Assembly (NCBI GenBank): GCA_947492745.1
Contig: CANLOE010000001.1
Span: 62,001 to 126,000 of the forward strand
Length of the DNA: 64,000 bases
DNA from: an uncultured Cyclobacteriaceae bacterium
GTDB lineage: Bacteria > Bacteroidota > Bacteroidia > Cytophagales > Cyclobacteriaceae
Direction of reading: 5' to 3'
The notes beneath the pieces are model-generated. The model was not told where the DNA came from. It did not search any database and saw nothing but the letters and a program-made list of their open reading frames with translations. The translations under genes were made by a program, and so were the position numbers. Shown piece by piece: positions 1 through 64,000 of the stretch. Position 1 is the stretch's first letter, and the number at the start of each line of letters is the position of its first letter.

Positions 1-166
1 CCATGGCCATCTTTCTTGGCAGATAATATTTGTAGGTAAGTCCCAAAGGGTCACCGACACGGAGGCCTATGCCCTGCTGCCCTTCTTGAGCGCATACGGT
101 AGCGTTTCCTAGCAAGAAACAGATACAAAAACCCAAGCCTAAAATGAGATACTGTCGTTTTATCAT
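1..166 (-). CDS. Outer-membrane/secreted protein, N-terminal fragment
   Basis: Only the first 55 codons are in the window; the gene runs off the left edge. It opens with an ATG followed by MIKRQ, then a hydrophobic stretch (about residues 6-25) ending near CAQEG, which looks like a Sec signal peptide. The mature start has Gly-rich GLRVGDPLGLTYKYYLP, typical of the first strands of small Bacteroidetes beta-barrel proteins, so an outer-membrane location is inferred. No family can be named from so little sequence. The start was chosen because it places the signal peptide at the very N terminus. Confidence 0.6.
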   Translation of the reverse strand, partial: MIKRQYLILGLGFCICFLLGNATVCAQEGQQGIGLRVGDPLGLTYKYYLPRKMAM

Positions 167-678
167 ATAATGTTCATCGTCAGTGATATACTAGTAATGT
201 GCAAATGTAGGTTTTATTGTTCATTACTCACTATGAGGTATCTATCTTTGTGGTTTCTAGCCAAGAGAAAATGAATAGGGAAATATTCCAGATGTATACT
301 CGGGAAAAAATGAAATGGAAAACCTTATGGACAATGGCCAAGGAGAAAAATCCGTATCGTATAGAACTGTCACTGGTAGACTTGTCATTAGGGGCCTTAG
401 AAAATAGCGGCACTTAAGTCAACGGGGCATCTTGTCCCTAATCAATGGTGTTTAGCCTATCGTCCATTGTACCTTGGTGAATACGTCACGGGGAATACTT
501 CGTAAAGACATCGAATATCCAGTCCCCAACCAATGGCGCTTTAGTATAACCCAAAATCAGCTATATCATGCCAGCCATAGGCAATACTACTATTATAGTC
601 GGAGTTTGCTATCGCTGATATCGGAGCGGAGCGAGGCTGAACCGGCAAAGGCAGCAATACTATCCTAGAAAAGAGGGG
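167..678. other. Intergenic stretch, no gene recognised
   Basis: Between two minus-strand genes. Short open frames on both strands show no family resemblance and no credible start context. It presumably holds the promoter of the outer-membrane protein to its left, but no clear TAnnTTTG box was found. Confidence 0.5.
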
Positions 679-2451
679 CTAAACAACTGCCTTGTACTGC
701 ATTTGGTGCAATTGAGCGTAAAAGCCTTCTTTGCTCAGTAGCTCATCGTGGGTACCCACCTCTTTGATTTCTCCCTTATCCAATACGATGATCTTATCAG
801 CATTCTGTATAGTGGACAGGCGATGGGCAATGACGACTGCCGTACGACCGTGCATCATCTTCTCGGTGGCCTGCTGTATCATCTCTTCGGTTTCCGTATC
901 GACGGAGGAAGTGGCCTCATCCAGAACGATGATCTTTGGATTGTAGACCATTGCCCGGACAAAGGAAATCAATTGCCGCTGTCCCACGGACAGTGTTGCT
1001 CCCCTCTCCATCACATTGTAATCAAAACCTCCCGGTAGACGCTCTATAAACTTTCTGGCACCGACCAGTTCGGCAGCAGCCAGCATCTGCTCCTTGGTAA
1101 TGTCCTCATTGCCCAGCGAGATATTGGTAGCGATGGTATCGGAGAAGAGAAACACGTCCTGCAATACCACACCGATGTTAGTACGAAGGTAGTCTAGACT
1201 GAAATCGTTGATATCGGTTCCGTCTATACTGATGGTGCCTCTGTTGATTTCGTAGAACCGGTTCAACAGGTTGATAATGGAGGACTTCCCCGCTCCCGTC
1301 GCACCGACCAAGGCCAACGTTTCCCCTTGCCTGAGTTCGAAGGAGATGTCCTTGAGTACATAATCCTTTTCGTTATAGGCAAACCAGACCTTGTCAAAGA
1401 CAATGTCCCCATTGATTTTAGCCGGAGCCAGTGTACCCTCGTCAGAGATGTTTTCTTTACTATCCAGTAGATCCAGTATTCTGGAAGAACTGACGATACC
1501 CAATTGTAGGGTATTGAAACGGTCGGCAATCAATCGTATCGGACGGAAGAACATCTGTATGTACATGATAAAGGCTATCAATACGCCCAAGGTAAGCCCC
1601 GTCTCCTCTTGGTGGATAACCCCTTTGGCCCCGAACCATACCAGAAGCCCTATGCCTGCTGCACTGATGATTTCCGCCACGGGAAAGTAGATGGAGTAGT
1701 ACAGTACAGACTTTAGATTTGCTTTCTTATGTGTTTCATTGATGGCCTTGAATTTCTCATATTCACGCTGCTCGTTCCCAAAAATCTGTACGATACTCAT
1801 CCCTGTAATATGCTCTTGGACATAAGAGTTGAGGTTGGCTACTGCACTTCTCACCTCGTTGAAGGCAAATTTTATCTTCTCCTTGAATATATAGGTACTG
1901 ATGAGCAGTATGGGCAAGGTCGAGAGGCTGATCAGTGCCAGTCTCCAATCGGTGTAAAACATGATCCCAAGGATAAATACCAGCTGTAAGAGATCGCCGA
2001 TCATCGCCGCGAGCCCTTGGCTGAACACATCGGCCAGGGTCTCGATATCGGATACCGTACGCGTTACCAATCGGCCGATGGGGGTGCGGTCGAAAAACTT
2101 AAGCCGAAGAGAAAGTAGGTGTCGGTAGAGCTGTATACGGATATCACGGATAATGTACTGGCCCAGCCAGCCCGACAGATACGTATGACTATATTGTACG
2201 ATAGCCTGTAGGACCAAAAGCCCGACCAACAATAAGGTCATCCGGACCAGACCTTGAAAATTACCTACAGCGACATGATCGTCCAGTGTCAACTGAATAA
2301 GGTAGGGTCTTAGTGGTGCCAGTAACCCTAACATAATGGTCAAGAAAATCAAAAAGTAAAATCTCTCGATATAGGGTTTTGTGAACTTGATGAGCCTTCG
2401 AAGCACGGCAAGGTCCAGTATCTGACCACTATTGCTCTTTTCCTTTTCCAA
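679..2451 (-). CDS. ABC exporter, fused permease and ATPase
   Basis: 590 residues with the layout of a half-transporter of the MsbA/multidrug type: six-helix membrane domain (about 25-330) then an ATPase domain. Walker A is GATGAGKS (383-390), the signature is LSVGQ instead of LSGGQ (487-491), Walker B is IIVLDEA (507-513), followed by the switch region IAHRLST. It should act as an inner-membrane homodimer exporting a lipid or hydrophobic compound; the substrate cannot be read from sequence. The start is a TTG three bases after the truA stop; an in-frame TAG lies just upstream and there is no early ATG, so TTG is the only sensible choice. It is the second gene of a truA-ABC operon and probably translationally coupled to it. 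Confidence 0.92.
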   Translation of the reverse strand: MEKEKSNSGQILDLAVLRRLIKFTKPYIERFYFLIFLTIMLGLLAPLRPYLIQLTLDDHVAVGNFQGLVRMTLLLVGLLVLQAIVQYSHTYLSGWLGQYIIRDIRIQLYRHLLSLRLKFFDRTPIGRLVTRTVSDIETLADVFSQGLAAMIGDLLQLVFILGIMFYTDWRLALISLSTLPILLISTYIFKEKIKFAFNEVRSAVANLNSYVQEHITGMSIVQIFGNEQREYEKFKAINETHKKANLKSVLYYSIYFPVAEIISAAGIGLLVWFGAKGVIHQEETGLTLGVLIAFIMYIQMFFRPIRLIADRFNTLQLGIVSSSRILDLLDSKENISDEGTLAPAKINGDIVFDKVWFAYNEKDYVLKDISFELRQGETLALVGATGAGKSSIINLLNRFYEINRGTISIDGTDINDFSLDYLRTNIGVVLQDVFLFSDTIATNISLGNEDITKEQMLAAAELVGARKFIERLPGGFDYNVMERGATLSVGQRQLISFVRAMVYNPKIIVLDEATSSVDTETEEMIQQATEKMMHGRTAVVIAHRLSTIQNADKIIVLDKGEIKEVGTHDELLSKEGFYAQLHQMQYKAVV

Positions 2452-2454
2452 TAT

Positions 2455-3204
2455 CTATTGATTGATAAAAATTTCTTCCGGATAATTTACTCTGGTCAGG
2501 AACAAGCCTTCGGGGGGCACTGCCCGCCCTGCTCTCCTCCTATCCTTACTGGCGATGATTTCCTTGAAACCCTCCACATCACATTTGGCCAAACCTACGT
2601 CCATCAGAGTACCTACGATGGCCCTGACCATACCCCGTAAAAAGCGATTGGCACTGATATGGAATATCATCCCATCAGGTGACTTCTCCCAGTAAGCCTC
2701 TTTGATATCACAGATAAAATTGTTGACCTGCGTCTTTACCTTACTGAAGGCCTGAAAGTCTTCTTTCCCGATTAATAACGCAGCAGCTGCATTCATGGTT
2801 TTGATATCCAGTTTTTTGTTGTAACAATAACTGAACTCAACGGCAAAAGGATCTCTTCTTTCGCTGATTCGGTACTCATAAGAACGTAGCACGGCATCGA
2901 ATCGTGCATGGGCGTCTGTTATTACTTTCCTTACAGAATGTATCACCATGTCTTTCGGCAGTAGCGTATTGAGCTTATAGCCCAGCAGTGCACCGTCCAT
3001 CTCATCGGGAAGGTCCAAGTGAAAGAACTGTTGCGTACAGTGCACCCCGGTATCCGTTCTGCCACTGCCCACAATACCTACTTTCCGCTGCAAAACGGTA
3101 GAAAGGGCCTTTTCCACTGTTCCCTGAACAGTAAGCGTACTGTTTTGTATCTGCCAACCGTGATAGCCCGTTCCCTTGTACGCTATTTCAAAAAAATACC
3201 TCAT
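2455..3204 (-). CDS. truA: tRNA pseudouridine(38-40) synthase TruA
   Basis: 249 residues, usual TruA length. It converts uridines 38-40 of the anticodon arm of many tRNAs to pseudouridine. The catalytic aspartate is in GRTDTGVH (D51 from the chosen start). The N-terminal YKGTGYHGWQ and the C-terminal FLRGMVRAIVGTL motifs are also family marks. The longest open frame starts nine codons earlier, but homologues begin at the M of MRYFFEIAYKG, so the internal ATG is preferred. It is the first gene of a two-gene operon; the ABC exporter begins 3 bases downstream. Confidence 0.96.
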   Translation of the reverse strand: MRYFFEIAYKGTGYHGWQIQNSTLTVQGTVEKALSTVLQRKVGIVGSGRTDTGVHCTQQFFHLDLPDEMDGALLGYKLNTLLPKDMVIHSVRKVITDAHARFDAVLRSYEYRISERRDPFAVEFSYCYNKKLDIKTMNAAAALLIGKEDFQAFSKVKTQVNNFICDIKEAYWEKSPDGMIFHISANRFLRGMVRAIVGTLMDVGLAKCDVEGFKEIIASKDRRRAGRAVPPEGLFLTRVNYPEEIFINQ

Positions 3205-3428
3205 GATCGATATCCCATCCGCTACATACACTCATTAAAAACCATTGAAAGGCCCTATTCTGTCTTTCAGTAAAAGGGTCTCCCCCTGAATTCAACAGGC
3301 CACATCAGCAGCAAAGATAGTAAGTTTAAGGGCATAAGGCTGTGGATATACCAAGTATCCTGTCACATAGTTTTGAAAACCCCATCCCTTTGGCTTATTT
3401 TTGCACTGCAATTAAAATCCTTGCTGAA

Positions 3429-3911
3429 ATGTTACAAAGAATTCAAAGCCTATTTCTGGGCATCGTGGTAATAGCAATGCTGGCCACCAGCTTTTTTCCT
3501 ATCTGGTCCGAGACAAACCCCGAAAGTGGGGAGTACAATCAAATATCAGCATTATATTATAAGCATATCCCGACTACGGATGCTCCTGTAGAGCATACCG
3601 GTTTTCCTTATGCCATCATTGGCATTTTGACCTTTGCTTCTGCGACGGTAGCTTTTATCGCTATCACCAAATACAAAAACCGTATGCTGCAAATGAAGCT
3701 GGGACTGCTGAACTCACTGCTGATGCTCGTGGCCCTCGGTTGTATCCTCTGGTTCACGTATCAGGGCGAAGCCAAATGGATGCCTGAAATCAGGGGCGGT
3801 TATCAAATTGGGCTGTTCATGCCCGCTATTGCAGTACTGTGCAACTCACTTGCCAATCGCTTTATCCGAAGGGATGAAAAGCTCGTCCGCTCGGTGGACC
3901 GCATCCGATAG
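3429..3911 (+). CDS. DUF4293 family membrane protein
   Basis: 160 residues starting at MLQRIQSLFL, the characteristic opening of the Bacteroidetes-only DUF4293 family; an upstream in-frame ATG would add 29 atypical residues. Four hydrophobic segments are visible (about 5-22, 57-77, 85-105, 122-140). A soluble insert lies between the first two, and a basic tail (FIRRDEKLVRSVDRIR) probably faces the cytoplasm. The function of the family is unknown. It is transcribed divergently from truA, and nothing in the context points to a pathway. Confidence 0.85.
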   Translation: MLQRIQSLFLGIVVIAMLATSFFPIWSETNPESGEYNQISALYYKHIPTTDAPVEHTGFPYAIIGILTFASATVAFIAITKYKNRMLQMKLGLLNSLLMLVALGCILWFTYQGEAKWMPEIRGGYQIGLFMPAIAVLCNSLANRFIRRDEKLVRSVDRIR

Positions 3912-4133
3912 GATTGGAAAAGGTTCTTGGAAAATACTGAAAGTAGTTTTTTCGGCATTCTATTTTGTCGGAATTCATGAAATGATAATTCGCTGATTCC
4001 AAAAGAAAAGAATGCAAGGCATCGACGGTAAACATAAACTCGATGATGTCTTTAAGAGTACAGGTAAAGCTCCATCAACCTTCGGTTGAGTTCGTGTGAG
4101 GTTTATTTTTCAAATGGGAACTCATGAACCTGC
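3912..4133. other. Intergenic stretch, nothing recognised
   Basis: Follows the DUF4293 gene and leads into decayed repeat copies. No open frame of interest and no clear terminator. Confidence 0.4.
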
Positions 4134-4247
4134 CGTTTAGATGAGGAAGCTTAATCGATGATTAAGGTGTAAAACCTGCGCAGCGTAAAACCGCTGGTCT
4201 GGAAGCAATTTATGCCCGTAATAGGAAGGCCATTGATCATTTGGGGT
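4134..4247 (-). repeat. Degenerate TNA element, subfamily D
   Basis: Read on the minus strand it follows the left half of the D copies at 14142 and 59856: terminal ACCCcAAATGATCAATgg, TTCCTATTacGggCATAAA, then GGTTTTACGCTGCGCAGG. The other half has drifted beyond recognition, and no flanking duplication can be assigned. Confidence 0.65.
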
Positions 4248-4248
4248 T

Positions 4249-4395
4249 AAAAATAAATGTGTTTTTTGAATGGACCGTAGCGATGCAGTATCGAATCCAA
4301 GAAAACACTCTGATTTATGGCTATTTAGGCTTTTATGACAAGGACTCATACAGAATAAAGCTTCAAAACGCCCCCGTTCAAGGTCCATTCTTTGA
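4249..4395 (+). repeat. Degenerate A/B-type TNA element core
   Basis: Contains GTTTTTTGAATggACCGTAG, a damaged core, then AATCCAAGAAAACaC and CTGATTTATGGCTATTTA in the same order as in intact A and B elements (compare 13740-13800). The termini are lost. Short open frames here are repeat sequence and not genes. Confidence 0.6.
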
Positions 4396-4580
4396 TTATG
4401 TATCCCGCCTATCTTCGTCGGAACTGCTGAAACGGTGACGCTTCAGCACTTTGTATGAGGGATTCAGGGAGTGGCTTGCATAGGACAGGAGTAGCGAAGT
4501 CCGTAGATTTGATTACTAATCAACAGCTTTTCTTTTGTTAGTGAGCGATAATCGGAGTACAGGAAAACTGGGAAAAGGGC

Positions 4581-4617
4581 AAAAAAAAGAGGTGTAAATC
4601 ATATCGCTTACACCTCT
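4581..4617 (-). terminator. Rho-independent terminator of the secreted-protein gene
   Basis: A perfect 10-bp stem (AGAGGTGTAA pairing with TTACACCTCT, loop about 10 nt) is followed on the minus strand by eight T residues. It lies 66 bp downstream of the stop at 4683 and faces the right way for that gene. Confidence 0.88.
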
Positions 4618-4682
4618 ATCTTTCTCTGTACTTCAGGTTTCTACATTGCTGTTCTGGTTGGTCACCGGAAGAATCAGCATTG

Positions 4683-5312
4683 TCATCTGAGGTCAACATC
4701 GTAATAGTAAGAATAAGTATTACCTGACAAACTTATAGAATAGACTCCTTTTTTCAACTTCGAGAAATCATATGATTTAGCGAACTCCGCTGCGCTGATA
4801 CCTTCTTCTTCATAAAGCAATGTATCGTCTTTACTATCATAGATTTTCAAGGTCATAGATTCTTCCAATTTGTTTTTGAACCTTACCATCAATTTATTAT
4901 CGGAAGTACGGATATCTTTTGAAAATGCATAGGCACTTCCTCCAGTATCAGCAAAATTACCCGTAATCAGGCCGTTCTCATCTACACTTAAGGTACTTCT
5001 TACCAAATCACCACCGTGGTTCAGGTCAAAAATATATGCTCCTTTGCCAGCCACTGAAAAATCAAAAACCTGCTCGAATTTTTCTTCTTCGATTTGTTCT
5101 TGAAACAATATGCTTCCTTCTGCGTCTTTAATGGTCAACGCCAGTGGTTCATCCTGCTCAGGATTGGAAATCTTCAGTACTACTCTGTCACCTTTATAAG
5201 GCAACAATAATACCTCTGTACCACTTTGAGCCATTGTGGGTGTACTTACCCAAATAAATAAGGCCACAGCTACTATAGCTATCATCCTTGTTGTCAATCG
5301 CGTTGTTTTCAT
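4683..5312 (-). CDS. Secreted protein with two similar beta-sandwich-like halves
   Basis: 209 residues. A signal peptide is clear: basic start MKTTRLTTR, hydrophobic core to about residue 25, cleavage after TMAQ. The mature part looks like two related modules: first ..VVLKISNPEQ..LALTIKDAEGSILFQEQIEEE..FDFSVAGKGAYIFDLNHG, then ..LMVRFKNKLEESMTLKIYDSKDDTLLYEEE..YDFSKLKKGVYSISLSG. Each ends in a G-x-Y-x-(F/S)-(D/S)-L turn like those of beta-sandwich domains, so an internal duplication is inferred. No catalytic motif and no T9SS signal are seen. It is a single gene with its own terminator. Confidence 0.75.
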   Translation of the reverse strand: MKTTRLTTRMIAIVAVALFIWVSTPTMAQSGTEVLLLPYKGDRVVLKISNPEQDEPLALTIKDAEGSILFQEQIEEEKFEQVFDFSVAGKGAYIFDLNHGGDLVRSTLSVDENGLITGNFADTGGSAYAFSKDIRTSDNKLMVRFKNKLEESMTLKIYDSKDDTLLYEEEGISAAEFAKSYDFSKLKKGVYSISLSGNTYSYYYDVDLR

Positions 5313-6051
5313 ATATCAAATATTAAAATTGTGTTGATGATTCAAAATTACGCAATAAAACATTCATATCATTAAACGAACATACAAAAAATCACATATG
5401 TATTGAATTTCAATCAATAATATGTGCATTTCGTTAAGAACGCCTAAACAGGTATATTAACTGAATGAAGTCCGAAGAACCCTTTTTGTGAAAATATGAA
5501 ATAATCCCATCATCCAAAGACTGGTTTTTGCCATTTTCACAAAGTGAGAACTCAAGAATCTCTAATGTTAAATAATTGTTAAGAAGATGATAAATGGAGA
5601 GTATTGAAAAAATGCTTCAAAAAAATAGGAATCAATTGGCATAATACCTTAATTAGAGGTTATGCCCATTCTTATTGAAATACAAACACTTCAATATTAG
5701 GCAAAAAGGCTCTTAATATACATTTTTCATTATATATTATATTTTAATAATTATATCTATAGTCTTTTTTGGTATTTCTGATACTAACATGAAATGCCTA
5801 GACATTCCATGACTTTTTTCACCATAGGAGTATCTATATTCCTTTTTTCATTTTAAATCTATAATGCTCAAACGCTTCCGAAGAATACAAAAATTACAAA
5901 ATCCTCAATATTTCTTAAAAATCGATCAAAGCATGATTTCTATACCTACGTCGTGTTTGGCTCTAGGTGTTTCTCGGTAAGCCCATTGATCAGGCTGCAT
6001 CCGGATGAATAGGATACAGCCTGTATATTTGGACATGTATTCTTAGTTGCT
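5313..6051. other. AT-rich intergenic stretch with one hairpin
   Basis: About 740 bp with no credible gene. Near 5991-6022 AGGCTGCATCC and GGATACAGCCT form an 11-bp stem with one mismatch about 35 bp past the stop of the DUF4249 gene. It has no T-run on the minus strand, so it may be a weak terminator or just a stabilising hairpin. The rest is strongly AT-rich, as expected upstream of the 4683-5312 gene. Confidence 0.45.
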
Positions 6052-6942
6052 CTAAAGAATTACTTTTATCTTTTTTTCCTCTACTAGATAGGCTCCGAAT
6101 ACACCCAGAGCTCCATCTATACTGCTGGGAACCTTTGTAGGCTCCACGAAGGGGTTGCCTTCATTATAGTCCGCCCAGAAAACCGATTCCAAGTAATCGT
6201 AGGAGTTCTCGTCAGTGATGAACAATTGGACTTCTACAGAGTCTTGATGGTCACTGCTCCCGCCATTCAAAGAATAGACATATACATCAGTCGCTGCTGA
6301 GAGCTTTCTCCCATCCCTGTTTGTATCCTCCTGAAAGGCATTTTCATAAAAATCAACACTGGTAATGTCGGTGCCGAAGCCTATGTCTTCTCTTATATGA
6401 CGCGCAGTAACATTATAGTAGTTACTTACGCCAGGTGCATCATCCCATAGCACTCTCAATCTGAAACCATCCGATCTCTTCGAAGCTTCTACATCGATAT
6501 TATAGACTGTTCTTCTAGGCACTTGGCAGGTAGCCGTGTAGGTGACGCCTCCGGTGATCACCTCCAATAAATATCGTGTATCCTCCTTGATACGAAACTC
6601 ATCTCTACGCACTGTGTAGCTTTTCTCTTCTTCATTATAGGTCAAAGAAGCTGTTTCTCCGCCGCCGGAGAGAAGGACAATGGCATCTTTGATGAGGTCA
6701 CTATCACTGTCCGTAATGGCACGCGTCCCAAATGTAGGAATGGAGGACGAAACCTGTACTTTTGTCAGTTCTTCATCAGGGGATATGAGGGAGCCGATCA
6801 CTACTCTGGATGCTGTATTGACAAGACCCTGCGGGTCTACTGTCTCTATGCAGCCCATACTGAGGCTTAGGCCCAAACAGAGCAGAAAGGACATTATCTG
6901 CCACAGGGAAGATGTTTTTTGTTTTATACTATTGATTTTCAT
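6052..6942 (-). CDS. DUF4249 lipoprotein, partner of the adjacent TonB receptor
   Basis: 296 residues. A signal peptide ends in a lipobox at SLSMGC (cysteine about 31), so it is a lipoprotein, probably on the outer membrane. The pattern C-I-E..D-P..VVIGSLISPDEELTKVQVS with a following TYTATCQVP strand is that of DUF4249, a Bacteroidetes family almost always encoded beside a TonB-dependent receptor. It starts 12 bp after the receptor stop, so the two form an operon. By analogy with SusD-like partners it may help the receptor capture its ligand at the surface; that is inference. Confidence 0.87.
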   Translation of the reverse strand: MKINSIKQKTSSLWQIMSFLLCLGLSLSMGCIETVDPQGLVNTASRVVIGSLISPDEELTKVQVSSSIPTFGTRAITDSDSDLIKDAIVLLSGGGETASLTYNEEEKSYTVRRDEFRIKEDTRYLLEVITGGVTYTATCQVPRRTVYNIDVEASKRSDGFRLRVLWDDAPGVSNYYNVTARHIREDIGFGTDITSVDFYENAFQEDTNRDGRKLSAATDVYVYSLNGGSSDHQDSVEVQLFITDENSYDYLESVFWADYNEGNPFVEPTKVPSSIDGALGVFGAYLVEEKKIKVIL

Positions 6943-6954
6943 AGCTTGATTTTA

Positions 6955-9315
6955 TTAAAATTCCAGGGTATAGCTTACGGAGGGGATCATAGGGAAGATG
7001 GTGATCTTCTTCAACTTGGTTTCTTGACCTGCATTAGTGTTCCTAGTATCCTTGAAATAGTAAAAGGGATTTTTTTGATTGTATAAGTTGTACACTCCTA
7101 TTTCCCAAGTTCTTATTCCTCTCTTCTTCTTTTTATGCAGCCTAATGGCTGCATCAAAGCGATGATAGGCTTCTGCCCTGAAGTTATTGATGTTATCGAA
7201 CTCACCGATGGTGTTCTGAAATATAAAACTATTTATCCTTTCATTCTTCACAACGCGAGACTCGCTGGTAGGTAGGGTAAAGTTGTTTCCCGAACCGTAT
7301 ACCCATGTTGCCGCTAGAGTGACCCTATCGTTGGCCCTATATGACCCGACCAAAGAGACATCATGCCTACGGTCGTATCTCGCAAAGAACTTCCTACTCA
7401 AGTTCAGGTCATCGAACTGCTGTTCGGCCCAGGAGAGGGTATAACCCAGCCAACCCGCAAACTTTCCATGCTTCTTTTCCAAAAATGTCTCGATACCATA
7501 GGCCCAAGCCTGCCCCGAAGTGATGTTATCTTCCCAGCTGACTTCCGAGGCGGATTCCAGGTCATCCAGTACCAAAAAGCTCGCCCCTTCTTTATATGCG
7601 ATGACATTATCGGATTTTTTGTAATAACCTTCTACGGTCAGACTGAGGCCGTGGCGACTTCGAAAGTCCTTGGCCAGCCCCATAGCTACCTGTTGCGATC
7701 TCTGTGGCTTGACACGGTCCGTAGAAGAAACCCACAGATCGGTTGGCAATCCGATACCCGAACTGCTCAATAAATGAATGTACTGGTTCATACTGGCATA
7801 AGAAGCTTTGAGGGACAGCTTATCGGATAGCATATAGGCCATGGACAAACGGGGTTCGGGATTGAAATAATGAGTGTCTTTATATACAAAATGACTCATT
7901 CTGAATCCCGTAAGGATATTGAGCCGATTGAACAAGCGCATGTCATCTTCTACATAGACGGCCGATTCCTGTGAATTGAACTCGTCTCTGGCATCCGTAG
8001 GCGCAGCACCCGTTTCCTCTATCACCAATGCACTTGGCGTAAAACGATGGTGAGTGGACAACATACCGAAGCGTAGACTGTGATTGGGATTAGGAAAAAA
8101 ATCCAGATCGAACTTACCACTCCAATCCCTGATCCCTGAATTGTACTTTAGGATAAAGTTCTCACCCCTAAAGCCCTCTTCCAAGGACAGGCCCAAGTCA
8201 TATTGGCTGAATATCAGTGCTGTATTGGCAAAGAGTTTATCACTGAACTGGTGGTTCCACCGCAGGGTACCCGTGGCGTTACCCCATCCGAACTTGGTAT
8301 CGAACTTTTCATCATCATCGTACTCTTCGTTCGCATAAAAGCGGTCGCGCCCAAAATAGCCACTGAGGTATAACTTATCCTTATCGCTGATTTCATGATT
8401 TATTTTGGCATTGAAATCATGAAAATAATAGCCTCCTCCAAAGTTACTGTCCGTTGCGCTGGATGCTGCTTTGATAAAAGGTGCCGTAAGTATATCCAGA
8501 TAGGTTCTGCGCGCACTCACCAGAAAGGAGGTTTTCCCCTTTTTGATAGGTCCCTCTAGGTTCAGACTGGAAGATATCAGGCCGATACCGAACTTACCGT
8601 GAATACTTTCTTTGTTTCCGTCCTTCATGTCCATCTTTACTACTGAGGATAAGCGACCTCCGAACCTTGGGGGGAAACCTCCTTTGTATAGTTCAACGGA
8701 CTTTAGCGCGTCTCCATTGAAAACACTGAAAAAGCCGAACAGATGACTGGCATTGTAGACTGTGGCTTCATCCAGTATCAGTAGGTTCTGGTCCGGTCCA
8801 CCTCCACGTACATACAGTCCGGTGCTGCCCTCGGAACCTGACTGGACTCCCGGCATGAGCTGCAGTACCTTGAGTACATCTTTTTCTCCCAGAAATGCGG
8901 GGAAGTCCTGTATCCTTTGGATAGGAACAGTCACCATACTCATCTGACTGTTTTCGCTCACGGGTACTTCGGCATCGGCAGTAATAACGACCTCATTCAA
9001 GGCAGTAGTAGCAGTGGCCAGATGTACATTGATGGCTTGGGACTCTTTCAATAGTACACTCTTTTTTATCGGTTCGTATCCTATAAAGGAATAGCTGATC
9101 TCATATTCTCCCTCCTCCAGCGTTAGGGAATAGAACCCATAGGTATTGGTCACGGTACCTGTTTTCAGTTCGGGAATATATATGGTCACTCCCGGTAATA
9201 GCTCTCCGCTTCCTTCTTCTTTCACATATCCACTAATGGTATGCTTTTGGGCATAAGCTACACTACAGGATAAAAGCAGCGCATAAAAAATCAATGGCAG
9301 TTGTTTGTTATTCAT
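6955..9315 (-). CDS. TonB-dependent outer-membrane receptor with carboxypeptidase-like N domain
   Basis: 786 residues. Signal peptide (about 1-22, cleaved after AYAQ), then a carboxypeptidase-regulatory-like domain (KHTISGYVKEEGSGELLPGVTIYIPEL, about 25-110). The plug follows (about 120-235) with LQLMPGVQSGSEGSTGLYVRGGGPDQNLLILDEATVYN. The rest is a barrel ending in the aromatic C terminus VSYTLEF expected for BAM-dependent insertion. It takes up an unknown ligand, using TonB energy. It is the first gene of an operon with the DUF4249 lipoprotein. No sigma/anti-sigma genes lie alongside, so no transcriptional signalling role is suggested. Confidence 0.93.
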   Translation of the reverse strand: MNNKQLPLIFYALLLSCSVAYAQKHTISGYVKEEGSGELLPGVTIYIPELKTGTVTNTYGFYSLTLEEGEYEISYSFIGYEPIKKSVLLKESQAINVHLATATTALNEVVITADAEVPVSENSQMSMVTVPIQRIQDFPAFLGEKDVLKVLQLMPGVQSGSEGSTGLYVRGGGPDQNLLILDEATVYNASHLFGFFSVFNGDALKSVELYKGGFPPRFGGRLSSVVKMDMKDGNKESIHGKFGIGLISSSLNLEGPIKKGKTSFLVSARRTYLDILTAPFIKAASSATDSNFGGGYYFHDFNAKINHEISDKDKLYLSGYFGRDRFYANEEYDDDEKFDTKFGWGNATGTLRWNHQFSDKLFANTALIFSQYDLGLSLEEGFRGENFILKYNSGIRDWSGKFDLDFFPNPNHSLRFGMLSTHHRFTPSALVIEETGAAPTDARDEFNSQESAVYVEDDMRLFNRLNILTGFRMSHFVYKDTHYFNPEPRLSMAYMLSDKLSLKASYASMNQYIHLLSSSGIGLPTDLWVSSTDRVKPQRSQQVAMGLAKDFRSRHGLSLTVEGYYKKSDNVIAYKEGASFLVLDDLESASEVSWEDNITSGQAWAYGIETFLEKKHGKFAGWLGYTLSWAEQQFDDLNLSRKFFARYDRRHDVSLVGSYRANDRVTLAATWVYGSGNNFTLPTSESRVVKNERINSFIFQNTIGEFDNINNFRAEAYHRFDAAIRLHKKKKRGIRTWEIGVYNLYNQKNPFYYFKDTRNTNAGQETKLKKITIFPMIPSVSYTLEF

Positions 9316-9856
9316 TTTTAGTGTTTGATAAAATTAGATTAGTCTCCAAAAAAAACGGAAATGGGTTCTTAACAGGAGCTTGAATAAGTCGGTATATAGA
9401 TATAAGTAAGCAATCCTAGAAATTAGTGACGTTACATTAGCTGATAATGAAGTGATTTATATTGAAATAGTTGGACCTGAATTTATACGAATATAAGTGC
9501 ATGAAATTAATTTACTTTGCCGTCCCCCTCACATAATTATTGATAGAGATACTATCTTTCACGAGTTATCCGACGGGATAACAAGAATTTAAACGACAGG
9601 TATCATCATTCATTATATATTTCTTTTAGAGGCTAAAATTAAACTTTGTCGTCATGTACCCTAAGTAGGACCGAGCGTTAAGATCACATCTTTGGGGATA
9701 GCAACACTATCTGTGAAACTTTCAACAAATTATACACCAGATGACTGTTTATCGCTATGAGCATCGTTGGGAAAATATTCAACTTGAAATAAACGCGTAC
9801 ATGCGAATCCCCTGTAACCATTAGAAATCAATATCTTACTCCATTATTAGTTGATG
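9316..9856. other. Intergenic stretch upstream of the TonB receptor
   Basis: About 540 bp, AT-rich near the receptor start, with no credible gene on either strand. It must contain the receptor promoter; no confident -7/-33 pair was identified. Confidence 0.4.
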
Positions 9857-10516
9857 TCAGGAAACCACAAACCCTCGGGTCATCAATGAGAATGCCTGAC
9901 CGTCGTCCAGTGTTATGGTTATCGTTAGTTCCTGTGCCGGAAAATCCATATCCTTGTTCAACCTCAACATAAGAAGGGTATTTCCAGTATTGTAGATACC
10001 CGGTACCTGCTCGGAAATATAATCAGATAGCATAATGTCCTTGCCCTTCTCTCTTACCTGTGAGAATAAGTGCGAAAGATTTTCTCCCGCCCTGTAGGCC
10101 GTTTCGCCATCAGTGATATCGGTATCCGAAGTGATGGTGACCGTACGAACAGCTTGTAAGGGCTGTGGCTCTAAGGGACTGCAAGCATAAGCACTACTGA
10201 ACAGGGAAAACCTCCACCCTTTCCGGGACTTTTCTTTTGAGCTACGGTCCATTGATACCCATTCATGCTCATCGATTCGGACACGGAGAACAGCCATCTT
10301 GGGAGAGGTAGTCAGCTCATTTACAAATTCATTCTCTGGATAACCTCCTTCATTAAAAACAATACTACCTACCCTCAGCTTCAGCGATTTTATTTTGAAA
10401 ATGCTGGGGCCGGACGGCTTATTAGTACAGCAATAATCGATACAATCATCTTCAGAAGTACAGGATATCGATAACAGTAGGCTGAATGCCAAGATGGTCA
10501 TTGTATACTTTTTCAT
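9857..10516 (-). CDS. Lipoprotein of unknown function
   Basis: 219 residues from the ATG of MKKYTMTILAFSLLLSISC; the longer open frame adds 18 residues without signal-peptide character. The lipobox LSIS-C gives a lipidated cysteine at residue 19, followed by the Cys-rich stretch TSEDDCIDYCC. The body looks beta-rich and ends with a hydrophobic-polar strand pattern (LTITITLDDGQAFSLMTRGF). No known domain is recognised. A decayed paralogue lies immediately upstream at 10827-11288, so this is the surviving copy of a tandem pair. Confidence 0.72.
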   Translation of the reverse strand: MKKYTMTILAFSLLLSISCTSEDDCIDYCCTNKPSGPSIFKIKSLKLRVGSIVFNEGGYPENEFVNELTTSPKMAVLRVRIDEHEWVSMDRSSKEKSRKGWRFSLFSSAYACSPLEPQPLQAVRTVTITSDTDITDGETAYRAGENLSHLFSQVREKGKDIMLSDYISEQVPGIYNTGNTLLMLRLNKDMDFPAQELTITITLDDGQAFSLMTRGFVVS

Positions 10517-10826
10517 TGTTGATGATGTTGTTATTTTAGGTACGGCATGAGAAACCGCTTTAAAATACATCGCTTAATTTTCTCGTGTACGCATTGATAT
10601 CAAACGGTCAAGTAGAATTCACAAGAGAACTATATCCATCTCAAGCTTTTACTTTCTTGGTCAGGCTTACTTCTTAGGTTGTTCTTTTGGTATGTAGTTT
10701 CAAACCAGCAGCTTATAGAATTCAATATAGAGACCCTGTATTTCACTCTTTGGTTGTATCTTGCTAAGATTATTTTTCAACATTGAGCTTATCCAACTAG
10801 AATCATGTCATCGGTTCCTATACGAT
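10517..10826. other. Spacer between lipoprotein and its decayed paralogue
   Basis: No gene and no recognisable repeat. It presumably holds the promoter of the downstream lipoprotein gene. Confidence 0.35.
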
Positions 10827-11288
10827 TTATGCTAACACTGCCCACGACTGATCTAAAATGCCTATTTTCAAGGGTAAATAATACCTTATCAACCATAAGT
10901 TTGCCGGTTTCTTTTGGCAGCCATCGCTTTGACTCATTGAAGTGATTTTGATGGTATTCGACGAATCATCTGAAAATTTATCGGGACACAGAATAGTTGC
11001 GGTCCGGAGTTGGATGTGTTTTTCGGGCTTGCTGTAGTCTATAGCTATCCACTCCAGTTCATCGATCCGGATACAGAGAGCTGCCATTTCGGGAGTGGAA
11101 GTTAACTGATCGACGAATTCATTCTCTAAGTAAGCATCCTCATTATACACGATAACTGCCCACTCTTAACTGTAATGATTTTATTTTATATAAACCGGGG
11201 CGGGGGCATAGCCACAGCAAGAGTCTTCACAATCATTTCTGGAAATACAAGATACGCTCAAAAGCAGGCAAACGGCTACCATTGACAT
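10827..11288 (-). pseudogene. Decayed paralogue of the 9857-10516 lipoprotein
   Basis: The 5' part reads M-S-M-V-A-V-C-L-L-L-S-V-S-C with a lipobox, then RNDCEDSCC, matching the neighbour's SEDDCIDYCC. It then hits a TAA. Shifting frame recovers IKIKSLQLRVGS (neighbour: FKIKSLKLRVGS), and a further shift recovers YNEDAYLENEFVDQLTSTP (neighbour: FNEGGYPENEFVNELTTSP) and RIDELEWIAIDYS (neighbour: RIDEHEWVSMDRS). At least two frameshifts therefore split it. The C-terminal third no longer aligns well. A tandem duplication followed by loss of one copy explains the picture. Confidence 0.8.
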
Positions 11289-11589
11289 TGCCTATTTTTT
11301 GACTACCCAGGACATGATTTTCTTTTCATAAAGTCTATAGAAATGTAGTAAAAGCACCCTATTCGGCACAATAGAGTCATCTGCGAGAACTGCTTTTGAA
11401 CGTTATCATTCTTCTACTATACACGTGTTTCCATAGAAATCACCGGTGGACCTCTATAAAAAGCATTGCCTATCTTAAGATAATCAGAAAAACGATACTG
11501 CCATCCTGTCATATTTTTTGGCCCGGAATAGATTTTGATTTGCGTACTGTCGAGATTAATTACCTTAAAAATTTAAATAATTGGATATA
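11289..11589. other. Intergenic stretch upstream of htpG
   Basis: About 300 bp between the decayed lipoprotein and htpG, which are divergent. AT-rich just before htpG. No gene, repeat or CIRCE-like inverted repeat was seen. Confidence 0.4.
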
Positions 11590-13488
11590 ATGGCAGAAAA
11601 AGGAACAATTTCTATACACACGGAAAATATTTTTCCGATCATCAAAAAGTTTTTGTATTCGGACCATGAGATATTTCTCAGGGAATTGGTTTCCAATGCA
11701 GCAGATGCAACCCAAAAAATCAAGAGCCTTTCTTCCTTAGGTGAGTACAAAGGTGAGCTCGGTGACCTGAGGATCAAAGTGAGTTTCGATAAAGAGCAGA
11801 AGACGATTACCATCAGTGATAATGGCATCGGTATGACTGCCGATGAAATAAAGAAATACATCAACCAGATAGCCTTTTCGGGTGCTACCGAGTTTGTTGA
11901 AAAATTCAAAGATGCCGATGATGCCAAAGATATCATTGGCAAGTTCGGTCTTGGGTTCTACTCCGCTTTTATGGTAGCGGATACTGTTGAAATTGTTACC
12001 AAGTCCCATCAAGAAGGAAGTATACCTGCCCGCTGGACCTGCGACGGCTCTACAGAGTTCGAAATCACCGAAGCCGATAAAAGCGATAGGGGTTCGGATA
12101 TCATCCTGCACATCAATGAGGACTCCGAGGAATTTCTAGACCAGGGTAGGCTACAGGGCATTCTGGACAAATACTGTAAATTCCTGCCCATACCCGTACA
12201 GTTCGGAGAGAAAGACAAAAGCGTAGAAGATGGTAAGGACGAAGAGGACAAACCCAAATACAAAACGGTCAAGGTCGACAATATCATCAATAATACCAGT
12301 CCTATCTGGACCAAAGCACCCTCTGACCTTAAAGACGAGGACTATCTAAGCTTTTACAAAGAGCTGTATCCCTTCTCCGAAGACCCGCTGTTCTGGATAC
12401 ACTTAAACGTTGATTACCCTTTCAACTTGACAGGTGTACTGTACTTCCCCAAACTCAAAAACGACTTTGAAGTCCAAAAAAATAAGATTCAGCTCTTTTC
12501 AAGACAGGTTTTCATTACCGATGAGGTCAAAGACGTGGTGCCCGAGTTCCTGATGATGCTGCACGGGGTCATCGACTCTCCCGACATTCCACTTAATGTA
12601 TCCAGAAGTTACCTACAATCGGATAGTAACGTAAAGAAGATCAATAGCTATATCACCAAGAAGGTCGCAGATAAGCTGAGTGAGCTGTACAAAAAGGACC
12701 GCGAAGCCTATCAGGCCAAGTGGGACGATATCGGACTGTTCGTCAAATACGGTATGATCAGCGAGGAAAAGTTCTACGATAAAGCCAAAGACTTCGCGCT
12801 ATTGAAGAATGTAGATGGTGGGTATTTCACTTTTGATGAGTACCAAGAAAAAGTAAAACCCAACCAGACGGGCAAGGATGAGAATGTAGTATACCTATAT
12901 ACATCCGATAGAGAGAAGCAAGACGCCTATATACAAGCTGCTCAGAACAAGTCCTATGACGTTCTACTCTTGGACGGCCCTATAGACAGCCACTTCATCA
13001 ATAATCTAGAACAAAAGCTGGAAAAGACCAACCTGAAAAGGGTAGATGCCGAAACGGTGGACAAATTGGTCGATAAGGATGAGCAAGTTCCCAGCGTACT
13101 GTCCGAAGATGAGGAAAAAAAGGTGAAAGAGGTCTTTGAGGCTGCGATAGACAATAAAAGCATGACTTTTGCCGTCTCCTCTCTTCCCCCGGAAGAGATG
13201 CCCATTACCATTACCATGCCCGAGTTCATGCGCAGGATGAAGGATATGGCCAAAAACAGTGGTGGAGGTTTCTCTATGATGGGAGGCATGCCCGATCAGT
13301 TTACGGCTACCATCAATGCCAACCACAGTATTATCGGAAAAATCATCCATGCTGACGAAGCCACTCAAAAAGACTTGGCCAAACAGGCTTTTGACTTAGG
13401 TATGTTATCGCAAAATATGCTGAACGGTGCCGATTTGACAAGCTTCATCAAAAGAAGTATTGCACTGGTGGATACCAAAGAAGAGTAG
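11590..13488 (+). CDS. htpG: Molecular chaperone HtpG (Hsp90)
   Basis: 632 residues. The N-terminal GHKL ATPase domain shows ELVSNAADA (the conserved E and N), DNGIGM and GKFGLGFYSAFMVAD. The middle domain has NVSRSYLQSD, with the conserved arginine that contacts ATP, and a C-terminal dimerisation region follows. It is a cytoplasmic ATP-dependent chaperone for late folding and stress. The open frame can be extended to a TTG nine bases upstream, but homologues begin at MAEKG, so the ATG at 11590 is used. It is monocistronic; its 3' end is followed at once by two adjoining TNA elements. Confidence 0.97.
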   Translation: MAEKGTISIHTENIFPIIKKFLYSDHEIFLRELVSNAADATQKIKSLSSLGEYKGELGDLRIKVSFDKEQKTITISDNGIGMTADEIKKYINQIAFSGATEFVEKFKDADDAKDIIGKFGLGFYSAFMVADTVEIVTKSHQEGSIPARWTCDGSTEFEITEADKSDRGSDIILHINEDSEEFLDQGRLQGILDKYCKFLPIPVQFGEKDKSVEDGKDEEDKPKYKTVKVDNIINNTSPIWTKAPSDLKDEDYLSFYKELYPFSEDPLFWIHLNVDYPFNLTGVLYFPKLKNDFEVQKNKIQLFSRQVFITDEVKDVVPEFLMMLHGVIDSPDIPLNVSRSYLQSDSNVKKINSYITKKVADKLSELYKKDREAYQAKWDDIGLFVKYGMISEEKFYDKAKDFALLKNVDGGYFTFDEYQEKVKPNQTGKDENVVYLYTSDREKQDAYIQAAQNKSYDVLLLDGPIDSHFINNLEQKLEKTNLKRVDAETVDKLVDKDEQVPSVLSEDEEKKVKEVFEAAIDNKSMTFAVSSLPPEEMPITITMPEFMRRMKDMAKNSGGGFSMMGGMPDQFTATINANHSIIGKIIHADEATQKDLAKQAFDLGMLSQNMLNGADLTSFIKRSIALVDTKEE

Positions 13489-13504
13489 GTACGCATTTCA
13501 GTAT

Positions 13505-13672
13505 ACCCAGATCATGCATTGGAAAATCTACTACGGACCTAAATAGCTGCAAACCGGTCGTTGCACTACGTTTATTGGATTCACCATAGCGGTGCTATGC
13601 TGAATCCAATAAAACTCCCTGATGTATTGCTATTTAAACCCTCGTTACGAAATTCCAACGCATGATCCGGGT
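13505..13672 (+). mobile_element. TNA element A1 (168 bp)
   Basis: Starts ACCCAGATCATGCATTGG and ends CATGATCCGGGT as an inverted repeat. Centre is CACCATAGCGGTGCTATG. The left flank is TAT and the right flank TAA, so no clean duplication remains. It contains the empty site (CTATTTAAACCCTCG, about 13630-13644) that is filled by a B element in the sister copy at 60280. Confidence 0.85.
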
Positions 13673-13675
13673 TAA

Positions 13676-13842
13676 ACCCAAAATGTCCATTAGAAAATCT
13701 ATTCCGGACTTAACTGACTTCAAATCAGTAATTGAATGTGTTTTTTGGATTCACCATAGCGGTGCTACGCTGAACCCAAGAAAACGCACTGATGTATTGC
13801 CATTTAAATCCTCATGACGAAGTTCCAACGAACATTTTGGGT
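13676..13842 (+). mobile_element. TNA element B1 (167 bp), duplication TAA
   Basis: Begins ACCCAAAATGTCCATTAG, ends CATTTTGGGT, core TAGCGGTGCTACG. The two halves are complementary over most of their length. TAA occurs at 13673-13675 and again at 13843-13845. It sits exactly on the right flank of A1, so A1 and B1 adjoin. Confidence 0.92.
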
Positions 13843-14141
13843 TAAAATAAAAAAAGAACCTGTCATCTCGGAAAAACTTAACGTTTTTAGAGTCTGATAG
13901 ATTCTTTTCTCTTAGCGCGAACGCTCTGCACAGGTAAACCACCCTGATTTGAGCCAATCGTAAATAAGTAAATGCCTCTTTCCCTAAATTTCACCCAAGA
14001 TAAGGAGGACAAAACTGCTTACGGCGCAAATAATCAGTAAGGTCACGGCCTTCTTGGTAAATACGCTATAAGTAGCGTTGCTCGATAAAAGCAGTTTGCC
14101 CTAGCATCGTGTAATTCTTGATTTTCGACTCAGGCAGCTTA
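13843..14141. other. Spacer between TNA elements B1 and D1
   Basis: Roughly 300 bp with no credible gene. An open frame on the minus strand across 13751-13957 is mostly B1 sequence and is not considered a gene. Confidence 0.4.
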
Positions 14142-14310
14142 ACCCAAAATAATCAATAGCCTTTCTATTCCGGATATAAATTGCTTCAAAATCAGCGATT
14201 TTACGCTACGCAGGCTCGTCACCTTAGTGATACCAAAGCCCCCTCTCCTAAACCACTGATTTTAGTGCGCTTTATACGCTCATCACGAAATCCTATTGAT
14301 CAATTTGGGC
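14142..14310 (+). mobile_element. TNA element D1 (169 bp), duplication TTA
   Basis: Begins ACCCAAAATAATCAATAG, ends ATTGATCAATTTGGGC. TTA is present at 14139-14141 and 14311-14313. The core differs from the other subfamilies (CACCTTAGTGATA), but the outer arms are shared with subfamily C. Confidence 0.88.
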
Positions 14311-14321
14311 TTAACTAAATA

Positions 14322-15167
14322 TTACTCTTCCGGTTGTAGATAAATGTCATGTATGATACCGGGATTCAGTTCCGTCTGGTAAGCAATCAGAAATTCAGGT
14401 CGAATTATCGCTATATCATCTCGAAAACCCGGTTTACTGATGGTCATTTCAAAATCCTTTTGAAGGTCACTCTTTCGGATAAAGACTTTATTGATCTCGG
14501 CAGATAAGCGTCTGGAATAAACCAGCTTGCCATCAATCCTCAGCGTCAGTTTAGCCCTGGTCAGGACATGCTCATCTAGGTTCTTATCGAATTTATAGAC
14601 GGCTATATCAAATTTTTCTGCTTCTATCAGTTTCAAGCCAAATTTCTGGTAACCGAAATCTTCAGGTTGCATATTTTCGGTATTGACCAGTTCGACAGAA
14701 AAATTATTCAACTTCCCACTGACCACCTCTACTTCAAAAGGTAGGGTAAATTCTACCAAAGGGGCAAGTGGGCTTCCTGCTGCGGGTACTGCGTAGGTAG
14801 TCACATAATCATAATTGGAGATGTTAAGATTGGTGACGGTATAGGTTCCTTCTTGCAGCTTTCTCGTAGAAGTCAGTATACGGCCGTCAACACTGAACAA
14901 ATCCCCGAATATGATATCGAAGCGTTCCCCGTTGGCATTTTCCATAAAGACGGAAAGAAAACTCTCCTCCAAATCTTCCATTGCGGCAAGTCGGCCTCCA
15001 TCAGCACCGGTATTCGAAAAGGTCGCTAGACTAAATTGGACCTCCCCTTCGGCAGAAGAGACTACAGGCTCCTGTTCTTCTTCTGAAGAACAGGCTAAAA
15101 ACAGTAACGTAAGCATCAGCAAGGACCACTGCGGCCATTGCCCAAATTTGTAAAAATTCGTTTTCAT
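14322..15167 (-). CDS. Lipoprotein of unknown function
   Basis: 281 residues. A signal peptide with lipobox LLFLAC gives a lipidated cysteine at about 26, followed by an acidic linker SSEEEQEPV. The remainder looks like a string of beta strands with no catalytic motif; segments such as GTYTVTNLNISNYDYVTTYAVP resemble domains of surface or adhesin-type proteins. A TNA element ends 11 bp past its stop codon. The region upstream (15168-15398) is AT-rich and shared with a divergent gene. Confidence 0.7.
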   Translation of the reverse strand: MKTNFYKFGQWPQWSLLMLTLLFLACSSEEEQEPVVSSAEGEVQFSLATFSNTGADGGRLAAMEDLEESFLSVFMENANGERFDIIFGDLFSVDGRILTSTRKLQEGTYTVTNLNISNYDYVTTYAVPAAGSPLAPLVEFTLPFEVEVVSGKLNNFSVELVNTENMQPEDFGYQKFGLKLIEAEKFDIAVYKFDKNLDEHVLTRAKLTLRIDGKLVYSRRLSAEINKVFIRKSDLQKDFEMTISKPGFRDDIAIIRPEFLIAYQTELNPGIIHDIYLQPEE

Positions 15168-15398
15168 AGTAAATATATTAAAAGTATGTAGTCACCAACC
15201 GTTATTTTATTATCCCTATTAGGAAAGAGTAGTTCTATTAAAATTACAAAATATAATTTTGTTGCTAAAAAATATATTGACAATATTGCTCTGTGTTATC
15301 TTTAAACAGTTTTACTGCTCGATTTAGTCTATTAATTTATAATTTTTTGCTTAAGATTGTCGTTGTAAAGATATTCATTATTCGATTTTTACCATAAC

Positions 15399-16262
15399 AT
15401 GCCTTTAATAAAACACTATCTTTTTGTTTCGATGCTCCTCATTATGAGCTATTTAAGTGCGAAGGCACAAGATGGCGGCAGTACTTCCGAGTCCGGTACC
15501 GGAGATAACATGTTTACTATTGATACTCCTTTGACCATCAACCTTAAAGAAGATGAAGATGAAGAAGAGGTAGTCGCCCCTAAAAAGAAAAAGAGAAAGA
15601 AAAAGGTCTTCTATGAAATGAAGACCAGAAAAGGGTATACGAAGAAAGGTTATGGTGAAAGCACCGTTATAGAGCTGTTCTATACGATGAAAAAACCGGA
15701 AATGCCCAATCCCTATGTCCGTGATGTCTATTGGTATGATCATAGAAGAAAAGCTATCCGTAAAGGTGGGGAAATCGATTTGAAGTATGGGGAGATACTC
15801 CATGGACCCTACGAGAAGAAAAAAGGAGATAAGGTAATAGAAAAGGGAATTTTCTACGTCGGCACCAAACATGGTCGATGGCTTCGGTTCGATAATAAAG
15901 ACCTTCTATTGGATAAACAAAAATATTACAAAGGCTGGCCCAAAGAGTCACTGGTCAGTTATTATGATGACGAAAGGACGAAAATCAAAGAGGTTATCCC
16001 TGTAGAATATGGAGAAAAAGAGGGCAACTATTATTATTTCTTCGAAAATGGCATCCTAGCGGTCAGGGGCGAATACCATTATGATCAAAAAGTGGGAAAA
16101 TGGACCGAAAACCACTTCAAGACCAAGAGGAGGAAAAAGGTAATACAATACCCCGAAAACCCCTATGACGATACGACCAGGCCCTATGTATGGAGGGAAT
16201 GGAATATCAAAGGGAAGATTATTTATGAAAATGCCAAAAAAACAGCTAAATCCGCTCAGTGA
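15399..16262 (+). CDS. Secreted protein with MORN/YwqK-like repeats
   Basis: 287 residues. Signal peptide (cleavage near LSAKAQ), then an acidic stretch EDEDEEE and a very basic KKKKRKKK run. The body has short repeats of the form (x)GxxHGxWxxF/YxxxxLxxxxxYxxG: GEILHGPYEKKKGDKVIEKG, GTKHGRWLRFDNKDLLLDKQ, GEKEGNYYYFFENGILAVRG, QKVGKWTENHF. Such MORN-like or YwqK-like repeats are common in Bacteroidetes envelope proteins of unknown role. It is convergent with yraN, with 28 bp between the stops. Confidence 0.75.
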   Translation: MPLIKHYLFVSMLLIMSYLSAKAQDGGSTSESGTGDNMFTIDTPLTINLKEDEDEEEVVAPKKKKRKKKVFYEMKTRKGYTKKGYGESTVIELFYTMKKPEMPNPYVRDVYWYDHRRKAIRKGGEIDLKYGEILHGPYEKKKGDKVIEKGIFYVGTKHGRWLRFDNKDLLLDKQKYYKGWPKESLVSYYDDERTKIKEVIPVEYGEKEGNYYYFFENGILAVRGEYHYDQKVGKWTENHFKTKRRKKVIQYPENPYDDTTRPYVWREWNIKGKIIYENAKKTAKSAQ

Positions 16263-16290
16263 AGTGATTTAGACTTTTATAATTCCAAGA

Positions 16291-16641
16291 CTAATAAAAG
16301 GCATCTTGAAAATGCTTCAATTCCGGTGGGTCTCCAAGGTAAATGGCAATGATATCAAAACGGATAGCTCCGGCCCATTGATAGTCATGGGTATATTGCT
16401 CGGCCCCTTCCAGTATTTTTTTCTTTTGCTGTATGCTCACCGCTTCTTCCGGATAGCCGAAAGCAGTACTCGACCTGGTTTTTACCTCAACGAAAATCAT
16501 CAGCCCATCTCTTTGGGCAATAATGTCAATTTCTGATTTTTTATATCGGTAGTTCCGCTCCAGAATGATGTATTCCCTGTCGCACAGAAAATTGACCGCC
16601 ATTTGCTCGCCTCTGCCACCTAAAGCTCTATTTTTTTTCAT
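16291..16641 (-). CDS. yraN: YraN family protein (UPF0102), predicted nuclease fold
   Basis: 116 residues, the usual size. It shows the family pattern GGRGEQMA near the N terminus, then ERNYRYKKSEIDIIAQRDGLMIFVEVKTRSS: E-x-D-x(n)-E-V-K of the restriction-endonuclease-like fold. YraN proteins are near-universal but of uncertain function, with a role in recombination or repair suggested. Single gene, convergent with the MORN-like gene. Confidence 0.9.
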   Translation of the reverse strand: MKKNRALGGRGEQMAVNFLCDREYIILERNYRYKKSEIDIIAQRDGLMIFVEVKTRSSTAFGYPEEAVSIQQKKKILEGAEQYTHDYQWAGAIRFDIIAIYLGDPPELKHFQDAFY

Positions 16642-16955
16642 TCATTCAATATTTGTTCTCAACTATTGATTACTTTTGAAGTAAGTAGGATATACATTGT
16701 TAAATTAACAAATAATTCATTCGTCTTCTTGCTCTTTATCATCATAATGATCTACATTGCGTGTCGATTGTTCTGATGAACATGAAATTAGGATAAGGGT
16801 TTTCCTCCGAAAAGCATCAAGTACTTCAACAAAGGCTCGTAAAACACCCCTTCGACCATTGGTTTTCTAAGGAGTATTGTTTCAGGACATCCGATTGAGT
16901 GTAAATCAAATACTTAGTAGATAAAAGATATTTTTTCAATAATTGATTATCAAAA
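16642..16955. other. Divergent intergenic region between yraN and manA
   Basis: AT-rich, about 310 bp, with the promoters of both neighbours presumably inside. No gene or repeat recognised. Confidence 0.4.
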
Positions 16956-17942
16956 ATGCAAACCATTTACCCATTGAAATTTAGCCCCATTTTTAAAGAA
17001 AAGTTATGGGGTGGTCATAAAATAAATCACCTTTTGGGAAAGGATTTTTCACCACTGTCCAATTGTGGAGAGCTATGGGCTGTCTCTGCCGTAGATGGCA
17101 ATGTTTCTACAGTGGCAGAAGGTCCTTTACAGGGAAAGGATATCGTAAGCTTGATAGAAAGCTATCAAGGAGACCTCATCGGGAATAAAGTATATACCCG
17201 GTACGGTACAAAGCTACCCCTCCTTATCAAGTTCCTGGACGCCGCCCAGGACCTCTCCATACAAGTACACCCTGACGACCGTCTGGCCCAGGAACGCCAC
17301 GGAGAGGGAGCCTATGGAAAGACCGAAATGTGGTATATCCTACAGGCAGATGAAGACGCGACTTTGATAACGGGTTTCAATCAACCGATGGAGAAAGAAA
17401 AGTATATAGAACATTTCAATAAGGGAAATATAGAACAAATCCTCAATCAGGAAAAAGCAGAGGCCGGAGATGTTTTTTTCATCCCTGCGGGAAGAGTACA
17501 TACCATAGGCAAGGGCTTATTACTGGCAGAAATACAGCAAACCTCCGACATTACCTACAGGATCTATGATTTTGACCGGAAAGATGCCAACGGAGAACTA
17601 AGAGAACTCCATACGGAAGCCGCGCTCGATGCTATCGATTACAAAGAATACGACACTTATAGAACTGATTATCAAGCCAAACCCAACAAATCCAACCCTC
17701 TAGTTTCCTGTCCCTATTTCCATACCAGCAGAGTAGATATCAACGAAACCTTGTCCATGGACTATAGTGACATTGACTCCTTTGTCATCTATATAGGCAT
17801 AGAAGGCAGCTTGAGCATCGTCTATGGAGAAGAATCCATTCAACTGACTAAGGGTGAGGCGATAATGGTCCCAGCGTCCCTGAACAAACTGGAACTGGTT
17901 CCTGACAAAGCGGCAAAAGTGCTGGAAACCTATATTCCCTAG
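16956..17942 (+). CDS. manA: Mannose-6-phosphate isomerase, class I
   Basis: 328 residues, matching the short bacterial type I enzymes. It interconverts fructose 6-phosphate and mannose 6-phosphate, the entry to GDP-mannose and surface polysaccharide synthesis. Zinc ligands are visible: QVHPDD (H105), TEMWYIL (E124) and GRVHTIG (H182). It opens with YPLKFSPIFKEKLWGG, the typical start of the family, which supports the chosen ATG. It stands alone; no sugar-nucleotide genes adjoin it. Confidence 0.94.
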   Translation: MQTIYPLKFSPIFKEKLWGGHKINHLLGKDFSPLSNCGELWAVSAVDGNVSTVAEGPLQGKDIVSLIESYQGDLIGNKVYTRYGTKLPLLIKFLDAAQDLSIQVHPDDRLAQERHGEGAYGKTEMWYILQADEDATLITGFNQPMEKEKYIEHFNKGNIEQILNQEKAEAGDVFFIPAGRVHTIGKGLLLAEIQQTSDITYRIYDFDRKDANGELRELHTEAALDAIDYKEYDTYRTDYQAKPNKSNPLVSCPYFHTSRVDINETLSMDYSDIDSFVIYIGIEGSLSIVYGEESIQLTKGEAIMVPASLNKLELVPDKAAKVLETYIP

Positions 17943-18344
17943 ACCGGAAAGCTCTTTCGCCATAGGATAAGTAAAGTAAACAGAAGGATAGTACTGCACA
18001 AAGGAGATGATGACAGAACACAACATCTCCTGACTTGTTTATGATCTACCTTGCGACATGCTTCTTTTTCCTATTTCATTTTTTCTCGGGTATAAATCAA
18101 GATGGCGCGTTCCGTTCACTATTGTATTTTGTTTTCAATGAAATCAATGAATTCACGTTTGACAATGCTTTGCTTGTTTTTCTAAGGAGTCATCGAACTT
18201 GCGTTTCATGGGTACTTATGAAGATGATCGGCATGGAAAACGAAATGTAGTATTCCGGTTTTATCACTTCACTGTCAACATAAGCTCCAAATATATAGGC
18301 CTAACGATTTATTGTCTAAATTTGATGCGCTATAAGGTATCGCG
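17943..18344. other. Intergenic stretch between manA and lipB
   Basis: About 400 bp. A 71-codon open frame at 18035-18250 has no family resemblance. A short string near 18060-18095 (TTTCATTTTTTCTCGGGTATA) resembles the F-type repeat ends at 19310 and 62950. No gene called. Confidence 0.45.
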
Positions 18345-19073
18345 ATGAATCACATAAGGAACAATAAGGTAGAAGTACTTCATCTGGGTGAGGTGGATTT
18401 TAAGGAAGCATGGGAATACCAGACAACGCTCTTTGAGCGCACTGTCCAGCTCAAGATAAAAAATCGTAGAGAGGAGCCTGAAAATCAGTCGCCCACGAAT
18501 AATTTCCTGTTATTCTGTCAGCATCCTCATGTATACACGCTGGGCAAGAGTGGAGCTATGGAACACTTATTATTGAACAAACAGGGGCTACAACAGAAAA
18601 ACGCTGTTTTTTATGCGATAAACCGTGGGGGAGACATCACCTACCACGGCCCTGGACAACTGGTATGCTATCCTGTCATCGATCTGGAAAATTTCTTTAC
18701 CGATATACATCTATACCTGCGCCGGCTCGAAGAAGCGGTCATACAGACCTTAGCACATTACGGTATCGAATCGGGGCGCATAGCAGGGCTGACGGGTGTG
18801 TGGCTGGGCCATAAGGCCGATGATGGAAACCCCAGAAAAATATGCGCTATGGGCGTGAAGACCAGCCGATGGGTCAGTATGCATGGACTGGCACTCAATG
18901 TAAATACGCAACTCGATTACTTTGACCATATCGTGCCCTGTGGTATAGAAGATAAGGCAGTCACCTCTATGGCCAAAGAACTTGGCCGTAAACCTGACTT
19001 ACGGGAAGTTGAATTTGTGTTACAGAAAAAAATAGCCGACATTTTCGAAATGGAAGTCATTCCTGCTCTTTAG
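18345..19073 (+). CDS. lipB: Octanoyltransferase LipB
   Basis: 242 residues. It transfers octanoyl groups from acyl carrier protein to lipoyl domains, the first step of lipoate synthesis. Diagnostic motifs: GGDITYHGPGQLVCYPVIDL, the catalytic lysine in RKICAMGVK (K165), WVSMHGLALNVN, and the catalytic cysteine in HIVPCGI (C199). The N terminus is about 20 residues longer than in many homologues, but the ATG start is clear. No lipA is present in the window. Confidence 0.96.
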   Translation: MNHIRNNKVEVLHLGEVDFKEAWEYQTTLFERTVQLKIKNRREEPENQSPTNNFLLFCQHPHVYTLGKSGAMEHLLLNKQGLQQKNAVFYAINRGGDITYHGPGQLVCYPVIDLENFFTDIHLYLRRLEEAVIQTLAHYGIESGRIAGLTGVWLGHKADDGNPRKICAMGVKTSRWVSMHGLALNVNTQLDYFDHIVPCGIEDKAVTSMAKELGRKPDLREVEFVLQKKIADIFEMEVIPAL

Positions 19074-19210
19074 TAGGAAAATCGCCCTATTACTTAGGCC
19101 CGAATCACACAACGGAAAATTTCCGGCTATCCAGTTTTCGCAAGACAAAATCCCAATACACAACCTATACCCAGATGAAATTGTTTTGGGACCTACTGAA
19201 ATGATCAAGA

Positions 19211-19318
19211 AAATACTGTTCTGCCCGGAACGGTCCTAATGACCGGTCAACAAATGTAGGATTTGTCCAAGACTACGGAACTTCAAATTTCCCATTTCAT
19301 TTTTTGTTGAGTATAAAT
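19211..19318 (+). repeat. F-type dispersed repeat, copy 1 (approximate ends)
   Basis: Shares a scattered but collinear set of strings with 62832-62957: TACTGTTC-GCCCGGAA-GGxCCTA-TGACC, then TGyAGGATTT, then AAATTTCCCATTTCATTTTT and GAGTATAA. No terminal duplication seen. Probably a decayed repeat family distinct from the TNA elements. Confidence 0.5.
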
Positions 19319-19321
19319 TTA

Positions 19322-19488
19322 ACCCAGAATGTTCGTTGGAAATTCGTCATGAGGACTTAAATGGCAATAAATCAGTGGGTTTTGTTGGATTTGGCATAGC
19401 ACCGCTATGGTGAATTCAAAAAACGCATTCATTTACTGATTTGAAGCCAGTTAAGTCCGGAATAGATTTTCTAATGGACATTTTGGGT
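19322..19488 (-). mobile_element. TNA element B2 (167 bp), duplication TTA
   Basis: Reverse orientation: starts ACCCAGAATGTTCGTTGG, ends TTTTGGGT, core TAGCACCGCTA. TTA flanks at 19319-19321 and 19489-19491. Confidence 0.92.
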
Positions 19489-19491
19489 TTA

Positions 19492-19610
19492 ACATCAAAT
19501 CGTGTAGTGAAGCTTTGTTATGAGAACTTACAATTCAAAAAATGCGTACATTTCACTGATTTGGAAGCAGTTTATTCCACAGTAGAAGGGGCCAATGCAT
19601 GATTTGGGTT
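19492..19610 (-). repeat. Decayed A-type TNA element
   Basis: Ends with CCAATGCATGATTTGGGT, the outer arm of subfamily A read on the minus strand, and carries TTATGAGAACTTACAATTC and CACTGATTTGGAAGCAG in the expected order. The middle core is deleted. Confidence 0.6.
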
Positions 19611-19641
19611 AAAAATAACCAAGACCAAAAGCATATAGACA

Positions 19642-20046
19642 ATGAAAAAAGACATCAACAAACCGGAAGTGAAACACGTCACCCTCGCCGTAGCCAGAAA
19701 AAAAAATGACACGGGGCATAGTGAGTGGCGCGTATTCATTATCAACAATAATGATTTCACCTTAGAAAATACCTTGGTCGCTTCGAAAGGATACGGCCAA
19801 AAAAACGGTGAGGAGCAAAAAACCTCCGTGCTGAGGCACTTTGTGGAAACCGTGGAGGCCAATAGTGTCGCCCTCGTAGAACCTATCGACCCCGGTCTCT
19901 TCCACCTGACCAATGAATATTGGCTCAGCTATTATGTAGGGAAAGAGATCTTTGATAAGAAATTCCTCTTTTTGCCCGATAGTATCACCGAGGGAAACCT
20001 GCGCTTCGTAGAGGCACTGGATTGCGAAGCGATACTGCATTCCTGA
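19642..20046 (+). CDS. Small conserved-looking protein of unknown function
   Basis: 134 residues, no signal peptide or membrane segment, so cytoplasmic. The start is MKKDINKPEVKHVTLAVARK, followed by an alternating pattern (WRVFIINNNDFTLENTLVASKGYG) that suggests a beta-rich core. Codon composition resembles its housekeeping neighbours. I recall similar short proteins in Cytophagales, sometimes mislabelled as a phenylalanyl-tRNA synthetase fragment, but there is nothing synthetase-like here. Function not known. Confidence 0.7.
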   Translation: MKKDINKPEVKHVTLAVARKKNDTGHSEWRVFIINNNDFTLENTLVASKGYGQKNGEEQKTSVLRHFVETVEANSVALVEPIDPGLFHLTNEYWLSYYVGKEIFDKKFLFLPDSITEGNLRFVEALDCEAILHS

Positions 20047-20327
20047 AATCGGGAACCAAAAAGATACCCACATCATCTCTAAAAATCCTGAATGCCGTAT
20101 TCGTCCCACTCCACTTTGCTATAGCGTATGGATAATAGGAATGTATGTTTATACAAAAGAAAATTTAGATCAGAACAAGTTTAGGGTACCGGTATATCGG
20201 CAGATTGATTATCAGTGACTTTCATGATAGAGATGGCCGTTCGAGAGCGCTTATCCACTCTTGAAGCCAGTGGCATTTGGCTCGAAATGATTTACAATAC
20301 GAGTGAAATGCCCTATATTACCTTCAA

Positions 20328-21053
20328 ATGAACGAGGATATATACAATATACTTTTTCTTGATATCGAAACGGTGGCCTGTTCGGAAAGGTATGATGAAC
20401 TGGACGAACGTCTCAAAGTACAATGGTCCAGAAAGGCTCATTACCTGAATAAAGAAGAAGGTATGGACGATGCCGAATTTTTTGACCTGAAGGCAGGCAT
20501 TTATGCCGAGTTCGGAAAAGTGATCACCATTGCGCTGGGGTACTTCAGCAAAAATGAAAAGGCCGAACCCACCTTACGCATCACCACTCTTTCCGATCAT
20601 GATGAAGCACAATTGCTCAAAGCATTCAAAGCAGTATTGGCCAAGTTTGCCAACGATCATTTGCTACTATGCGCGCACAATGGTAAGGAATTCGACTTCC
20701 CCTATCTTAGTCGGAGAATGCTGGTCAACGGTATCCGTCTGCCCGACGTATTGAACCTATCGGGGAAAAAGCCTTGGGAAGTCAAGCATTTGGATACACT
20801 TGACCTATGGAAGTTCGGTGATCGGAAGCACTTCACTTCCTTAGAGCTGTTATGCTGTATCTTTGGCATTACCAGCAGTAAGTCCGGCATCGATGGCAGT
20901 CAGGTCAACGAGGTCTACTATCGGGAAAAAGACCTAGAGCGGATAGCCGATTATTGCGCACAGGATGTCGCCGCTACCGCTCAGGTATACTTGAAGATGA
21001 AAGGTCTGGAAGATATCGATGCCTCGCAGATTCATTTTGTCACTATTCATTGA
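20328..21053 (+). CDS. Predicted 3'-5' exonuclease (DNA polymerase B exo-like)
   Basis: 241 residues. All three exonuclease motifs of the DnaQ/PolB superfamily are present: ExoI LFLDIET (D12, E14), ExoII AHNGKEFDFPYL (about 116-127) and ExoIII ADYCAQDVAATAQVYL (D near 213). This matches the PF10108-like family found as a stand-alone protein in many Bacteroidetes. It should degrade single-stranded DNA or RNA ends 3' to 5'; the biological substrate is unknown. The ATG directly precedes the DIET strand, as expected. Confidence 0.88.
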   Translation: MNEDIYNILFLDIETVACSERYDELDERLKVQWSRKAHYLNKEEGMDDAEFFDLKAGIYAEFGKVITIALGYFSKNEKAEPTLRITTLSDHDEAQLLKAFKAVLAKFANDHLLLCAHNGKEFDFPYLSRRMLVNGIRLPDVLNLSGKKPWEVKHLDTLDLWKFGDRKHFTSLELLCCIFGITSSKSGIDGSQVNEVYYREKDLERIADYCAQDVAATAQVYLKMKGLEDIDASQIHFVTIH

Positions 21054-21316
21054 CTCCATGAATACCGTTGTATAACAATTCTCTTTCATTTGAGTTGTAA
21101 TTAGCAATTAGGTAAAAGTTCAATCATCGAAATGGTCTCAACCTTTTTTGTTTTGAAGCGAACATCAAAGGTCTTTTCCCAACAAAACCCTCTTGGCTTG
21201 GTACAACTAGTCTTACCTCATCGTACATAGTCAAAATTAAATGGAAACGGGCTAGCTTTGCAGCCCAAAGAAAATTTTGATCATTTCATTAAACCATAAA
21301 AAACGTAAGCAAACAA

Positions 21317-22069
21317 ATGGCAAAAAGTAAGTTTCGCTGGTTGAAGATAACCGGCATAGTGATAGGCGTCCTAGTAGTAGGTGTGTTCGCCTTGGTCTTT
21401 TTACTCAGTAAACCACTACCCGAGGGCAAGGAAGGCCCGGCAGCTGATGCGCTTGCCCAAAAGATGCTAGAGGCCATCGATCATCAAGCGTGGAAAAGCA
21501 CTGGTGCAGTACAATGGACCTTTGCCGAACGGCATCGGTTTATATGGGACAGAAAGCGCCACTTCGTACAGGTGACCTGGGGAGACCATCGCGTACTGGT
21601 CGATATCAACAAACAAGAGGGTATCGCCTATACCAACGAAAGTCCCGTGTCCGATGAAGAGAACAGAGCTTTGGTACAAAAAGCATGGGCGTACTGGGCC
21701 AACGATTCCTTTTGGCTGAACGCACCCGCCAAAGCTTTCGACGGTGGCACTTCCCGCAAGCTCATACCTATGGAAAACGGCCGACCGGCATTATTGGTCA
21801 TTTACTCCAGCGGCGGCCTTACTCCGGGAGATGCCTATCTCTGGGAGCTGGACGAACAAGGACTGCCCCTCACCTATAGTATGTGGGTATCCATTATTCC
21901 CATAAAAGGGCTAAGTGCCTCATGGGGAGCTTGGAAGGAGACAGAAACAGGGGCCAGAATAGCTACAGAACACCATCTCGGGCCGCTCGCTCTGAAGATC
22001 GATGACCTGAAGACCGCTTTGGACCTCACTGAGCTGACCGAAGGAAAAGATATTTTCGGTAGCTTATAA
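21317..22069 (+). CDS. Membrane-anchored protein of unknown function
   Basis: 250 residues. One N-terminal transmembrane helix (about 11-31, GIVIGVLVVGVFALVFLL) after a basic MAKSKFRWLK start, so the rest is likely periplasmic. The body has Trp-rich strands (WTFAERHRFIWDRKRHFVQVTW) and the segment YSSGGLTPGDAYLWELDEQGLPLTYSMW, which looks like a lipoprotein-LolA-like or DUF-type beta sheet that binds a hydrophobic ligand. That similarity is an impression only. It lies 78 bp upstream of rnr on the same strand. Confidence 0.72.
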   Translation: MAKSKFRWLKITGIVIGVLVVGVFALVFLLSKPLPEGKEGPAADALAQKMLEAIDHQAWKSTGAVQWTFAERHRFIWDRKRHFVQVTWGDHRVLVDINKQEGIAYTNESPVSDEENRALVQKAWAYWANDSFWLNAPAKAFDGGTSRKLIPMENGRPALLVIYSSGGLTPGDAYLWELDEQGLPLTYSMWVSIIPIKGLSASWGAWKETETGARIATEHHLGPLALKIDDLKTALDLTELTEGKDIFGSL

Positions 22070-22147
22070 GTATTCCCATATATTTGATTACATTTAACTG
22101 TCAGTGATAGGCTGGAATCCCATTTTTTGACCTGATGAACCCAATCT

Positions 22148-24298
22148 ATGAGTAAAAGAAGAAAGAAGCCCATAAAAGGGAAATTAGGCAATGTCTCAGA
22201 AAAATTGAAAGCAAGAATCATTAGCTTGCTCAATGCCAACCTGACACAGACCTACTCCACGGCACGGATTGTCAAGAAACTGGGCTTTCGACAAAAAAAT
22301 ATAAATAAAGAAATCCCAAAGGTCCTTCATTCCCTAGAGAAATCGGGCAAGGTCATACAACTGACCAATGGTACTTATAAAAGTGCCAAAGAACCCGAAT
22401 TCATAGAAGGCATCATCGACCATGTCAATCCCAGGTTCGCCTATTTGATAACGGAAGAAGAGAAAGACGATATCTATATCAAGACCATACATCTGAAAAA
22501 CGCGATGGACGGTGATCATGTCCGAGCAGTGGCAGCACCTCCCCGACCGGGCAAGAAACCTGAGGGCCAAGTACTGGAAATCCTTAAAAGAGGTAAAAGT
22601 CAGTTTGTGGGCCGTATCGAATTCTCGCCCCGCTTCGCCTTCGTCGTTCCCGACAACCGTCGTATACATCAGGATGTCTTTGTCAATTTAGAACATACCA
22701 ATGGGGCCACCCATAACGATAAGGTCATCGTCGATATCACCAAGTGGCCCGCCACGGACAGTAGTCCGGAGGGCAAGGTCTCCGAGGTCTTGGGTAAGGC
22801 AGGAGAAAATGATGCAGAGATACACTCTATTATGGCAGAATTCGACCTGCCCTTCAAGTTTCAGGAGCGTATCATCAGAGAGGCCAATGACATCGATGAT
22901 GAGATAACAGCAGCGGAAATCGGGAAAAGAAGGGACTTCCGAGAGGTACTTACCTTTACCATAGACCCCGAAGACGCAAAAGATTTTGATGATGCCCTAT
23001 CCCTGCAAGTACTGGATAACGGAAATTTTGAGGTGGGCATTCATATCGCCGATGTTACGCACTATGTCCGGACCGATAGTAAGCTGGAAGAAGAGGCTTA
23101 CCGCAGAGCTACCTCTGTCTATCTGGTGGACCGTACCATACCCATGCTACCCGAGCGTCTGTCCAATGGGCTGTGCTCACTCCGGCCCCATGAAGAAAAA
23201 CTCACCTTTGCTGCCGTTTTCGAACTGGATGCGAAAGCAAAGATACTCAACGAATGGTTCGGAAGGACCATTATCCATTCCGACCGCCGCTTTACCTATG
23301 AGGAAGCTCAGGAGGGAATAGAGACGGGCACGGGAGATTATCATGAAGCACTCGGACAACTCAACACCCTAGCGGGCGAACTCAGAAAAAAGAAGTTCGA
23401 AAACGGAGCCGTCAACTTTGAGACCTCCGAGGTCAAATTTAAACTGGATGAGAAGGGCAAACCACTTGGGGTCATCCCCAAGGTCAGGAAAGACGCTCAC
23501 AAACTGGTAGAAGAATTTATGCTCTTGGCCAATAAGCGGGTGGCCACCTTTGTGCATGACATGAAAAAAGGAAAAGAGAAAAATACATTTGTATACCGTG
23601 CGCACGATTTCCCCGATCCGGATAAGGTAGGTACTTTCGCACAGTTTGCCAAAAAATTTGGACATGATCTCAGTACGGACACCGCCATGATTTCCAGGTC
23701 CCTCAACAATCTGATGACGGATATCGAAGGCAAGCCCGAAGAGAATGTATTGCAGCAGTTGGCCATTCGTGCCATGGCCAAGGCCAAGTATACGACAGAG
23801 CCAATGGGTCACTTCGGTCTGGCCTTTGACCACTATTCCCACTTTACTTCTCCGATACGGAGATATCCCGACATGATGGTGCATCGCTTACTACAGCATT
23901 ATCTGGATGGGGGCAAGTCCGTATCCAAAGAGGAGTATGAGCCGATGTGCATCCATACTTCCGAAAGAGAAAAGAGAGCGGCAGAAGCCGAAAGAGCCTC
24001 TATAAAGTATAAGCAGGTAGAATTCATGCAAAGCGTGGAGAACAAGGTTTTCGATGGTATCATTTCGGGAGTGACCGAGTGGGGACTGTTCGTGGAAATC
24101 GTTGAGACCAAATGCGAGGGCATGATCAGAATGGTGGATATGAACGATGATTATTATGAGTTCGATGAGCGGAATTATCGTGTTATCGGGCGGAGCAATA
24201 AGCGAATGTTTACCTTGGGAGATGCCGTGAAGGTCAGTGTGAAGGATACCGATATCGATCGAAGGACTATCGACCTGAACCTAGAGAAGTCTTCTTAG
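22148..24298 (+). CDS. rnr: Ribonuclease R
   Basis: 716 residues, a 3'-5' exoribonuclease of the RNase II/RNB family that degrades structured RNA. In order: a basic N-terminal helix-turn-helix region, a cold-shock domain (about 85-225), the RNB catalytic domain with DPEDAKDFDDALSL (near 272-285, Mg2+-binding aspartates) and TSPIRRYPDMMVHRLL. An S1 domain follows near the C terminus (GIISGVTEWGLFVEI). Length and order are standard. Confidence 0.96.
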   Translation: MSKRRKKPIKGKLGNVSEKLKARIISLLNANLTQTYSTARIVKKLGFRQKNINKEIPKVLHSLEKSGKVIQLTNGTYKSAKEPEFIEGIIDHVNPRFAYLITEEEKDDIYIKTIHLKNAMDGDHVRAVAAPPRPGKKPEGQVLEILKRGKSQFVGRIEFSPRFAFVVPDNRRIHQDVFVNLEHTNGATHNDKVIVDITKWPATDSSPEGKVSEVLGKAGENDAEIHSIMAEFDLPFKFQERIIREANDIDDEITAAEIGKRRDFREVLTFTIDPEDAKDFDDALSLQVLDNGNFEVGIHIADVTHYVRTDSKLEEEAYRRATSVYLVDRTIPMLPERLSNGLCSLRPHEEKLTFAAVFELDAKAKILNEWFGRTIIHSDRRFTYEEAQEGIETGTGDYHEALGQLNTLAGELRKKKFENGAVNFETSEVKFKLDEKGKPLGVIPKVRKDAHKLVEEFMLLANKRVATFVHDMKKGKEKNTFVYRAHDFPDPDKVGTFAQFAKKFGHDLSTDTAMISRSLNNLMTDIEGKPEENVLQQLAIRAMAKAKYTTEPMGHFGLAFDHYSHFTSPIRRYPDMMVHRLLQHYLDGGKSVSKEEYEPMCIHTSEREKRAAEAERASIKYKQVEFMQSVENKVFDGIISGVTEWGLFVEIVETKCEGMIRMVDMNDDYYEFDERNYRVIGRSNKRMFTLGDAVKVSVKDTDIDRRTIDLNLEKSS

Positions 24299-24556
24299 AC
24301 TGCGGTCCAGGGCATGCCCCGTTCAACATGCCAATCGCCGTATCCAAAATGGTAGGCATACGGTAAGAGCAGGGCGTTTCCCAAGCACTTCCATATCCGA
24401 CATTTCTGTAATTTACTGACAAAAACGGTCCTTCGAACACCCTTCAGGCCGAGGGCCATTTGCCATTTCATTTTTTTGTTGAAAACACGTCATAAATTTT
24501 CTTATTATTGCAGCTAGTTTCCATTAGACCAGGGCCATTTACCCTTAGCGAAGCCA

Positions 24557-25537
24557 ATGATTCAGACAATAGCGCATTTCAGTCAACAGATACAATCGCA
24601 TCTAGAAAAAAAAGTGTACGGAAATCAACCCGTCGAACTCTACGAGCCTATCCGCTATATCATGGGACTCGGGGGCAAGCGCCTGCGTCCCGCACTGGCC
24701 ATGATGGCCTATGCACTGTATCAAGATGACCCCGAAAGTATTCTGGAGCAAGCTTGTGCGATAGAAGTCTTTCATAACTTTACCCTGATGCATGATGATA
24801 TCATGGACCGCGCCCCACTCCGCAGGGGAAAAGCTGCCGTACATGAAAAATGGGATGACAGCGTCGCCATACTCTCCGGTGATGCCATGCTCATTATCGC
24901 CTATGACATGCTGCTCCGGACCGCAGCGGATAAATCACTTCGGGCCTTACTGAAATCTTTCAACCAATGCGCTGGCAATGTCTGCGAGGGACAACAGTAC
25001 GATATGAACTTTGAGGTCAGAACAAGTGTCACTGAGGAGGACTACCTGGAAATGATTCGCCTCAAAACGGCAGTGCTTCTTGGTTTCTGTTTAGAGATGG
25101 GGGCCTTACTGGCGGGTGCCGATCAAAAAAGCCAGCGCATGCTCTACGACTTCGGTGTCAATATAGGACTGGGATTCCAGCTCAAGGATGATCTCCTCGA
25201 TGTATATGCCGACCAGGACAAGTTCGGCAAACAGGTCGGAGGCGATATCATCGCCAATAAGAAGACCTTTCTCTTGATCAAGGCATTGCAGAAGGCCGAT
25301 ACCGACCAAAAAGAAGAACTACAGCGATGGTTATCCCTGAAAGAATTCGATAAAACAGAGAAAGTAAAGGCCGTAACGGAAATCTATACCGACCTGAACA
25401 TCAAAGAAGTTACCGAAGACAAAATGAACGCGTATTTTGCAGAGGGCTTTCGTTTATTGGATGAGTTAGAGGTGCACGAGACCAAAAAGGCCCTGCTCAG
25501 GGACTTTACCCAAGAACTCATCAAACGCGACCGTTAA
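24557..25537 (+). CDS. Polyprenyl (trans-isoprenyl) diphosphate synthase
   Basis: 326 residues. Both Asp-rich motifs are present: HDDIMDRAPLRRG (about 83-95) and LKDDLLDVYA, together with GGKRLRPALAMMAYAL. It condenses isopentenyl diphosphate onto allylic diphosphates. The small residues and histidine before the first motif (FHNFTLMHDD) suggest a medium or long chain product such as the quinone side chain, but chain length cannot be fixed by eye. It is followed by its own terminator. Confidence 0.93.
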   Translation: MIQTIAHFSQQIQSHLEKKVYGNQPVELYEPIRYIMGLGGKRLRPALAMMAYALYQDDPESILEQACAIEVFHNFTLMHDDIMDRAPLRRGKAAVHEKWDDSVAILSGDAMLIIAYDMLLRTAADKSLRALLKSFNQCAGNVCEGQQYDMNFEVRTSVTEEDYLEMIRLKTAVLLGFCLEMGALLAGADQKSQRMLYDFGVNIGLGFQLKDDLLDVYADQDKFGKQVGGDIIANKKTFLLIKALQKADTDQKEELQRWLSLKEFDKTEKVKAVTEIYTDLNIKEVTEDKMNAYFAEGFRLLDELEVHETKKALLRDFTQELIKRDR

Positions 25538-25593
25538 TAGCCCGAGTACTATTTGTCCGTGCAGTATCTTCACACTTTTTAGCATCAGTGTTG

Positions 25594-25624
25594 CTATCCC
25601 CCGCAAACGGGGGATAGTATTTTG
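25594..25624 (+). terminator. Rho-independent terminator after the polyprenyl synthase gene
   Basis: Perfect 10-bp stem CTATCCCCCG/CGGGGGATAG with a CAAA loop, followed by TATTTTG. It lies 57 bp past the stop at 25537. Confidence 0.88.
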
Positions 25625-25668
25625 AAACAATGCATCTCTTGCCTTTCGAAAAAGTACCCATTACTTTA

Positions 25669-25835
25669 TCCCAAAATGTCCATTAGAAAATCTATTCCGG
25701 ACATAACTGGCTTCAAATCAGTAAATGAATGCGTTTTTTGAATTCACCGTAGCGGTGCTACGCTGAACCCAAGAAAACGCACTGATGTATTGCCATTTAA
25801 GTCCTCATGACGAAGTTCCAACGAACATTTTGGGT
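25669..25835 (+). mobile_element. TNA element B3 (167 bp), duplication TTA
   Basis: Begins TCCCAAAATGTCCATTAG (first base changed from A), ends CATTTTGGGT. TTA at 25666-25668 and 25836-25838. Confidence 0.92.
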
Positions 25836-26043
25836 TTATACAACCCTACATTCAGATACTACATTTTCTGCTGTTCGGTACAGATTTCAACCCAAAATGA
25901 ATCTCGATTCTATCCTCCGGAAAAACCCCAATGACCGGATATGCTTCATGACATCTGTGCTGAGCTATTTTCCTGTTCACTGACAATATAGCATAGGTTT
26001 AGTCCTTTCCTTCATCCCATTCTCTTATTTATCAATGGTTTTA
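25836..26043. other. Spacer between TNA elements B3 and E1
   Basis: No gene. TTTCAACCCAAAATGAATC near 25888 looks like an isolated TNA terminus without a matching end. Confidence 0.4.
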
Positions 26044-26203
26044 TACAAATTTGGGTTTTAAATGTCGTATAAGATTCCGCGGGTCATTTTGGTTTCAATC
26101 AAGGCGAGAACCGCAGGGATAGCAGCGCTATCGCGAGGATGGTCAACGCAGAGTGAAGCAAAATGAACAGGAAGATAGGCGATAGTTAAAAGCTAAGTTT
26201 GTA
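26044..26203 (+). mobile_element. TNA element E1 (160 bp), duplication TTA
   Basis: Begins TACAAATTTGGGTTTTAAAT, ends AGCTAAGTTTGTA, core ATAGCAGCGCTATCgCGAGG. TTA at 26041-26043 and 26204-26206. Confidence 0.92.
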
Positions 26204-26217
26204 TTACCCTCATTTCA

Positions 26218-26383
26218 ACCCAAATTGATCGATAGAAATCGTGATGAGCGTATCAATGGCAAAATATCGGCCATTTGGATTCGTTCGGCATAGCACCGCT
26301 ATGGTGAATGAAGACCGGTGGGCAAAGCTTCCGGTATGAAGCTATTTATGCGCGGAATAGGTTCTCTATTGATCAATTTGGGT
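26218..26383 (-). mobile_element. TNA element C1 (166 bp), duplication TCA
   Basis: Reverse orientation. Begins ACCCAAATTGATCGATAG, ends TTGATCAATTTGGGT, core ATAGCACCGCTATGG. TCA at 26215-26217 and 26384-26386. It lacks the E insertion carried by C2 and C3 and so shows the empty site. Confidence 0.92.
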
Positions 26384-26488
26384 TCAACTGATATTAGGTG
26401 CAAGGTTCGATATTAGGGAAAAATTGATAAGCCTTGAGGAAGTACTGCCAAATCTTCGGGCAAACCCTAAGCGTATATAGTTATGTAA

Positions 26489-26647
26489 TACAAATTTAGG
26501 TTTTAAATGTCGTATAAGATTCCGCGGGTCATTTTGTTTCAATCAAGGCGAGAACCGCAGGAATAGCAGCGCTATCCCGAGGATGGTCAACGCAGAGTGA
26601 AGCAAAATGAACAGGAAGATAGGCGATATTTGAAAGCTAAGTTTGTA
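26489..26647 (+). mobile_element. TNA element E2 (159 bp), duplication TAA
   Basis: Begins TACAAATTTAGG, ends CTAAGTTTGTA. TAA at 26486-26488 and 26648-26650. It ends 54 bp before the AhpD-like gene and so sits in its promoter region. Confidence 0.93.
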
Positions 26648-26701
26648 TAACTTAATTGAAAAAATCATTCGCAAACAAAACATAAAATAAATATTACTAT
26701 A

Positions 26702-27250
26702 ATGGCAAATTTCACAGTACCCACAAGAGACGAAGTAAGTTCAGACAACCAAGCGATTTTTGATAACTTGAACAAGAACTTAGGTTTTGTTCCCAATCTG
26801 TACGCTTACTATGCGAAAAATGATACTGCACTAGGCGATTACCTAGCACTACAGAATCGTAAGAGCACCTTGAAAGCCAAAGAGAGAGAAGTTATCAATC
26901 TAGTGACCAGCCAGATCAACGGTTGTGCCTATTGCCAATCCGCACATACGGCACTCGGTAAGATGAACGGGTTTTCCGATGAGCAGATTTTAGAAATCAG
27001 AGGTGGAGAAGCCAGTTTCGATAACAAATTGGATGCTCTGGCCAAGTTCACTGCCAGTGTGGTAGAAACCCGTGGCAAAGCCAGCGAAGCCGCCAAAGAT
27101 GCTTTCTTCGCCGCAGGATATACCGAAGCCAATATGATCGATGTGGTCATCGTTGTCGGGGACAAGATCATCAGTAACTATATACATAACCTGACCGATT
27201 TTGCTATTGATTTTCCTTTAGCACCTTCATTGGACACGGCCAACGCCTAA
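26702..27250 (+). CDS. Carboxymuconolactone decarboxylase / AhpD-like protein
   Basis: 182 residues. The alkylhydroperoxidase core motif E-(x)n-C-x-x-C-x-x-x-H is visible as REREVINLVTSQINGCAYCQSAHT (the two cysteines at about 80 and 83). In AhpD relatives these cysteines carry out thiol-disulphide peroxidase chemistry. An antioxidant role is likely; the true reductant is unknown. It has a strong terminator and is followed by a small Cys-containing gene. The ATG is preceded by an AT-rich leader and by element E2. Confidence 0.9.
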   Translation: MANFTVPTRDEVSSDNQAIFDNLNKNLGFVPNLYAYYAKNDTALGDYLALQNRKSTLKAKEREVINLVTSQINGCAYCQSAHTALGKMNGFSDEQILEIRGGEASFDNKLDALAKFTASVVETRGKASEAAKDAFFAAGYTEANMIDVVIVVGDKIISNYIHNLTDFAIDFPLAPSLDTANA

Positions 27251-27270
27251 TCGGATTCAGGAACAGATAC

Positions 27271-27302
27271 GGGCCATGCCAAAAGGGACATGGCCCTTTT
27301 TT
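27271..27302 (+). terminator. Rho-independent terminator after the AhpD-like gene
   Basis: GGGCCATG pairs with CATGGCCC around a 10-nt loop and is followed by TTTTTT. It lies 20 bp past the stop codon. Read-through would enter the small gene at 27326. Confidence 0.9.
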
Positions 27303-27325
27303 CCAACCTTTTAAATTTTTATGCT

Positions 27326-27544
27326 ATGAAACATTCTGCCTTTCTCCACACACTCGTCCGTACCTTCAAAGGACAGAAACAACGAAATCCGAATGTCGCC
27401 TGCGCCAACTGCTGGGGCTATCAGGAATACAGCGACAAGGTCCGCAAGCACTTCCGACTGAAACAAATCGACATTCGAAACAAAGTATCCAAGAACTCTT
27501 TTATCAATGCCTTTGTCGCTGTGCATATCGACGGCATTAAATAA
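27326..27544 (+). CDS. Small CxxCWG protein
   Basis: 72 residues from the internal ATG (MKHSAFLHTLVRTFKGQKQ); the longer frame starts inside the terminator. It carries CANCWGYQEYSDKVR, a C-x-x-C-W-G-x-Q-E pattern that I recall from short Bacteroidetes proteins often near AhpD-like genes. A metal or redox role for the two cysteines is possible. The rest is basic (KHFRLKQIDIRNKVSK). It probably shares transcription with the AhpD-like gene only through read-through. Confidence 0.7.
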   Translation: MKHSAFLHTLVRTFKGQKQRNPNVACANCWGYQEYSDKVRKHFRLKQIDIRNKVSKNSFINAFVAVHIDGIK

Positions 27545-27946
27545 ATACGGATGGGACCCTGTATCCGATGTCGCGGGCCTGGATTCGTCCTTCTTTCAGA
27601 GTAAAGGAAATACTGGATTTGCATTCCGCAATTTGGAGTAACCTGAGGACAATACTAAGGCTGAAAACCAAATTTCAGCCCTTCGAAGTCCGCCACCTGA
27701 CCGGCAAGATTCTGAACGGGTGAAGTTCGAGCAAGTACCCGAAGGTCAGTTGATAGTGTACTATTCGAACGGTCGCAAATTTTGTAGTCAGCTATGACCC
27801 CTGCTGTATCCCTGTTGACGCAAAGCACGAAACAGCGTCGGAGGGTTTCGATACGACCGTTGGATATCAATTTATACCCAAAAGCAATTGATTTGGAACC
27901 GGTTTTTCTAGAAAAGCACTATGTTCATCGTATATATCTCGAATAA
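27545..27946. other. Intergenic stretch, nothing recognised
   Basis: About 400 bp after the small CxxCWG gene. A 71-codon minus-strand frame at 27655-27870 has no family features. Confidence 0.4.
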
Positions 27947-28086
27947 TACAAATTTGGGTTTCAAATATCGTATAAGATTCCTCGGGTCATTTTTTTTCAA
28001 TCAAGACGAGCACCGCAGGGATAGCAGCGCTATCCCGAGGATGGTCAACGCAGAGTGAAGCAAAATGAACAGGAAGATAGGCGATT
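27947..28086 (+). mobile_element. TNA element E3, right end truncated
   Basis: Starts TACAAATTTGGGTTTCAAAT after a TAA (27944-27946), keeps the core ATAGCAGCGCTATCCCGAGG, and follows E up to GATAGGCGAT. The last 15-20 bp, including the CTAAGTTTGTA terminus, are missing. Confidence 0.85.
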
Positions 28087-28275
28087 TCAACCCGCATTAT
28101 ATATTAGAGCCTAGTTATGAGGGTTTAACCCAAAATGATCAGTGGACAATATACCTCTTCTTTTTAAGGCTGCTTGACTTGTCTATTTCCCTAACTTCCT
28201 TCTCTTGGGCATAAAAGGTTATTTGAGTGCTATGCCATTTATTTCACTTTTCTTAAGTATACCTATACAGAATCC
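28087..28275. other. Spacer with an isolated TNA-like terminus
   Basis: Holds GGGTTTAACCCAAAATGATC near 28120 with no matching right end. No gene. Confidence 0.4.
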
Positions 28276-31200
28276 TCAAAAACTATAACGCAGACCTACC
28301 TGAGCCTGCCACCTGGAGTTCAGTGGGTCTACCTGCCATGGAGTTCCCGAGGGGTTCTTGAACTGAAACTGTGGCCGATTATCTTCCAGCCCGACAAAAT
28401 CCAGCAGGGGAAAAGAAGAGTTCAGGACATTCGGCACAAAGGCCTGTCGGCCCCAGTCCCTGTAGATGAGGTTCAGCGCATTGATAATGTCCAGCGTGAA
28501 GGCCAGTTTTCTCCCTTTCTTACCCATAGGAATTTCATGGGCCAAACGCAGGTCCACTTGTCCGTTCCAAGGAGTTCTGGCCCCGTTTCGCTCGGCATAG
28601 CTGCCGCGCCTTTCTCGCAGGTAATCGCTATTTTCAATATAGCGGTCCAGTTGGACCCATTGTTCTTCAGCGCTCACCAGTATCTCCGAGCCGGCATCCA
28701 CAATATCGACCAGTACAATGTCCTCAGCTTTTTCAGGGATAAACAAGAGGTCGTTTTGACTGGAACCATCGTTGTTTACGTCACCCACGTAGGTAAAAGA
28801 GAAGGGACTTCCCGAACGGGCTGTCACGACGATATTGACCCTGCTCTGCTGCCCGTTGGCCCAAGTAGTATGATAATCTGTAGCTAAGACCGTATTATGA
28901 CGCAGATCAAAGTTGGAATAGGCCAGTGCGGGTGCATTACTGTTCAGGGACTGGTTCCAGTTGAAATTAGCGGCCAGCGAGTTCCTGACTCCGTTCGAGA
29001 TGTCCTTGCTCTCTCCATAGGTATAGTTCAAAAAGGTATTGAGATGTGCACCCAATCGCTTTTCGACGCCCAGTGTGAGGTTGTATTGGAAACCTTGGTC
29101 CGTATTGGTCAGCAAAAACACATTCGTAAAAGTATCGTTGATTTTCTTTTCTGTTCCAGAGCCTTGGTATCTCCATCGGTCATCGGCACCCTCAAGCCTT
29201 TGTTGATTGTCCCGAAGGTTGATAGAGCGGAAAAGGACCGCATCCAGTACGGCCGAATACATCATGGATAAGGAGAGCTTCAGGTCATCTTTGGGCCTCC
29301 AGTCCAAGGAGAGGGAAGAACGCCAGGTCCGGGGCAGTTTGAAGTCATTGTCCACCAGATTGACTTCCGTCAGTCCGTCCTGCGTGGCCCTCAGGTCAGA
29401 GAGGTTTTCCGTGATTTCCAAAGAGCCACTGGGTCGGAGGTCTATGTTGCCATATTCCACCCCGGAGATATAATGAGAATAGGCGTACCAGGCAAAGGGA
29501 ATCCTACCCGAAAAGAGCCCCGAGCCTCCATGCCACTGCCAGCGCCCCTCGCTGTCCAGCTGATAGTGAAAACCCAATCTCGGGTTGAGCTGTGGCACTC
29601 CTCCGAAATCATTGTCAAAATGAGAAAACTCCCGTGTAGCTACAACGGTGGGGTTAATGGGTACTTTCTCGGGATGTAGCTGCATGTCGATGCGCAGTCC
29701 TGCCGTCAATGACAGGCGTTCGCTGACCTTAAACCGGTCCTGTGCGTAGAGACTCAATAGAAATACCTTGAAATCCGCCGAAGGTTGATTAAGGTTGAAG
29801 AAATAGTCATTGTTTTCCCTATTGTACACACCGCGTATCCTTCTGGGCCTATCGTTATAGAAATCCTCCACAGAGCGGTACTCCCAGCGGCCGTTCCAAG
29901 CGGTCAGGAAGCGGTACTCGATATCCATGAACTCATTCTGGGTACCTAAAGTAAAAGTATGCCTTCCTTTGTACAGGTTCAGGTTATCAGTGAACTGTGT
30001 GGTATTGACCTTGACTCCGTAGACAGAAGCTTCCCGATAGGTTCCGGCGAAAATGGTATTGGAGGTATTATAGGTAATCCGCAGGTGCGGAAACACCCTA
30101 CCTTCAAAACTACGGGTATCATTGATGGTATTGTGTCCGATAATCAGGTGGTTGTCACTATGATGTCCAAGGCGGCTTTTCAGCTCCATGACCGCGCTAT
30201 TATTGCGACTCTCATGCGTAAAACCCTGATTTCCGAAATTAAGAAAATTCGAACCCCGCTCTAGGTTCTCCGAGGAGGCCTTGACAAAATTATCCCTCAG
30301 TGTCAGCTGATGCCTGTCGCCGATATTATAGTCCAGCCGTACAAAAAATTTATCGCTGACCCGGTCAGTGGAAGCATCTCCAAAGGTACCCGGGTCATAG
30401 CCGTACCTTGTCCTCAAGGTATCGGCGATGCGCTGCGCCACATCGAAGGGTATGTTCGTGTCCGGGTCTCCGGGGCGATTGAGGACGGGTTCATTGCGGC
30501 GGGTATGTTCATAATTGATAAAATAAAAGAGCTTGTTCTTTTTGAGTGCACCCCCCAAGCGAAACCCGGATTGAATATCGAAATAATCCGCGATAGGCGT
30601 CCGTGCTTCATCGATACTCCTTCCCGTAACCCACTGATTTCTACCGAAGGTGTACACCGAACCTTCCAGTATATTCGTGCCGCTTCGGGTGACGGCATTG
30701 ATATTGGCCCCGGTGAAGTTGCCCTGTCGGGTGTCAAAAGGAGCGATGGCTACCTGAACCTGAGCGATGGCATCCATACTGATGGGCTGTGTTCCCGCCA
30801 GCGCTCCCGGTGTTCCCGAAGCGACACTGCCCGCTGCGCCCGAAGCGGGCTCCTGAAAACCGACCGCATCGTTATTAGAGGCACCATCGATACTTAGACT
30901 GTTAAAACGGTAATTATTTCCTCCAAAAGCGCTCTGGTTTCCTTGAGAACTCATACGAGTGGCTTCTTGTAGGCTTCGGTTCAGTGAGGGGATATTTTCC
31001 AATTGTTCCCGACTGATATTGGCCGTGATGCCCATATCGGCACCCTCTGCCACTCCGTCTTTTTGACCGACAATCTCCAAGGTCTGCAATGCTTCCCGTT
31101 TTTCCATCAGTATAAAATTGGCCTTTTTTGCGATACCCAAAGCAAGGTATAGATTCCTCAGGGTGTCGGCGCTATAGCCAATATAGGTACAGACGAGCGT

Positions 31201-31443
31201 GTAAGGCCCTCCTACTTTCAGATTGGACAAGGTGTAATCACCATTGTCACGGCTCACCGTTGGGTACTGTGTGCCGGTAGGCTCATGAACAGCCCTGATA
31301 TAGGCACTGGGAAGTGGGAGTCCATTCTGTTCTGTAATCTTTCCTTCGATAGTGGAGGAGGTAATCTGTGCTTTGACAGTACCGTGATAGGGCAGTAGGA
31401 AAATTACTACCGCCAGTATGCGCAATGCGATATAGAATTTCAT
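28276..31443 (-). CDS. Oar-like TonB-dependent receptor
   Basis: 1055 residues. Signal peptide (cleaved near VKAQ), then a carboxypeptidase-regulatory-like domain (SSTIEGKITEQNGLPLPSAYIRAVHEPTGTQYPTVSRDNGDYTLSNLKVGGPYTL, about 28-115). The plug contains NRSLQEATRMSSQGNQSAFGGNNYRFNSLSIDGASNNDAVGF and a Gly/Ala-rich linker, followed by a long barrel ending in VGLRYSF. The layout and motifs match the Oar family of Myxococcus and Bacteroidetes, some of which take part in export of surface factors. It is a single gene; the substrate is unknown. Confidence 0.92.
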   Translation of the reverse strand: MKFYIALRILAVVIFLLPYHGTVKAQITSSTIEGKITEQNGLPLPSAYIRAVHEPTGTQYPTVSRDNGDYTLSNLKVGGPYTLVCTYIGYSADTLRNLYLALGIAKKANFILMEKREALQTLEIVGQKDGVAEGADMGITANISREQLENIPSLNRSLQEATRMSSQGNQSAFGGNNYRFNSLSIDGASNNDAVGFQEPASGAAGSVASGTPGALAGTQPISMDAIAQVQVAIAPFDTRQGNFTGANINAVTRSGTNILEGSVYTFGRNQWVTGRSIDEARTPIADYFDIQSGFRLGGALKKNKLFYFINYEHTRRNEPVLNRPGDPDTNIPFDVAQRIADTLRTRYGYDPGTFGDASTDRVSDKFFVRLDYNIGDRHQLTLRDNFVKASSENLERGSNFLNFGNQGFTHESRNNSAVMELKSRLGHHSDNHLIIGHNTINDTRSFEGRVFPHLRITYNTSNTIFAGTYREASVYGVKVNTTQFTDNLNLYKGRHTFTLGTQNEFMDIEYRFLTAWNGRWEYRSVEDFYNDRPRRIRGVYNRENNDYFFNLNQPSADFKVFLLSLYAQDRFKVSERLSLTAGLRIDMQLHPEKVPINPTVVATREFSHFDNDFGGVPQLNPRLGFHYQLDSEGRWQWHGGSGLFSGRIPFAWYAYSHYISGVEYGNIDLRPSGSLEITENLSDLRATQDGLTEVNLVDNDFKLPRTWRSSLSLDWRPKDDLKLSLSMMYSAVLDAVLFRSINLRDNQQRLEGADDRWRYQGSGTEKKINDTFTNVFLLTNTDQGFQYNLTLGVEKRLGAHLNTFLNYTYGESKDISNGVRNSLAANFNWNQSLNSNAPALAYSNFDLRHNTVLATDYHTTWANGQQSRVNIVVTARSGSPFSFTYVGDVNNDGSSQNDLLFIPEKAEDIVLVDIVDAGSEILVSAEEQWVQLDRYIENSDYLRERRGSYAERNGARTPWNGQVDLRLAHEIPMGKKGRKLAFTLDIINALNLIYRDWGRQAFVPNVLNSSFPLLDFVGLEDNRPQFQFKNPSGTPWQVDPLNSRWQAQVGLRYSF

Positions 31444-31624
31444 TATATAAGATTATGGGACATTCTTGTCCGTAGTGGATAAGTGATAACAAAGGTTGGG
31501 AACCTTCATACGAAAGCAGGACATCCCATTTTCAGCTCACGCGAAAGTGATAGAAAAACAATCTACTTCCATTTGGACCACAAGAGACCCATAAAGTCAA
31601 ACAATAGACCAAATGCTGTTTTTA
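31444..31624. other. Promoter region of the Oar-like gene
   Basis: About 180 bp, no gene. Shared with a decayed A-type TNA element. Confidence 0.4.
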
Positions 31625-31790
31625 ACCCGGATCATACATTGAAGAATCTACTGCGGATCTAAATAGCTGCAAACCGGTCGTTGCACTACGTTTTTTGAAG
31701 TCACCATAGCGGTGCTATGCTAAATCCAATAAAACTCCCTGATTTATGGACATGTAAACCCTCGTTACGAAGTTCCAACGCATGGTCCTT
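31625..31790 (+). mobile_element. TNA element A2, right end diverged
   Basis: Starts ACCCGGATCATACATTGAAG after TTA (31622-31624), with core CACCATAGCGGTGCTATGC. The right arm reads CCAACGCATGGTCCTT instead of the expected GATCCGGGT, so no right duplication can be read. Confidence 0.8.
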
Positions 31791-31846
31791 GAACCCAAAT
31801 AAGTACCCAAGAAAATAAAAGGTATACCGATCAAAACAGCTTCTAA

Positions 31847-32005
31847 TACAAATTTAGGTTTTAAATGTCGTATAAGATTCCGCGGGTCATTTTGTTTCAA
31901 TCAAGGCGAGAACCGCAGGAATAGCAGCGCTATCCCGAGGATTGTCAACGCAGAGTGAAGCAAAATGAACAGGAAGATAGGCGATATTTGAAAGCTAAGT
32001 TTGTA
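31847..32005 (+). mobile_element. TNA element E4 (159 bp), duplication TAA
   Basis: Begins TACAAATTTAGG, ends CTAAGTTTGTA. TAA at 31844-31846 and 32006-32008. The right duplication lies 1 bp from the stop of the DUF2064 gene, so it could act as that gene's 3' hairpin. Confidence 0.93.
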
Positions 32006-32009
32006 TAAG

Positions 32010-32774
32010 TCAACATGTGGAATTACCGAAGTACATCGTAGAGACGGATATCGCTACCGAGAAGGGAAAAGGGGGTGGTCTGGATTGTAAAACAGCGACT
32101 ATCTTTCGGATAGGAAAGGAAAAGTCATAGGGTCGATGAAGTATAGTTCTTGGTTTTAGGATTTTCAGGACGGCTTCCTTTAACCAAGCCAAGGGTGAAG
32201 CTGCATTCTGTTGAACTTCATGAATGAACCTCCAGAGGTCTCCGAAACTGTCGATATCTCCCAGAGAAGACAGCACAGCACTATCCTCGACAAGGAAGGT
32301 ATTTTGAGCGGCCTCGAAAAGCCCATTGGTAGACCAGGGCAAAGCTTCGAAAGCGGTAGCATCAAAGGTTGTGCGGTGCAGACCGATGAGATAAAGGCCT
32401 CCATCTTCTGCAGGGCCAAGGACAAGCGGGCTTTTTTCCAAAAGTGCCTGTGCTTCCAAAAGCCGGTCGGCCTCCAGTCCGGGACTATCGTTACCGATAA
32501 CGATGAGTTTTTCATAACCCTTGTCGAAAATCGCCCGACAGGCATGACTCAGTCTTTCCTGAAAACTGATCCCTACCTGCTGCTCGGAATAAAAGGGGAA
32601 ACAGGGCAGCCCTGTAGCAGCTATCGTTTGTTTCGAATGTGCTATCAGATACCCCGCCAGAAGTGTATCTTCCTTCAGGCTTTTCCCACCACTTAGGGGT
32701 TTCGCCAAAGCTTCTTCCCTTGGATTACGGGTAAAGAGAAGAATAGCGGTATCCAGTGTCTTATTTTCGTACAT
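32010..32774 (-). CDS. DUF2064 / TIGR04282-type glycosyltransferase-like protein
   Basis: 254 residues from the ATG of MYENKTLDTAILLFTRNPREEA. The core motifs LIVIGNDSPGLEADRLLEAQALL and PLVLGPAEDGGLYLIGL are those of the DUF2064 nucleotidyltransferase-fold family, some of which are linked to arsenosugar synthesis. The N-terminal AILLFTRNP is the usual first strand. No arsenic genes are nearby, so only the fold is claimed. The last 50 residues (after KILKPRT) do not resemble the family and end right at a TNA element; the C terminus may have been altered. Confidence 0.8.
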   Translation of the reverse strand: MYENKTLDTAILLFTRNPREEALAKPLSGGKSLKEDTLLAGYLIAHSKQTIAATGLPCFPFYSEQQVGISFQERLSHACRAIFDKGYEKLIVIGNDSPGLEADRLLEAQALLEKSPLVLGPAEDGGLYLIGLHRTTFDATAFEALPWSTNGLFEAAQNTFLVEDSAVLSSLGDIDSFGDLWRFIHEVQQNAASPLAWLKEAVLKILKPRTILHRPYDFSFPIRKIVAVLQSRPPPFPFSVAISVSTMYFGNSTC

Positions 32775-32888
32775 AGGTCGATATCCTTGATCAGGCGGAG
32801 TCGGGAGCGGGAAACAATTTGATAACAACAGGCAAACAATTCGTTAAAGTTAATGAACCTTGACGGGTATAGCGTCATATCAGCGACA

Positions 32889-33587
32889 TTAGGACTGATT
32901 TTTGTTCACCTCCAATTGGAATCCCACACCGTGATAATTGATGATTTCTATGTTAGAGTCTGCTTTGAGGTATTTTCTCAGCTTCGATATGAACACATCC
33001 ATGCTTCTGCCCAAGAAGTAATCATCGTCTCCCCATATTTTTTTAAGAATGTCCTCCCGCTTGAGGATCTTGCCCTTTTCTTGACAGAAAAGGTTCAGGA
33101 TATCGGCTTCTTTCTGCGTCAGTTTGCGCTCTTGACCATCGATCATCAACCGTAGCCCCGCTGCATCAAAAGTATACCGGCCTATGGCGTACCGCTCTGA
33201 GGTCGCTGACTGTTCCTTACGGCTGCGTTGTAGAAAGACGCTTATTCTCAATAGAAGTTCTTCGATGTTGAAGGGTTTGGTCATGTAGTCGTCCCCACCT
33301 TTGACAAAGCCCATGATCTTATCCTCCTGCATCACTTTGGCCGTTAGGAATAGGATGGGTATGTCTTCGTTTTTGCTCCGTATCTGCTCTGCGAGAGAGA
33401 AACCATCCTTTTTGGGAAGCATGACATCTAATATACAGAGGTCGAAATTTTCTTTTTGAAAGGTGTCCCAGCCCAGCTCCCCATCGCTACAGAGGATCAC
33501 CTCGAAGCCTTTGGCCAGCAGGTTATCCTGAATGACAAAGCCCAGGTTCTTATCGTCTTCCACTAACAACAACTTATTTTTTTGCAT
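32889..33587 (-). CDS. OmpR-family response regulator
   Basis: 232 residues. The receiver domain has VEDD at the N terminus, the phosphoacceptor D54 in CILDVMLPK, and K85 in LTAKVMQ. The C-terminal winged-helix DNA-binding domain contains LTQKEADILNLFCQEKGKILKREDILKKIWGDDDYFLGRSMDVFISKLRKYL. The longer open frame adds 31 residues that belong to the upstream kinase gene. It starts at 33587, one base past the kinase stop (33589), so the two are translationally coupled. The pair resembles RprX/RprY of Bacteroides in overall design. Confidence 0.94.
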   Translation of the reverse strand: MQKNKLLLVEDDKNLGFVIQDNLLAKGFEVILCSDGELGWDTFQKENFDLCILDVMLPKKDGFSLAEQIRSKNEDIPILFLTAKVMQEDKIMGFVKGGDDYMTKPFNIEELLLRISVFLQRSRKEQSATSERYAIGRYTFDAAGLRLMIDGQERKLTQKEADILNLFCQEKGKILKREDILKKIWGDDDYFLGRSMDVFISKLRKYLKADSNIEIINYHGVGFQLEVNKNQS

Positions 33588-33588
33588 T

Positions 33589-34854
33589 TTACTGATCTTG
33601 AGGTAGAACAAAGGAAAAAGTAGCCCCATTGCCCAAGCTACTGGACAGGTCAAAGGTCCCTCCATGCGCACGGATAACAATCGCTACATAGTGCAGGCCC
33701 AGCCCGAATCCTTTCACATCATGTACATTGCCCGTAGGCACACGGTAGAACTTTGAGAACACCTTTCGCAAATGCTCTTCGGCGATACCGATACCATTGT
33801 CCTTTACGGTCAGACCTAAGTGAGCACCTTTATTCTCGGTCGAAATATGAATCTTAGGTACCTCTTTACAGTATTTTATGGCATTATCGAGTAGATTGTA
33901 CACAATATTCGTCAAGTGGAGGCGGTCGGCCATGAGAAAGGGATTTTTTGCGTGGAACTCATAGTGTATCTCCGGTTTTTTATCTTCAAAAGACAGCTCG
34001 ATATTGGCGATGGCATGCTTCACCAGCTCATGTAGGTTCAGTTTTTCTTTTTTCAGTCCGATATCCTCTTTGTCCAGTGCGGCTATCTGTAGCACCCGTT
34101 CCACCTGCTTTTTGAGTCGTTGGTTTTCGTTTTGGATGATAGTGGCATAGTTGAGCAGGCGTTCGGGACTATGGACGATGCCCGGGTGTTTCAGTACCTC
34201 CGTGGCGATGGCGATAGTGGATATCGGTGTTTTGAACTCATGGGTCATGTTATTGATGAAGTCCTTCTGAATTTCCGATAGGCGTTTCTGTCGGAAGATG
34301 ACGAACAGCGTATAGGCAAAAAACAAAATGACAAAAAGTAGTACCACTGTAGAGAATATCCATATTCCCATCCTATTGATGAGGTAGCTGCCCATGGTAG
34401 GGAAATTGACCCCGAAGTAGTAATTCTGCTTGTTCCACTTGGGCAAGGTCCTCGACTTATCGGCTTCGTTTTCATCGAGAGAGACATAATTGCCGTAAAC
34501 CATTTTATCCGTATTGCAATCGTAGATGCCGTATTCGAAATCCACGGCGATATCCCTTTTCGAAAATTCGGCCTTGAGCATGGCCTCCACTTGTTGCACA
34601 TCGATTTCGCTATTGACCATCACCACATAATAGTTGCTGGACAGCTGCTGTATCGGGTCCTCCTTGGGCGGTGGCAGGTGGCTGATCTCAAAAAAGTGCT
34701 CGGCTACATTGTGCAAGGCGATGTTGACGTCCCGTTCAAACTGATCGTTGACCAGATTGAATGCCTTCTGCACCCAGTACAGCTGTGTTACCGTAATGCC
34801 CACGATACAAAGTATCGCCAGAACGATGACCAGACGTAATGTGTTTCTTTTCAC
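33589..34854 (-). CDS. Sensor histidine kinase
   Basis: 421 residues. Two transmembrane helices (about 8-28 and 163-187) bracket a periplasmic sensor of about 135 residues. The kinase core shows the H box NNMTHEFKTPISTIA (H205), N box NLLDNAIKYC (about 320), G1 box DNGIGI (352-357) and GFGLGLHYV (382-390). It phosphorylates the response regulator encoded just downstream. The signal is unknown, and no target operon is adjacent. Confidence 0.94.
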   Translation of the reverse strand: MKRNTLRLVIVLAILCIVGITVTQLYWVQKAFNLVNDQFERDVNIALHNVAEHFFEISHLPPPKEDPIQQLSSNYYVVMVNSEIDVQQVEAMLKAEFSKRDIAVDFEYGIYDCNTDKMVYGNYVSLDENEADKSRTLPKWNKQNYYFGVNFPTMGSYLINRMGIWIFSTVVLLFVILFFAYTLFVIFRQKRLSEIQKDFINNMTHEFKTPISTIAIATEVLKHPGIVHSPERLLNYATIIQNENQRLKKQVERVLQIAALDKEDIGLKKEKLNLHELVKHAIANIELSFEDKKPEIHYEFHAKNPFLMADRLHLTNIVYNLLDNAIKYCKEVPKIHISTENKGAHLGLTVKDNGIGIAEEHLRKVFSKFYRVPTGNVHDVKGFGLGLHYVAIVIRAHGGTFDLSSSLGNGATFSFVLPQDQ

Positions 34855-35084
34855 AGCATGGTGGTTTTTGGAGGATACAACGACGATGCCCCTTTGTCCG
34901 AGAACGATTTTTACCTATCCGAAATCGAGCAATAAACAGAGGCCTTTTGTATCCAAAAAACTCCGGACACGCTATAAATCTAAGGCAATTTTCAGTGAAA
35001 TATCGATTTTTAACAAGCCATTAACAAGAAAGACTATCAACGGGAAAGAAAGACCGAGGTTATTGACCCCGCATGGTTCATTGA
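34855..35084. other. Promoter region of the two-component system
   Basis: About 230 bp upstream of the kinase start; no gene recognised. Confidence 0.35.
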
Positions 35085-35412
35085 ACCCAAAACGATCAAT
35101 AGAGAACCTATTCCGTGCATAAATAGCTTCATACCGGAAGCTTTACCCACCGGTCTTCATTCACCATAGCGGTGCTATGCCGAACGAATACAAATGGCCG
35201 GTATTTTGCTATTTATACAAATTTAGGTTTCAACTGTCGTATAAGATTCCGCTGGTCATTTTGTTTCAATCAAGGCGGGAACCGCAGGGATAGCAGCGCT
35301 ATCCCGAGGATTGTCAACGCAGAGTGAAGCAAAATGAACAGGAAGATATGCGGTATTTGAAAGCTAAGTTTGTATTATACGCTCATCACGATTTCTATCC
35401 ATCAATTTGGGT
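35085..35412 (+). mobile_element. Composite TNA element C2 containing E5, duplication TGA
   Basis: Outer C element starts ACCCAAAACGATCAATAG and ends TCAATTTGGGT, core CACCATAGCGGTGCTATG. TGA at 35082-35084 and 35413-35415. Removing the E insert and its duplication (162 bp) leaves 166 bp, the same length as C1. Confidence 0.94.
35216..35374 (+). mobile_element. TNA element E5 (159 bp) nested in C2, duplication TTA
   Basis: Begins TACAAATTTAGG, ends CTAAGTTTGTA. TTA at 35213-35215 and 35375-35377, interrupting the C sequence GCTATTTATACGCTC. Confidence 0.94.
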
Positions 35413-35427
35413 TGAATTCAATATAAT

Positions 35428-36814
35428 ACTCCCCAGAAATAGGACCGTTCGCTAAGGTTACATTTAAATGATAACTTAGTAGAGAACGATGAAAAAGACA
35501 AGAAGAAAGTTCACGAACGAAGTCAAGGCCAAAGTGGCCATTGAAGCTATCAAAGAACGCCATACGCTCAACCGGCTGAGAAACTCGAAATCCACCCTAC
35601 GCAGATCGCATAATGGAAAAAAGAGCTTCCTGGCAAGGCCGCGGGAGTGTTCGATGGGAAGAACAGACCCAGGGAAGAATCCATTGACCTAGACCGACTG
35701 TATTCTAAAATTGGCCAACTGGAGGTCGAGCGTGATTTTCTAAAAAAAGCTTAAGGAAAACAGGTCTGTTGTAATGTTGCGCTCCATGGTCGATTCACGG
35801 GATTGTGCCCTCTCAGTCCGTAAACAGTGTCATCTGTTGGGTATCCACAGGAGCGGTGCCTATTATGTCCACAAGCAGGAAAGCGCCTTCACTGATGCTC
35901 ATGGACAAGGTGGACAGGTGGATGCCGGAAGAACCTACCCTGGGGGTGATAGGCATGGCCGACCTGTTCAGGGATGAAGATATAGTTGTGAACCCCAAGC
36001 GGGCCGGGTATCCGGTGCGCTTGATGGGACTGATGGCCATCTACCCGAAAAAGAACCTCTCTGCATTGGGCGGGGCAAAATATACCCACCCCTATTTATT
36101 GAGGGGATTGCCGATAAATAGGCCCAATCAGGTGTGGGCCATTGATATTACCTACATCCATGCGCAAAGGGTTCATGTACCTGACCGTCATTATTGATGT
36201 TTACAGCCGTAAGATAGTCGTTGGGGGCCGGGCAGTTCCTTGTCGAACGAGTGTGGCCTGGAAGTGCCTGAACGGGGGATCGAAGAATATGGCAGGCCGA
36301 CATCGTCAATTCCGATCAAGGGGCCCGGTTTACGTGCAAAGAATGGGTATCAGGACTGAAAGGGGCCCATATCAAAATCAGTATGGATGGGAAAGGAAGG
36401 GCCATCGATAATATTTATATAGAGCGTTTCCGGAGAACATTAAACCCAGAATGTTCGTTGGAACTTCGTCATGAGGACTTAAATGGCAATAAATCAAGGC
36501 GTTTTATTGGATTCAGCGTAGCACCGCTACGGTTAATTCAAAAGACGCATTCATTTACTGATTTGAAGCCAGTTAAGTCCGGAATAGATTTTCTAATGGA
36601 CATTCTGGGTTAAAGCAACGGTATGTATATTTAAACCCAGCGGAGGACAGACTGGAGCTGTTCAAGGGGATACAACAATTTATGGACAGATATAATAACA
36701 GGAGACATCAGGGAATCGGTAAGGTAACCCCTGATCACAAATACCAAAATGCTGCTTGATACTAATGAAAAAAAAACTTAAACCGGCGAAAAACCGGCCC
36801 TAACATTGGGGAGT
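35428..36814 (+). pseudogene. Decayed IS3-family insertion sequence
   Basis: Ends are imperfect inverted repeats starting ACTCCCCA. OrfA (from 35489) begins MKKTRRKFTNEVKAKVAIEA and then shifts frame; downstream pieces give LYSKIGQLEVERDFLKKK. The OrfB pieces follow: RKQCHLLGIHRSGAYY, NRPNQVWAIDITYI (first catalytic D), FMYLTVIIDVYSRKIV, a stretch with VNSDQGAQFT in shifted frame (second D), and DGKGRAIDNIYIERFRRTL (catalytic E). The last exon-like piece is RYVYLNPAEDRLELF..YNNRRHQGI. Several frameshifts plus insertion of TNA element B4 make it inactive. Flanks are AAT on the left and GCT on the right, so no duplication remains; the right flank is the tail of a lost fic gene. Confidence 0.9.
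36444..36610 (-). mobile_element. TNA element B4 (167 bp) inserted in the IS3 transposase, duplication TAA
   Basis: Begins ACCCAGAATGTTCGTTGG, ends CATTCTGGGT. TAA at 36441-36443 and 36611-36613. Deleting the element plus one TAA rejoins the transposase reading frame (FRRTL-K-QRYVYLNP), giving an unambiguous empty site. Confidence 0.96.
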
Positions 36815-36818
36815 GCTA

Positions 36819-37188
36819 TACGGTGTTGAAAAAGCACAAATAGCAATATGCCCTTCTGATCTAGAATTCCAAACCTGTTTCTGCTAAAGTTCTATAAACC
36901 AAAATTTTGCAACATTCCCTTCCATAAAAACCCATTTTACCGGACCATGGGCATCAATCGTAAATGCTTGACAAAAAAAAACAACAAAGGCCGGCAAGAT
37001 TGCTGTCCTTTTTGATCAACGGTAAGTTTCCGGAAATCGAACGAAATGGGAAAAGTGTGAGAGTGAGAGCGAGGTCTGAGAAACAGAGTGATTGTCCCGC
37101 TCTCGCTCTCACAACACTCTGCTTAGCACCGGGAGTGCGTCCAATATCGAATTTTTTGGCCGATTTGAGGGTTGTGGAGGGATTTTGA
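36819..37188 (+). repeat. Long direct repeat, copy 1 (fic tail plus tRNA-Leu end)
   Basis: Starts with the last codons of a fic gene (T-V-L-K-K-H-K-stop) and stays collinear with 38545-38926. Landmarks are CCTGTTTCTGCTAAAGTTC, CCATTTTACCGGACCATGG and GATCAACGGTAAGTTTCCGG. It includes a diverged copy (37078-37135) of the block that holds the 3' end of tRNA-Leu. The rest of the first fic gene was lost at the IS3 junction. Confidence 0.88.
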
Positions 37189-37207
37189 TTATAGAAGTAG
37201 TCTTTAA

Positions 37208-37364
37208 TCGTTGGAACTTCGTCATGAGAACTTAAATGGCAATAAATCAGGGCGTTTTCTTGGATTCAGCGTAGCACCGCTACGGTCAATTCGAAAAATG
37301 CATTCATTTTACTGATTTGAAGCCAGTTAAGTCCGGAATAGATTTTCCAATGGACATTTTGGGT
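37208..37364 (-). mobile_element. TNA element B5, left tip missing
   Basis: Follows B on the minus strand from TCGTTGGAACTTCGTCATGA to TTTTGGGT, with core TAGCACCGCTACGG. About ten terminal bases are lost at the left, yet TAA still flanks it (37205-37207 and 37365-37367). Confidence 0.85.
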
Positions 37365-37367
37365 TAA

Positions 37368-37402
37368 AGGTTTGGGTAGCGTATTTAAAAGCTGAGTTTG
37401 TA
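37368..37402 (+). repeat. Right-end fragment of an E-type TNA element
   Basis: AAAAGCTGAGTTTGTA followed by TAA matches the E right terminus. The rest of the element is absent. It directly follows B5. Confidence 0.6.
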
Positions 37403-37408
37403 TAATTC

Positions 37409-37437
37409 GTGATATGGGATAAAATGTCCCATATCAC
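37409..37437. promoter_or_regulatory. Perfect inverted repeat upstream of fic
   Basis: GTGATATGGGA and TCCCATATCAC form an 11-bp perfect palindrome with a 7-nt loop, 46 bp before the fic start. There is no T-run, so an operator or an mRNA leader hairpin is more likely than a terminator. Confidence 0.55.
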
Positions 37438-37443
37438 CCTAAC

Positions 37444-37472
37444 GTGTACCAATTTTTGTATATTTGGTACAC
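37444..37472 (+). promoter_or_regulatory. fic promoter with overlapping palindromic operator
   Basis: TATATTTG at 37459-37466 fits the Bacteroidetes -7 box TAnnTTTG. It is enclosed by the 9-bp inverted half-sites GTGTACCAA (37444-37452) and TTGGTACAC (37464-37472). The layout suggests a repressor covering the promoter; the Fic protein's own winged-helix domain is a candidate, implying autoregulation. Confidence 0.55.
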
Positions 37473-37483
37473 AACCAGTAAAT

Positions 37484-38569
37484 ATGGGACAAAAGGCACC
37501 TTATCGACCATTGGAGAAATTACCCCCGAAAATAGAGTGGACCGAAACCATGGCCATATTGAAAGCAGATGCCAAGGCGGCCAGTGCTCTGGGCGAACTC
37601 AAGGGTATAGCAAAGACGATACCGAATCAGAAAATGCTGGTCAATGCCATCGTACTACAAGAGGCCAAAGACAGCTCCGAAATAGAAAATATCATCACCA
37701 CACAAGATGAACTCTATAAAGCCATTTCCACCAGCCAAACCCAGTCCCCGGCCATAAAAGAAGTGGTCAACTATAGAAAAGCCATTTTTAAAGGGTACGA
37801 TATCATCAAAGAAAATGGATTTATCAGATTGTCCGATGTATTGGAGCTGCAAGCATCAATTTTAGAGAACAATGCAGGCATCAGGCAATTGCCCGGGACT
37901 GTCCTGAAAAATGATACTACCGGCGAGGTAGTGTACACTCCTCCTCAGCGTAAGGATGAAATACTTGAGTTGATGAGCAACTTTCTGGAACATTTCAATG
38001 CTCAAAACACATCAGTGTCACCTTTGATCAATCTTGCCGTACTGCATTACCAATTCGAGAGCATCCATCCATTCTATGATGGAAATGGGAGAACAGGAAG
38101 GATATTGAACATTCTTTACCTCATCATAAATGGACTTATAGATGTTCCCATCCTGTACTTAAGTTCGTACATCATATCCCATAAAAAGGAATACTATCAA
38201 TTGCTCAATGCCGTCAATCATAAAAATGAGTGGGAAAAGTGGATACGCTACATGCTCAAGGGAATTGAGGTAACGGCCAAGAACACTATTCAAAAAATTG
38301 ATGATGTCAATCAGTTATTGAACGATACAATACAATTGACCAAAGAAAAAGCCCCGAAGACCTATAGTAAAGAGCTGGTTGAACTGTTGTTCGAGCAGCC
38401 TTATTCCAAAATAGACCATGTAGTCAATCGATTGGAAGTGGAGCGGAAGGCAGCCTCCAGGTACCTAAAGCAAATGGAAAAAATAGGGGTTTTGACAAGC
38501 CAAAAAGTCGGAAGGGAGACCATCTACATTAACAGTAAGCTGATTACGGTATTGAAAAAGCACAAATAG
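37484..38569 (+). CDS. Fic-domain protein with C-terminal winged helix
   Basis: 361 residues from the ATG of MGQKAPYRPLEKLPP; the longer frame runs back across the promoter. The catalytic motif HPFYDGNGRTGR (195-206) is intact, so it should transfer AMP or another nucleotide moiety to a target protein. SSEIEN (64-69) fits the self-inhibitory motif (S/T)xxxE(G/N) of class II Fic proteins, located N-terminal to the Fic core. The C-terminal part (about 300-360, SKIDHVVNRLEVERKAASRYLKQMEKIGVL) is a winged-helix DNA-binding domain. No separate antitoxin is needed in this class. It lies between the two long direct repeats, the second of which starts inside its last codons. Confidence 0.92.
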   Translation: MGQKAPYRPLEKLPPKIEWTETMAILKADAKAASALGELKGIAKTIPNQKMLVNAIVLQEAKDSSEIENIITTQDELYKAISTSQTQSPAIKEVVNYRKAIFKGYDIIKENGFIRLSDVLELQASILENNAGIRQLPGTVLKNDTTGEVVYTPPQRKDEILELMSNFLEHFNAQNTSVSPLINLAVLHYQFESIHPFYDGNGRTGRILNILYLIINGLIDVPILYLSSYIISHKKEYYQLLNAVNHKNEWEKWIRYMLKGIEVTAKNTIQKIDDVNQLLNDTIQLTKEKAPKTYSKELVELLFEQPYSKIDHVVNRLEVERKAASRYLKQMEKIGVLTSQKVGRETIYINSKLITVLKKHK

Positions 38570-38926
38570 CAATATGCCCTTCTGATCTAAAATTCCAAAC
38601 CTGTTTCTGCTAAAGTTCTATAAACCAAAATTTTGCAACATTCCCTTCCATAAAAACCCATTTTACCGGACCATGGGCATCAATCGTAAGCAACTGACTT
38701 TCAAAAAATAACAAAGGTCGGCAACATTGTTGACCTTTTTGATCAACGGTAAGTTTCCGGAAATCGAACAAAGTGGAAGTATGTGTTTGAGGGTGAGAGT
38801 GAGCGTGAGTATTGAGAAGCAGAGTGATGTGTCTCGCTTTCGCTCGCACAACACTCTGCTTAGTACCAGGAGTGTACCCAATATCGAACTTTTTAGGGGA
38901 TTTGAGGGCTGTGGTGGGGTTTTTAG
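38545..38926 (+). repeat. Long direct repeat, copy 2
   Basis: Collinear with 36819-37188, starting in the last codons of the intact fic gene. It contains the 59-bp block 38814-38872 that is identical to 42045-42103 at the tRNA-Leu 3' end. Confidence 0.9.
38814..38872. repeat. att-like block identical to the tRNA-Leu 3' end region
   Basis: 59 bp identical to 42045-42103, running from GAGAAGCAGAGTGATGTG to TAGTACCAGGAG. The last nine bases are the end of the tRNA-Leu acceptor stem. A 58-bp diverged version lies at 37078-37135. An imperfect hairpin (AGCAGAGTG with CACTCTGCT) lies inside. Confidence 0.85.
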
Positions 38927-39273
38927 AATAGCTCTTCTAAACAGCTATGAGTACAGTATAACACTTATAAAATACTGCTTAACATTTGTTCATTTAGATC
39001 CAGTATCTGGCAAAGGACTATTAGTTTTGAAGTGACATCGAAAATAGCAGACATCATGTACACTTCATCTAAAATCTTACCAATATTTTTAGGCCGAACC
39101 TCCAGTATTTATAATATAGCCTTTTAAAGAAGTGACCAGTCAGAGACACTCAAACTGATGCGTGTTGAGTAATTTATCAATGCAAGATTTTAATTGGTTA
39201 ACAGTCATAGTTGTTTTTAGAACCTTACAACGGAGGAATAGCTTTGCTCCTTGTTTTGGCGAACGGGCAGCTA
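38927..39273. other. AT-rich intergenic stretch in the accessory block
   Basis: About 350 bp between direct repeat 2 and the anti-sigma stop. No gene, terminator or known repeat seen. Confidence 0.4.
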
Positions 39274-40344
39274 CTATTCATCATTTTTAAGGTGTTCGAT
39301 ACTATCGTTCTGAGTTCCATTTGCAACCCTTTTTGTGATTTTAACTTTTGAGAAATTGGGTTCGGTGTTTTTTATTTCAAAGCTTGAAATTTCAACTTCT
39401 TGTATTTCATCGCAGTGATTTCTAGAGACTTCCCAAGAACAAAAGAAAGGGGTGGAATCCACATGCTTCCAAATGTAATCGTTTGTTGCCCAATTTGAGC
39501 CATATATATTCATGTACTCATCTTTCAATGACACATCTCCTTTAAGTACATTGAATAGATATGGAATTTTCTCAATGCCAAGCATCATGAATAAGTCTCC
39601 ATACCAGATCCATCGAGGATTTTCTTGTGGTTTATACCTTCTAGATGTGTAGACACCAGATTGAGTAGTAGTCCAATTCAAGGACTTGTTGAATCTATCC
39701 AACTCTGAAACCGTGCAGATTCTGGATGTTCTAAATTGATAACGATTAAATATTTTACCATCCGCTCTTCTCTTTTTAACGATGCATAATATTGGGCCTT
39801 TAGAAGACAGTTTGATGAGTACAGCAATTGAGAAGATGACAGGGCTGAGTATAAAAATGGTCAAGGATGAGGTGATGATATCCAACCCCCTTTTCCAAAT
39901 TGGTGCTGCTGTAATCTTCGAAAAATAGCTTTTACTAGTGACAACTTTAAACCGATTGTTTACATGAATATGTTTGGTGTTTTTAAAAAGCTCATTGTCT
40001 TCTTGCAACCCAACGGCTTTTCTAAGACCAGCTTCCAAGTCTTCCACAAGATTAGTATTTGGTCGTGTTGTATTGCCTTTCTTAATCATGAATAATTTTG
40101 TCGCTTCAATAAATTTCCTTTCATCCTCATTTATCATGTTTAAGACGTCTTCTCCACAAGTAATTTCCTCATGGTTCTTTTGCTCTACAATTCCGGCTAG
40201 GACATCTTGGCAAAAAGGACAGGTATCTATATGGGACCTTAGTTCTTGGCGATTATCTTCATCAAAAGCAAACTTTACCAGAGCACTGAAATCTGGGCAT
40301 TCGGGCTGCGGACTTTTACGGTTAAATATTGTAATGTTCTTCAT
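39274..40344 (-). CDS. Zinc-finger anti-sigma fused to a sugar-phosphotransferase-like membrane domain
   Basis: 356 residues. N terminus: C16 and the HxxxCxxC finger HIDTCPFC (H38, C42, C45), as in zinc-binding anti-sigma factors. After a soluble linker (50-145) comes KRGLDIITSSLTIFILSPVI, a hydrophobic helix (about 151-180). SSKGPILCIVKKRRADGKIFNRYQFRT follows, matching the membrane anchor and N-terminal core of monotopic polyprenyl-phosphate sugar-1-P transferases (PF02397). The NVLKGDVSL motif (265-273) is kept. The catalytic Asp-Glu just before it is replaced by Glu-Lys (E258, K259), and the following GPRP motif is absent, so catalysis is doubtful. It overlaps the sigma gene by 4 bp. A membrane-bound sigma regulator is inferred. 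Confidence 0.82.
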   Translation of the reverse strand: MKNITIFNRKSPQPECPDFSALVKFAFDEDNRQELRSHIDTCPFCQDVLAGIVEQKNHEEITCGEDVLNMINEDERKFIEATKLFMIKKGNTTRPNTNLVEDLEAGLRKAVGLQEDNELFKNTKHIHVNNRFKVVTSKSYFSKITAAPIWKRGLDIITSSLTIFILSPVIFSIAVLIKLSSKGPILCIVKKRRADGKIFNRYQFRTSRICTVSELDRFNKSLNWTTTQSGVYTSRRYKPQENPRWIWYGDLFMMLGIEKIPYLFNVLKGDVSLKDEYMNIYGSNWATNDYIWKHVDSTPFFCSWEVSRNHCDEIQEVEISSFEIKNTEPNFSKVKITKRVANGTQNDSIEHLKNDE

Positions 40345-40946
40345 CCTACAAACACTTTGATTATGTCCTCTTTAGAGCTTTTATTCTCTTTTATGATTTT
40401 TCTAGCATCTCTTAGGTAAGCCCTAACTGTTGATAATGTTTTACCCATATCAACAGCTATTTCGGCACACTTGCTACCCTTTGCTACTTCTACAAGAGTA
40501 TAAGCTTGGTTATGAGTCAACGTCTTTGGTCTAATCTCTTCAGTCAAGTATTGATATAGTCTTTCATGTGCTTCCTCCATAGCCAGTTCGTAATTATTCG
40601 AGAAAATTTGCTGATGGACGACTTTAAAGGCCGAATCGTTATAGGGTAAGAACAAATGCTGACTCCCTAGTCTATATTTTTTCATTATATCATAACTAGC
40701 TCTAGTAACTGAAGTACAAAGATAATTCTGGAGGTTTTTGAAAGGCATTTGAGGTGGTTTTCTAATACGTATCAGAACGGTATTGGTAGCCTCATTTGCC
40801 AAATGGCGATTCTTTACTATTCTATAAGCAATAGCTGTAAGATACTCGTATATTCCAGTTTCAAGGAAACTTCTATAGTAGTATTCATTTTTAGTTGAGT
40901 AGAATCGATTAAGCAATTCTGTCATTTTATCAAATTTTCCAGTCAT
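40341..40946 (-). CDS. ECF-type RNA polymerase sigma factor
   Basis: 201 residues. Region 2-like helices lie at about 30-95 (YLTAIAYRIVKNRHLANEATNTVLIRIRK..NLQNYLCTSVTRASYDIMKKYR). Region 4 lies at about 140-190, with the helix-turn-helix KCAEIAVDMGKTLSTVRAYLRDARKII. The sequence is divergent from common ECF groups, but the two-domain size and the overlap with a zinc-finger anti-sigma gene support the call. It is expected to redirect RNA polymerase when freed from the downstream partner. Its own promoter lies in the AT-rich gap up to 41140, shared with the divergent HEPN gene. Confidence 0.82.
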   Translation of the reverse strand: MTGKFDKMTELLNRFYSTKNEYYYRSFLETGIYEYLTAIAYRIVKNRHLANEATNTVLIRIRKPPQMPFKNLQNYLCTSVTRASYDIMKKYRLGSQHLFLPYNDSAFKVVHQQIFSNNYELAMEEAHERLYQYLTEEIRPKTLTHNQAYTLVEVAKGSKCAEIAVDMGKTLSTVRAYLRDARKIIKENKSSKEDIIKVFVG

Positions 40947-41155
40947 TTGTTAGAGTATTTAATAATATAGACGGGGAAAAGAAAAAAGTAGGGGTGGATC
41001 TACGGGGATTCCTGTTAATTATGTCATAAAATGCTGTTCAGTTATGGTTAAAGCGGTTTTATTTATTACATATGCTAATAGTGGTATTATTGTTTAAAAC
41101 ATACACTTATAATGAGTTGGGGAGGTTTTCAGCTCCTTAATTGAAAATCAAAAAG

Positions 41156-41842
41156 ATGATTAATTATTATAAACTCGACAAAATAATCGAGCGGAACAGT
41201 ATTCTGACAGATAATTACAATAAAGGCGAAAAAGATGCATTTCTCAATTTTCTTGATAGTATGCAGGAAGCGATGGATTTATGCTATTTCATCCTTGAGA
41301 GTAAGGTAAAAGCAGCCATGAGGCACTAAGCAAGGAAAAATTATGTGATTAATATAGTATCTGCGCTTGAGCAATTTTTTAAGCAAGTGATAAAGTATCA
41401 CTTGGCTGAATATGACAATAATTTGAAAGAACTCCTGAGAGAAAAAATCACACTTTGGGAAGCATCAAAGTTATTTTCAGAAGAAAAAGTAAAGCTTAGA
41501 GATATTGTTGCTAGCTTTTATTCCTTTCAAAGTTTGGAAGAAATTAACCGAGTTATGTCAATTATTTTGGGTCAAGATTTCATCCGCCTGATTGGAAGCC
41601 GTGACACCAAAGATTATATTCCAAGGAATAAAATGACAAAATCGTTTGTCTTGGACAGAGACGATCCGGAATGGAAAAGTGACCTAAGCGAACTATTTGA
41701 CCTCAGACATAATTTCGTACATCATACAAGCAAAAAAAGAAAATTGTCTCAAAAGCAGTTGAATCGTGTGATAAATCCAGTGTTATTCGTAATCATGACG
41801 ATGTTGCATTCCTTACAATATAAAAACTGGGATAAAGTGTAG
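41156..41842 (+). pseudogene. HEPN-domain gene interrupted by an in-frame TAA
   Basis: Two frames read as one protein of about 228 residues, broken by a TAA at 41327-41329 with no frameshift (..KVKAAMRH-stop-ARKNYVINIVSALEQFF..). The C-terminal part has ELFDLRHNFVHHTSKK, an R-x4-H motif (RHNFVH) of HEPN RNases, set in an alpha-helical protein of the RiboL-PSP-HEPN type. The second frame alone could start at the GTG at 41345, which would give a 165-residue protein that keeps the HEPN motif. Either it is a recent pseudogene, or a shortened form is made. No antitoxin partner is recognised next to it. Confidence 0.7.
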
Positions 41843-42044
41843 TGGATTTGGGGCTGTGTTGGGGTTTTGAACCAAAATATTTCCCTCTTTTCAGAGTCAC
41901 TCACAGAGGACTCTGAGGCTTTTGTTGTTTGAAATGCAATATTGTCTAAATATGCCTTTCCAAAAACTTCAACCGTTTTGATATACAGTGAGCTTCTGAA
42001 AATCAAACAAAGTGAGAAATGGAGTGAGTTTGAGAGTGAGATTA

Positions 42045-42103
42045 GAGAAGCAGAGTGATGTGTCTCGCTTTCGCTCGCACAACACTCTGCTTAGTACCAG
42101 GAG
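42045..42103. repeat. att-like block at the tRNA-Leu 3' end
   Basis: Identical to 38814-38872. It covers the last nine bases of the tRNA gene and the 50 bp downstream of it (on the minus strand), including a hairpin that may terminate the tRNA transcript. Homology with the long direct repeats extends leftward in weaker form to about 41965. Confidence 0.85.
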
Positions 42104-42178
42104 CGGGACTTGAACCCGCACGACCCGAGGGTCATCAGATTTTAAGTCTGACGTGTCTACCAATTCCACCATCCCGGC
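42095..42178 (-). tRNA. tRNA-Leu (anticodon UAA)
   Basis: 84 nt, class II with a long variable arm. The acceptor stem GCCGGGA pairs with TCCTGGT (two G-U pairs), the discriminator is A, the D-loop contains TTGGTAGACA, the anticodon loop is ACTTAAAAT with anticodon TAA, and the T-arm is GCGGGTTCAAGTCCCGC. CCA is not encoded. Its 3' end is duplicated in the att-like blocks to the left. Confidence 0.95.
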
Positions 42179-42358
42179 AGGGTATGGGAGTAAATGAATC
42201 TAGACGCTATTATCTTAAATAATAAGGTCTTTTTTTCTTTATTAAATTAGAAATGAATACTTATCTGCATTCCTGCAAATACTATCTATAGATGAATAGT
42301 GGATAATCTTCAGGGATGTAGAGCTATATCAGCACCATAACCTCATATTGTAAAAAAG

Positions 42359-42431
<73 letters not shown>

Positions 42432-42543
42432 TTTTATTTTTTTAGAATATCAGTCTATTTAAAGAACGTTTTCTGTACTGATTCCCTTAATTGGAATGCA
42501 AATTTAATGAAGTGTTTTGAATATGCAACCCCTGAAAGAAAAA

Positions 42544-43491
42544 TTATGCAGATTTTTTATATTCCGTTCTTCCCCGTTGTTCTTGTGCCAGTAATTTGGC
42601 GTGCTCCTTGTCCTTAGAATACTTGATATGATTTGGCACTCCTTTCAGGTCCCAGACCAGCCCCACGTAGGAGAACAATTTGAGTACATAAAAGGTAATG
42701 TCCACTTCCCACCAGAAGAACCCTTGCCGTGCCGCTACCTGATAGTAGTGATGGTTGTTATGCCAGCCTTCGCCCAATGTCACCAAAGCCAGCCAAAAGT
42801 TATTTCTGGACTCGTCTCCGGAAACGTAGCGTTGATTGCCAAATTTGTGAGACAGGGAATTGATGGTAAAAGTACCATGGTACAGGATAACCGTACTCAA
42901 AAAGAATCCGACAAACAAAGTCGATAGCCCTCCTTCAACACTGAACATCGTCAATACACTGCCCCCATTGACCCAGCCACCCAAGGCCATGACCGCCAGT
43001 GCCATTATCAGTGGTGGTAACAAGTGATATTTGTTCAGCCACACCAGTTCGGGATATTTTGCGTAATCACCGATCAACTTATAATCAGTCTCCTTATAGT
43101 CCGGACCGACAATCCAGCCCACATGAGAATACCAAAAGCCATAGAGCTTCATCGAATGCGGATCCTCCGGGGTATCACTGGTACGGTGATGTACACGATG
43201 GTGTGCCGCCCACCAGAGCGCCCCTTTCTGTACCGAAGTCTGCGCCATAAAGGCGATAATAAACTGAAAGACCCTAGAGGTCTTGTACGATTTATGGGCA
43301 AAATAGCGGTGATACCCTCCGGTAATCCAGAACATTCTGGCAAAGTACAGTACTGCGCAGACTATCCAATCGAAAACAGTCGCCCCTGTCCAAAATGCGG
43401 CCAAAGGCAATAAATGAATCACTATAAAGTTGATTTCATGTTTCAGCTTAGGTTTGTTTCTTTCTTGTAATACTATTTTTTTTTCCGTCAT
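42544..43491 (-). CDS. Membrane fatty-acid (acyl-CoA-type) desaturase
   Basis: 315 residues. The three histidine clusters of di-iron desaturases are present: HRYFAH (61-66), HRVHH (98-102) and HNNHH (244-248). Hydrophobic segments at about 23-55 and 155-205 make two membrane hairpins. It should insert a cis double bond, probably delta-9, into fatty acyl chains at the membrane and so adjust membrane fluidity. It is a single gene with a clear ATG and lies just outside the tRNA island. Confidence 0.93.
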   Translation of the reverse strand: MTEKKIVLQERNKPKLKHEINFIVIHLLPLAAFWTGATVFDWIVCAVLYFARMFWITGGYHRYFAHKSYKTSRVFQFIIAFMAQTSVQKGALWWAAHHRVHHRTSDTPEDPHSMKLYGFWYSHVGWIVGPDYKETDYKLIGDYAKYPELVWLNKYHLLPPLIMALAVMALGGWVNGGSVLTMFSVEGGLSTLFVGFFLSTVILYHGTFTINSLSHKFGNQRYVSGDESRNNFWLALVTLGEGWHNNHHYYQVAARQGFFWWEVDITFYVLKLFSYVGLVWDLKGVPNHIKYSKDKEHAKLLAQEQRGRTEYKKSA

Positions 43492-43784
43492 TTTTCACTT
43501 TTTAATTAGGTGTCAGCACCTTTTCAGCTGCAAAGCTATTGATTATAAGAACAGTTTCAAAGCGTAAAAAGTGCAATTGCTTACATCCGAACATCTCAAA
43601 CCGACAGCAATGACAAAGCATCATCAGGCTGTTATCGATCCACGCACTCTAAACACAAACAACTAAAAATCAATGACTTAAATTGCATAGACCTAGTGTA
43701 CGGCTTTTACAATGTACCGCTCACTCAATCCGCTGATTTATGGTACTTTTTGTCGGTATAACAAACAAATGCTATTACAGTTAT

Positions 43785-43994
43785 CTATTCATTGGATGAG
43801 TTATCCTGTTTTGCCTCAGCCCTACGGCCCTCAATGAGTATGTCCTGCTGGTATTTTCGGATTTGGCCCGAAACCTCATCAGGCTTTTGTTCAACTGTTG
43901 GCTTGAATCCCTTATTCTGTATTTCTTCATAATGCCGTTTGTCCCCATAGGTGTTCATAAATAATCTTCGATGACTCCTTCGAAGGACAAACAA
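43785..43994 (-). CDS. Possible small hydrophilic protein
   Basis: 69 residues at most; the internal ATG at 43958 (MNTYGDKRHYEEIQNKGFKP) may be the true start. The sequence is charged and low in hydrophobics, with no motif. Support is only the open frame and reasonable composition; it may be spurious. Confidence 0.35.
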   Translation of the reverse strand: MFVLRRSHRRLFMNTYGDKRHYEEIQNKGFKPTVEQKPDEVSGQIRKYQQDILIEGRRAEAKQDNSSNE

Positions 43995-44276
43995 AGCGGC
44001 GTCAATCTGCGGTTTAGTTCACTGTTTAGCTCTATTTATATATTTATAATCGAAGTCCATAAACCCTCGGTTTGAAAATTTATGGCGACCTTTGACCTAG
44101 GTCATGCATAATCCTTTCCATAGCGGGATAATCCTCTTATAATCAGTAAAATAAATGCTTTTTTTTCAAATTGATTGCAGCAGTACTACACAAAACTAAA
44201 TCCAACAAAAACATCCCGATTTATGGCGATGTAAGCCCTCAAGACAAAATTCCTGCTTGAATCAATTGATACTTGG
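43995..44276. other. Intergenic stretch with a decayed A-type TNA element
   Basis: Near 44175-44260, strings such as GCAGTACTAC, AAATCCAACAAAAAC, CCCGATTTATGG and GTAAGCCCTCAAGACAAAAT follow the order of the right half of subfamily A in damaged form. No gene. Confidence 0.45.
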
Positions 44277-44302
44277 ACCAAAAAGCCCAAGGACTTTTTG
44301 GT
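44277..44302 (-). terminator. Hairpin directly after the 44303 gene
   Basis: ACCAAAAAG and CTTTTTGGT form a perfect 9-bp stem with an 8-nt loop, touching the stop codon. There is no T-run beyond it on the minus strand, so terminator function is only probable. Confidence 0.5.
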
Positions 44303-45100
44303 TTAACTGCTTTGGCCATTGGCATCGTCCTCTTGAGGGTCGATGTCCCATTCGGGCCCCGTCAGCGACTCCAAGCTATAATAAGAAATGTTCATATTGA
44401 TAATCTGATGGTAAGGAAGGATGAAAAAATCCCCAGGTATATGATAGTATTTTTTCTCGCTATCGCTGTCATGTTCGATATTTCTGCGCCTCACCTCAGA
44501 AAGGTAGATCTGCTCCAGTCCGCTACCCTCTTTGGTCAGTTGGTAGCCCTCCAATAGGCCCGAATAGAGAAAAGTTTTGCCTCCTATACTGACAACCGCA
44601 TCGATATAGGTGAAATCTATGCTACTGACCTTGCCTTTTATATTGGGGAAATCCAAAATTTCGCCACGAAGCACATAATACCAATGATTCTGAAAACGGA
44701 AGAGCTTTGTCTTCTTATCCAGTTTACTTTTTCTAACGGCAAACTTCATCAACACTGCCAAACCACCGGCCCATATCCATAAAGAAACATTATAGAACAA
44801 AATCTCCCCGATACGCTGCCTAACACTATCTACAGCTGCTTTTGCCGCATCAAAATTGCCCCCAAGGGCCAACGTAGCTATGGCATCAAGGTCAGGTTCG
44901 TAACCGAACAGATGTACCGCTATGAGATAATGTAAAGCTTGGAAGATGACCCCTGGCGCAACAGCGGCTAAAAATACCTGAAAGGGTGTGGATTTGAAAT
45001 ATTCTTTGGAAAATTCTCCTGTGTAATAAAACCTTCTGAAAATCAGTGAAGGGAGAATAAATAAAATAAAGAGAAGGATAGCCCCTACCGCAAGATTCAT
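44303..45100 (-). CDS. Membrane protein of unknown function
   Basis: 265 residues. Hydrophobic segments at about 4-22, 42-65 and 105-125 are followed by a soluble, probably cytoplasmic, C-terminal domain. That domain has the strand-rich pattern WYYVLRGEILDFPNIKGKVSSIDFTYIDAVVSIGGKTFLYSGLLEGYQL and an acidic tail. The soluble domain may be a small beta-barrel, but no family is recognised. It begins after a short minus-strand gene (45123-45353) and may share its promoter. Confidence 0.7.
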   Translation of the reverse strand: MNLAVGAILLFILFILPSLIFRRFYYTGEFSKEYFKSTPFQVFLAAVAPGVIFQALHYLIAVHLFGYEPDLDAIATLALGGNFDAAKAAVDSVRQRIGEILFYNVSLWIWAGGLAVLMKFAVRKSKLDKKTKLFRFQNHWYYVLRGEILDFPNIKGKVSSIDFTYIDAVVSIGGKTFLYSGLLEGYQLTKEGSGLEQIYLSEVRRRNIEHDSDSEKKYYHIPGDFFILPYHQIINMNISYYSLESLTGPEWDIDPQEDDANGQSS

Positions 45101-45122
45101 AGGAGTAAATTACGGAAATAAG

Positions 45123-45353
45123 CTAATCTTTGTTGTTTAGGGATAAGTCTTTTACCAATTTTAAGCGGTACTGTTTTGTGCCATTCTTGAAAGAAGCACT
45201 TTCCTTTCCGCTTCGGACTTTGTGTATAGCATTAAGAAACCTATTTTTAGTGCCTTCGTCACTGAGAATCGTTTTGACCCGATCACTTTGCAGAGGTCTT
45301 ACAGTTCTAAAAAAATCCTTAAACATATGCTTTAAGTTTTCGAAACTTGTCAT
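45123..45353 (-). CDS. Small basic protein of unknown function
   Basis: 76 residues, rich in Lys and Arg (FKDFFRTVRPLQSDRVKTILSDEGTKNRFLNAIHKVRSG), no signal or membrane segment. The helical, basic make-up suggests nucleic-acid or protein binding, but there is no recognised motif. It lies 22 bp upstream of the 44303-45100 gene on the same strand, so the two probably form an operon. Confidence 0.55.
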   Translation of the reverse strand: MTSFENLKHMFKDFFRTVRPLQSDRVKTILSDEGTKNRFLNAIHKVRSGKESASFKNGTKQYRLKLVKDLSLNNKD

Positions 45354-45606
45354 TTAAATTTTCAGTGAATAAAATTAAGCTAATTATATGTTAATTCAAA
45401 ATGAAGAAAAGGACTTCCTTCCCTTTCATTTGTATCATTATATTAATGAAACTGTCTTATGTACTATAAAGTTCGATATATACTATTTTTTTTGCAGTAC
45501 CATTAATTCTCCCGTCACTTACATGAACTTATCTTTAGCTTCATCGTTTACATAAAATAGAACGAATTATGAGCTTTTAGGGTATCTACCCTTATACCGA
45601 TAGCGG

Positions 45607-47985
45607 ATGAAAAATATTGACTTTCCTTTCAAATCAACGTTAAATTTATCCCCACTTATCAAGTTTTGGGAATATAATCTTACATCTACGGGTCTGCTGG
45701 AAGGCTATCCCAGTGAGTACATCCTAGACCAAATAGACTCCGTACCCGCTTTGAAATCTCCCATTGAAGATGTGGTTTTTTTACAGAAGCATCGACAATT
45801 GGTCGGTTTGTTAATGAGTGCGGTAATACCTCCTGCACAGGCCAGTACTGACTTGAGCGCCGCTATTCTACCCTTCAAATTGGAGAGTTTCCATTCTACT
45901 ATCGGCTTCCGAAAGCTATTTCCGAGGGATAGCTTCAACGAGACGACTTTCAACAACATGCCCGAGGAAAATATGGTCGCTGGCAAGACGATGCGGGCCT
46001 GCATGCTGATCCTCAATAAATTCTATGGTACGGATATCAAAGGTGATAAACCATTGATGTTTCACATCACTGATGTCGAATCCGGCCTGGACAAGGTCTA
46101 CAAGGTCGAAATCGATGACCGCTTTATCGAAATCATCAAAAAAGGAGACCTGAAGCCCATCCATAACGATGAAATCAAGTACATGTGCGAGAATCTCTAT
46201 AATGTAGATCTATGGCTAAAATACATCGAAGCGGATAATTTCGAATTCCAAGGGTTCATGCTTTTTCGGCTGATAGACGTTACCGTACAAGAGATGTTGT
46301 CTTCCATAAAGTACGACCTACTGAAAAAAGATGCCGTCATCAAAGGCAGTGACTTCGACACGATACAGAAAAAAATGCAATCGGTTTTCGGCCTACCTGA
46401 ACTGAAACTCGGTCTAGCGGCCTTCAACCCGAAGAGCAAACTTATCACTACGGCCCAGGCGGGGATATGGAACAGCATCATCCTGCATACCGATGTGGAA
46501 ATCAGCTGCGAAAGCTGTATAGGCTCCATCTACGACCGGGTATATACCGAACAACGGCCCATCATCATCGATGACCTGACCAAGTATCAAGGGGCTACCT
46601 CCGCAGAGCGGGCTTTGATCCAACAGGGCATTAGGAACATTGTCGTTGCACCCTTGTTTTACGACAAGGAGATGATTGGTTTTCTCGAATTGGCGACGCC
46701 CTATGCCAGAAAAATTACCCCCTTCAGTGTAGGTCAACTGGAAAACGTACTTCCGATGTTCACCAGTGCGGTGACCAGAGTGCTGCACGAAATGAAAACG
46801 GGCATACGCGCTTTGATACAGGAAGAATGTACGGCCATACACCCCGTAGTAGAGTGGCGGTTCATGGAAGCCGGCATCAATTTGATGAACAATCGCCTCC
46901 ATGACAAGAATGCGGAGATGGAGGCGATTATCTTTCATGACGTTTATCCTATATATGGACTGTCCGATATCCGGAATTCCTCTTTTGAGCGCAATATAGC
47001 CATACAACAAGATTTACAGGAAAACCTTCGTCAGGCCAAGAATGTGCTAAAAGCCATCAGGGTTTCTAAAAAAATGCCCATTCTTGATGAAATGATCTAT
47101 AAAATCGGCCTTAAGGAAGAAAGTATCAAGTCCGGCCTAGGCTCAGGTGATGAATCAGGAGTACAATCTTTTCTCAAAGAGCTTACGCCAAAACTCCGGT
47201 ACTTCAAAGATGCGCATCCCGAACTGGTCGAGGTCATCGAAAAGTACCAACAACAACTCGACCCACAATTAGGTGTTATTTACAAAAAAAGAAAAGCCTT
47301 TGAAGAAAGCCTGACAAAAATCAACGAAACCATATCTGCCTATCTGGATGAGGTAGAAGTAGAGGCACAGCAGGCATTTCCTCATTATTTCGAAAAATAC
47401 AAAAGCGATGGGGTAGAATACAATATCTATCTCGGGAACTCTCTGGTCGAAGACAGGAAGTTCGATACCATTTACCTAAAGAATTTCAAACTATGGCAAT
47501 TTATTGTGATGTGTGAGATAGGACGGGAGATGGAGAAGCTCAAACCCCGTCTGGCCAATGCCCTGAGCGTAGCCCAACTGATATTGGTACAGAGCGAGCC
47601 TTTGTCCATTCGTTTCAGGCGTGATGAAAAGAAATTCGATGTGGATGGCGCTTATAATATACGCTATGAAATCGTGAAAAAACGGATAGATAAGGCCTAT
47701 ATCAAAGGCACTAAGGAACGTCTGACACAACCCGGGAAAATCGCTATTGTCTATGCTCGCGCCAGTGAGGCAAGTATCTACGAGGAGTTCATCGAATATT
47801 TGATAGCCATCGGCTATCTGAAAAAGCGGGTAGAACACCTTGAGCTACAGGAGCTGCAAGGCGCCAATGGACTCAAGGCACTCCGCGTCGAACTTAATTT
47901 CAACGATAGGTGCGAAGATTTCAGCCACAAGGTCTTGCAGCGTGTCGCCAAGAACATCGAAAAGGGAGCATTGAAGAAAATATAG
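45607..47985 (+). CDS. GAF-domain-containing protein
   Basis: 792 residues, cytoplasmic. A central GAF domain (about 255-400) is marked by LAAFNPKSKLITTAQAGIWNSIILHTDVEI, the strand SIYDRVYTEQRPIIIDDL, and NIVVAPLFYDKEMIGFLELATP. The flanking parts are mainly helical, with a coiled-coil-prone stretch around 470-590. No kinase, cyclase or GGDEF output domain is seen. It looks like one of the long GAF-only proteins common in Cytophagales, possibly a sensor working through protein contacts. Single gene. Confidence 0.8.
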   Translation: MKNIDFPFKSTLNLSPLIKFWEYNLTSTGLLEGYPSEYILDQIDSVPALKSPIEDVVFLQKHRQLVGLLMSAVIPPAQASTDLSAAILPFKLESFHSTIGFRKLFPRDSFNETTFNNMPEENMVAGKTMRACMLILNKFYGTDIKGDKPLMFHITDVESGLDKVYKVEIDDRFIEIIKKGDLKPIHNDEIKYMCENLYNVDLWLKYIEADNFEFQGFMLFRLIDVTVQEMLSSIKYDLLKKDAVIKGSDFDTIQKKMQSVFGLPELKLGLAAFNPKSKLITTAQAGIWNSIILHTDVEISCESCIGSIYDRVYTEQRPIIIDDLTKYQGATSAERALIQQGIRNIVVAPLFYDKEMIGFLELATPYARKITPFSVGQLENVLPMFTSAVTRVLHEMKTGIRALIQEECTAIHPVVEWRFMEAGINLMNNRLHDKNAEMEAIIFHDVYPIYGLSDIRNSSFERNIAIQQDLQENLRQAKNVLKAIRVSKKMPILDEMIYKIGLKEESIKSGLGSGDESGVQSFLKELTPKLRYFKDAHPELVEVIEKYQQQLDPQLGVIYKKRKAFEESLTKINETISAYLDEVEVEAQQAFPHYFEKYKSDGVEYNIYLGNSLVEDRKFDTIYLKNFKLWQFIVMCEIGREMEKLKPRLANALSVAQLILVQSEPLSIRFRRDEKKFDVDGAYNIRYEIVKKRIDKAYIKGTKERLTQPGKIAIVYARASEASIYEEFIEYLIAIGYLKKRVEHLELQELQGANGLKALRVELNFNDRCEDFSHKVLQRVAKNIEKGALKKI

Positions 47986-48049
47986 CTTATATATAGCAAG
48001 TGGCCATCGTCATAAATACCGCCCCTTTTGATAGGATAAGTTTTGATTC

Positions 48050-48213
48050 CAATCATGCCATGCACTGAAAAACTTGTTACAAACCTGAATAGCTGCACAT
48101 CAGTGAAGCTGAATGTATTTTTTGAACCAACTATAGCGGTACTATGCTAAATCCATGCAAACACACTTATTTATACCTATTCAAGCCCTTATGACATAGT
48201 TTTACGCAGGGTG
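48050..48213 (+). repeat. Decayed A/B-type TNA element
   Basis: ATCATGCCATGCACTGAAAA, AATAGCTGCACATCAGTGAA, a core ACTATAGCGGTACTATGC and AAGCCCTTATGACATAGTTT follow the A/B order. Termini are eroded and no duplication is readable. Confidence 0.7.
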
Positions 48214-48221
48214 AGCGTTCA

Positions 48222-48549
48222 ACCCAAAATAATCAATAGAGAACCTATTCCGCGCATAAATAGCTTCATACCGGAGGCTTTGCCCACCGGTCTTCATTCA
48301 CCATGACGGTGCTATGCCGAACGAATACAAATGGCCGGTATTTTGTTATTTATACAAATTTAGGTTTTAAATGTCGTATAAGATTCCGCGGGTCATTTTG
48401 TTTCAATCAAGGCGAGAACCGCAGGAATAGCAGCGCTATCCCGAGGATTGTCAACGCAGAGTGAAGCAAAATGAACAGGAAGATAGGCGATAGTTGAAAG
48501 CTAAGTTTGTATTATACGCTCATCACGATTTCTATCGCTCATTTTGGGT
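48222..48549 (+). mobile_element. Composite TNA element C3 containing E7, duplication TCA
   Basis: Outer C element starts ACCCAAAATAATCAATAG and ends CTCATTTTGGGT. TCA at 48219-48221 and 48550-48552. The structure and length (328 bp) are the same as at 35085, but the outer duplication differs. Confidence 0.94.
48353..48511 (+). mobile_element. TNA element E7 (159 bp) nested in C3, duplication TTA
   Basis: Begins TACAAATTTAGG, ends CTAAGTTTGTA. TTA at 48350-48352 and 48512-48514, at exactly the same C position as E5. Confidence 0.94.
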
Positions 48550-48582
48550 TCAACTATAATGGCTGCCGAAACTTCCCTAAGT

Positions 48583-51500
48583 CTACTGCCTTTTTATGAT
48601 CTTCTTTGTGGCCCGCTGCCCTCCCTGTAGTACCTGAACAAAATAGATACCCTCCTCCAGTCCGTCCAGTACTAGGGTTATTTCCGAAGAAGGAGCCGGG
48701 TAGTGATTCTTAAAAACAACCCTTCCGTTGATATTCACTATAGCTACGGTCAGACCGCCAATTACTTTTGACGATGGGGACAGGGTCACGCGATTGGCAA
48801 AAGGGTTAGGGTACACCTGTATATCAAAAGTACCACTGTCTACGATCAGTACCTTTCGCGGACCGAAGAGTTCATACTTTCCATCATAATCGACCTGCCG
48901 CAACTGTATCAGATAAGTACCAGGGGCCATGTTGTTCTTGACAAAACGATAATCGCGCTGCTCTGAAGTAGTGCCACTGCCCTCCACGGAACCGATAGTA
49001 CTGAAGCGCTCACCTATGGCACCGTCACTGATATCCATGAGTTCCACTTCAAAGACCTGGTTATTGAACTCAGAGGCAGTGGACCAATCCAGAACAAGGT
49101 CACTGCCTTGTGCAGTAGCTGTAAAATCGATGAGCGATATCGGGAGTACGGTCGGTGAAGTAAGCTGAAAATCATCGATGGCCAAGCCTACGGACCGTCC
49201 AAATTCATCAGTCTTGTATAAAAACCGGAAAGCCACACTGGCATTGCCGGCCAGAGCGGAGACATCAAAAGTAAAAGGGTCATAGGAAGCATCCGTGGTA
49301 CCGCTGAATATCCCTTCGCCCGGAGTCCATATATTACTACTGATACTCGCTGCTGTGGTATACCATCCCGCAGCGACATCATCGCCGAGTTTGCTCCATG
49401 TACCACCCCCATCTGTACTATACTGTACGATAAACCCATCGAAAGTATCCTCGAACTCGTAGTTGGCGGAAAAAGAAACACTGTAGACACCACTTTCGGT
49501 AAAGTCGAAGCTAGGTGTATACAGTCTCGCCTCGGAGTCATTGGCATATTGCGCAGCTGTCAGTCCCGTCACCCAAGCTTTGGTACCGCTAGTGGTACCC
49601 CCTTTTTCGATGATGGGCGAACTCCCCCGCTGAAAGGGAGTCCCAGAAATGTTCTCTATCACAAAATTATCCGTATTGCTCTCGAAGTCGCCGCCATCTG
49701 CCGGCAAATAACTACCCACGATATGGGGCAGTACATCGATATAGTCGTTCTTTGTCTCTGTATCGGCAGCACTGTTGACGGCTAAGCTTACCGTATAGGT
49801 CCCTTTCGCACTATAAGTATGTTCCGGACTTTGTTCAGTAGAAGTGCCCGTATCGCCAAAATCCCATGACCAATCACTTTCATTTCCGACCGAACCATCG
49901 ATAAACTGCACAGGTGCCGTAGTATAGGCAATAGTCCTGTCCGAAGAAAAATCGACCGCGGTCGTTATCGCAAAGACATCACTGGTATACACACCACGTC
50001 CATGTGTGGCTACGGCCACCAGTCCATCGGCACTTCGGTACTGAAGCATATCGCAGCGCACATTGGCCAGACCACTGTTGGATGGCTGCCAGTCAGGCGA
50101 GGCAACACTGATATCATCGGTAGACCAGACTCCCACCTCAGTGGCCAGCAACACCTCGTTACGATTGCTGGGGTGGTACAGGCACCATCGTATGGGCATA
50201 TCGGGCAGATTGCCTTCTTTATTGCTCCAGTTAGTCCCTCCATCACTGCTTTCCCATACATTGACAATGCCATAATTTGAAAATGTCAATAATAAATCGC
50301 TGTCCGTAGCACCTATATCAATACTGGACACCGTTCCACTTACACTAAGGCTTCCCGTAATATCCGTTACGGTAGGAACGCCGTTCGCACCATCGATGCG
50401 GTATACATTACCGCCATCGGTACCGATGAACAAGCGATGGGCCGTGTATGGACTGATCCGAATATGAGAGATGAGTTCCATCCCCAGAGTAGCAGAGAGG
50501 TCGAGGTCTGTGCGGCTCACTGTACCGGTAATCCCTGAGTAACGGATAAGTTCACCTTCGCCTCCGGCGGTATAGAGTATGTTCGGGGTATCGTCATAAT
50601 CACTGGGATTGATAAACCGCCCTTTGCTTTTGTCCGTGGCGATAGTATTGAAACTGGTCCCGGCATCTGTAGAAAGAAATATATAATTGTGTGTGGCCGC
50701 GGTCAACTGGTATGTCGCATCGTCTTGGTCGATATGGCAGAAACCACCATCACCGCCCGTAGCTTCGGTTATCTGTGTGGTCAAAGAGGCACTGTTGATA
50801 CCGGGGCTACTATAGGCCAGTGTACCATTGTCCTGAGCACCCGCCAGAAGGTAATTGGACAGTAAGGTGTTCTGCATGGCTATGCTATAGTATTGGGTCA
50901 CATTATAGTCCCTGTTTCGCGAATCTATATCGGCCCGTGTAGCAGTACCGATATCCTCTGAATAATAGACACCGCCATCGTTGCCGAATATAGCCTCATC
51001 ACTATGATCGGGACGAAAAAGGATGGCATGCTGGTCCGCATGCATATAATCGTAGGCCATGGTACATACCCCTCCTTCTATCCAGTGCGATACGGGCGCC
51101 CATACAGCACCACCGTCTTCACTACGGTAGAGGTCTATACCTCCTGCCAGCACAAAATCCCTGTCCGAAGGACTTACGGCCAGTATCAGATTGTACCATG
51201 CCTGGCCATTACTGAAGTCTTCTGCGCTATTGGTACAGGAAGCGGGATTGATATAGGCAGGAATAGTGATATCACTCCAAGTAGTGCCTCCATCGGTACT
51301 TTTCTTGAACCATACGACTCCGCCCATAGGCTCGGCCGCAATAGCGTATACATAACTGGCATCAGAGGGGGCCATGGCCATTTCTATCCGTTCGCCCCCC
51401 ACTGCGGGAGTGATGTCATTCCATGTGCCTGAGGCACCGTCCGAAGCGGAAGTGGATTTGTGGATCAACCCTGTGGTACTGGCATATATATCGCCATTAG

Positions 51501-52329
51501 CAGCTATTTCAAGATCATATCCCATCCCCGCGAGGACACTGGCCCAGGTCGTACCTCCATTTGTCGAGCGGAAGATTCCCGTTCTGGTTGCGGCCAGTAC
51601 CGTGCTGCTGTTCGTCACTATCACTTTTTGTACGTAATTGAAATCCGTATTGTCGGTAGCACTTAATTGCGACCAGGTACCGCCACTGTCGGTACTCTTC
51701 CAGATACCTTCGCCCCGGACAGCATCGGTATTGAAAAAGCCCTCGCCCGTACCTGCGTAAAAGGTAGTGGTCGTACTGGGATCATAGGCTAGGGTGGTCA
51801 CGGCCAGATTGGCCCAGAAGTCATCGACATTTTGCCAGGAGCCGTTGCCATCGGTAATATCATTGTTGAACCAGAGGCCTCCACCTACACTCCCGGCCCA
51901 TACCTTGGTATCGCCCGCATCGTTGGGGTCGAACATCAGCGCCCTTGTCCTTCCTCCGATATTGCTCGGACCCCGTTCCGTCCAGTTTACATCACTAATG
52001 GCGGCCAGCAGAGCTACCTTTCCTTTCAGTAGACCTTGGGCATAACGATAGGCTTCGGCCCTCCGTCCATGGGGTACCCTGTTGAGCTTAGGGTCAATGG
52101 TCGATAAAAAATCCTGCTCATAAGCCAAGTCGGGACGGTCCTTTTTCGGGATACTTTCCCGATTGACAATCTTATCGGAAGCCCGGTTACGAAAGGGATG
52201 GTGGTATATAAAATCTTGATATGCCTCTTTAGTATCCTGATTGGTATCTTCGGAGATTTGGCCCACAAAAAATAAGCACAAACAACACAAGTAAGATAAA
52301 GCCCTTTTTTCTATTCGTATTGTCAACAT
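48583..52329 (-). CDS. Large T9SS-secreted protein with BNR/sortilin-like repeats and PKD domain
   Basis: 1248 residues. A signal-like N terminus (hydrophobic 12-24) leads into WTERGPSNIGGRTRALMFDP and many copies of S-x-D-x-G-x-T-W (STDSGGTWSQL, STNGGTTWASV, STDGGTTWSDI, STDAGTSF, SSDGGTNWSN), the Asp-box repeats of a beta-propeller. A PKD domain follows (WSWDFGDTGTSTEQSPEHTYSAKGTYTVSL, about 820-870), then a beta-sandwich. The C-terminal 75 residues (VYPNPFANRVTL..IVNINGRVVF..LEEGIYFVQVLQGGQRATKKIIKRQ) are a type A T9SS sorting domain. It should be exported to the surface or medium by T9SS. Enzyme activity cannot be asserted. Confidence 0.92.
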   Translation of the reverse strand: MLTIRIEKRALSYLCCLCLFFVGQISEDTNQDTKEAYQDFIYHHPFRNRASDKIVNRESIPKKDRPDLAYEQDFLSTIDPKLNRVPHGRRAEAYRYAQGLLKGKVALLAAISDVNWTERGPSNIGGRTRALMFDPNDAGDTKVWAGSVGGGLWFNNDITDGNGSWQNVDDFWANLAVTTLAYDPSTTTTFYAGTGEGFFNTDAVRGEGIWKSTDSGGTWSQLSATDNTDFNYVQKVIVTNSSTVLAATRTGIFRSTNGGTTWASVLAGMGYDLEIAANGDIYASTTGLIHKSTSASDGASGTWNDITPAVGGERIEMAMAPSDASYVYAIAAEPMGGVVWFKKSTDGGTTWSDITIPAYINPASCTNSAEDFSNGQAWYNLILAVSPSDRDFVLAGGIDLYRSEDGGAVWAPVSHWIEGGVCTMAYDYMHADQHAILFRPDHSDEAIFGNDGGVYYSEDIGTATRADIDSRNRDYNVTQYYSIAMQNTLLSNYLLAGAQDNGTLAYSSPGINSASLTTQITEATGGDGGFCHIDQDDATYQLTAATHNYIFLSTDAGTSFNTIATDKSKGRFINPSDYDDTPNILYTAGGEGELIRYSGITGTVSRTDLDLSATLGMELISHIRISPYTAHRLFIGTDGGNVYRIDGANGVPTVTDITGSLSVSGTVSSIDIGATDSDLLLTFSNYGIVNVWESSDGGTNWSNKEGNLPDMPIRWCLYHPSNRNEVLLATEVGVWSTDDISVASPDWQPSNSGLANVRCDMLQYRSADGLVAVATHGRGVYTSDVFAITTAVDFSSDRTIAYTTAPVQFIDGSVGNESDWSWDFGDTGTSTEQSPEHTYSAKGTYTVSLAVNSAADTETKNDYIDVLPHIVGSYLPADGGDFESNTDNFVIENISGTPFQRGSSPIIEKGGTTSGTKAWVTGLTAAQYANDSEARLYTPSFDFTESGVYSVSFSANYEFEDTFDGFIVQYSTDGGGTWSKLGDDVAAGWYTTAASISSNIWTPGEGIFSGTTDASYDPFTFDVSALAGNASVAFRFLYKTDEFGRSVGLAIDDFQLTSPTVLPISLIDFTATAQGSDLVLDWSTASEFNNQVFEVELMDISDGAIGERFSTIGSVEGSGTTSEQRDYRFVKNNMAPGTYLIQLRQVDYDGKYELFGPRKVLIVDSGTFDIQVYPNPFANRVTLSPSSKVIGGLTVAIVNINGRVVFKNHYPAPSSEITLVLDGLEEGIYFVQVLQGGQRATKKIIKRQ

Positions 52330-53203
52330 AGTTCAAAACTGTACAAAGGTTGTAGTATAAAGAATGTAAATATAACATTATTTGACTTTAGAAAAAAAGT
52401 GTACAATGTTTGATAGACTTATTTTACAATATATAACTCATTGATTATTAATTGATTATAATTTTTAATCAGATAAATTTGATAAGTGGTATTAGGAGAT
52501 GATTTTAATAGAACACAGTAGAAATAACGAATTTCATCAAGTACCTTTTTGGTATTTTTTTCACTATAAAAATGTTTCATTGAATCGTGATATATTCAGT
52601 GTATTTTCTGTGAACGTCCGCTAGTCTTTATAATTTGTCTTTCAATGGATATATTGAGTAAAGTGTTTTCGTTGAGCATCTTATGTAAGAGATGCATATC
52701 AACTTGATATATTGAATTATAGTTGATTCCTAATGTAAGGTGTACGGGTGTTCTGGAGAGAAATCGGAATAATCCTATGCTTTGGAAGGCTCGATACTCC
52801 ATAAGCATTTATACTCAAAATAAAATGGAAATTTCGCAGATGCTGTGATGGCCTCACTTTGGGGCGCTTTGTATCCAAGTCATTAGAGAGTTGATCATTA
52901 GGGAATCCAGAGTGAAACCGACTTTTCTCTAAGGCTATTTGCTCCAAACCAATTGTGCCTGGGTAGGGTAGTGCAACAAGTCGGTTGGGATAGTTGATAT
53001 CTTTCGGAGGCTTATCCATTGCAGAGGTTACCCAAATACAACTAGATATAACGAAGGCTAGGTCGGGAAAGGCTTCGGGCCGTCCTGTGAAATGCCCAAG
53101 ATGGCAATAAATAATTTGAAAATCGATTTGTTTCACTGAAAAAATGCATGACGCAGCGCTCGGACAGATATCTTTTTGCCTCCTAAAAGTTTGATTTTCT
53201 TAA
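52330..53203. other. Long intergenic stretch, no confident gene
   Basis: The first 300 bp are extremely AT-rich and probably hold the promoter of the T9SS protein. A 139-codon minus-strand frame at 52717-53136 has normal-looking residues (NYPNRLVALPYPGTIGLEQ) but no start context or family resemblance. It may be a decayed gene. Confidence 0.4.
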
Positions 53204-53370
53204 TCCCAGAATGTTCGTTGGAACTTCGTCATGAGGACTTAAATGGCAATGAATCAGGGCGTTTTCTTGGATTCAGCGTAGCACCGCTACGGTTAATTCA
53301 AAAAACGCATTCATTTACTGATTTGAAGCCAGTTAAGTCCGGAATAGATTTTCTAATGGACATTCTGGGT
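53204..53370 (-). mobile_element. TNA element B6 (167 bp), duplication TAA
   Basis: Begins TCCCAGAATGTTCGTTGG, ends CATTCTGGGT, core TAGCACCGCTACGG. TAA at 53201-53203 and 53371-53373. The element is open throughout in one frame, which creates a false 65-codon ORF. Confidence 0.93.
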
Positions 53371-53474
53371 TAATGCAGTTTTTTCCAAGGTCACGAGAAA
53401 TGGATTTTCCATACACGAACGTATAATAGCAGGACAATTGGACAGTACTAAATACGCCTTAGCAATGGCATCGT

Positions 53475-54017
53475 TTAGCCTTGCATTTCTTCCAACAGGC
53501 CACTGTAAGCTCCCTTAACTACTTTTCCATCATTGAGCTGCATCACAAACCTGATACTGTAGCCTTCATCGCCGGTATCTATCAGTACTACTCCCCTTTC
53601 GGCGATCAAGGCCTCGTTATCACCCGATTCAAAATCGAAATCAAGATAGATAAGTCCTTCCACAAAACTATTGCTCTCGGGGCTGTCCCAAGAATAATCC
53701 CCAGCGGCCAGTCCCTGCTCCGTCATCGCGGTACTCAGGTCCAAATAGATGGCATCTCCCTTTCCCAGAAAATCACTCTCTCCGTCTACTGCTATTCGGA
53801 TATCCTCGGAAGCCAGAAAGATATCATAATCATGGCCTTCTCCATCAGGATTAATCCCGTAATCGATCAGTACGCCTTTTGATAATTTGTAGTCCTCCTC
53901 CTCTACACTGAATGTATCGGGCACCAAGCCTTTAAGCTCGTCATCATTACAGCCACTGGCAAAAACCAAACCTATGGAAAAAATAAAAGTGCCTAACCCT
54001 CCTCGTAATATCTTCAT
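53475..54017 (-). CDS. Lipoprotein of unknown function
   Basis: 180 residues from the ATG of MKILRGGLGTFIFSIGL. The lipobox FASGC gives a lipidated cysteine at about 22, followed by the acidic NDDELKGLVPD. The body is acidic and beta-rich, and ends with GYSIRFVMQLNDGKVVKGAYSGLLEEM, a pattern I associate with small Bacteroidetes surface lipoproteins that read like DUF5017/DUF4402-type immunoglobulin folds. No firm family. An alternative ATG two codons upstream is possible. Confidence 0.7.
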   Translation of the reverse strand: MKILRGGLGTFIFSIGLVFASGCNDDELKGLVPDTFSVEEEDYKLSKGVLIDYGINPDGEGHDYDIFLASEDIRIAVDGESDFLGKGDAIYLDLSTAMTEQGLAAGDYSWDSPESNSFVEGLIYLDFDFESGDNEALIAERGVVLIDTGDEGYSIRFVMQLNDGKVVKGAYSGLLEEMQG

Positions 54018-54364
54018 ATACATCTCATCTAAACCTGGCCCAATGCTTCGTCTGCAAAACGGGAAAATCTTTGCGAATGAAAACTTTATCGGTACCCTTT
54101 AAAAAATGACAGATTCCCTTCCATCATTGATATCAAAAAACATGCCGCTGATTCCAGCAAAAAACTACTTCTGTTAAACATCTTTATATCAATATATTAA
54201 TATAGTTTGTTTAAAGATAAAAAAGAAGCAATTTATCGGTTTTTCCCAAAACCGGAACGGATTTCAACCTTGATCATCGCTTGGGCCGGGGCAGAGTGGA
54301 CTACAGGTTATTGATTGTTGACCGTGGGCCATTCACTTCCACCCTGTATCTGAGCCTTCTTTGA
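54018..54364. other. Intergenic stretch upstream of the lipoprotein
   Basis: About 350 bp with AT-rich promoter-like sequence near 54170-54230. No gene. Confidence 0.4.
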
Positions 54365-54533
54365 ACCCAAAATAACCGATAGGATGTCGTCATGAGAACA
54401 TAAAGTACAATAAAACCAGTGGTTCAGGGCAGAAGGCTTTTGTATCACTAAGGTGACGCGCCTACCTAGTGTAAAATCGCTGATTTTGAAGCAATTTATG
54501 TTCGGAACAGGAAGGCTACCGATCATTTTGGGC
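54365..54533 (-). mobile_element. TNA element D2 (169 bp), duplication TGA
   Basis: Reverse orientation: ACCCAAAATAACCGATAGGA to CCGATCATTTTGGGC, core TATCACTAAGGTGACG. TGA at 54362-54364 and 54534-54536. Confidence 0.9.
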
Positions 54534-54536
54534 TGA

Positions 54537-54636
54537 ACCCAAAATGATTCTAGCTGTACTACGCTTGACACAAGAAAATCTGCTGATATATAGCGTTTTG
54601 AGTCCTCATGATGAAGTTCCAATGGCTTATTCGGGT
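54537..54636 (+). repeat. Internally deleted B-type TNA element (100 bp)
   Basis: Starts ACCCAAAATGATTCTAGC, jumps to CTGTACTACGCTTGACACAAG, and ends CCTCATGATGAAGTTCCAAT followed by TTATTCGGGT. It abuts D2, whose right duplication is its left flank. No right duplication is readable. Confidence 0.7.
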
Positions 54637-54723
54637 AAAAGACTGCTTGCTCGATTCCGGGCAGTGTCATTTTGCTTAGGATTATCCTAATCTTGTACTT
54701 ATCTTAGATCAGAACACATTATC

Positions 54724-57168
54724 ATGCTCCAATTCGACGAACTAGAAAGTATTATAAAAGGCGAAGCTTTACAGGTTTTTTTCAACGCCCCCATTACAGA
54801 ACTGCTCACGGATAGCCGTAATGCCGCCCTGCACAGTGGTACACTGTTCTTTGCCATTCAGGGGGAGCGACATGATGGCCATACCTATATCCAGCACCTT
54901 TATAGAAATGGCATACGTCAGTTTGTGGTGGAACGCGAGATTGATATCAGTGAGCTCCAAGAGGCCAATATCCTACAAGTGGACAGCTCTATACTGGCCC
55001 TACAGCGGCTGGCACGGCACCATCGCGACAAATTCGACCTAGAGGTCATCGGCATTACGGGCAGTAATGGGAAGACCATCGTCAAAGAATGGCTTCACCA
55101 GCTGGTATCCCCTTTTACCCATGCCATAAAGACCCCACAAAGTTATAACTCCCAGATCGGCGTACCGCTTTCGGTCTGGAAAATCGCCTCGGGCCATCGT
55201 CTGGGTATTTTTGAAGCGGGCATATCCAAGGTGGGGGAGATGCAGGCCTTAGAGCATATCATCAGACCTCATATCGGTATTTTTACCAATATCGGCCCAG
55301 CGCATGATGAAGGCTTCTCTTCAATAGCGGAAAAGGTGAAGGAAAAGGCACTACTTTTTCGGCAAAGCAGAGGTATACTTTACTGTCGTGACCATGAGCT
55401 TATCCACGAACATGTATCTACGCTGGGTATTGCTACCTTTAGCTGGGGCAAAAGTAACGAAGCCGATATCTGCCTGAAAGAAATACGTTATCAGGATAGG
55501 AAGTGCAGCGTGGTCCTTTGTTATGAAAGAGAAGACATCGGCTTTGAACTTCCCTTTGGAGACCGGGCCTCCATCGAAAATGCACTGCACTGCATCACTT
55601 ATATGTTGTTCATGGGCTATGACCGCGTCACTATTGACCATAGCCTTGTACAACTAAAGCGCATAAAGATGCGTCTCGAACTCAAAGATGGCATCAATCA
55701 ATCCTACGTTATCGATGACTCTTATAGCAATGATCTACAGGGCCTGAGCGTAGCTCTGGATTTTATGAATCAGTATCAGCTCAAAGAGAAGAAAACACTG
55801 CTCCTTTCCGATATCCCTGAGTCGGGCATCTCAGAGGAGGAACTCTACCGGAATGTCGCCGACATCCTCCGGTCCAAAGGTGTGACCCGCCTCATCGGTA
55901 TAGGTCCTGCTATCTGCCGTAACCGCTCCGAGTTCGAGGCCAGTGCCGATTTCTACCTCAATGTGGACCAGTACCTTGCCGATTTTGACCGACAGGACTA
56001 TGGCAATGAGATCATCCTGGTCAAGGGGGCACGACGGTTCGGGTTTGAACGTCTGGCCCATCGTCTGGAGCAAAAGATTCACGGTACCGTACTGGAAATC
56101 GACCTGAATGCACTGGTGAACAACCTCAACTACTACCGCTCCAAGCTGAGGCCGGGGACCAAAATCATGGTGATGGTAAAGGCCTTTGCCTATGGTAATG
56201 GGAGTCAAGAAGTCGCTGGCCTTCTGCAATACCACAAGGTGGACTATCTCGCCGTGGCCTATGCCGATGAAGGTGTCAAACTACGCCAGCAGGGCATCAC
56301 CTTACCGATCATGGTCATGAACCCTACGGTAGAAAGCTTCGATGCACTCCTGAAGTACCACCTCGAACCCGAACTGTACAGCCTTCGTATCTTGCGTGCC
56401 TACCTGACCTTTCTGACCGGCCGGAAAGCAAAGGCACACCTCAAATTGGATACGGGCATGCATCGCTTGGGCTTTGTGGAGAAAGATAGTGAGCGCTTGT
56501 TGTCCAAACTGGTCGCCCATCCGAACTTGGAGATTATCAGCATATTCAGCCATCTGGCAGGAGCGGATGCCGATGAGCATGATGTATTCTCTACCCAACA
56601 GGCCACACGCTTTCTCCAGTATTATAGAAACCTCCAAAAGGCCCTGCACTATCAGCCTCTGCGGCATCTGGTCAACTCCGCCGGGATACTGCGCTTCAAA
56701 ACCTACCACTTCGACATGGTCCGTTTGGGTATCGGTCTTTACGGTATCGAAAGCAACCAAAAGGAACAAGCACGACTTGAACATATCAGTACCTTGAAAA
56801 CAGTCGTCTCCCAAGTAAAGATCGTAGCCGCTGGATTGAGTATCGGTTATGGGCGCGCAGAACGAACGAAAAAAGAAATGAAAATCGCTACCATCGCCAT
56901 AGGCTATGCGGATGGTTTTCCTCGTGCCTTGGGAAATGGATGCGGCACTGTACTTATCAACGGTAGGGAGAGGCCCATCGTCGGCAATGTCTGCATGGAC
57001 ATGTGCATGGTCGATGTTACGGGACTGACAGTAGAGGCCGGGGACGAAGTTATTGTCTTTGGTAGGGACCTGCCCATCACTACGATGGCCAAAAAACTGC
57101 ATACCATCCCTTATGAGATCCTAACCAATATCAGTCAGCGGGTCAAGCGGGTATTCTATAAGGAATAG
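54724..57168 (+). CDS. murF-alr: Bifunctional MurF ligase / alanine racemase
   Basis: 814 residues, the fused form typical of Bacteroidetes. Residues 1-450 are MurF-like, with ATP-binding loop GITGSNGKT (about 109-117), adding D-Ala-D-Ala to the UDP-MurNAc-tripeptide. From about 455 on it is alanine racemase: VLEIDLNALVNNLNYYRSKL, the PLP-binding lysine in MVKAFAYGNG (about 485), and the catalytic tyrosine in SIGYGRAE (about 708). VGNVCMDMCMVDVT follows. The MurF half keeps TNIGPAHDEGF and DDSYSND. Combining both steps links D-alanine supply to its use in peptidoglycan. Single gene, ATG start. Confidence 0.96.
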   Translation: MLQFDELESIIKGEALQVFFNAPITELLTDSRNAALHSGTLFFAIQGERHDGHTYIQHLYRNGIRQFVVEREIDISELQEANILQVDSSILALQRLARHHRDKFDLEVIGITGSNGKTIVKEWLHQLVSPFTHAIKTPQSYNSQIGVPLSVWKIASGHRLGIFEAGISKVGEMQALEHIIRPHIGIFTNIGPAHDEGFSSIAEKVKEKALLFRQSRGILYCRDHELIHEHVSTLGIATFSWGKSNEADICLKEIRYQDRKCSVVLCYEREDIGFELPFGDRASIENALHCITYMLFMGYDRVTIDHSLVQLKRIKMRLELKDGINQSYVIDDSYSNDLQGLSVALDFMNQYQLKEKKTLLLSDIPESGISEEELYRNVADILRSKGVTRLIGIGPAICRNRSEFEASADFYLNVDQYLADFDRQDYGNEIILVKGARRFGFERLAHRLEQKIHGTVLEIDLNALVNNLNYYRSKLRPGTKIMVMVKAFAYGNGSQEVAGLLQYHKVDYLAVAYADEGVKLRQQGITLPIMVMNPTVESFDALLKYHLEPELYSLRILRAYLTFLTGRKAKAHLKLDTGMHRLGFVEKDSERLLSKLVAHPNLEIISIFSHLAGADADEHDVFSTQQATRFLQYYRNLQKALHYQPLRHLVNSAGILRFKTYHFDMVRLGIGLYGIESNQKEQARLEHISTLKTVVSQVKIVAAGLSIGYGRAERTKKEMKIATIAIGYADGFPRALGNGCGTVLINGRERPIVGNVCMDMCMVDVTGLTVEAGDEVIVFGRDLPITTMAKKLHTIPYEILTNISQRVKRVFYKE

Positions 57169-57176
57169 GAGACTGC

Positions 57177-57350
57177 TCAGCCCCCACAGCCTAGGTTCTT
57201 CCTGAAATCACGGCCATCGGGCAATCCTCCAAAATCATTTTCATCATCCATATACTCCGAAGCCCCATCCTCTTCTTTTTGGGGGATGGTATGGGATTTC
57301 TGATTTTTATCCACTGTTTTATCGCTCTTTTTCAACTCATCTTTTTTCAT
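57177..57350 (-). CDS. 57-residue acidic protein ending in LGCGG
   Basis: A complete short gene: ATG at 57350, TGA at 57177. It begins MKKDELKKSDKTVDKNQK, continues with an acidic middle (EEDGASEYMDDEND), and ends FGGLPDGRDFRKNLGCGG. The tail GLPDxxxFxKNLGCGG is one I recall from very short Bacteroidetes proteins, so it is likely a conserved family despite its length. The Gly-Cys-Gly-Gly end might be modified or bind metal; that is conjecture. It is convergent with murF-alr (8 bp between stops) and divergent from feoA. Confidence 0.72.
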   Translation of the reverse strand: MKKDELKKSDKTVDKNQKSHTIPQKEEDGASEYMDDENDFGGLPDGRDFRKNLGCGG

Positions 57351-57443
57351 GACACTATAACAACAGAAGTCTTAAGATAATTTAATCGAAGTCACTTTAT
57401 CACTTTGGCTATTGTTTATTAGCCCATAGAGACTTAATTTTGA

Positions 57444-57472
57444 TTTGTTTATAATTAATCTAAATAAATTTG
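57444..57472 (+). promoter_or_regulatory. feoAB promoter candidate
   Basis: TTTG at 57444-57447 and TAAATTTG at 57465-57472, 17 bp apart, fit the Bacteroidetes -33/-7 consensus. The -7 box overlaps the only plausible feoA start (TTG at 57470), so either the message is leaderless with a later start or this is not the true promoter. Confidence 0.5.
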
Positions 57473-57697
57473 CGGAAAGACAGACGGCTTAGTGATTTGA
57501 AACCGGGAGAAACGGGTATCGTTCAGGGTTTTGTCGATGCGCAACTCTCCATTAAACTCATGGAAATGGGGTGTCTGCCGGGCACTGCTATTACCTATAA
57601 TTTCTCTGCGCCACTTGGAGGCCCCATCTGTATCAGTATCGCAGATTATGACCTTTCCCTCAGACGAAGCGAAGCTTCGAGTATTACCATAGAATAA
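57470..57697 (+). CDS. feoA: Ferrous iron transport protein FeoA
   Basis: 75 residues with the FeoA pattern: LSDLKPGETGIVQGF..LSIKLMEMGCLPGTAI..APLGGPICISIADYDLSLRRSEASSI. FeoA is a small SH3-like cytoplasmic protein needed for full FeoB activity. There is no ATG; the start is TTG at 57470, or possibly TTG at 57497. It is 7 bp ahead of feoB, in one operon. Confidence 0.9.
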   Translation: MRKDRRLSDLKPGETGIVQGFVDAQLSIKLMEMGCLPGTAITYNFSAPLGGPICISIADYDLSLRRSEASSITIE

Positions 57698-57704
57698 TCC
57701 GTCC

Positions 57705-59807
57705 ATGTCGCAAGCTTCACTTTTGACCGTAGCCTTGGTTGGCAACCCCAACTCGGGTAAATCCACTTTGTTCAATAGAATTACGGGATTACAACAGAAA
57801 GTAGGGAACTTCCCAGGAGTAACCGTAGATAAGAAAATAGGCTACTGTACTTATAATGATAAACGGGCCGAGATTATCGACCTGCCCGGCACCTATAGTA
57901 TCTACCCGAAGTCCAAGGATGAACAAGTAGTACTGGATACCTTATGTAATAAGGATGCTTCCGCGCTACCCAACTTGGTCGTGGTCATTGTAGATGCCTC
58001 CAATCTGAAAAGAAGTCTGTTGCTCTTCACACAGGTCAGGGATTTGGGACTGCCTACTTTACTGGTCCTCAATATGGTCGATGTACTGCATAAAAAGAGG
58101 GAACAAATCGACAAAGAAGGCCTATCGCAGTCTCTGGGTGTCAATATACTCTTTACCGATGGCCGAAAGGGCAGCGGTGTCGAAGAGCTGAAGGCCGCTC
58201 TTTTCCAAACACAGAAGAAAAGCAAGCAACCTTTGTTCGAGGTTCGCGAACATGCCCCTGCTGCGCTACAGAGGGTGCTGGATACCTCTACAAATGAGAA
58301 TAGTTATGTAGCTTATCAGCGTTTACTACAAAAGAAGCAGAAAAACGATATTTCTGAGGCATCTTCCCCGGCCCATACCAAAGCCAATGGCAGCTTGCAT
58401 ACTGACTTTCAGAAAACCGAAACGCTCTATCGCTATGATGAGATAGCGAAAATCATCGCTGCACACATCCGCAAGAATCAAACGGTGACCTCTAAAACGG
58501 TATCGCAAAAAATAGACCGCCTATTGCTCCATAAAATCGGAGGATACCTGATTTTTTTCATGGTACTTGCTTTGATTTTTCAAGTGATATTCGCCTGGGC
58601 GCAGGTGCCTATGGACTTTATCGACGAAGCCTTTACCCAACTGGCGGGACTGGCGGGGGCCTATCTGCCCGCAGGCCCTCTGACCGACCTGATCAGCGAA
58701 GGCATCATCCCCGGTATCGGGGGAGTGGTCATCTTTATCCCTCAGATAGCCCTGTTGTTTGCCTTTATTGCCGCCTTGGAGGAGTCGGGCTATATGGCTC
58801 GTGTGGTATTTCTGATGGACAGTATCATGCGGAAGTTCGGCCTCAACGGGCGGAGCGTCGTACCGCTGGTCTCCGGAGTGGCCTGTGCGATTCCCGCTAT
58901 CATGGCGACACGTACCATCGACCGCTGGAAAGAACGGTTGATTACCATATTCGTCACCCCACTGATGAGCTGTTCCGCGCGCCTTCCCGTGTATGCAATA
59001 TTGATAGCGCTGGTCGTCCCGGACAGGGCCGTCCTCGGTTTTTTCAACCTACAGGGTCTCAGCCTTATGGCGATGTATCTTCTGGGACTGTTCGCGGCCC
59101 TATTCTCCGCCTTTGTGCTGAAAATGATGCTCAAGACCAAGGAGAGGAGCTATCTGGTCATGGAACTGCCCAGCTACCGCATGCCCCGATGGCCCAATGT
59201 CGGCCTGACCATGTACGAAAAAAGCAAGACCTTTGTCCTGGAAGCGGGCAAGATCATCATGGCCGTGGCCATCATACTCTGGGTATTGGCCAGTTATGGC
59301 CCGACCGAGCGCATGGACAATGCGGAACACTATGTAACGGAGCAGTACGGAAACACGTCCCTGTCCCCCGAAGAACGGGAAAATGCCATCGCTTCCTACC
59401 GGCTGGAAAACTCCTATGCAGGTATCGTGGGCAAAAGCATCGAACCTCTCATCGAACCCTTGGGCTACGATTGGAAAATAGGTATCGCGCTCATCACCTC
59501 ACTGGCCGCTCGGGAGGTATTTGTGGCGACCATGGCCACGATATACAGTATCGGGGATACCGAGGACGAAGCCACCATCAAGAACCGCATGCTGTCGGAA
59601 ACCAACCCTGCCACAGGAGGACCGAGATATACCCCCGCGGTCGGTTTCTCGCTCATGGTCTTCTACGCTTTTGCTATGCAGTGCATGAGTACACTCGCCA
59701 TCGTCCGCCGCGAGACCAAGAGTTGGAAATGGCCCTTGCTACAATTTGTCTATATGACAGGACTGGCCTACCTTTCCGCCTTTCTCACCTATCAGCTGTT
59801 TTCATAG
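57705..59807 (+). CDS. feoB: Ferrous iron transporter FeoB
   Basis: 700 residues. The N-terminal G domain has G1 GNPNSGKST (13-21), G2 in VGNFPGVTVD, G3 DLPGTYS and G4 NMVD. The membrane part has two Gate-like regions with conserved cysteines (PLVSGVACAIPAIMATRT and TPLMSCSARLPVYA) and a C-terminal helix bundle. It imports Fe2+ across the inner membrane under GTPase control. Length is normal and there is no FeoC downstream. Regulation by Fur is likely, but no clear Fur box was made out. Confidence 0.95.
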   Translation: MSQASLLTVALVGNPNSGKSTLFNRITGLQQKVGNFPGVTVDKKIGYCTYNDKRAEIIDLPGTYSIYPKSKDEQVVLDTLCNKDASALPNLVVVIVDASNLKRSLLLFTQVRDLGLPTLLVLNMVDVLHKKREQIDKEGLSQSLGVNILFTDGRKGSGVEELKAALFQTQKKSKQPLFEVREHAPAALQRVLDTSTNENSYVAYQRLLQKKQKNDISEASSPAHTKANGSLHTDFQKTETLYRYDEIAKIIAAHIRKNQTVTSKTVSQKIDRLLLHKIGGYLIFFMVLALIFQVIFAWAQVPMDFIDEAFTQLAGLAGAYLPAGPLTDLISEGIIPGIGGVVIFIPQIALLFAFIAALEESGYMARVVFLMDSIMRKFGLNGRSVVPLVSGVACAIPAIMATRTIDRWKERLITIFVTPLMSCSARLPVYAILIALVVPDRAVLGFFNLQGLSLMAMYLLGLFAALFSAFVLKMMLKTKERSYLVMELPSYRMPRWPNVGLTMYEKSKTFVLEAGKIIMAVAIILWVLASYGPTERMDNAEHYVTEQYGNTSLSPEERENAIASYRLENSYAGIVGKSIEPLIEPLGYDWKIGIALITSLAAREVFVATMATIYSIGDTEDEATIKNRMLSETNPATGGPRYTPAVGFSLMVFYAFAMQCMSTLAIVRRETKSWKWPLLQFVYMTGLAYLSAFLTYQLFS

Positions 59808-59855
59808 GAGAAAGTGAAGATAGAAATAGCTCTTAGTGGCCATCAGATATAATAA

Positions 59856-60177
59856 ACCCAAAATGATCAATAGCTTTCCTATTCCGAACATAAATTGCTT
59901 CAAAATCAGTGGTTTTACGCTGCGCAGGTTTTATACAAACTTAGCTTTTAAAATCGCATATCTTCCTGTTCATTTTGTTTCACTCTGCGTTGACCATCCT
60001 CGGGATAGCGCTGCTATCCCTGCGGTGTTCGCCTTGATTGAAAAAAAATGACCCGCGCAATCCTATACGACATTTAAAACCCAAATTTGTAGTACACCCT
60101 AACAATACGCTAGGCCTCCTCTCCTAAACCGCTGATCTTATTGTACTTTGCATCACGAAATCCTATCGATCATTGGT
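59856..60177 (+). mobile_element. Composite TNA element D3 containing E8, right end eroded
   Basis: Outer D starts ACCCAAAATGATCAATAGC after TAA (59853-59855), runs to ACGCTGCGCAGG, and resumes after the insert as GGCCTCCTCTCCTAAACCGC to CGATCATTGGTG. The right terminus has lost TTTGGGT. Confidence 0.8.
59934..60091 (-). mobile_element. TNA element E8 (158 bp) nested in D3
   Basis: Reverse orientation: TACAAACTTAGC to CCAAATTTGTA, core GGGATAGCGCTGCTATCCC. Flanks are TTA (59931-59933) and GTA (60092-60094), one mismatch from a duplication. Confidence 0.85.
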
Positions 60178-60279
60178 GAATCAGTCATTGGGGCTGGCCA
60201 CGCAAAGATATGGCTCTGTCAAGGACATCTTGTCCCAAATCAATTGCGCTAGGGTATAAAATTTGTTGTCGCTTATTGA

Positions 60280-60617
60280 ACCCGGATCATGCATTGGAAA
60301 ATCTACCGCGGATCTAAATAGCTGCAAACCGGTCCTTGCACTACGTTTTTTGAATTCACCATAGCGGTGCTATGCCAAATCCAATAAAACGCCCTGATGT
60401 ATTGCTATTTAAACCCAAAATGTCCATTAGAAAATCTATTGCGGGCTTAACTGACTTCAAATCAGTAAATGAATGCGTTTTTTGAATTCACCGTAGCGGT
60501 GCTACGCTGAACCCAAGAAAACGCCCTGATGTATTGCCATTTAAGTCCTCATGACGAAGTTCCAACGAACATTTTGGGTTAAACCCTCGTTATGAAGTCC
60601 CAACCCATGATTCGGGT
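60280..60617 (+). mobile_element. Composite TNA element A3 containing B7, duplication TGA
   Basis: Outer A starts ACCCGGATCATGCATTGG and ends CATGATTCGGGT. TGA at 60277-60279 and 60618-60620. Without the insert it is 168 bp, as for A1. Confidence 0.93.
60413..60579 (+). mobile_element. TNA element B7 (167 bp) nested in A3, duplication TAA
   Basis: Begins ACCCAAAATGTCCATTAG, ends CATTTTGGGT. TAA at 60410-60412 and 60580-60582 within the A sequence CTATTTAAACCCTCG, which is uninterrupted in A1. Confidence 0.95.
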
Positions 60618-60932
60618 TGAAGTGATATGGGGAAAGAAGCATTGCAGTAATGAGCATGATGGGAAAAATATTCAAATAAGGTAAATGTTGTATACGCGAA
60701 TACCATGTGAGGGCTAAAAATCAACATCATCTACATGAAACCCTTATGCAGCCATGTCGCCACAAGGCATGAAAAAGAGCTTTAGGCTTACTTCCGACCC
60801 TAAAAAGACAAATATCTTTTCGCAGGAAAATGAACCCTGTAATTCAAAACAGTTTCTGAGCCTTGAAAAAACATCTTTTTTACGTTAACATTGGGCCAAT
60901 AGACCATCATTTCCTTATCCACATTGACTATT
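60618..60932. other. Intergenic stretch upstream of the MutS-like gene
   Basis: About 315 bp. No gene or intact repeat; presumably contains the promoter. Confidence 0.4.
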
Positions 60933-62750
60933 ATGGAACCATCCACCACATTTGAGGAAAATCGGATACGACAGGACCGATTGGCCCGGACGCTGAGCCT
61001 TCGGCACCGAAGATTTTCATTGTTTCGATTGTTGCTGTTCCTCGCTGCCCTGTGCCTGTTCTTCTACCTCTTTTCCATAAAAGCAGTATGGCCGCTCACC
61101 GCCTTGGTCGTTCTCTTTCCACTGCTCTTCGGACTGCTCATCAAAAAGCATAACCGGCTGGCCTATGATAAGCGGCATGCCCTTTTTCTGAAACAGATCA
61201 ATGAAGAAGAGCTACTGCGCAGTCAGGGCCGGTTGAGCTCCTTCGCCATGGGCGATGTGTATCAGGATGAACGACATCCCTATACTTCCGATCTGGATAT
61301 CTTCGGTAAGAACTCCTTGTATCAATTGCTGAACAGGTGCACGACGGACTCGGGCCGGGATTACTTGGCGGCTTGGCTGAAACAGCCCGCCGCTCACCGC
61401 AGCATTGAGGAAAGAAAAGCTGCCATAGCCGAACTCGGTGCACAATGGGAGTGGCGACAGCACTTTCAGGCCAGTGGTATGCATTTCGAAGATCCTAAAA
61501 GCGATATCCAACACTTTCTGACTTGGGCCGGGACTCCCGAAAAACTCCCCTACGGCTCCTTGCTCCAAGCTGCCGCTTTTGCACTGCCGCTCATCGCTCT
61601 GGTCCTGTTAGTACTGGCACTTACGATAGGGTTTAGTCTTACTATATTATGGGCCATACTGCCGTTCAGCTTTTTGGCCCTGTATCAGGTTTTTGACCGT
61701 GTAAAACAGACGACGGAAGCTACTGAGGCAAGTATCAAGGCACTGAAGTCCTACGCAGACCTGATAGCCATGATAGAGAAAGCCGATTTCCAAGCTACTT
61801 ACCTCACATCACTCCAGTCCTCTTTCGTCCGTCAAGGACAAGAAGCCTCCAAGGCCATAGCCCGGTTACAGTCACTACTGGAAAAGCTGCAAGCAAGAAC
61901 CAATTTACTTTTCGGTACGCTGAATATCCTTTTGCTGCTGGACATCCACTACCTGCGCACGGCCATCGCTTGGAAAAAGAAATATGGTGGAGAGGTGTCC
62001 CACTGGTTTGATGCTATCGGCCAGTACGAAGCCCTTTGCAGCCTAGCTGCCCTTCACTTTGCTCATCCCGAGTATGCCTTTCCGGAAGTAAGGAAAGCAA
62101 CAGCGGAAAGGGAAAACGGTGATGGTCCTTACTTGTCGGCAAAAGCACTGGGCCATCCCATGATCCTCAAAGAAGCAAGGGTGAGCAATGATCTGATGAT
62201 GGAAAAAGATGGAACGGTGCTACTCATTACAGGGTCCAATATGTCCGGGAAAAGTACTTTTCTCCGAACAGTGGGCGTAAATGCGGTCCTGGCCATGATG
62301 GGAGCGCCCGTCTGTGCCGATAGCATGTCCATCAGTGTGCTGCAACTGTTCACGGGCATGCGCAGTCAGGACAACCTGGAGGAGAACGTATCCTCTTTCT
62401 ATGCCGAACTGAAAAGGATACGCCAGCTGTTGGACAGTCTGGAAAAGCCCGAACTGCCCGTGCTCTTCATGCTGGACGAAGTACTGAAAGGGACCAACTC
62501 CAAGGACCGGCACCGTGGCGCGGCGGCACTGATACGGCAGCTGAGCAGCAAGAAAGCCTTCGGGTTCGTCAGCACCCATGACCTGGAGCTGGGAGAGCTG
62601 GCGAAGGAACTGCCCCATACGCACAACTACAGCTTCAATAGCCGCATCGAAGGGGATGAGATCACCTTCGACTATCGCCTGACCCCCGGTATCTGCAAGA
62701 GCTTCAATGCCAGCAAGCTTATGGAGAATATGGGTATCATACTTGGGTGA
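60933..62750 (+). CDS. Membrane-associated MutS-family ATPase
   Basis: 605 residues from the ATG of MEPSTTFEENRIRQDR; a TTG nine bases earlier is not preferred. Two hydrophobic helices lie near the N terminus (about 30-48, 52-68), and another pair at about 208-250. Then comes a MutS core and the domain V ATPase: Walker A GSNMSGKSTF (about 433), NLEENVSSFYAELKRI, and Walker B PVLFMLDEVLKGTNS. It lacks the mismatch-recognition domain I with its F-x-E motif, so classical mismatch repair is unlikely. This family of membrane MutS relatives is known in Bacteroidetes, but its role is not. The C terminus STHDLELGELA keeps the H-loop. Confidence 0.87.
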   Translation: MEPSTTFEENRIRQDRLARTLSLRHRRFSLFRLLLFLAALCLFFYLFSIKAVWPLTALVVLFPLLFGLLIKKHNRLAYDKRHALFLKQINEEELLRSQGRLSSFAMGDVYQDERHPYTSDLDIFGKNSLYQLLNRCTTDSGRDYLAAWLKQPAAHRSIEERKAAIAELGAQWEWRQHFQASGMHFEDPKSDIQHFLTWAGTPEKLPYGSLLQAAAFALPLIALVLLVLALTIGFSLTILWAILPFSFLALYQVFDRVKQTTEATEASIKALKSYADLIAMIEKADFQATYLTSLQSSFVRQGQEASKAIARLQSLLEKLQARTNLLFGTLNILLLLDIHYLRTAIAWKKKYGGEVSHWFDAIGQYEALCSLAALHFAHPEYAFPEVRKATAERENGDGPYLSAKALGHPMILKEARVSNDLMMEKDGTVLLITGSNMSGKSTFLRTVGVNAVLAMMGAPVCADSMSISVLQLFTGMRSQDNLEENVSSFYAELKRIRQLLDSLEKPELPVLFMLDEVLKGTNSKDRHRGAAALIRQLSSKKAFGFVSTHDLELGELAKELPHTHNYSFNSRIEGDEITFDYRLTPGICKSFNASKLMENMGIILG

Positions 62751-62831
62751 GGGGGCGGTGCATCATGAAGGTACCGAACCCCTGCCGGGGTCAATCCATA
62801 TGCAATTGTTCTGGGGCAGACCGAAGATCAT

Positions 62832-62957
62832 TGCGAAAGTACTGTTCAGCCCGGAATGGCCCTATTGACCCATCCACCAATGACGGTTGTACCCATGCAG
62901 GATTTTTCCATAATCTGCCGGACCCCAAATTTCCCGATTTACTTTTTTTTGAGTATA
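62832..62957 (+). repeat. F-type dispersed repeat, copy 2 (approximate ends)
   Basis: Collinear with 19211-19318 (TACTGTTC, GCCCGGAATGGCCCTA, TTGACCC, GCAGGATTTTTCC, AAATTTCCCGATTTAC, GAGTATAAT). It overlaps the last codons of the AlbA-like gene, so that gene's end may have been shaped by it. Confidence 0.5.
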
Positions 62958-64000
62958 ATACGTCCCTTAAGTTGCTTGCCTTTTTCAGTAAGACGGTATT
63001 TTTGTTTGCTGCTATTTGGTTTATCAGGAATGGTCAATTCTATAAAATCCAATTCCGTGGCAGGCTGTAAATAGTTAGATGAAAATGTTGGACGGTGCTT
63101 AATACCAAGCAGTCCCATAATCTCTGCACGGGAATAATCTTTGTCGGTCATAGCGGAAACAAGGGCCTGAACTTGTTCGGTGACTTGTTCGGTGACTTGT
63201 TCGGTGACTTGTTCGGTGACTTGTTCGGTGACTTGTTCGGTAGTGTTGACCTGTGCTGCCGATGGGAAGGTCATGCGCAGGAAATTCGCTGAGAACTGAA
63301 AGCATTCCTTACCATAGGTTTCCAGTATTCTAGGGATACCCGAACCCAATTGTTCCACTAAGTCCACATCCTTGAAAACCCGCATCAGTTCCTTATTGCG
63401 GGGGACGGAATAGCCTTCAAAAAACTCACTTTCGCTCAGGCCTTCGGGCAAAGCTCCCGCCGAAGTGATTTCTACACGGTCCGGGAACAGTTCGAACTTG
63501 GGTGCTATTTCCCGGGTATAGTCGTTGTGCACAAAGGCGTTGATAATGGCTTCCCGTAAGGCAATACCATTCCAAAGGCGTTTCTCCAAACGCTCCTTAT
63601 TAGTAATGTGGGTGAGGGTACGGTTTTCCAGTTCTATTTTATCGAGTACACTTTTGGTGGCCTTGATGAGCGAACCATAACCGTATTCATTGCTTTCCGC
63701 CAGGTCTGCACGGGTAGTGCCATTGTATTTGGCTACTTTTACCGATACATTGTTTTCATCTGCCAGCAAATAGCCCACATAATTGGTATCGCCCTGTAGG
63801 GTCAGCAGTTCCAGGTTTTTTTTGAACTGTAGGTTGAGCGGTTTACGCTTTTCTTCGTAGTAGATACGCAGCTGGGCAAAACTGAGGTCTTGCCGGTCCG
63901 CCTTTATTTTACCGATGGAGTTGCGTGTACGGGAAGCAAACAATTCATCGATCATTTTTTGGGGCATAGGCTCTGCGGCCGTACCCATACGCAGGTAGCA
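62939..64000 (-). CDS. AlbA_2/RecG-like ATP-binding transcriptional regulator, C-terminal part
   Basis: The gene runs off the right edge: upstream of the first internal ATG the frame continues as CYLRMGTAAEPMPQKMIDEL, family sequence following the AlbA_2 domain. Visible parts are the GHKL-like segment LREAIINAFVHNDYT..FELFPDRVEITSAGALPEGLSESEF and LVEQLGSGIPRILETYG. A run of TEQV repeats (about 63170-63243) follows, then a winged helix (YSRAEIMGLLGIKHRPTFSSNYLQPATELDFIELT). Proteins of this family are thought to be DNA-binding regulators. The start is outside the window. Confidence 0.88.
   Translation of the reverse strand, partial: CYLRMGTAAEPMPQKMIDELFASRTRNSIGKIKADRQDLSFAQLRIYYEEKRKPLNLQFKKNLELLTLQGDTNYVGYLLADENNVSVKVAKYNGTTRADLAESNEYGYGSLIKATKSVLDKIELENRTLTHITNKERLEKRLWNGIALREAIINAFVHNDYTREIAPKFELFPDRVEITSAGALPEGLSESEFFEGYSVPRNKELMRVFKDVDLVEQLGSGIPRILETYGKECFQFSANFLRMTFPSAAQVNTTEQVTEQVTEQVTEQVTEQVTEQVQALVSAMTDKDYSRAEIMGLLGIKHRPTFSSNYLQPATELDFIELTIPDKPNSSKQKYRLTEKGKQLKGRIILKKK
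63170..63243 (-). repeat. 12-bp tandem repeat encoding TEQV units
   Basis: The 12-bp unit GTTCGGTGACTT occurs about six times in a row with near-perfect identity, encoding (TEQV)n as a linker between the ATPase-like and winged-helix parts. Because the unit is a multiple of three, copy-number changes alter linker length without shifting frame. Confidence 0.9.

Follow-up and report, generated by a model that had tools for sequence, protein, structure and literature searches.

In the genome of an uncultured Cyclobacteriaceae bacterium (7.1 Mb in 458 contigs), we analysed a 64 000-nucleotide stretch of one contig, hereafter the window, in which a divergent ECF-type sigma gene (P0002) is directly followed by a putative anti-sigma gene (P0001). 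The ORF coordinates gave exactly the 4-bp overlap between the two genes that the first-pass annotation of this DNA had reported, and no other minus-strand ORF of at least 90 aa adjoins the pair (Table 1). The pair sits between a Fic-family gene (37409–38569) and a RiboL-PSP-HEPN gene (41345–41842), and the GC content at 39–42 kb of the window is 34–36%, compared with 39% and 43% in the flanking kilobases. This AT-rich islet (39001–42000) could be a mobile or defence islet. At 35805–36197, the final stretch of a frame resembled an IS-type transposase by eye and had no Pfam match. Promoter and terminator scans gave scores below those of shuffled sequences.

Table 1. Features of the sigma gene and its partner, in positions of the window
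Feature	Position	Strand	Description or basis
Putative anti-sigma gene P0001	39274..40344	-	356 aa; zinc motif and predicted dead monotopic phosphoglycosyl transferase (PGT)
ECF-type sigma gene P0002, divergent	40341..40946	-	201 aa; TIGR02985 match, own-genome ECF profile, AF2 fold
P0001/P0002 4-base overlap ATGA	40341..40344	-	
Sigma region 2, P0002 residues 2-94	40665..40943	-	AF2 model
Sigma region 4, P0002 residues 121-187	40386..40586	-	AF2 model; Sigma70_r4_2 below cut-off
Putative zinc site C16-x21-H38-x3-C42-x2-C45 of P0001	40210..40299	-	Motif
PF02397 match, P0001 residues 151-273	39526..39894	-	Pfam profile
Re-entrant membrane helix, P0001 residues 149-180	39805..39900	-	K151-R152, D155-x12-P168, S167-P168
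E258-K259 replacing catalytic Asp-Glu dyad, P0001	39568..39573	-	Alignment A3
K274-D275-E276-Y277 replacing G[NP]RP, P0001	39514..39525	-	Alignment A3

P0002 matched TIGR02985 with an E-value of 3.2e-9 and 37.2 bits against a curated cut-off of 126.4, and the Pfam models for sigma regions 2, 3 and 4 all scored it below cut-off (19.7 bits against 25.7 for Sigma70_r4_2). A profile of same-genome ECFs, for which 26 ECFs of this genome match at an E-value of 1e-4, gave it 27.5 bits with residues 33–187 as the best stretch. The AF2 model was built from alignment A5, which holds 30 ECFs from viral and Dyadobacter contigs (26 of the 37 viral ECFs plus four others), and consists of two helical domains corresponding to regions 2 and 4, region 3 being absent. 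Confidence was high for the blocks of residues 1–90 (pLDDT 91–96, except two at 83 and 77) and weaker for those of region 4 (51–73). The solved structures ranking first against this model were sigma factors, mostly ECF (sigma32 at rank 4), and included sigma/anti-sigma complexes such as SigW-RsiW; the best E-value was 1.7e-3, none was under 1e-3, and the input alignment was itself made of ECFs. We concluded that P0002 is a real but divergent ECF. No close relative was found in 98 relatives, 390 family genomes and 390 order genomes, which are overlapping draws that each count the own genome: at an E-value of 1e-6 the family genomes returned only P0002 itself, and at 1e-5 the order genomes returned two matches, both ordinary ECFs. 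The best sigma-like matches elsewhere (L038–L042, L255 and L256) are ordinary ECFs; judged by eye, a FecR-like gene comes after six of the seven.

Class I zinc anti-sigmas (ASDI / ZAS) include RsiW, RsrA and ChrR, and P0001 shares with them an N-terminal H-x3-C-x2-C and a place directly downstream of an ECF sigma gene. The HxxxCxxC motif that had been noted in the partner of the sigma was found as H38-IDT-C42-PF-C45, with C16 upstream, and among the 32 window ORFs examined (at least 150 aa, largely non-overlapping) only P0001 carries such a motif within its first 60 residues. The class is defined by Hx3Cx2C across helices 2 and 3 in the available text of PMC7406223, and the low-confidence model of P0001 places H38 in a helix of residues 29–41, C42 between helices and C45 in a helix of residues 43–55; the AF2 model is poor for the zinc part and for residues 278–316. 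The Pfam search of both halves of the protein, proposed in the first-pass annotation, gave a split result, in which PF02397 matched and zf-HC2 matched neither P0001 nor, at an E-value of 0.01, anything in its own genome. The NCBIfam RsrA model aligned to residues 27–48 with an E-value of 0.029 and 14.5 bits (cut-off 62.5). We also used a home-made zinc anti-sigma profile of 19 Cytophagales domains carrying the motif in the tested frame, taken from 30 loci (L157–L186), which scored 16.1 bits on residues 1–75 (hhalign 87.6%); since its members had been picked by this very motif, the score shows the fit of the surrounding helix more than it provides independent proof. In the shuffle control, in which 1897 of 2000 shuffles were scored, the best reached 13.0 bits and the next 7.3.

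There is a fair case that the N-terminus of P0001 is a zinc anti-sigma domain. That P0001 is instead some other zinc-finger membrane protein, which is co-translated with the sigma either fortuitously or because it is a target of the sigma, is decidedly unlikely: the unmatched zf-HC2 and the lack of an orthologous pair showing the linkage would suit it, but the order and position of the motif fit a zinc anti-sigma domain, the profile score lies above all of the scored shuffles, and the gene follows the sigma gene directly with translational overlap. Among Bacteroidetes ECFs, only 6% have a class I anti-sigma nearby according to the accessible part of PMC7406223. Several of the Cytophagales loci (L157–L160, L163 and L164) encode HxxxCxxC proteins of ∼260–280 aa with a membrane segment and HEAT-like C-terminal repeats by eye, which are probably another anti-sigma type.

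The remainder of P0001 is homologous to monotopic PGTs. The PF02397 profile (positions 1–104 of 179) matched with 56.6 bits, its cut-off being 27, so that the claimed PF02397-like domain stands, and a whole-genome PF02397 family search recovered the locus at 57.9 bits. The best solved relatives by both sequence and fold were WbaP and PglC, and the model gave Z-scores of 12.9 and 10.3 with these two, the next unrelated structure reaching 3.3; this fold match is expected and not independent, because the model alignment was built from PGTs.

We then compared P0001 with 47 proteins (alignment A3) to which it is 16–28% identical. These have less than 72% mutual identity and frames of at most 450 aa, and they are among the best 80 of 495 confirmed candidates, which were found with the patterns GDMS[LI]VGN and AG[IL]TGLWQ[VI] and are biased to intact sites, as is the conservation in A3. 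Asp and Glu at the dyad and GNRP behind it occur in 47 of the 47, where P0001 reads Glu-Lys and KDEY, as had been stated from the first reading; alignment A1 puts a one-residue gap at the G[PN]RP site of P0001, giving D-E-Y-M. In PglC, the active-site residues are K59, R88, D93, E94 and R111, of which K59, R88 and R111 orient the substrate (PMC12802240, as excerpted). The three substrate-orienting columns of A3 hold K, R and R in all relatives. The counterparts of the five residues in P0001 are Q203, M253, E258, K259 and E276 (Y in A1), for which we take the columns of K59 and R111 to be those indicated by motif, R88, D93 and E94 having been placed via the sequence-match range on the assumption that the tag offset stays at 4. 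In PglC, an Asp (D168/169; PMC12802240, same excerpt) pairs with the anchor Lys and holds the re-entrant helix; its counterpart is D in 47 of 47 relatives and S332 in P0001, the column being equated from position only.

The DE dyad and G[PN]RP were kept in all 142 distinct proteins related to P0001; the other set behind this count consists of 67 proteins from P0001 or PF02397 searches without the pattern bias, and both sets take in only proteins matching P0001 at an E-value of 1e-4. One HxxxCxxC occurred among the 142, inside the transferase, and none at an N-terminus. Homologues with an intact dyad therefore exist, yet they do not refute the first-pass reading of P0001, since none has the N-terminal zinc motif and their N-termini are of other kinds (receiver-like in those that Pfam can identify). 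Judged from its sequence, the PF02397 domain of P0001 is a pseudoenzyme. A further PF02397 protein of the same genome (L005, contig C179), which does not match P0001, has Asn-Glu (RINELPQ) at the dyad and keeps GPRP.

The membrane anchor has been retained. All eight conserved re-entrant-helix positions in residues 148–182 are kept (A3), and with the five active-site residues replaced, the proposed combination of lost catalytic residues and a kept anchor was supported. The Lys-Arg, D-x12-P and Ser-Pro motifs of P0001 are all present at PglC spacing; excerpts of PMC12802240 describe D-x12-P as a motif of the re-entrant helix, and those of PMC6133551 report that Lys7-Arg8 with Ser23-Pro24 of PglC enforces re-entrant topology with both ends cytoplasmic. 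In the model, helices of residues 149–165 and 167–180 are separated by a break before the Pro (pLDDT 96–97 in the blocks of residues 151–180), and hydropathy gave the re-entrant segment only, with no second membrane segment. The motifs and the helix-break-helix model agree with the re-entrant helix suggested at first pass and support its further suggestion that both domains face the cytoplasm, which we regard as probable. The evidence is strong that a dead, anchored PGT homologue overlaps an ECF gene.

Behind the anchor, P0001 breaks 55 of the 78 conserved positions over residues 183–345 (conserved meaning the same in at least 85% of the 47 relatives), while the worst A3 relative breaks 5 of about 76 and the mean is 1.9. 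Conserved positions kept amount to 6 of 14 in residues 183–210, 11 of 21 in 236–272 and 5 of 38 in 273–345, where 33 are changed. When neutral decay of an intact relative was simulated to 70%, 50% or 32% identity, none of the 300 runs in each case was stop-free, with means of 6, 10 and 13 stops, respectively; the simulation had a single starting gene (L079) and took no account of indels. The absence of stop-free runs together with the uneven loss argues that the protein remained of use at full length even as it gave up its catalytic surface. A decaying chimera, in which a broken transferase recombined with an anti-sigma fragment in the AT-rich islet, would fit the local drop in GC content, a very long branch in the PGT tree (see below) and the single occurrence of the gene, but the frame has stayed intact over 356 codons at such low identity to its relatives, the neutral runs always acquired stops, and the anchor is fully kept, which makes this origin very improbable.

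Searches of 98 relatives and of 390 genomes from the family, 395 from the phylum and 173 from the class revealed no other zinc-PGT fusion; these draws overlap and each counts the own genome, and the E-value limit was 1e-16 in the family, phylum and class draws. No second fusion was found in genome contigs, viral contigs or plasmids by searches with P0001 and P0002 (for genome contigs, with P0001 alone and in A1), where single-protein scans of genome and viral contigs find close relatives only. The search of other genomes for the same fusion beside ECF genes, proposed at first pass, thus gave no second case in the sampled genomes, and the pair is so far a singleton, so that conservation of the pairing cannot be shown.

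The nearest sequence relatives of P0001 are mostly Bacteroidota PGTs of 350–400 aa with GNRP, some with a recognised receiver domain. In a tree of 35 PGT domains, P0001 grouped with the receiver-type proteins (100/97), but its branch length of 10 is too great for finer placement; rows L005, L008 and L014 start too early in this tree, the bootstrap is unsettled, and P0001 has an odd letter make-up. The receiver-type relatives (L004/L258 in the own genome and most of L077–L156) are nearest by both score and tree and share similar spacing throughout, but they have an intact active site and, where recognised, receiver-like N-termini, whereas P0001 has neither. No receiver remnant was found in residues 50–147 of P0001; PPR-like designer proteins aligned to residues 78–129 with a best E-value of 4.7e-4, no single stretch passed, and the match was taken as chance. 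Loci L077–L156, L008–L021 and L043–L075 form a large, mostly Bacteroidota PGT group with receiver-like N-termini and GNRP replacing GPRP. PF00072 was matched at an E-value of 0.01 by only 7 of the 48 receiver-like members scanned, so many of the receivers may be degenerate. In the own genome, contig C170 encodes an intact receiver-like PGT with DE and GNRP (L258, 2780–4340), directly downstream of a separate receiver-like gene and followed by two genes that appeared glycosyltransferase-like by eye; this PGT is a possible partner or target of P0001.

We consider it somewhat likelier true than false that P0001 is a zinc anti-sigma of class I which a dead monotopic PGT domain keeps at the cytoplasmic face, a reading in which the binding of the sigma, like the binding of zinc, the topology and the signal, is what we infer. 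P0002 and P0001 would form a bicistronic sigma/anti-sigma switch, where the N-terminal zinc domain would bind P0002 and keep the sigma from RNA polymerase, and the dead PGT domain, via its re-entrant helix, would tether the two proteins to the inner membrane on the cytoplasmic side. Many membrane anti-sigmas watch the periplasm. As nothing of P0001 is predicted to reach the periplasm, classic periplasmic site-1 proteolysis would have no obvious target, and the release trigger would most likely lie at the inner face, as a change in the contact of the pseudo-transferase with the membrane, a lipid or a partner protein. The intact transferase of the same genome would be a candidate partner, and the zinc site might supply a second, redox input. 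The main weakness of this reading is the single copy; the unmatched zf-HC2, the sigma scores below curated cut-offs, the change of the helix-holding Asp (D332S) and the poor model of the zinc part and residues 278–316 also count against it.

Two alternatives keep the anti-sigma core but assume another signal, and their odds therefore overlap with those of the reading above. RsrA is a soluble zinc anti-sigma that acts as a redox or metal switch, and the dead domain of P0001 may likewise be an anchor only, with the zinc site as the sensor. This is unlikely but deserves some weight, as the anchor is the best kept part of P0001, and in the available text of PMC7406223 zinc motifs are over-represented among soluble anti-sigmas and cytoplasmic ones are linked to redox sensing; but an anchor alone would have no need of the roughly 175 residues that have remained open behind the helix, and the same text, which argues against a soluble-only role, finds the motif in some 50% of the membrane-bound anti-sigmas of class I. 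The other alternative, suggested at first pass, is that polyprenyl phosphate or a nucleotide sugar can still bind to the dead domain at its former active site, the ligand freeing the sigma and reporting the glycan-priming pool. The front part of the fold and the membrane contact motifs are kept, as are about half of the conserved positions of residues 236–272, and the intact receiver-type PGT beside glycosyltransferase-like genes makes a glycan-priming pool likely in this genome, but the replacement of the five active-site residues and the changes in the last third weaken this proposal and leave it quite unlikely. As the basic residues that orient the substrate were lost along with the dyad, contact with the membrane or a partner was ranked above a ligand in the old pocket. 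Returning to the anchored anti-sigma, it is a tentative and rather doubtful extension that the dead PGT senses the state of polyprenyl phosphate or sugar precursors at the inner leaflet, or binds to a live transferase, and so ties the ECF regulon to envelope-glycan supply.

We know of no anti-sigma with a re-entrant helix on the cytoplasmic face, and a literature search gave none. In the open-licence literature, no anti-sigma combined with a sugar transferase or PGT was found described, which accords with the remark in the first-pass annotation that such a design was new to it. Known class I zinc anti-sigmas have a soluble sensor or a membrane-spanning helix with a periplasmic domain, whereas P0001 has a predicted dead PGT with a re-entrant helix. 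P0001 shares sequence homology, fold and re-entrant helix motifs with PglC and WbaP (PF02397) but, unlike them, lacks the catalytic dyad and substrate-orienting residues, carries an N-terminal zinc motif and is paired with a sigma. As an anti-sigma, it would be secured at the cytoplasmic face by a re-entrant helix, and it suggests a monotopic transferase fold that has been kept for something other than catalysis. If the extension to glycan supply is true, a glycan-priming enzyme became a transcription sensor acting from the cytoplasmic side. The pair offers a concrete, small and testable case of how cells could sense a shared lipid carrier.

RsgI of Clostridium thermocellum is a likeness in that it is an anti-sigma sensing carbohydrate-related signals, but it possesses a transmembrane helix, within which RseP cleaves it (PMC12203970, in excerpt), whereas P0001 has no predicted outside part. 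A UMP-sensing role is described for another PGT side domain in the available part of PMC10942596. In the EpsW-EpsZ pair of Myxococcus xanthus, a PGT is linked to a signalling domain in the form of a separate receiver protein, which activates a live PGT (PMC12802240, as excerpted), whereas the PGT of P0001 is predicted dead and linked to a sigma. The L258 locus of the own genome resembles the EpsW-EpsZ pair in make-up. Another PGT of the GNRP type (L257, 2064–3389, minus strand) is 441 aa long and has an intact dyad, but its N-terminal part looks unlike those of the receiver-like relatives.
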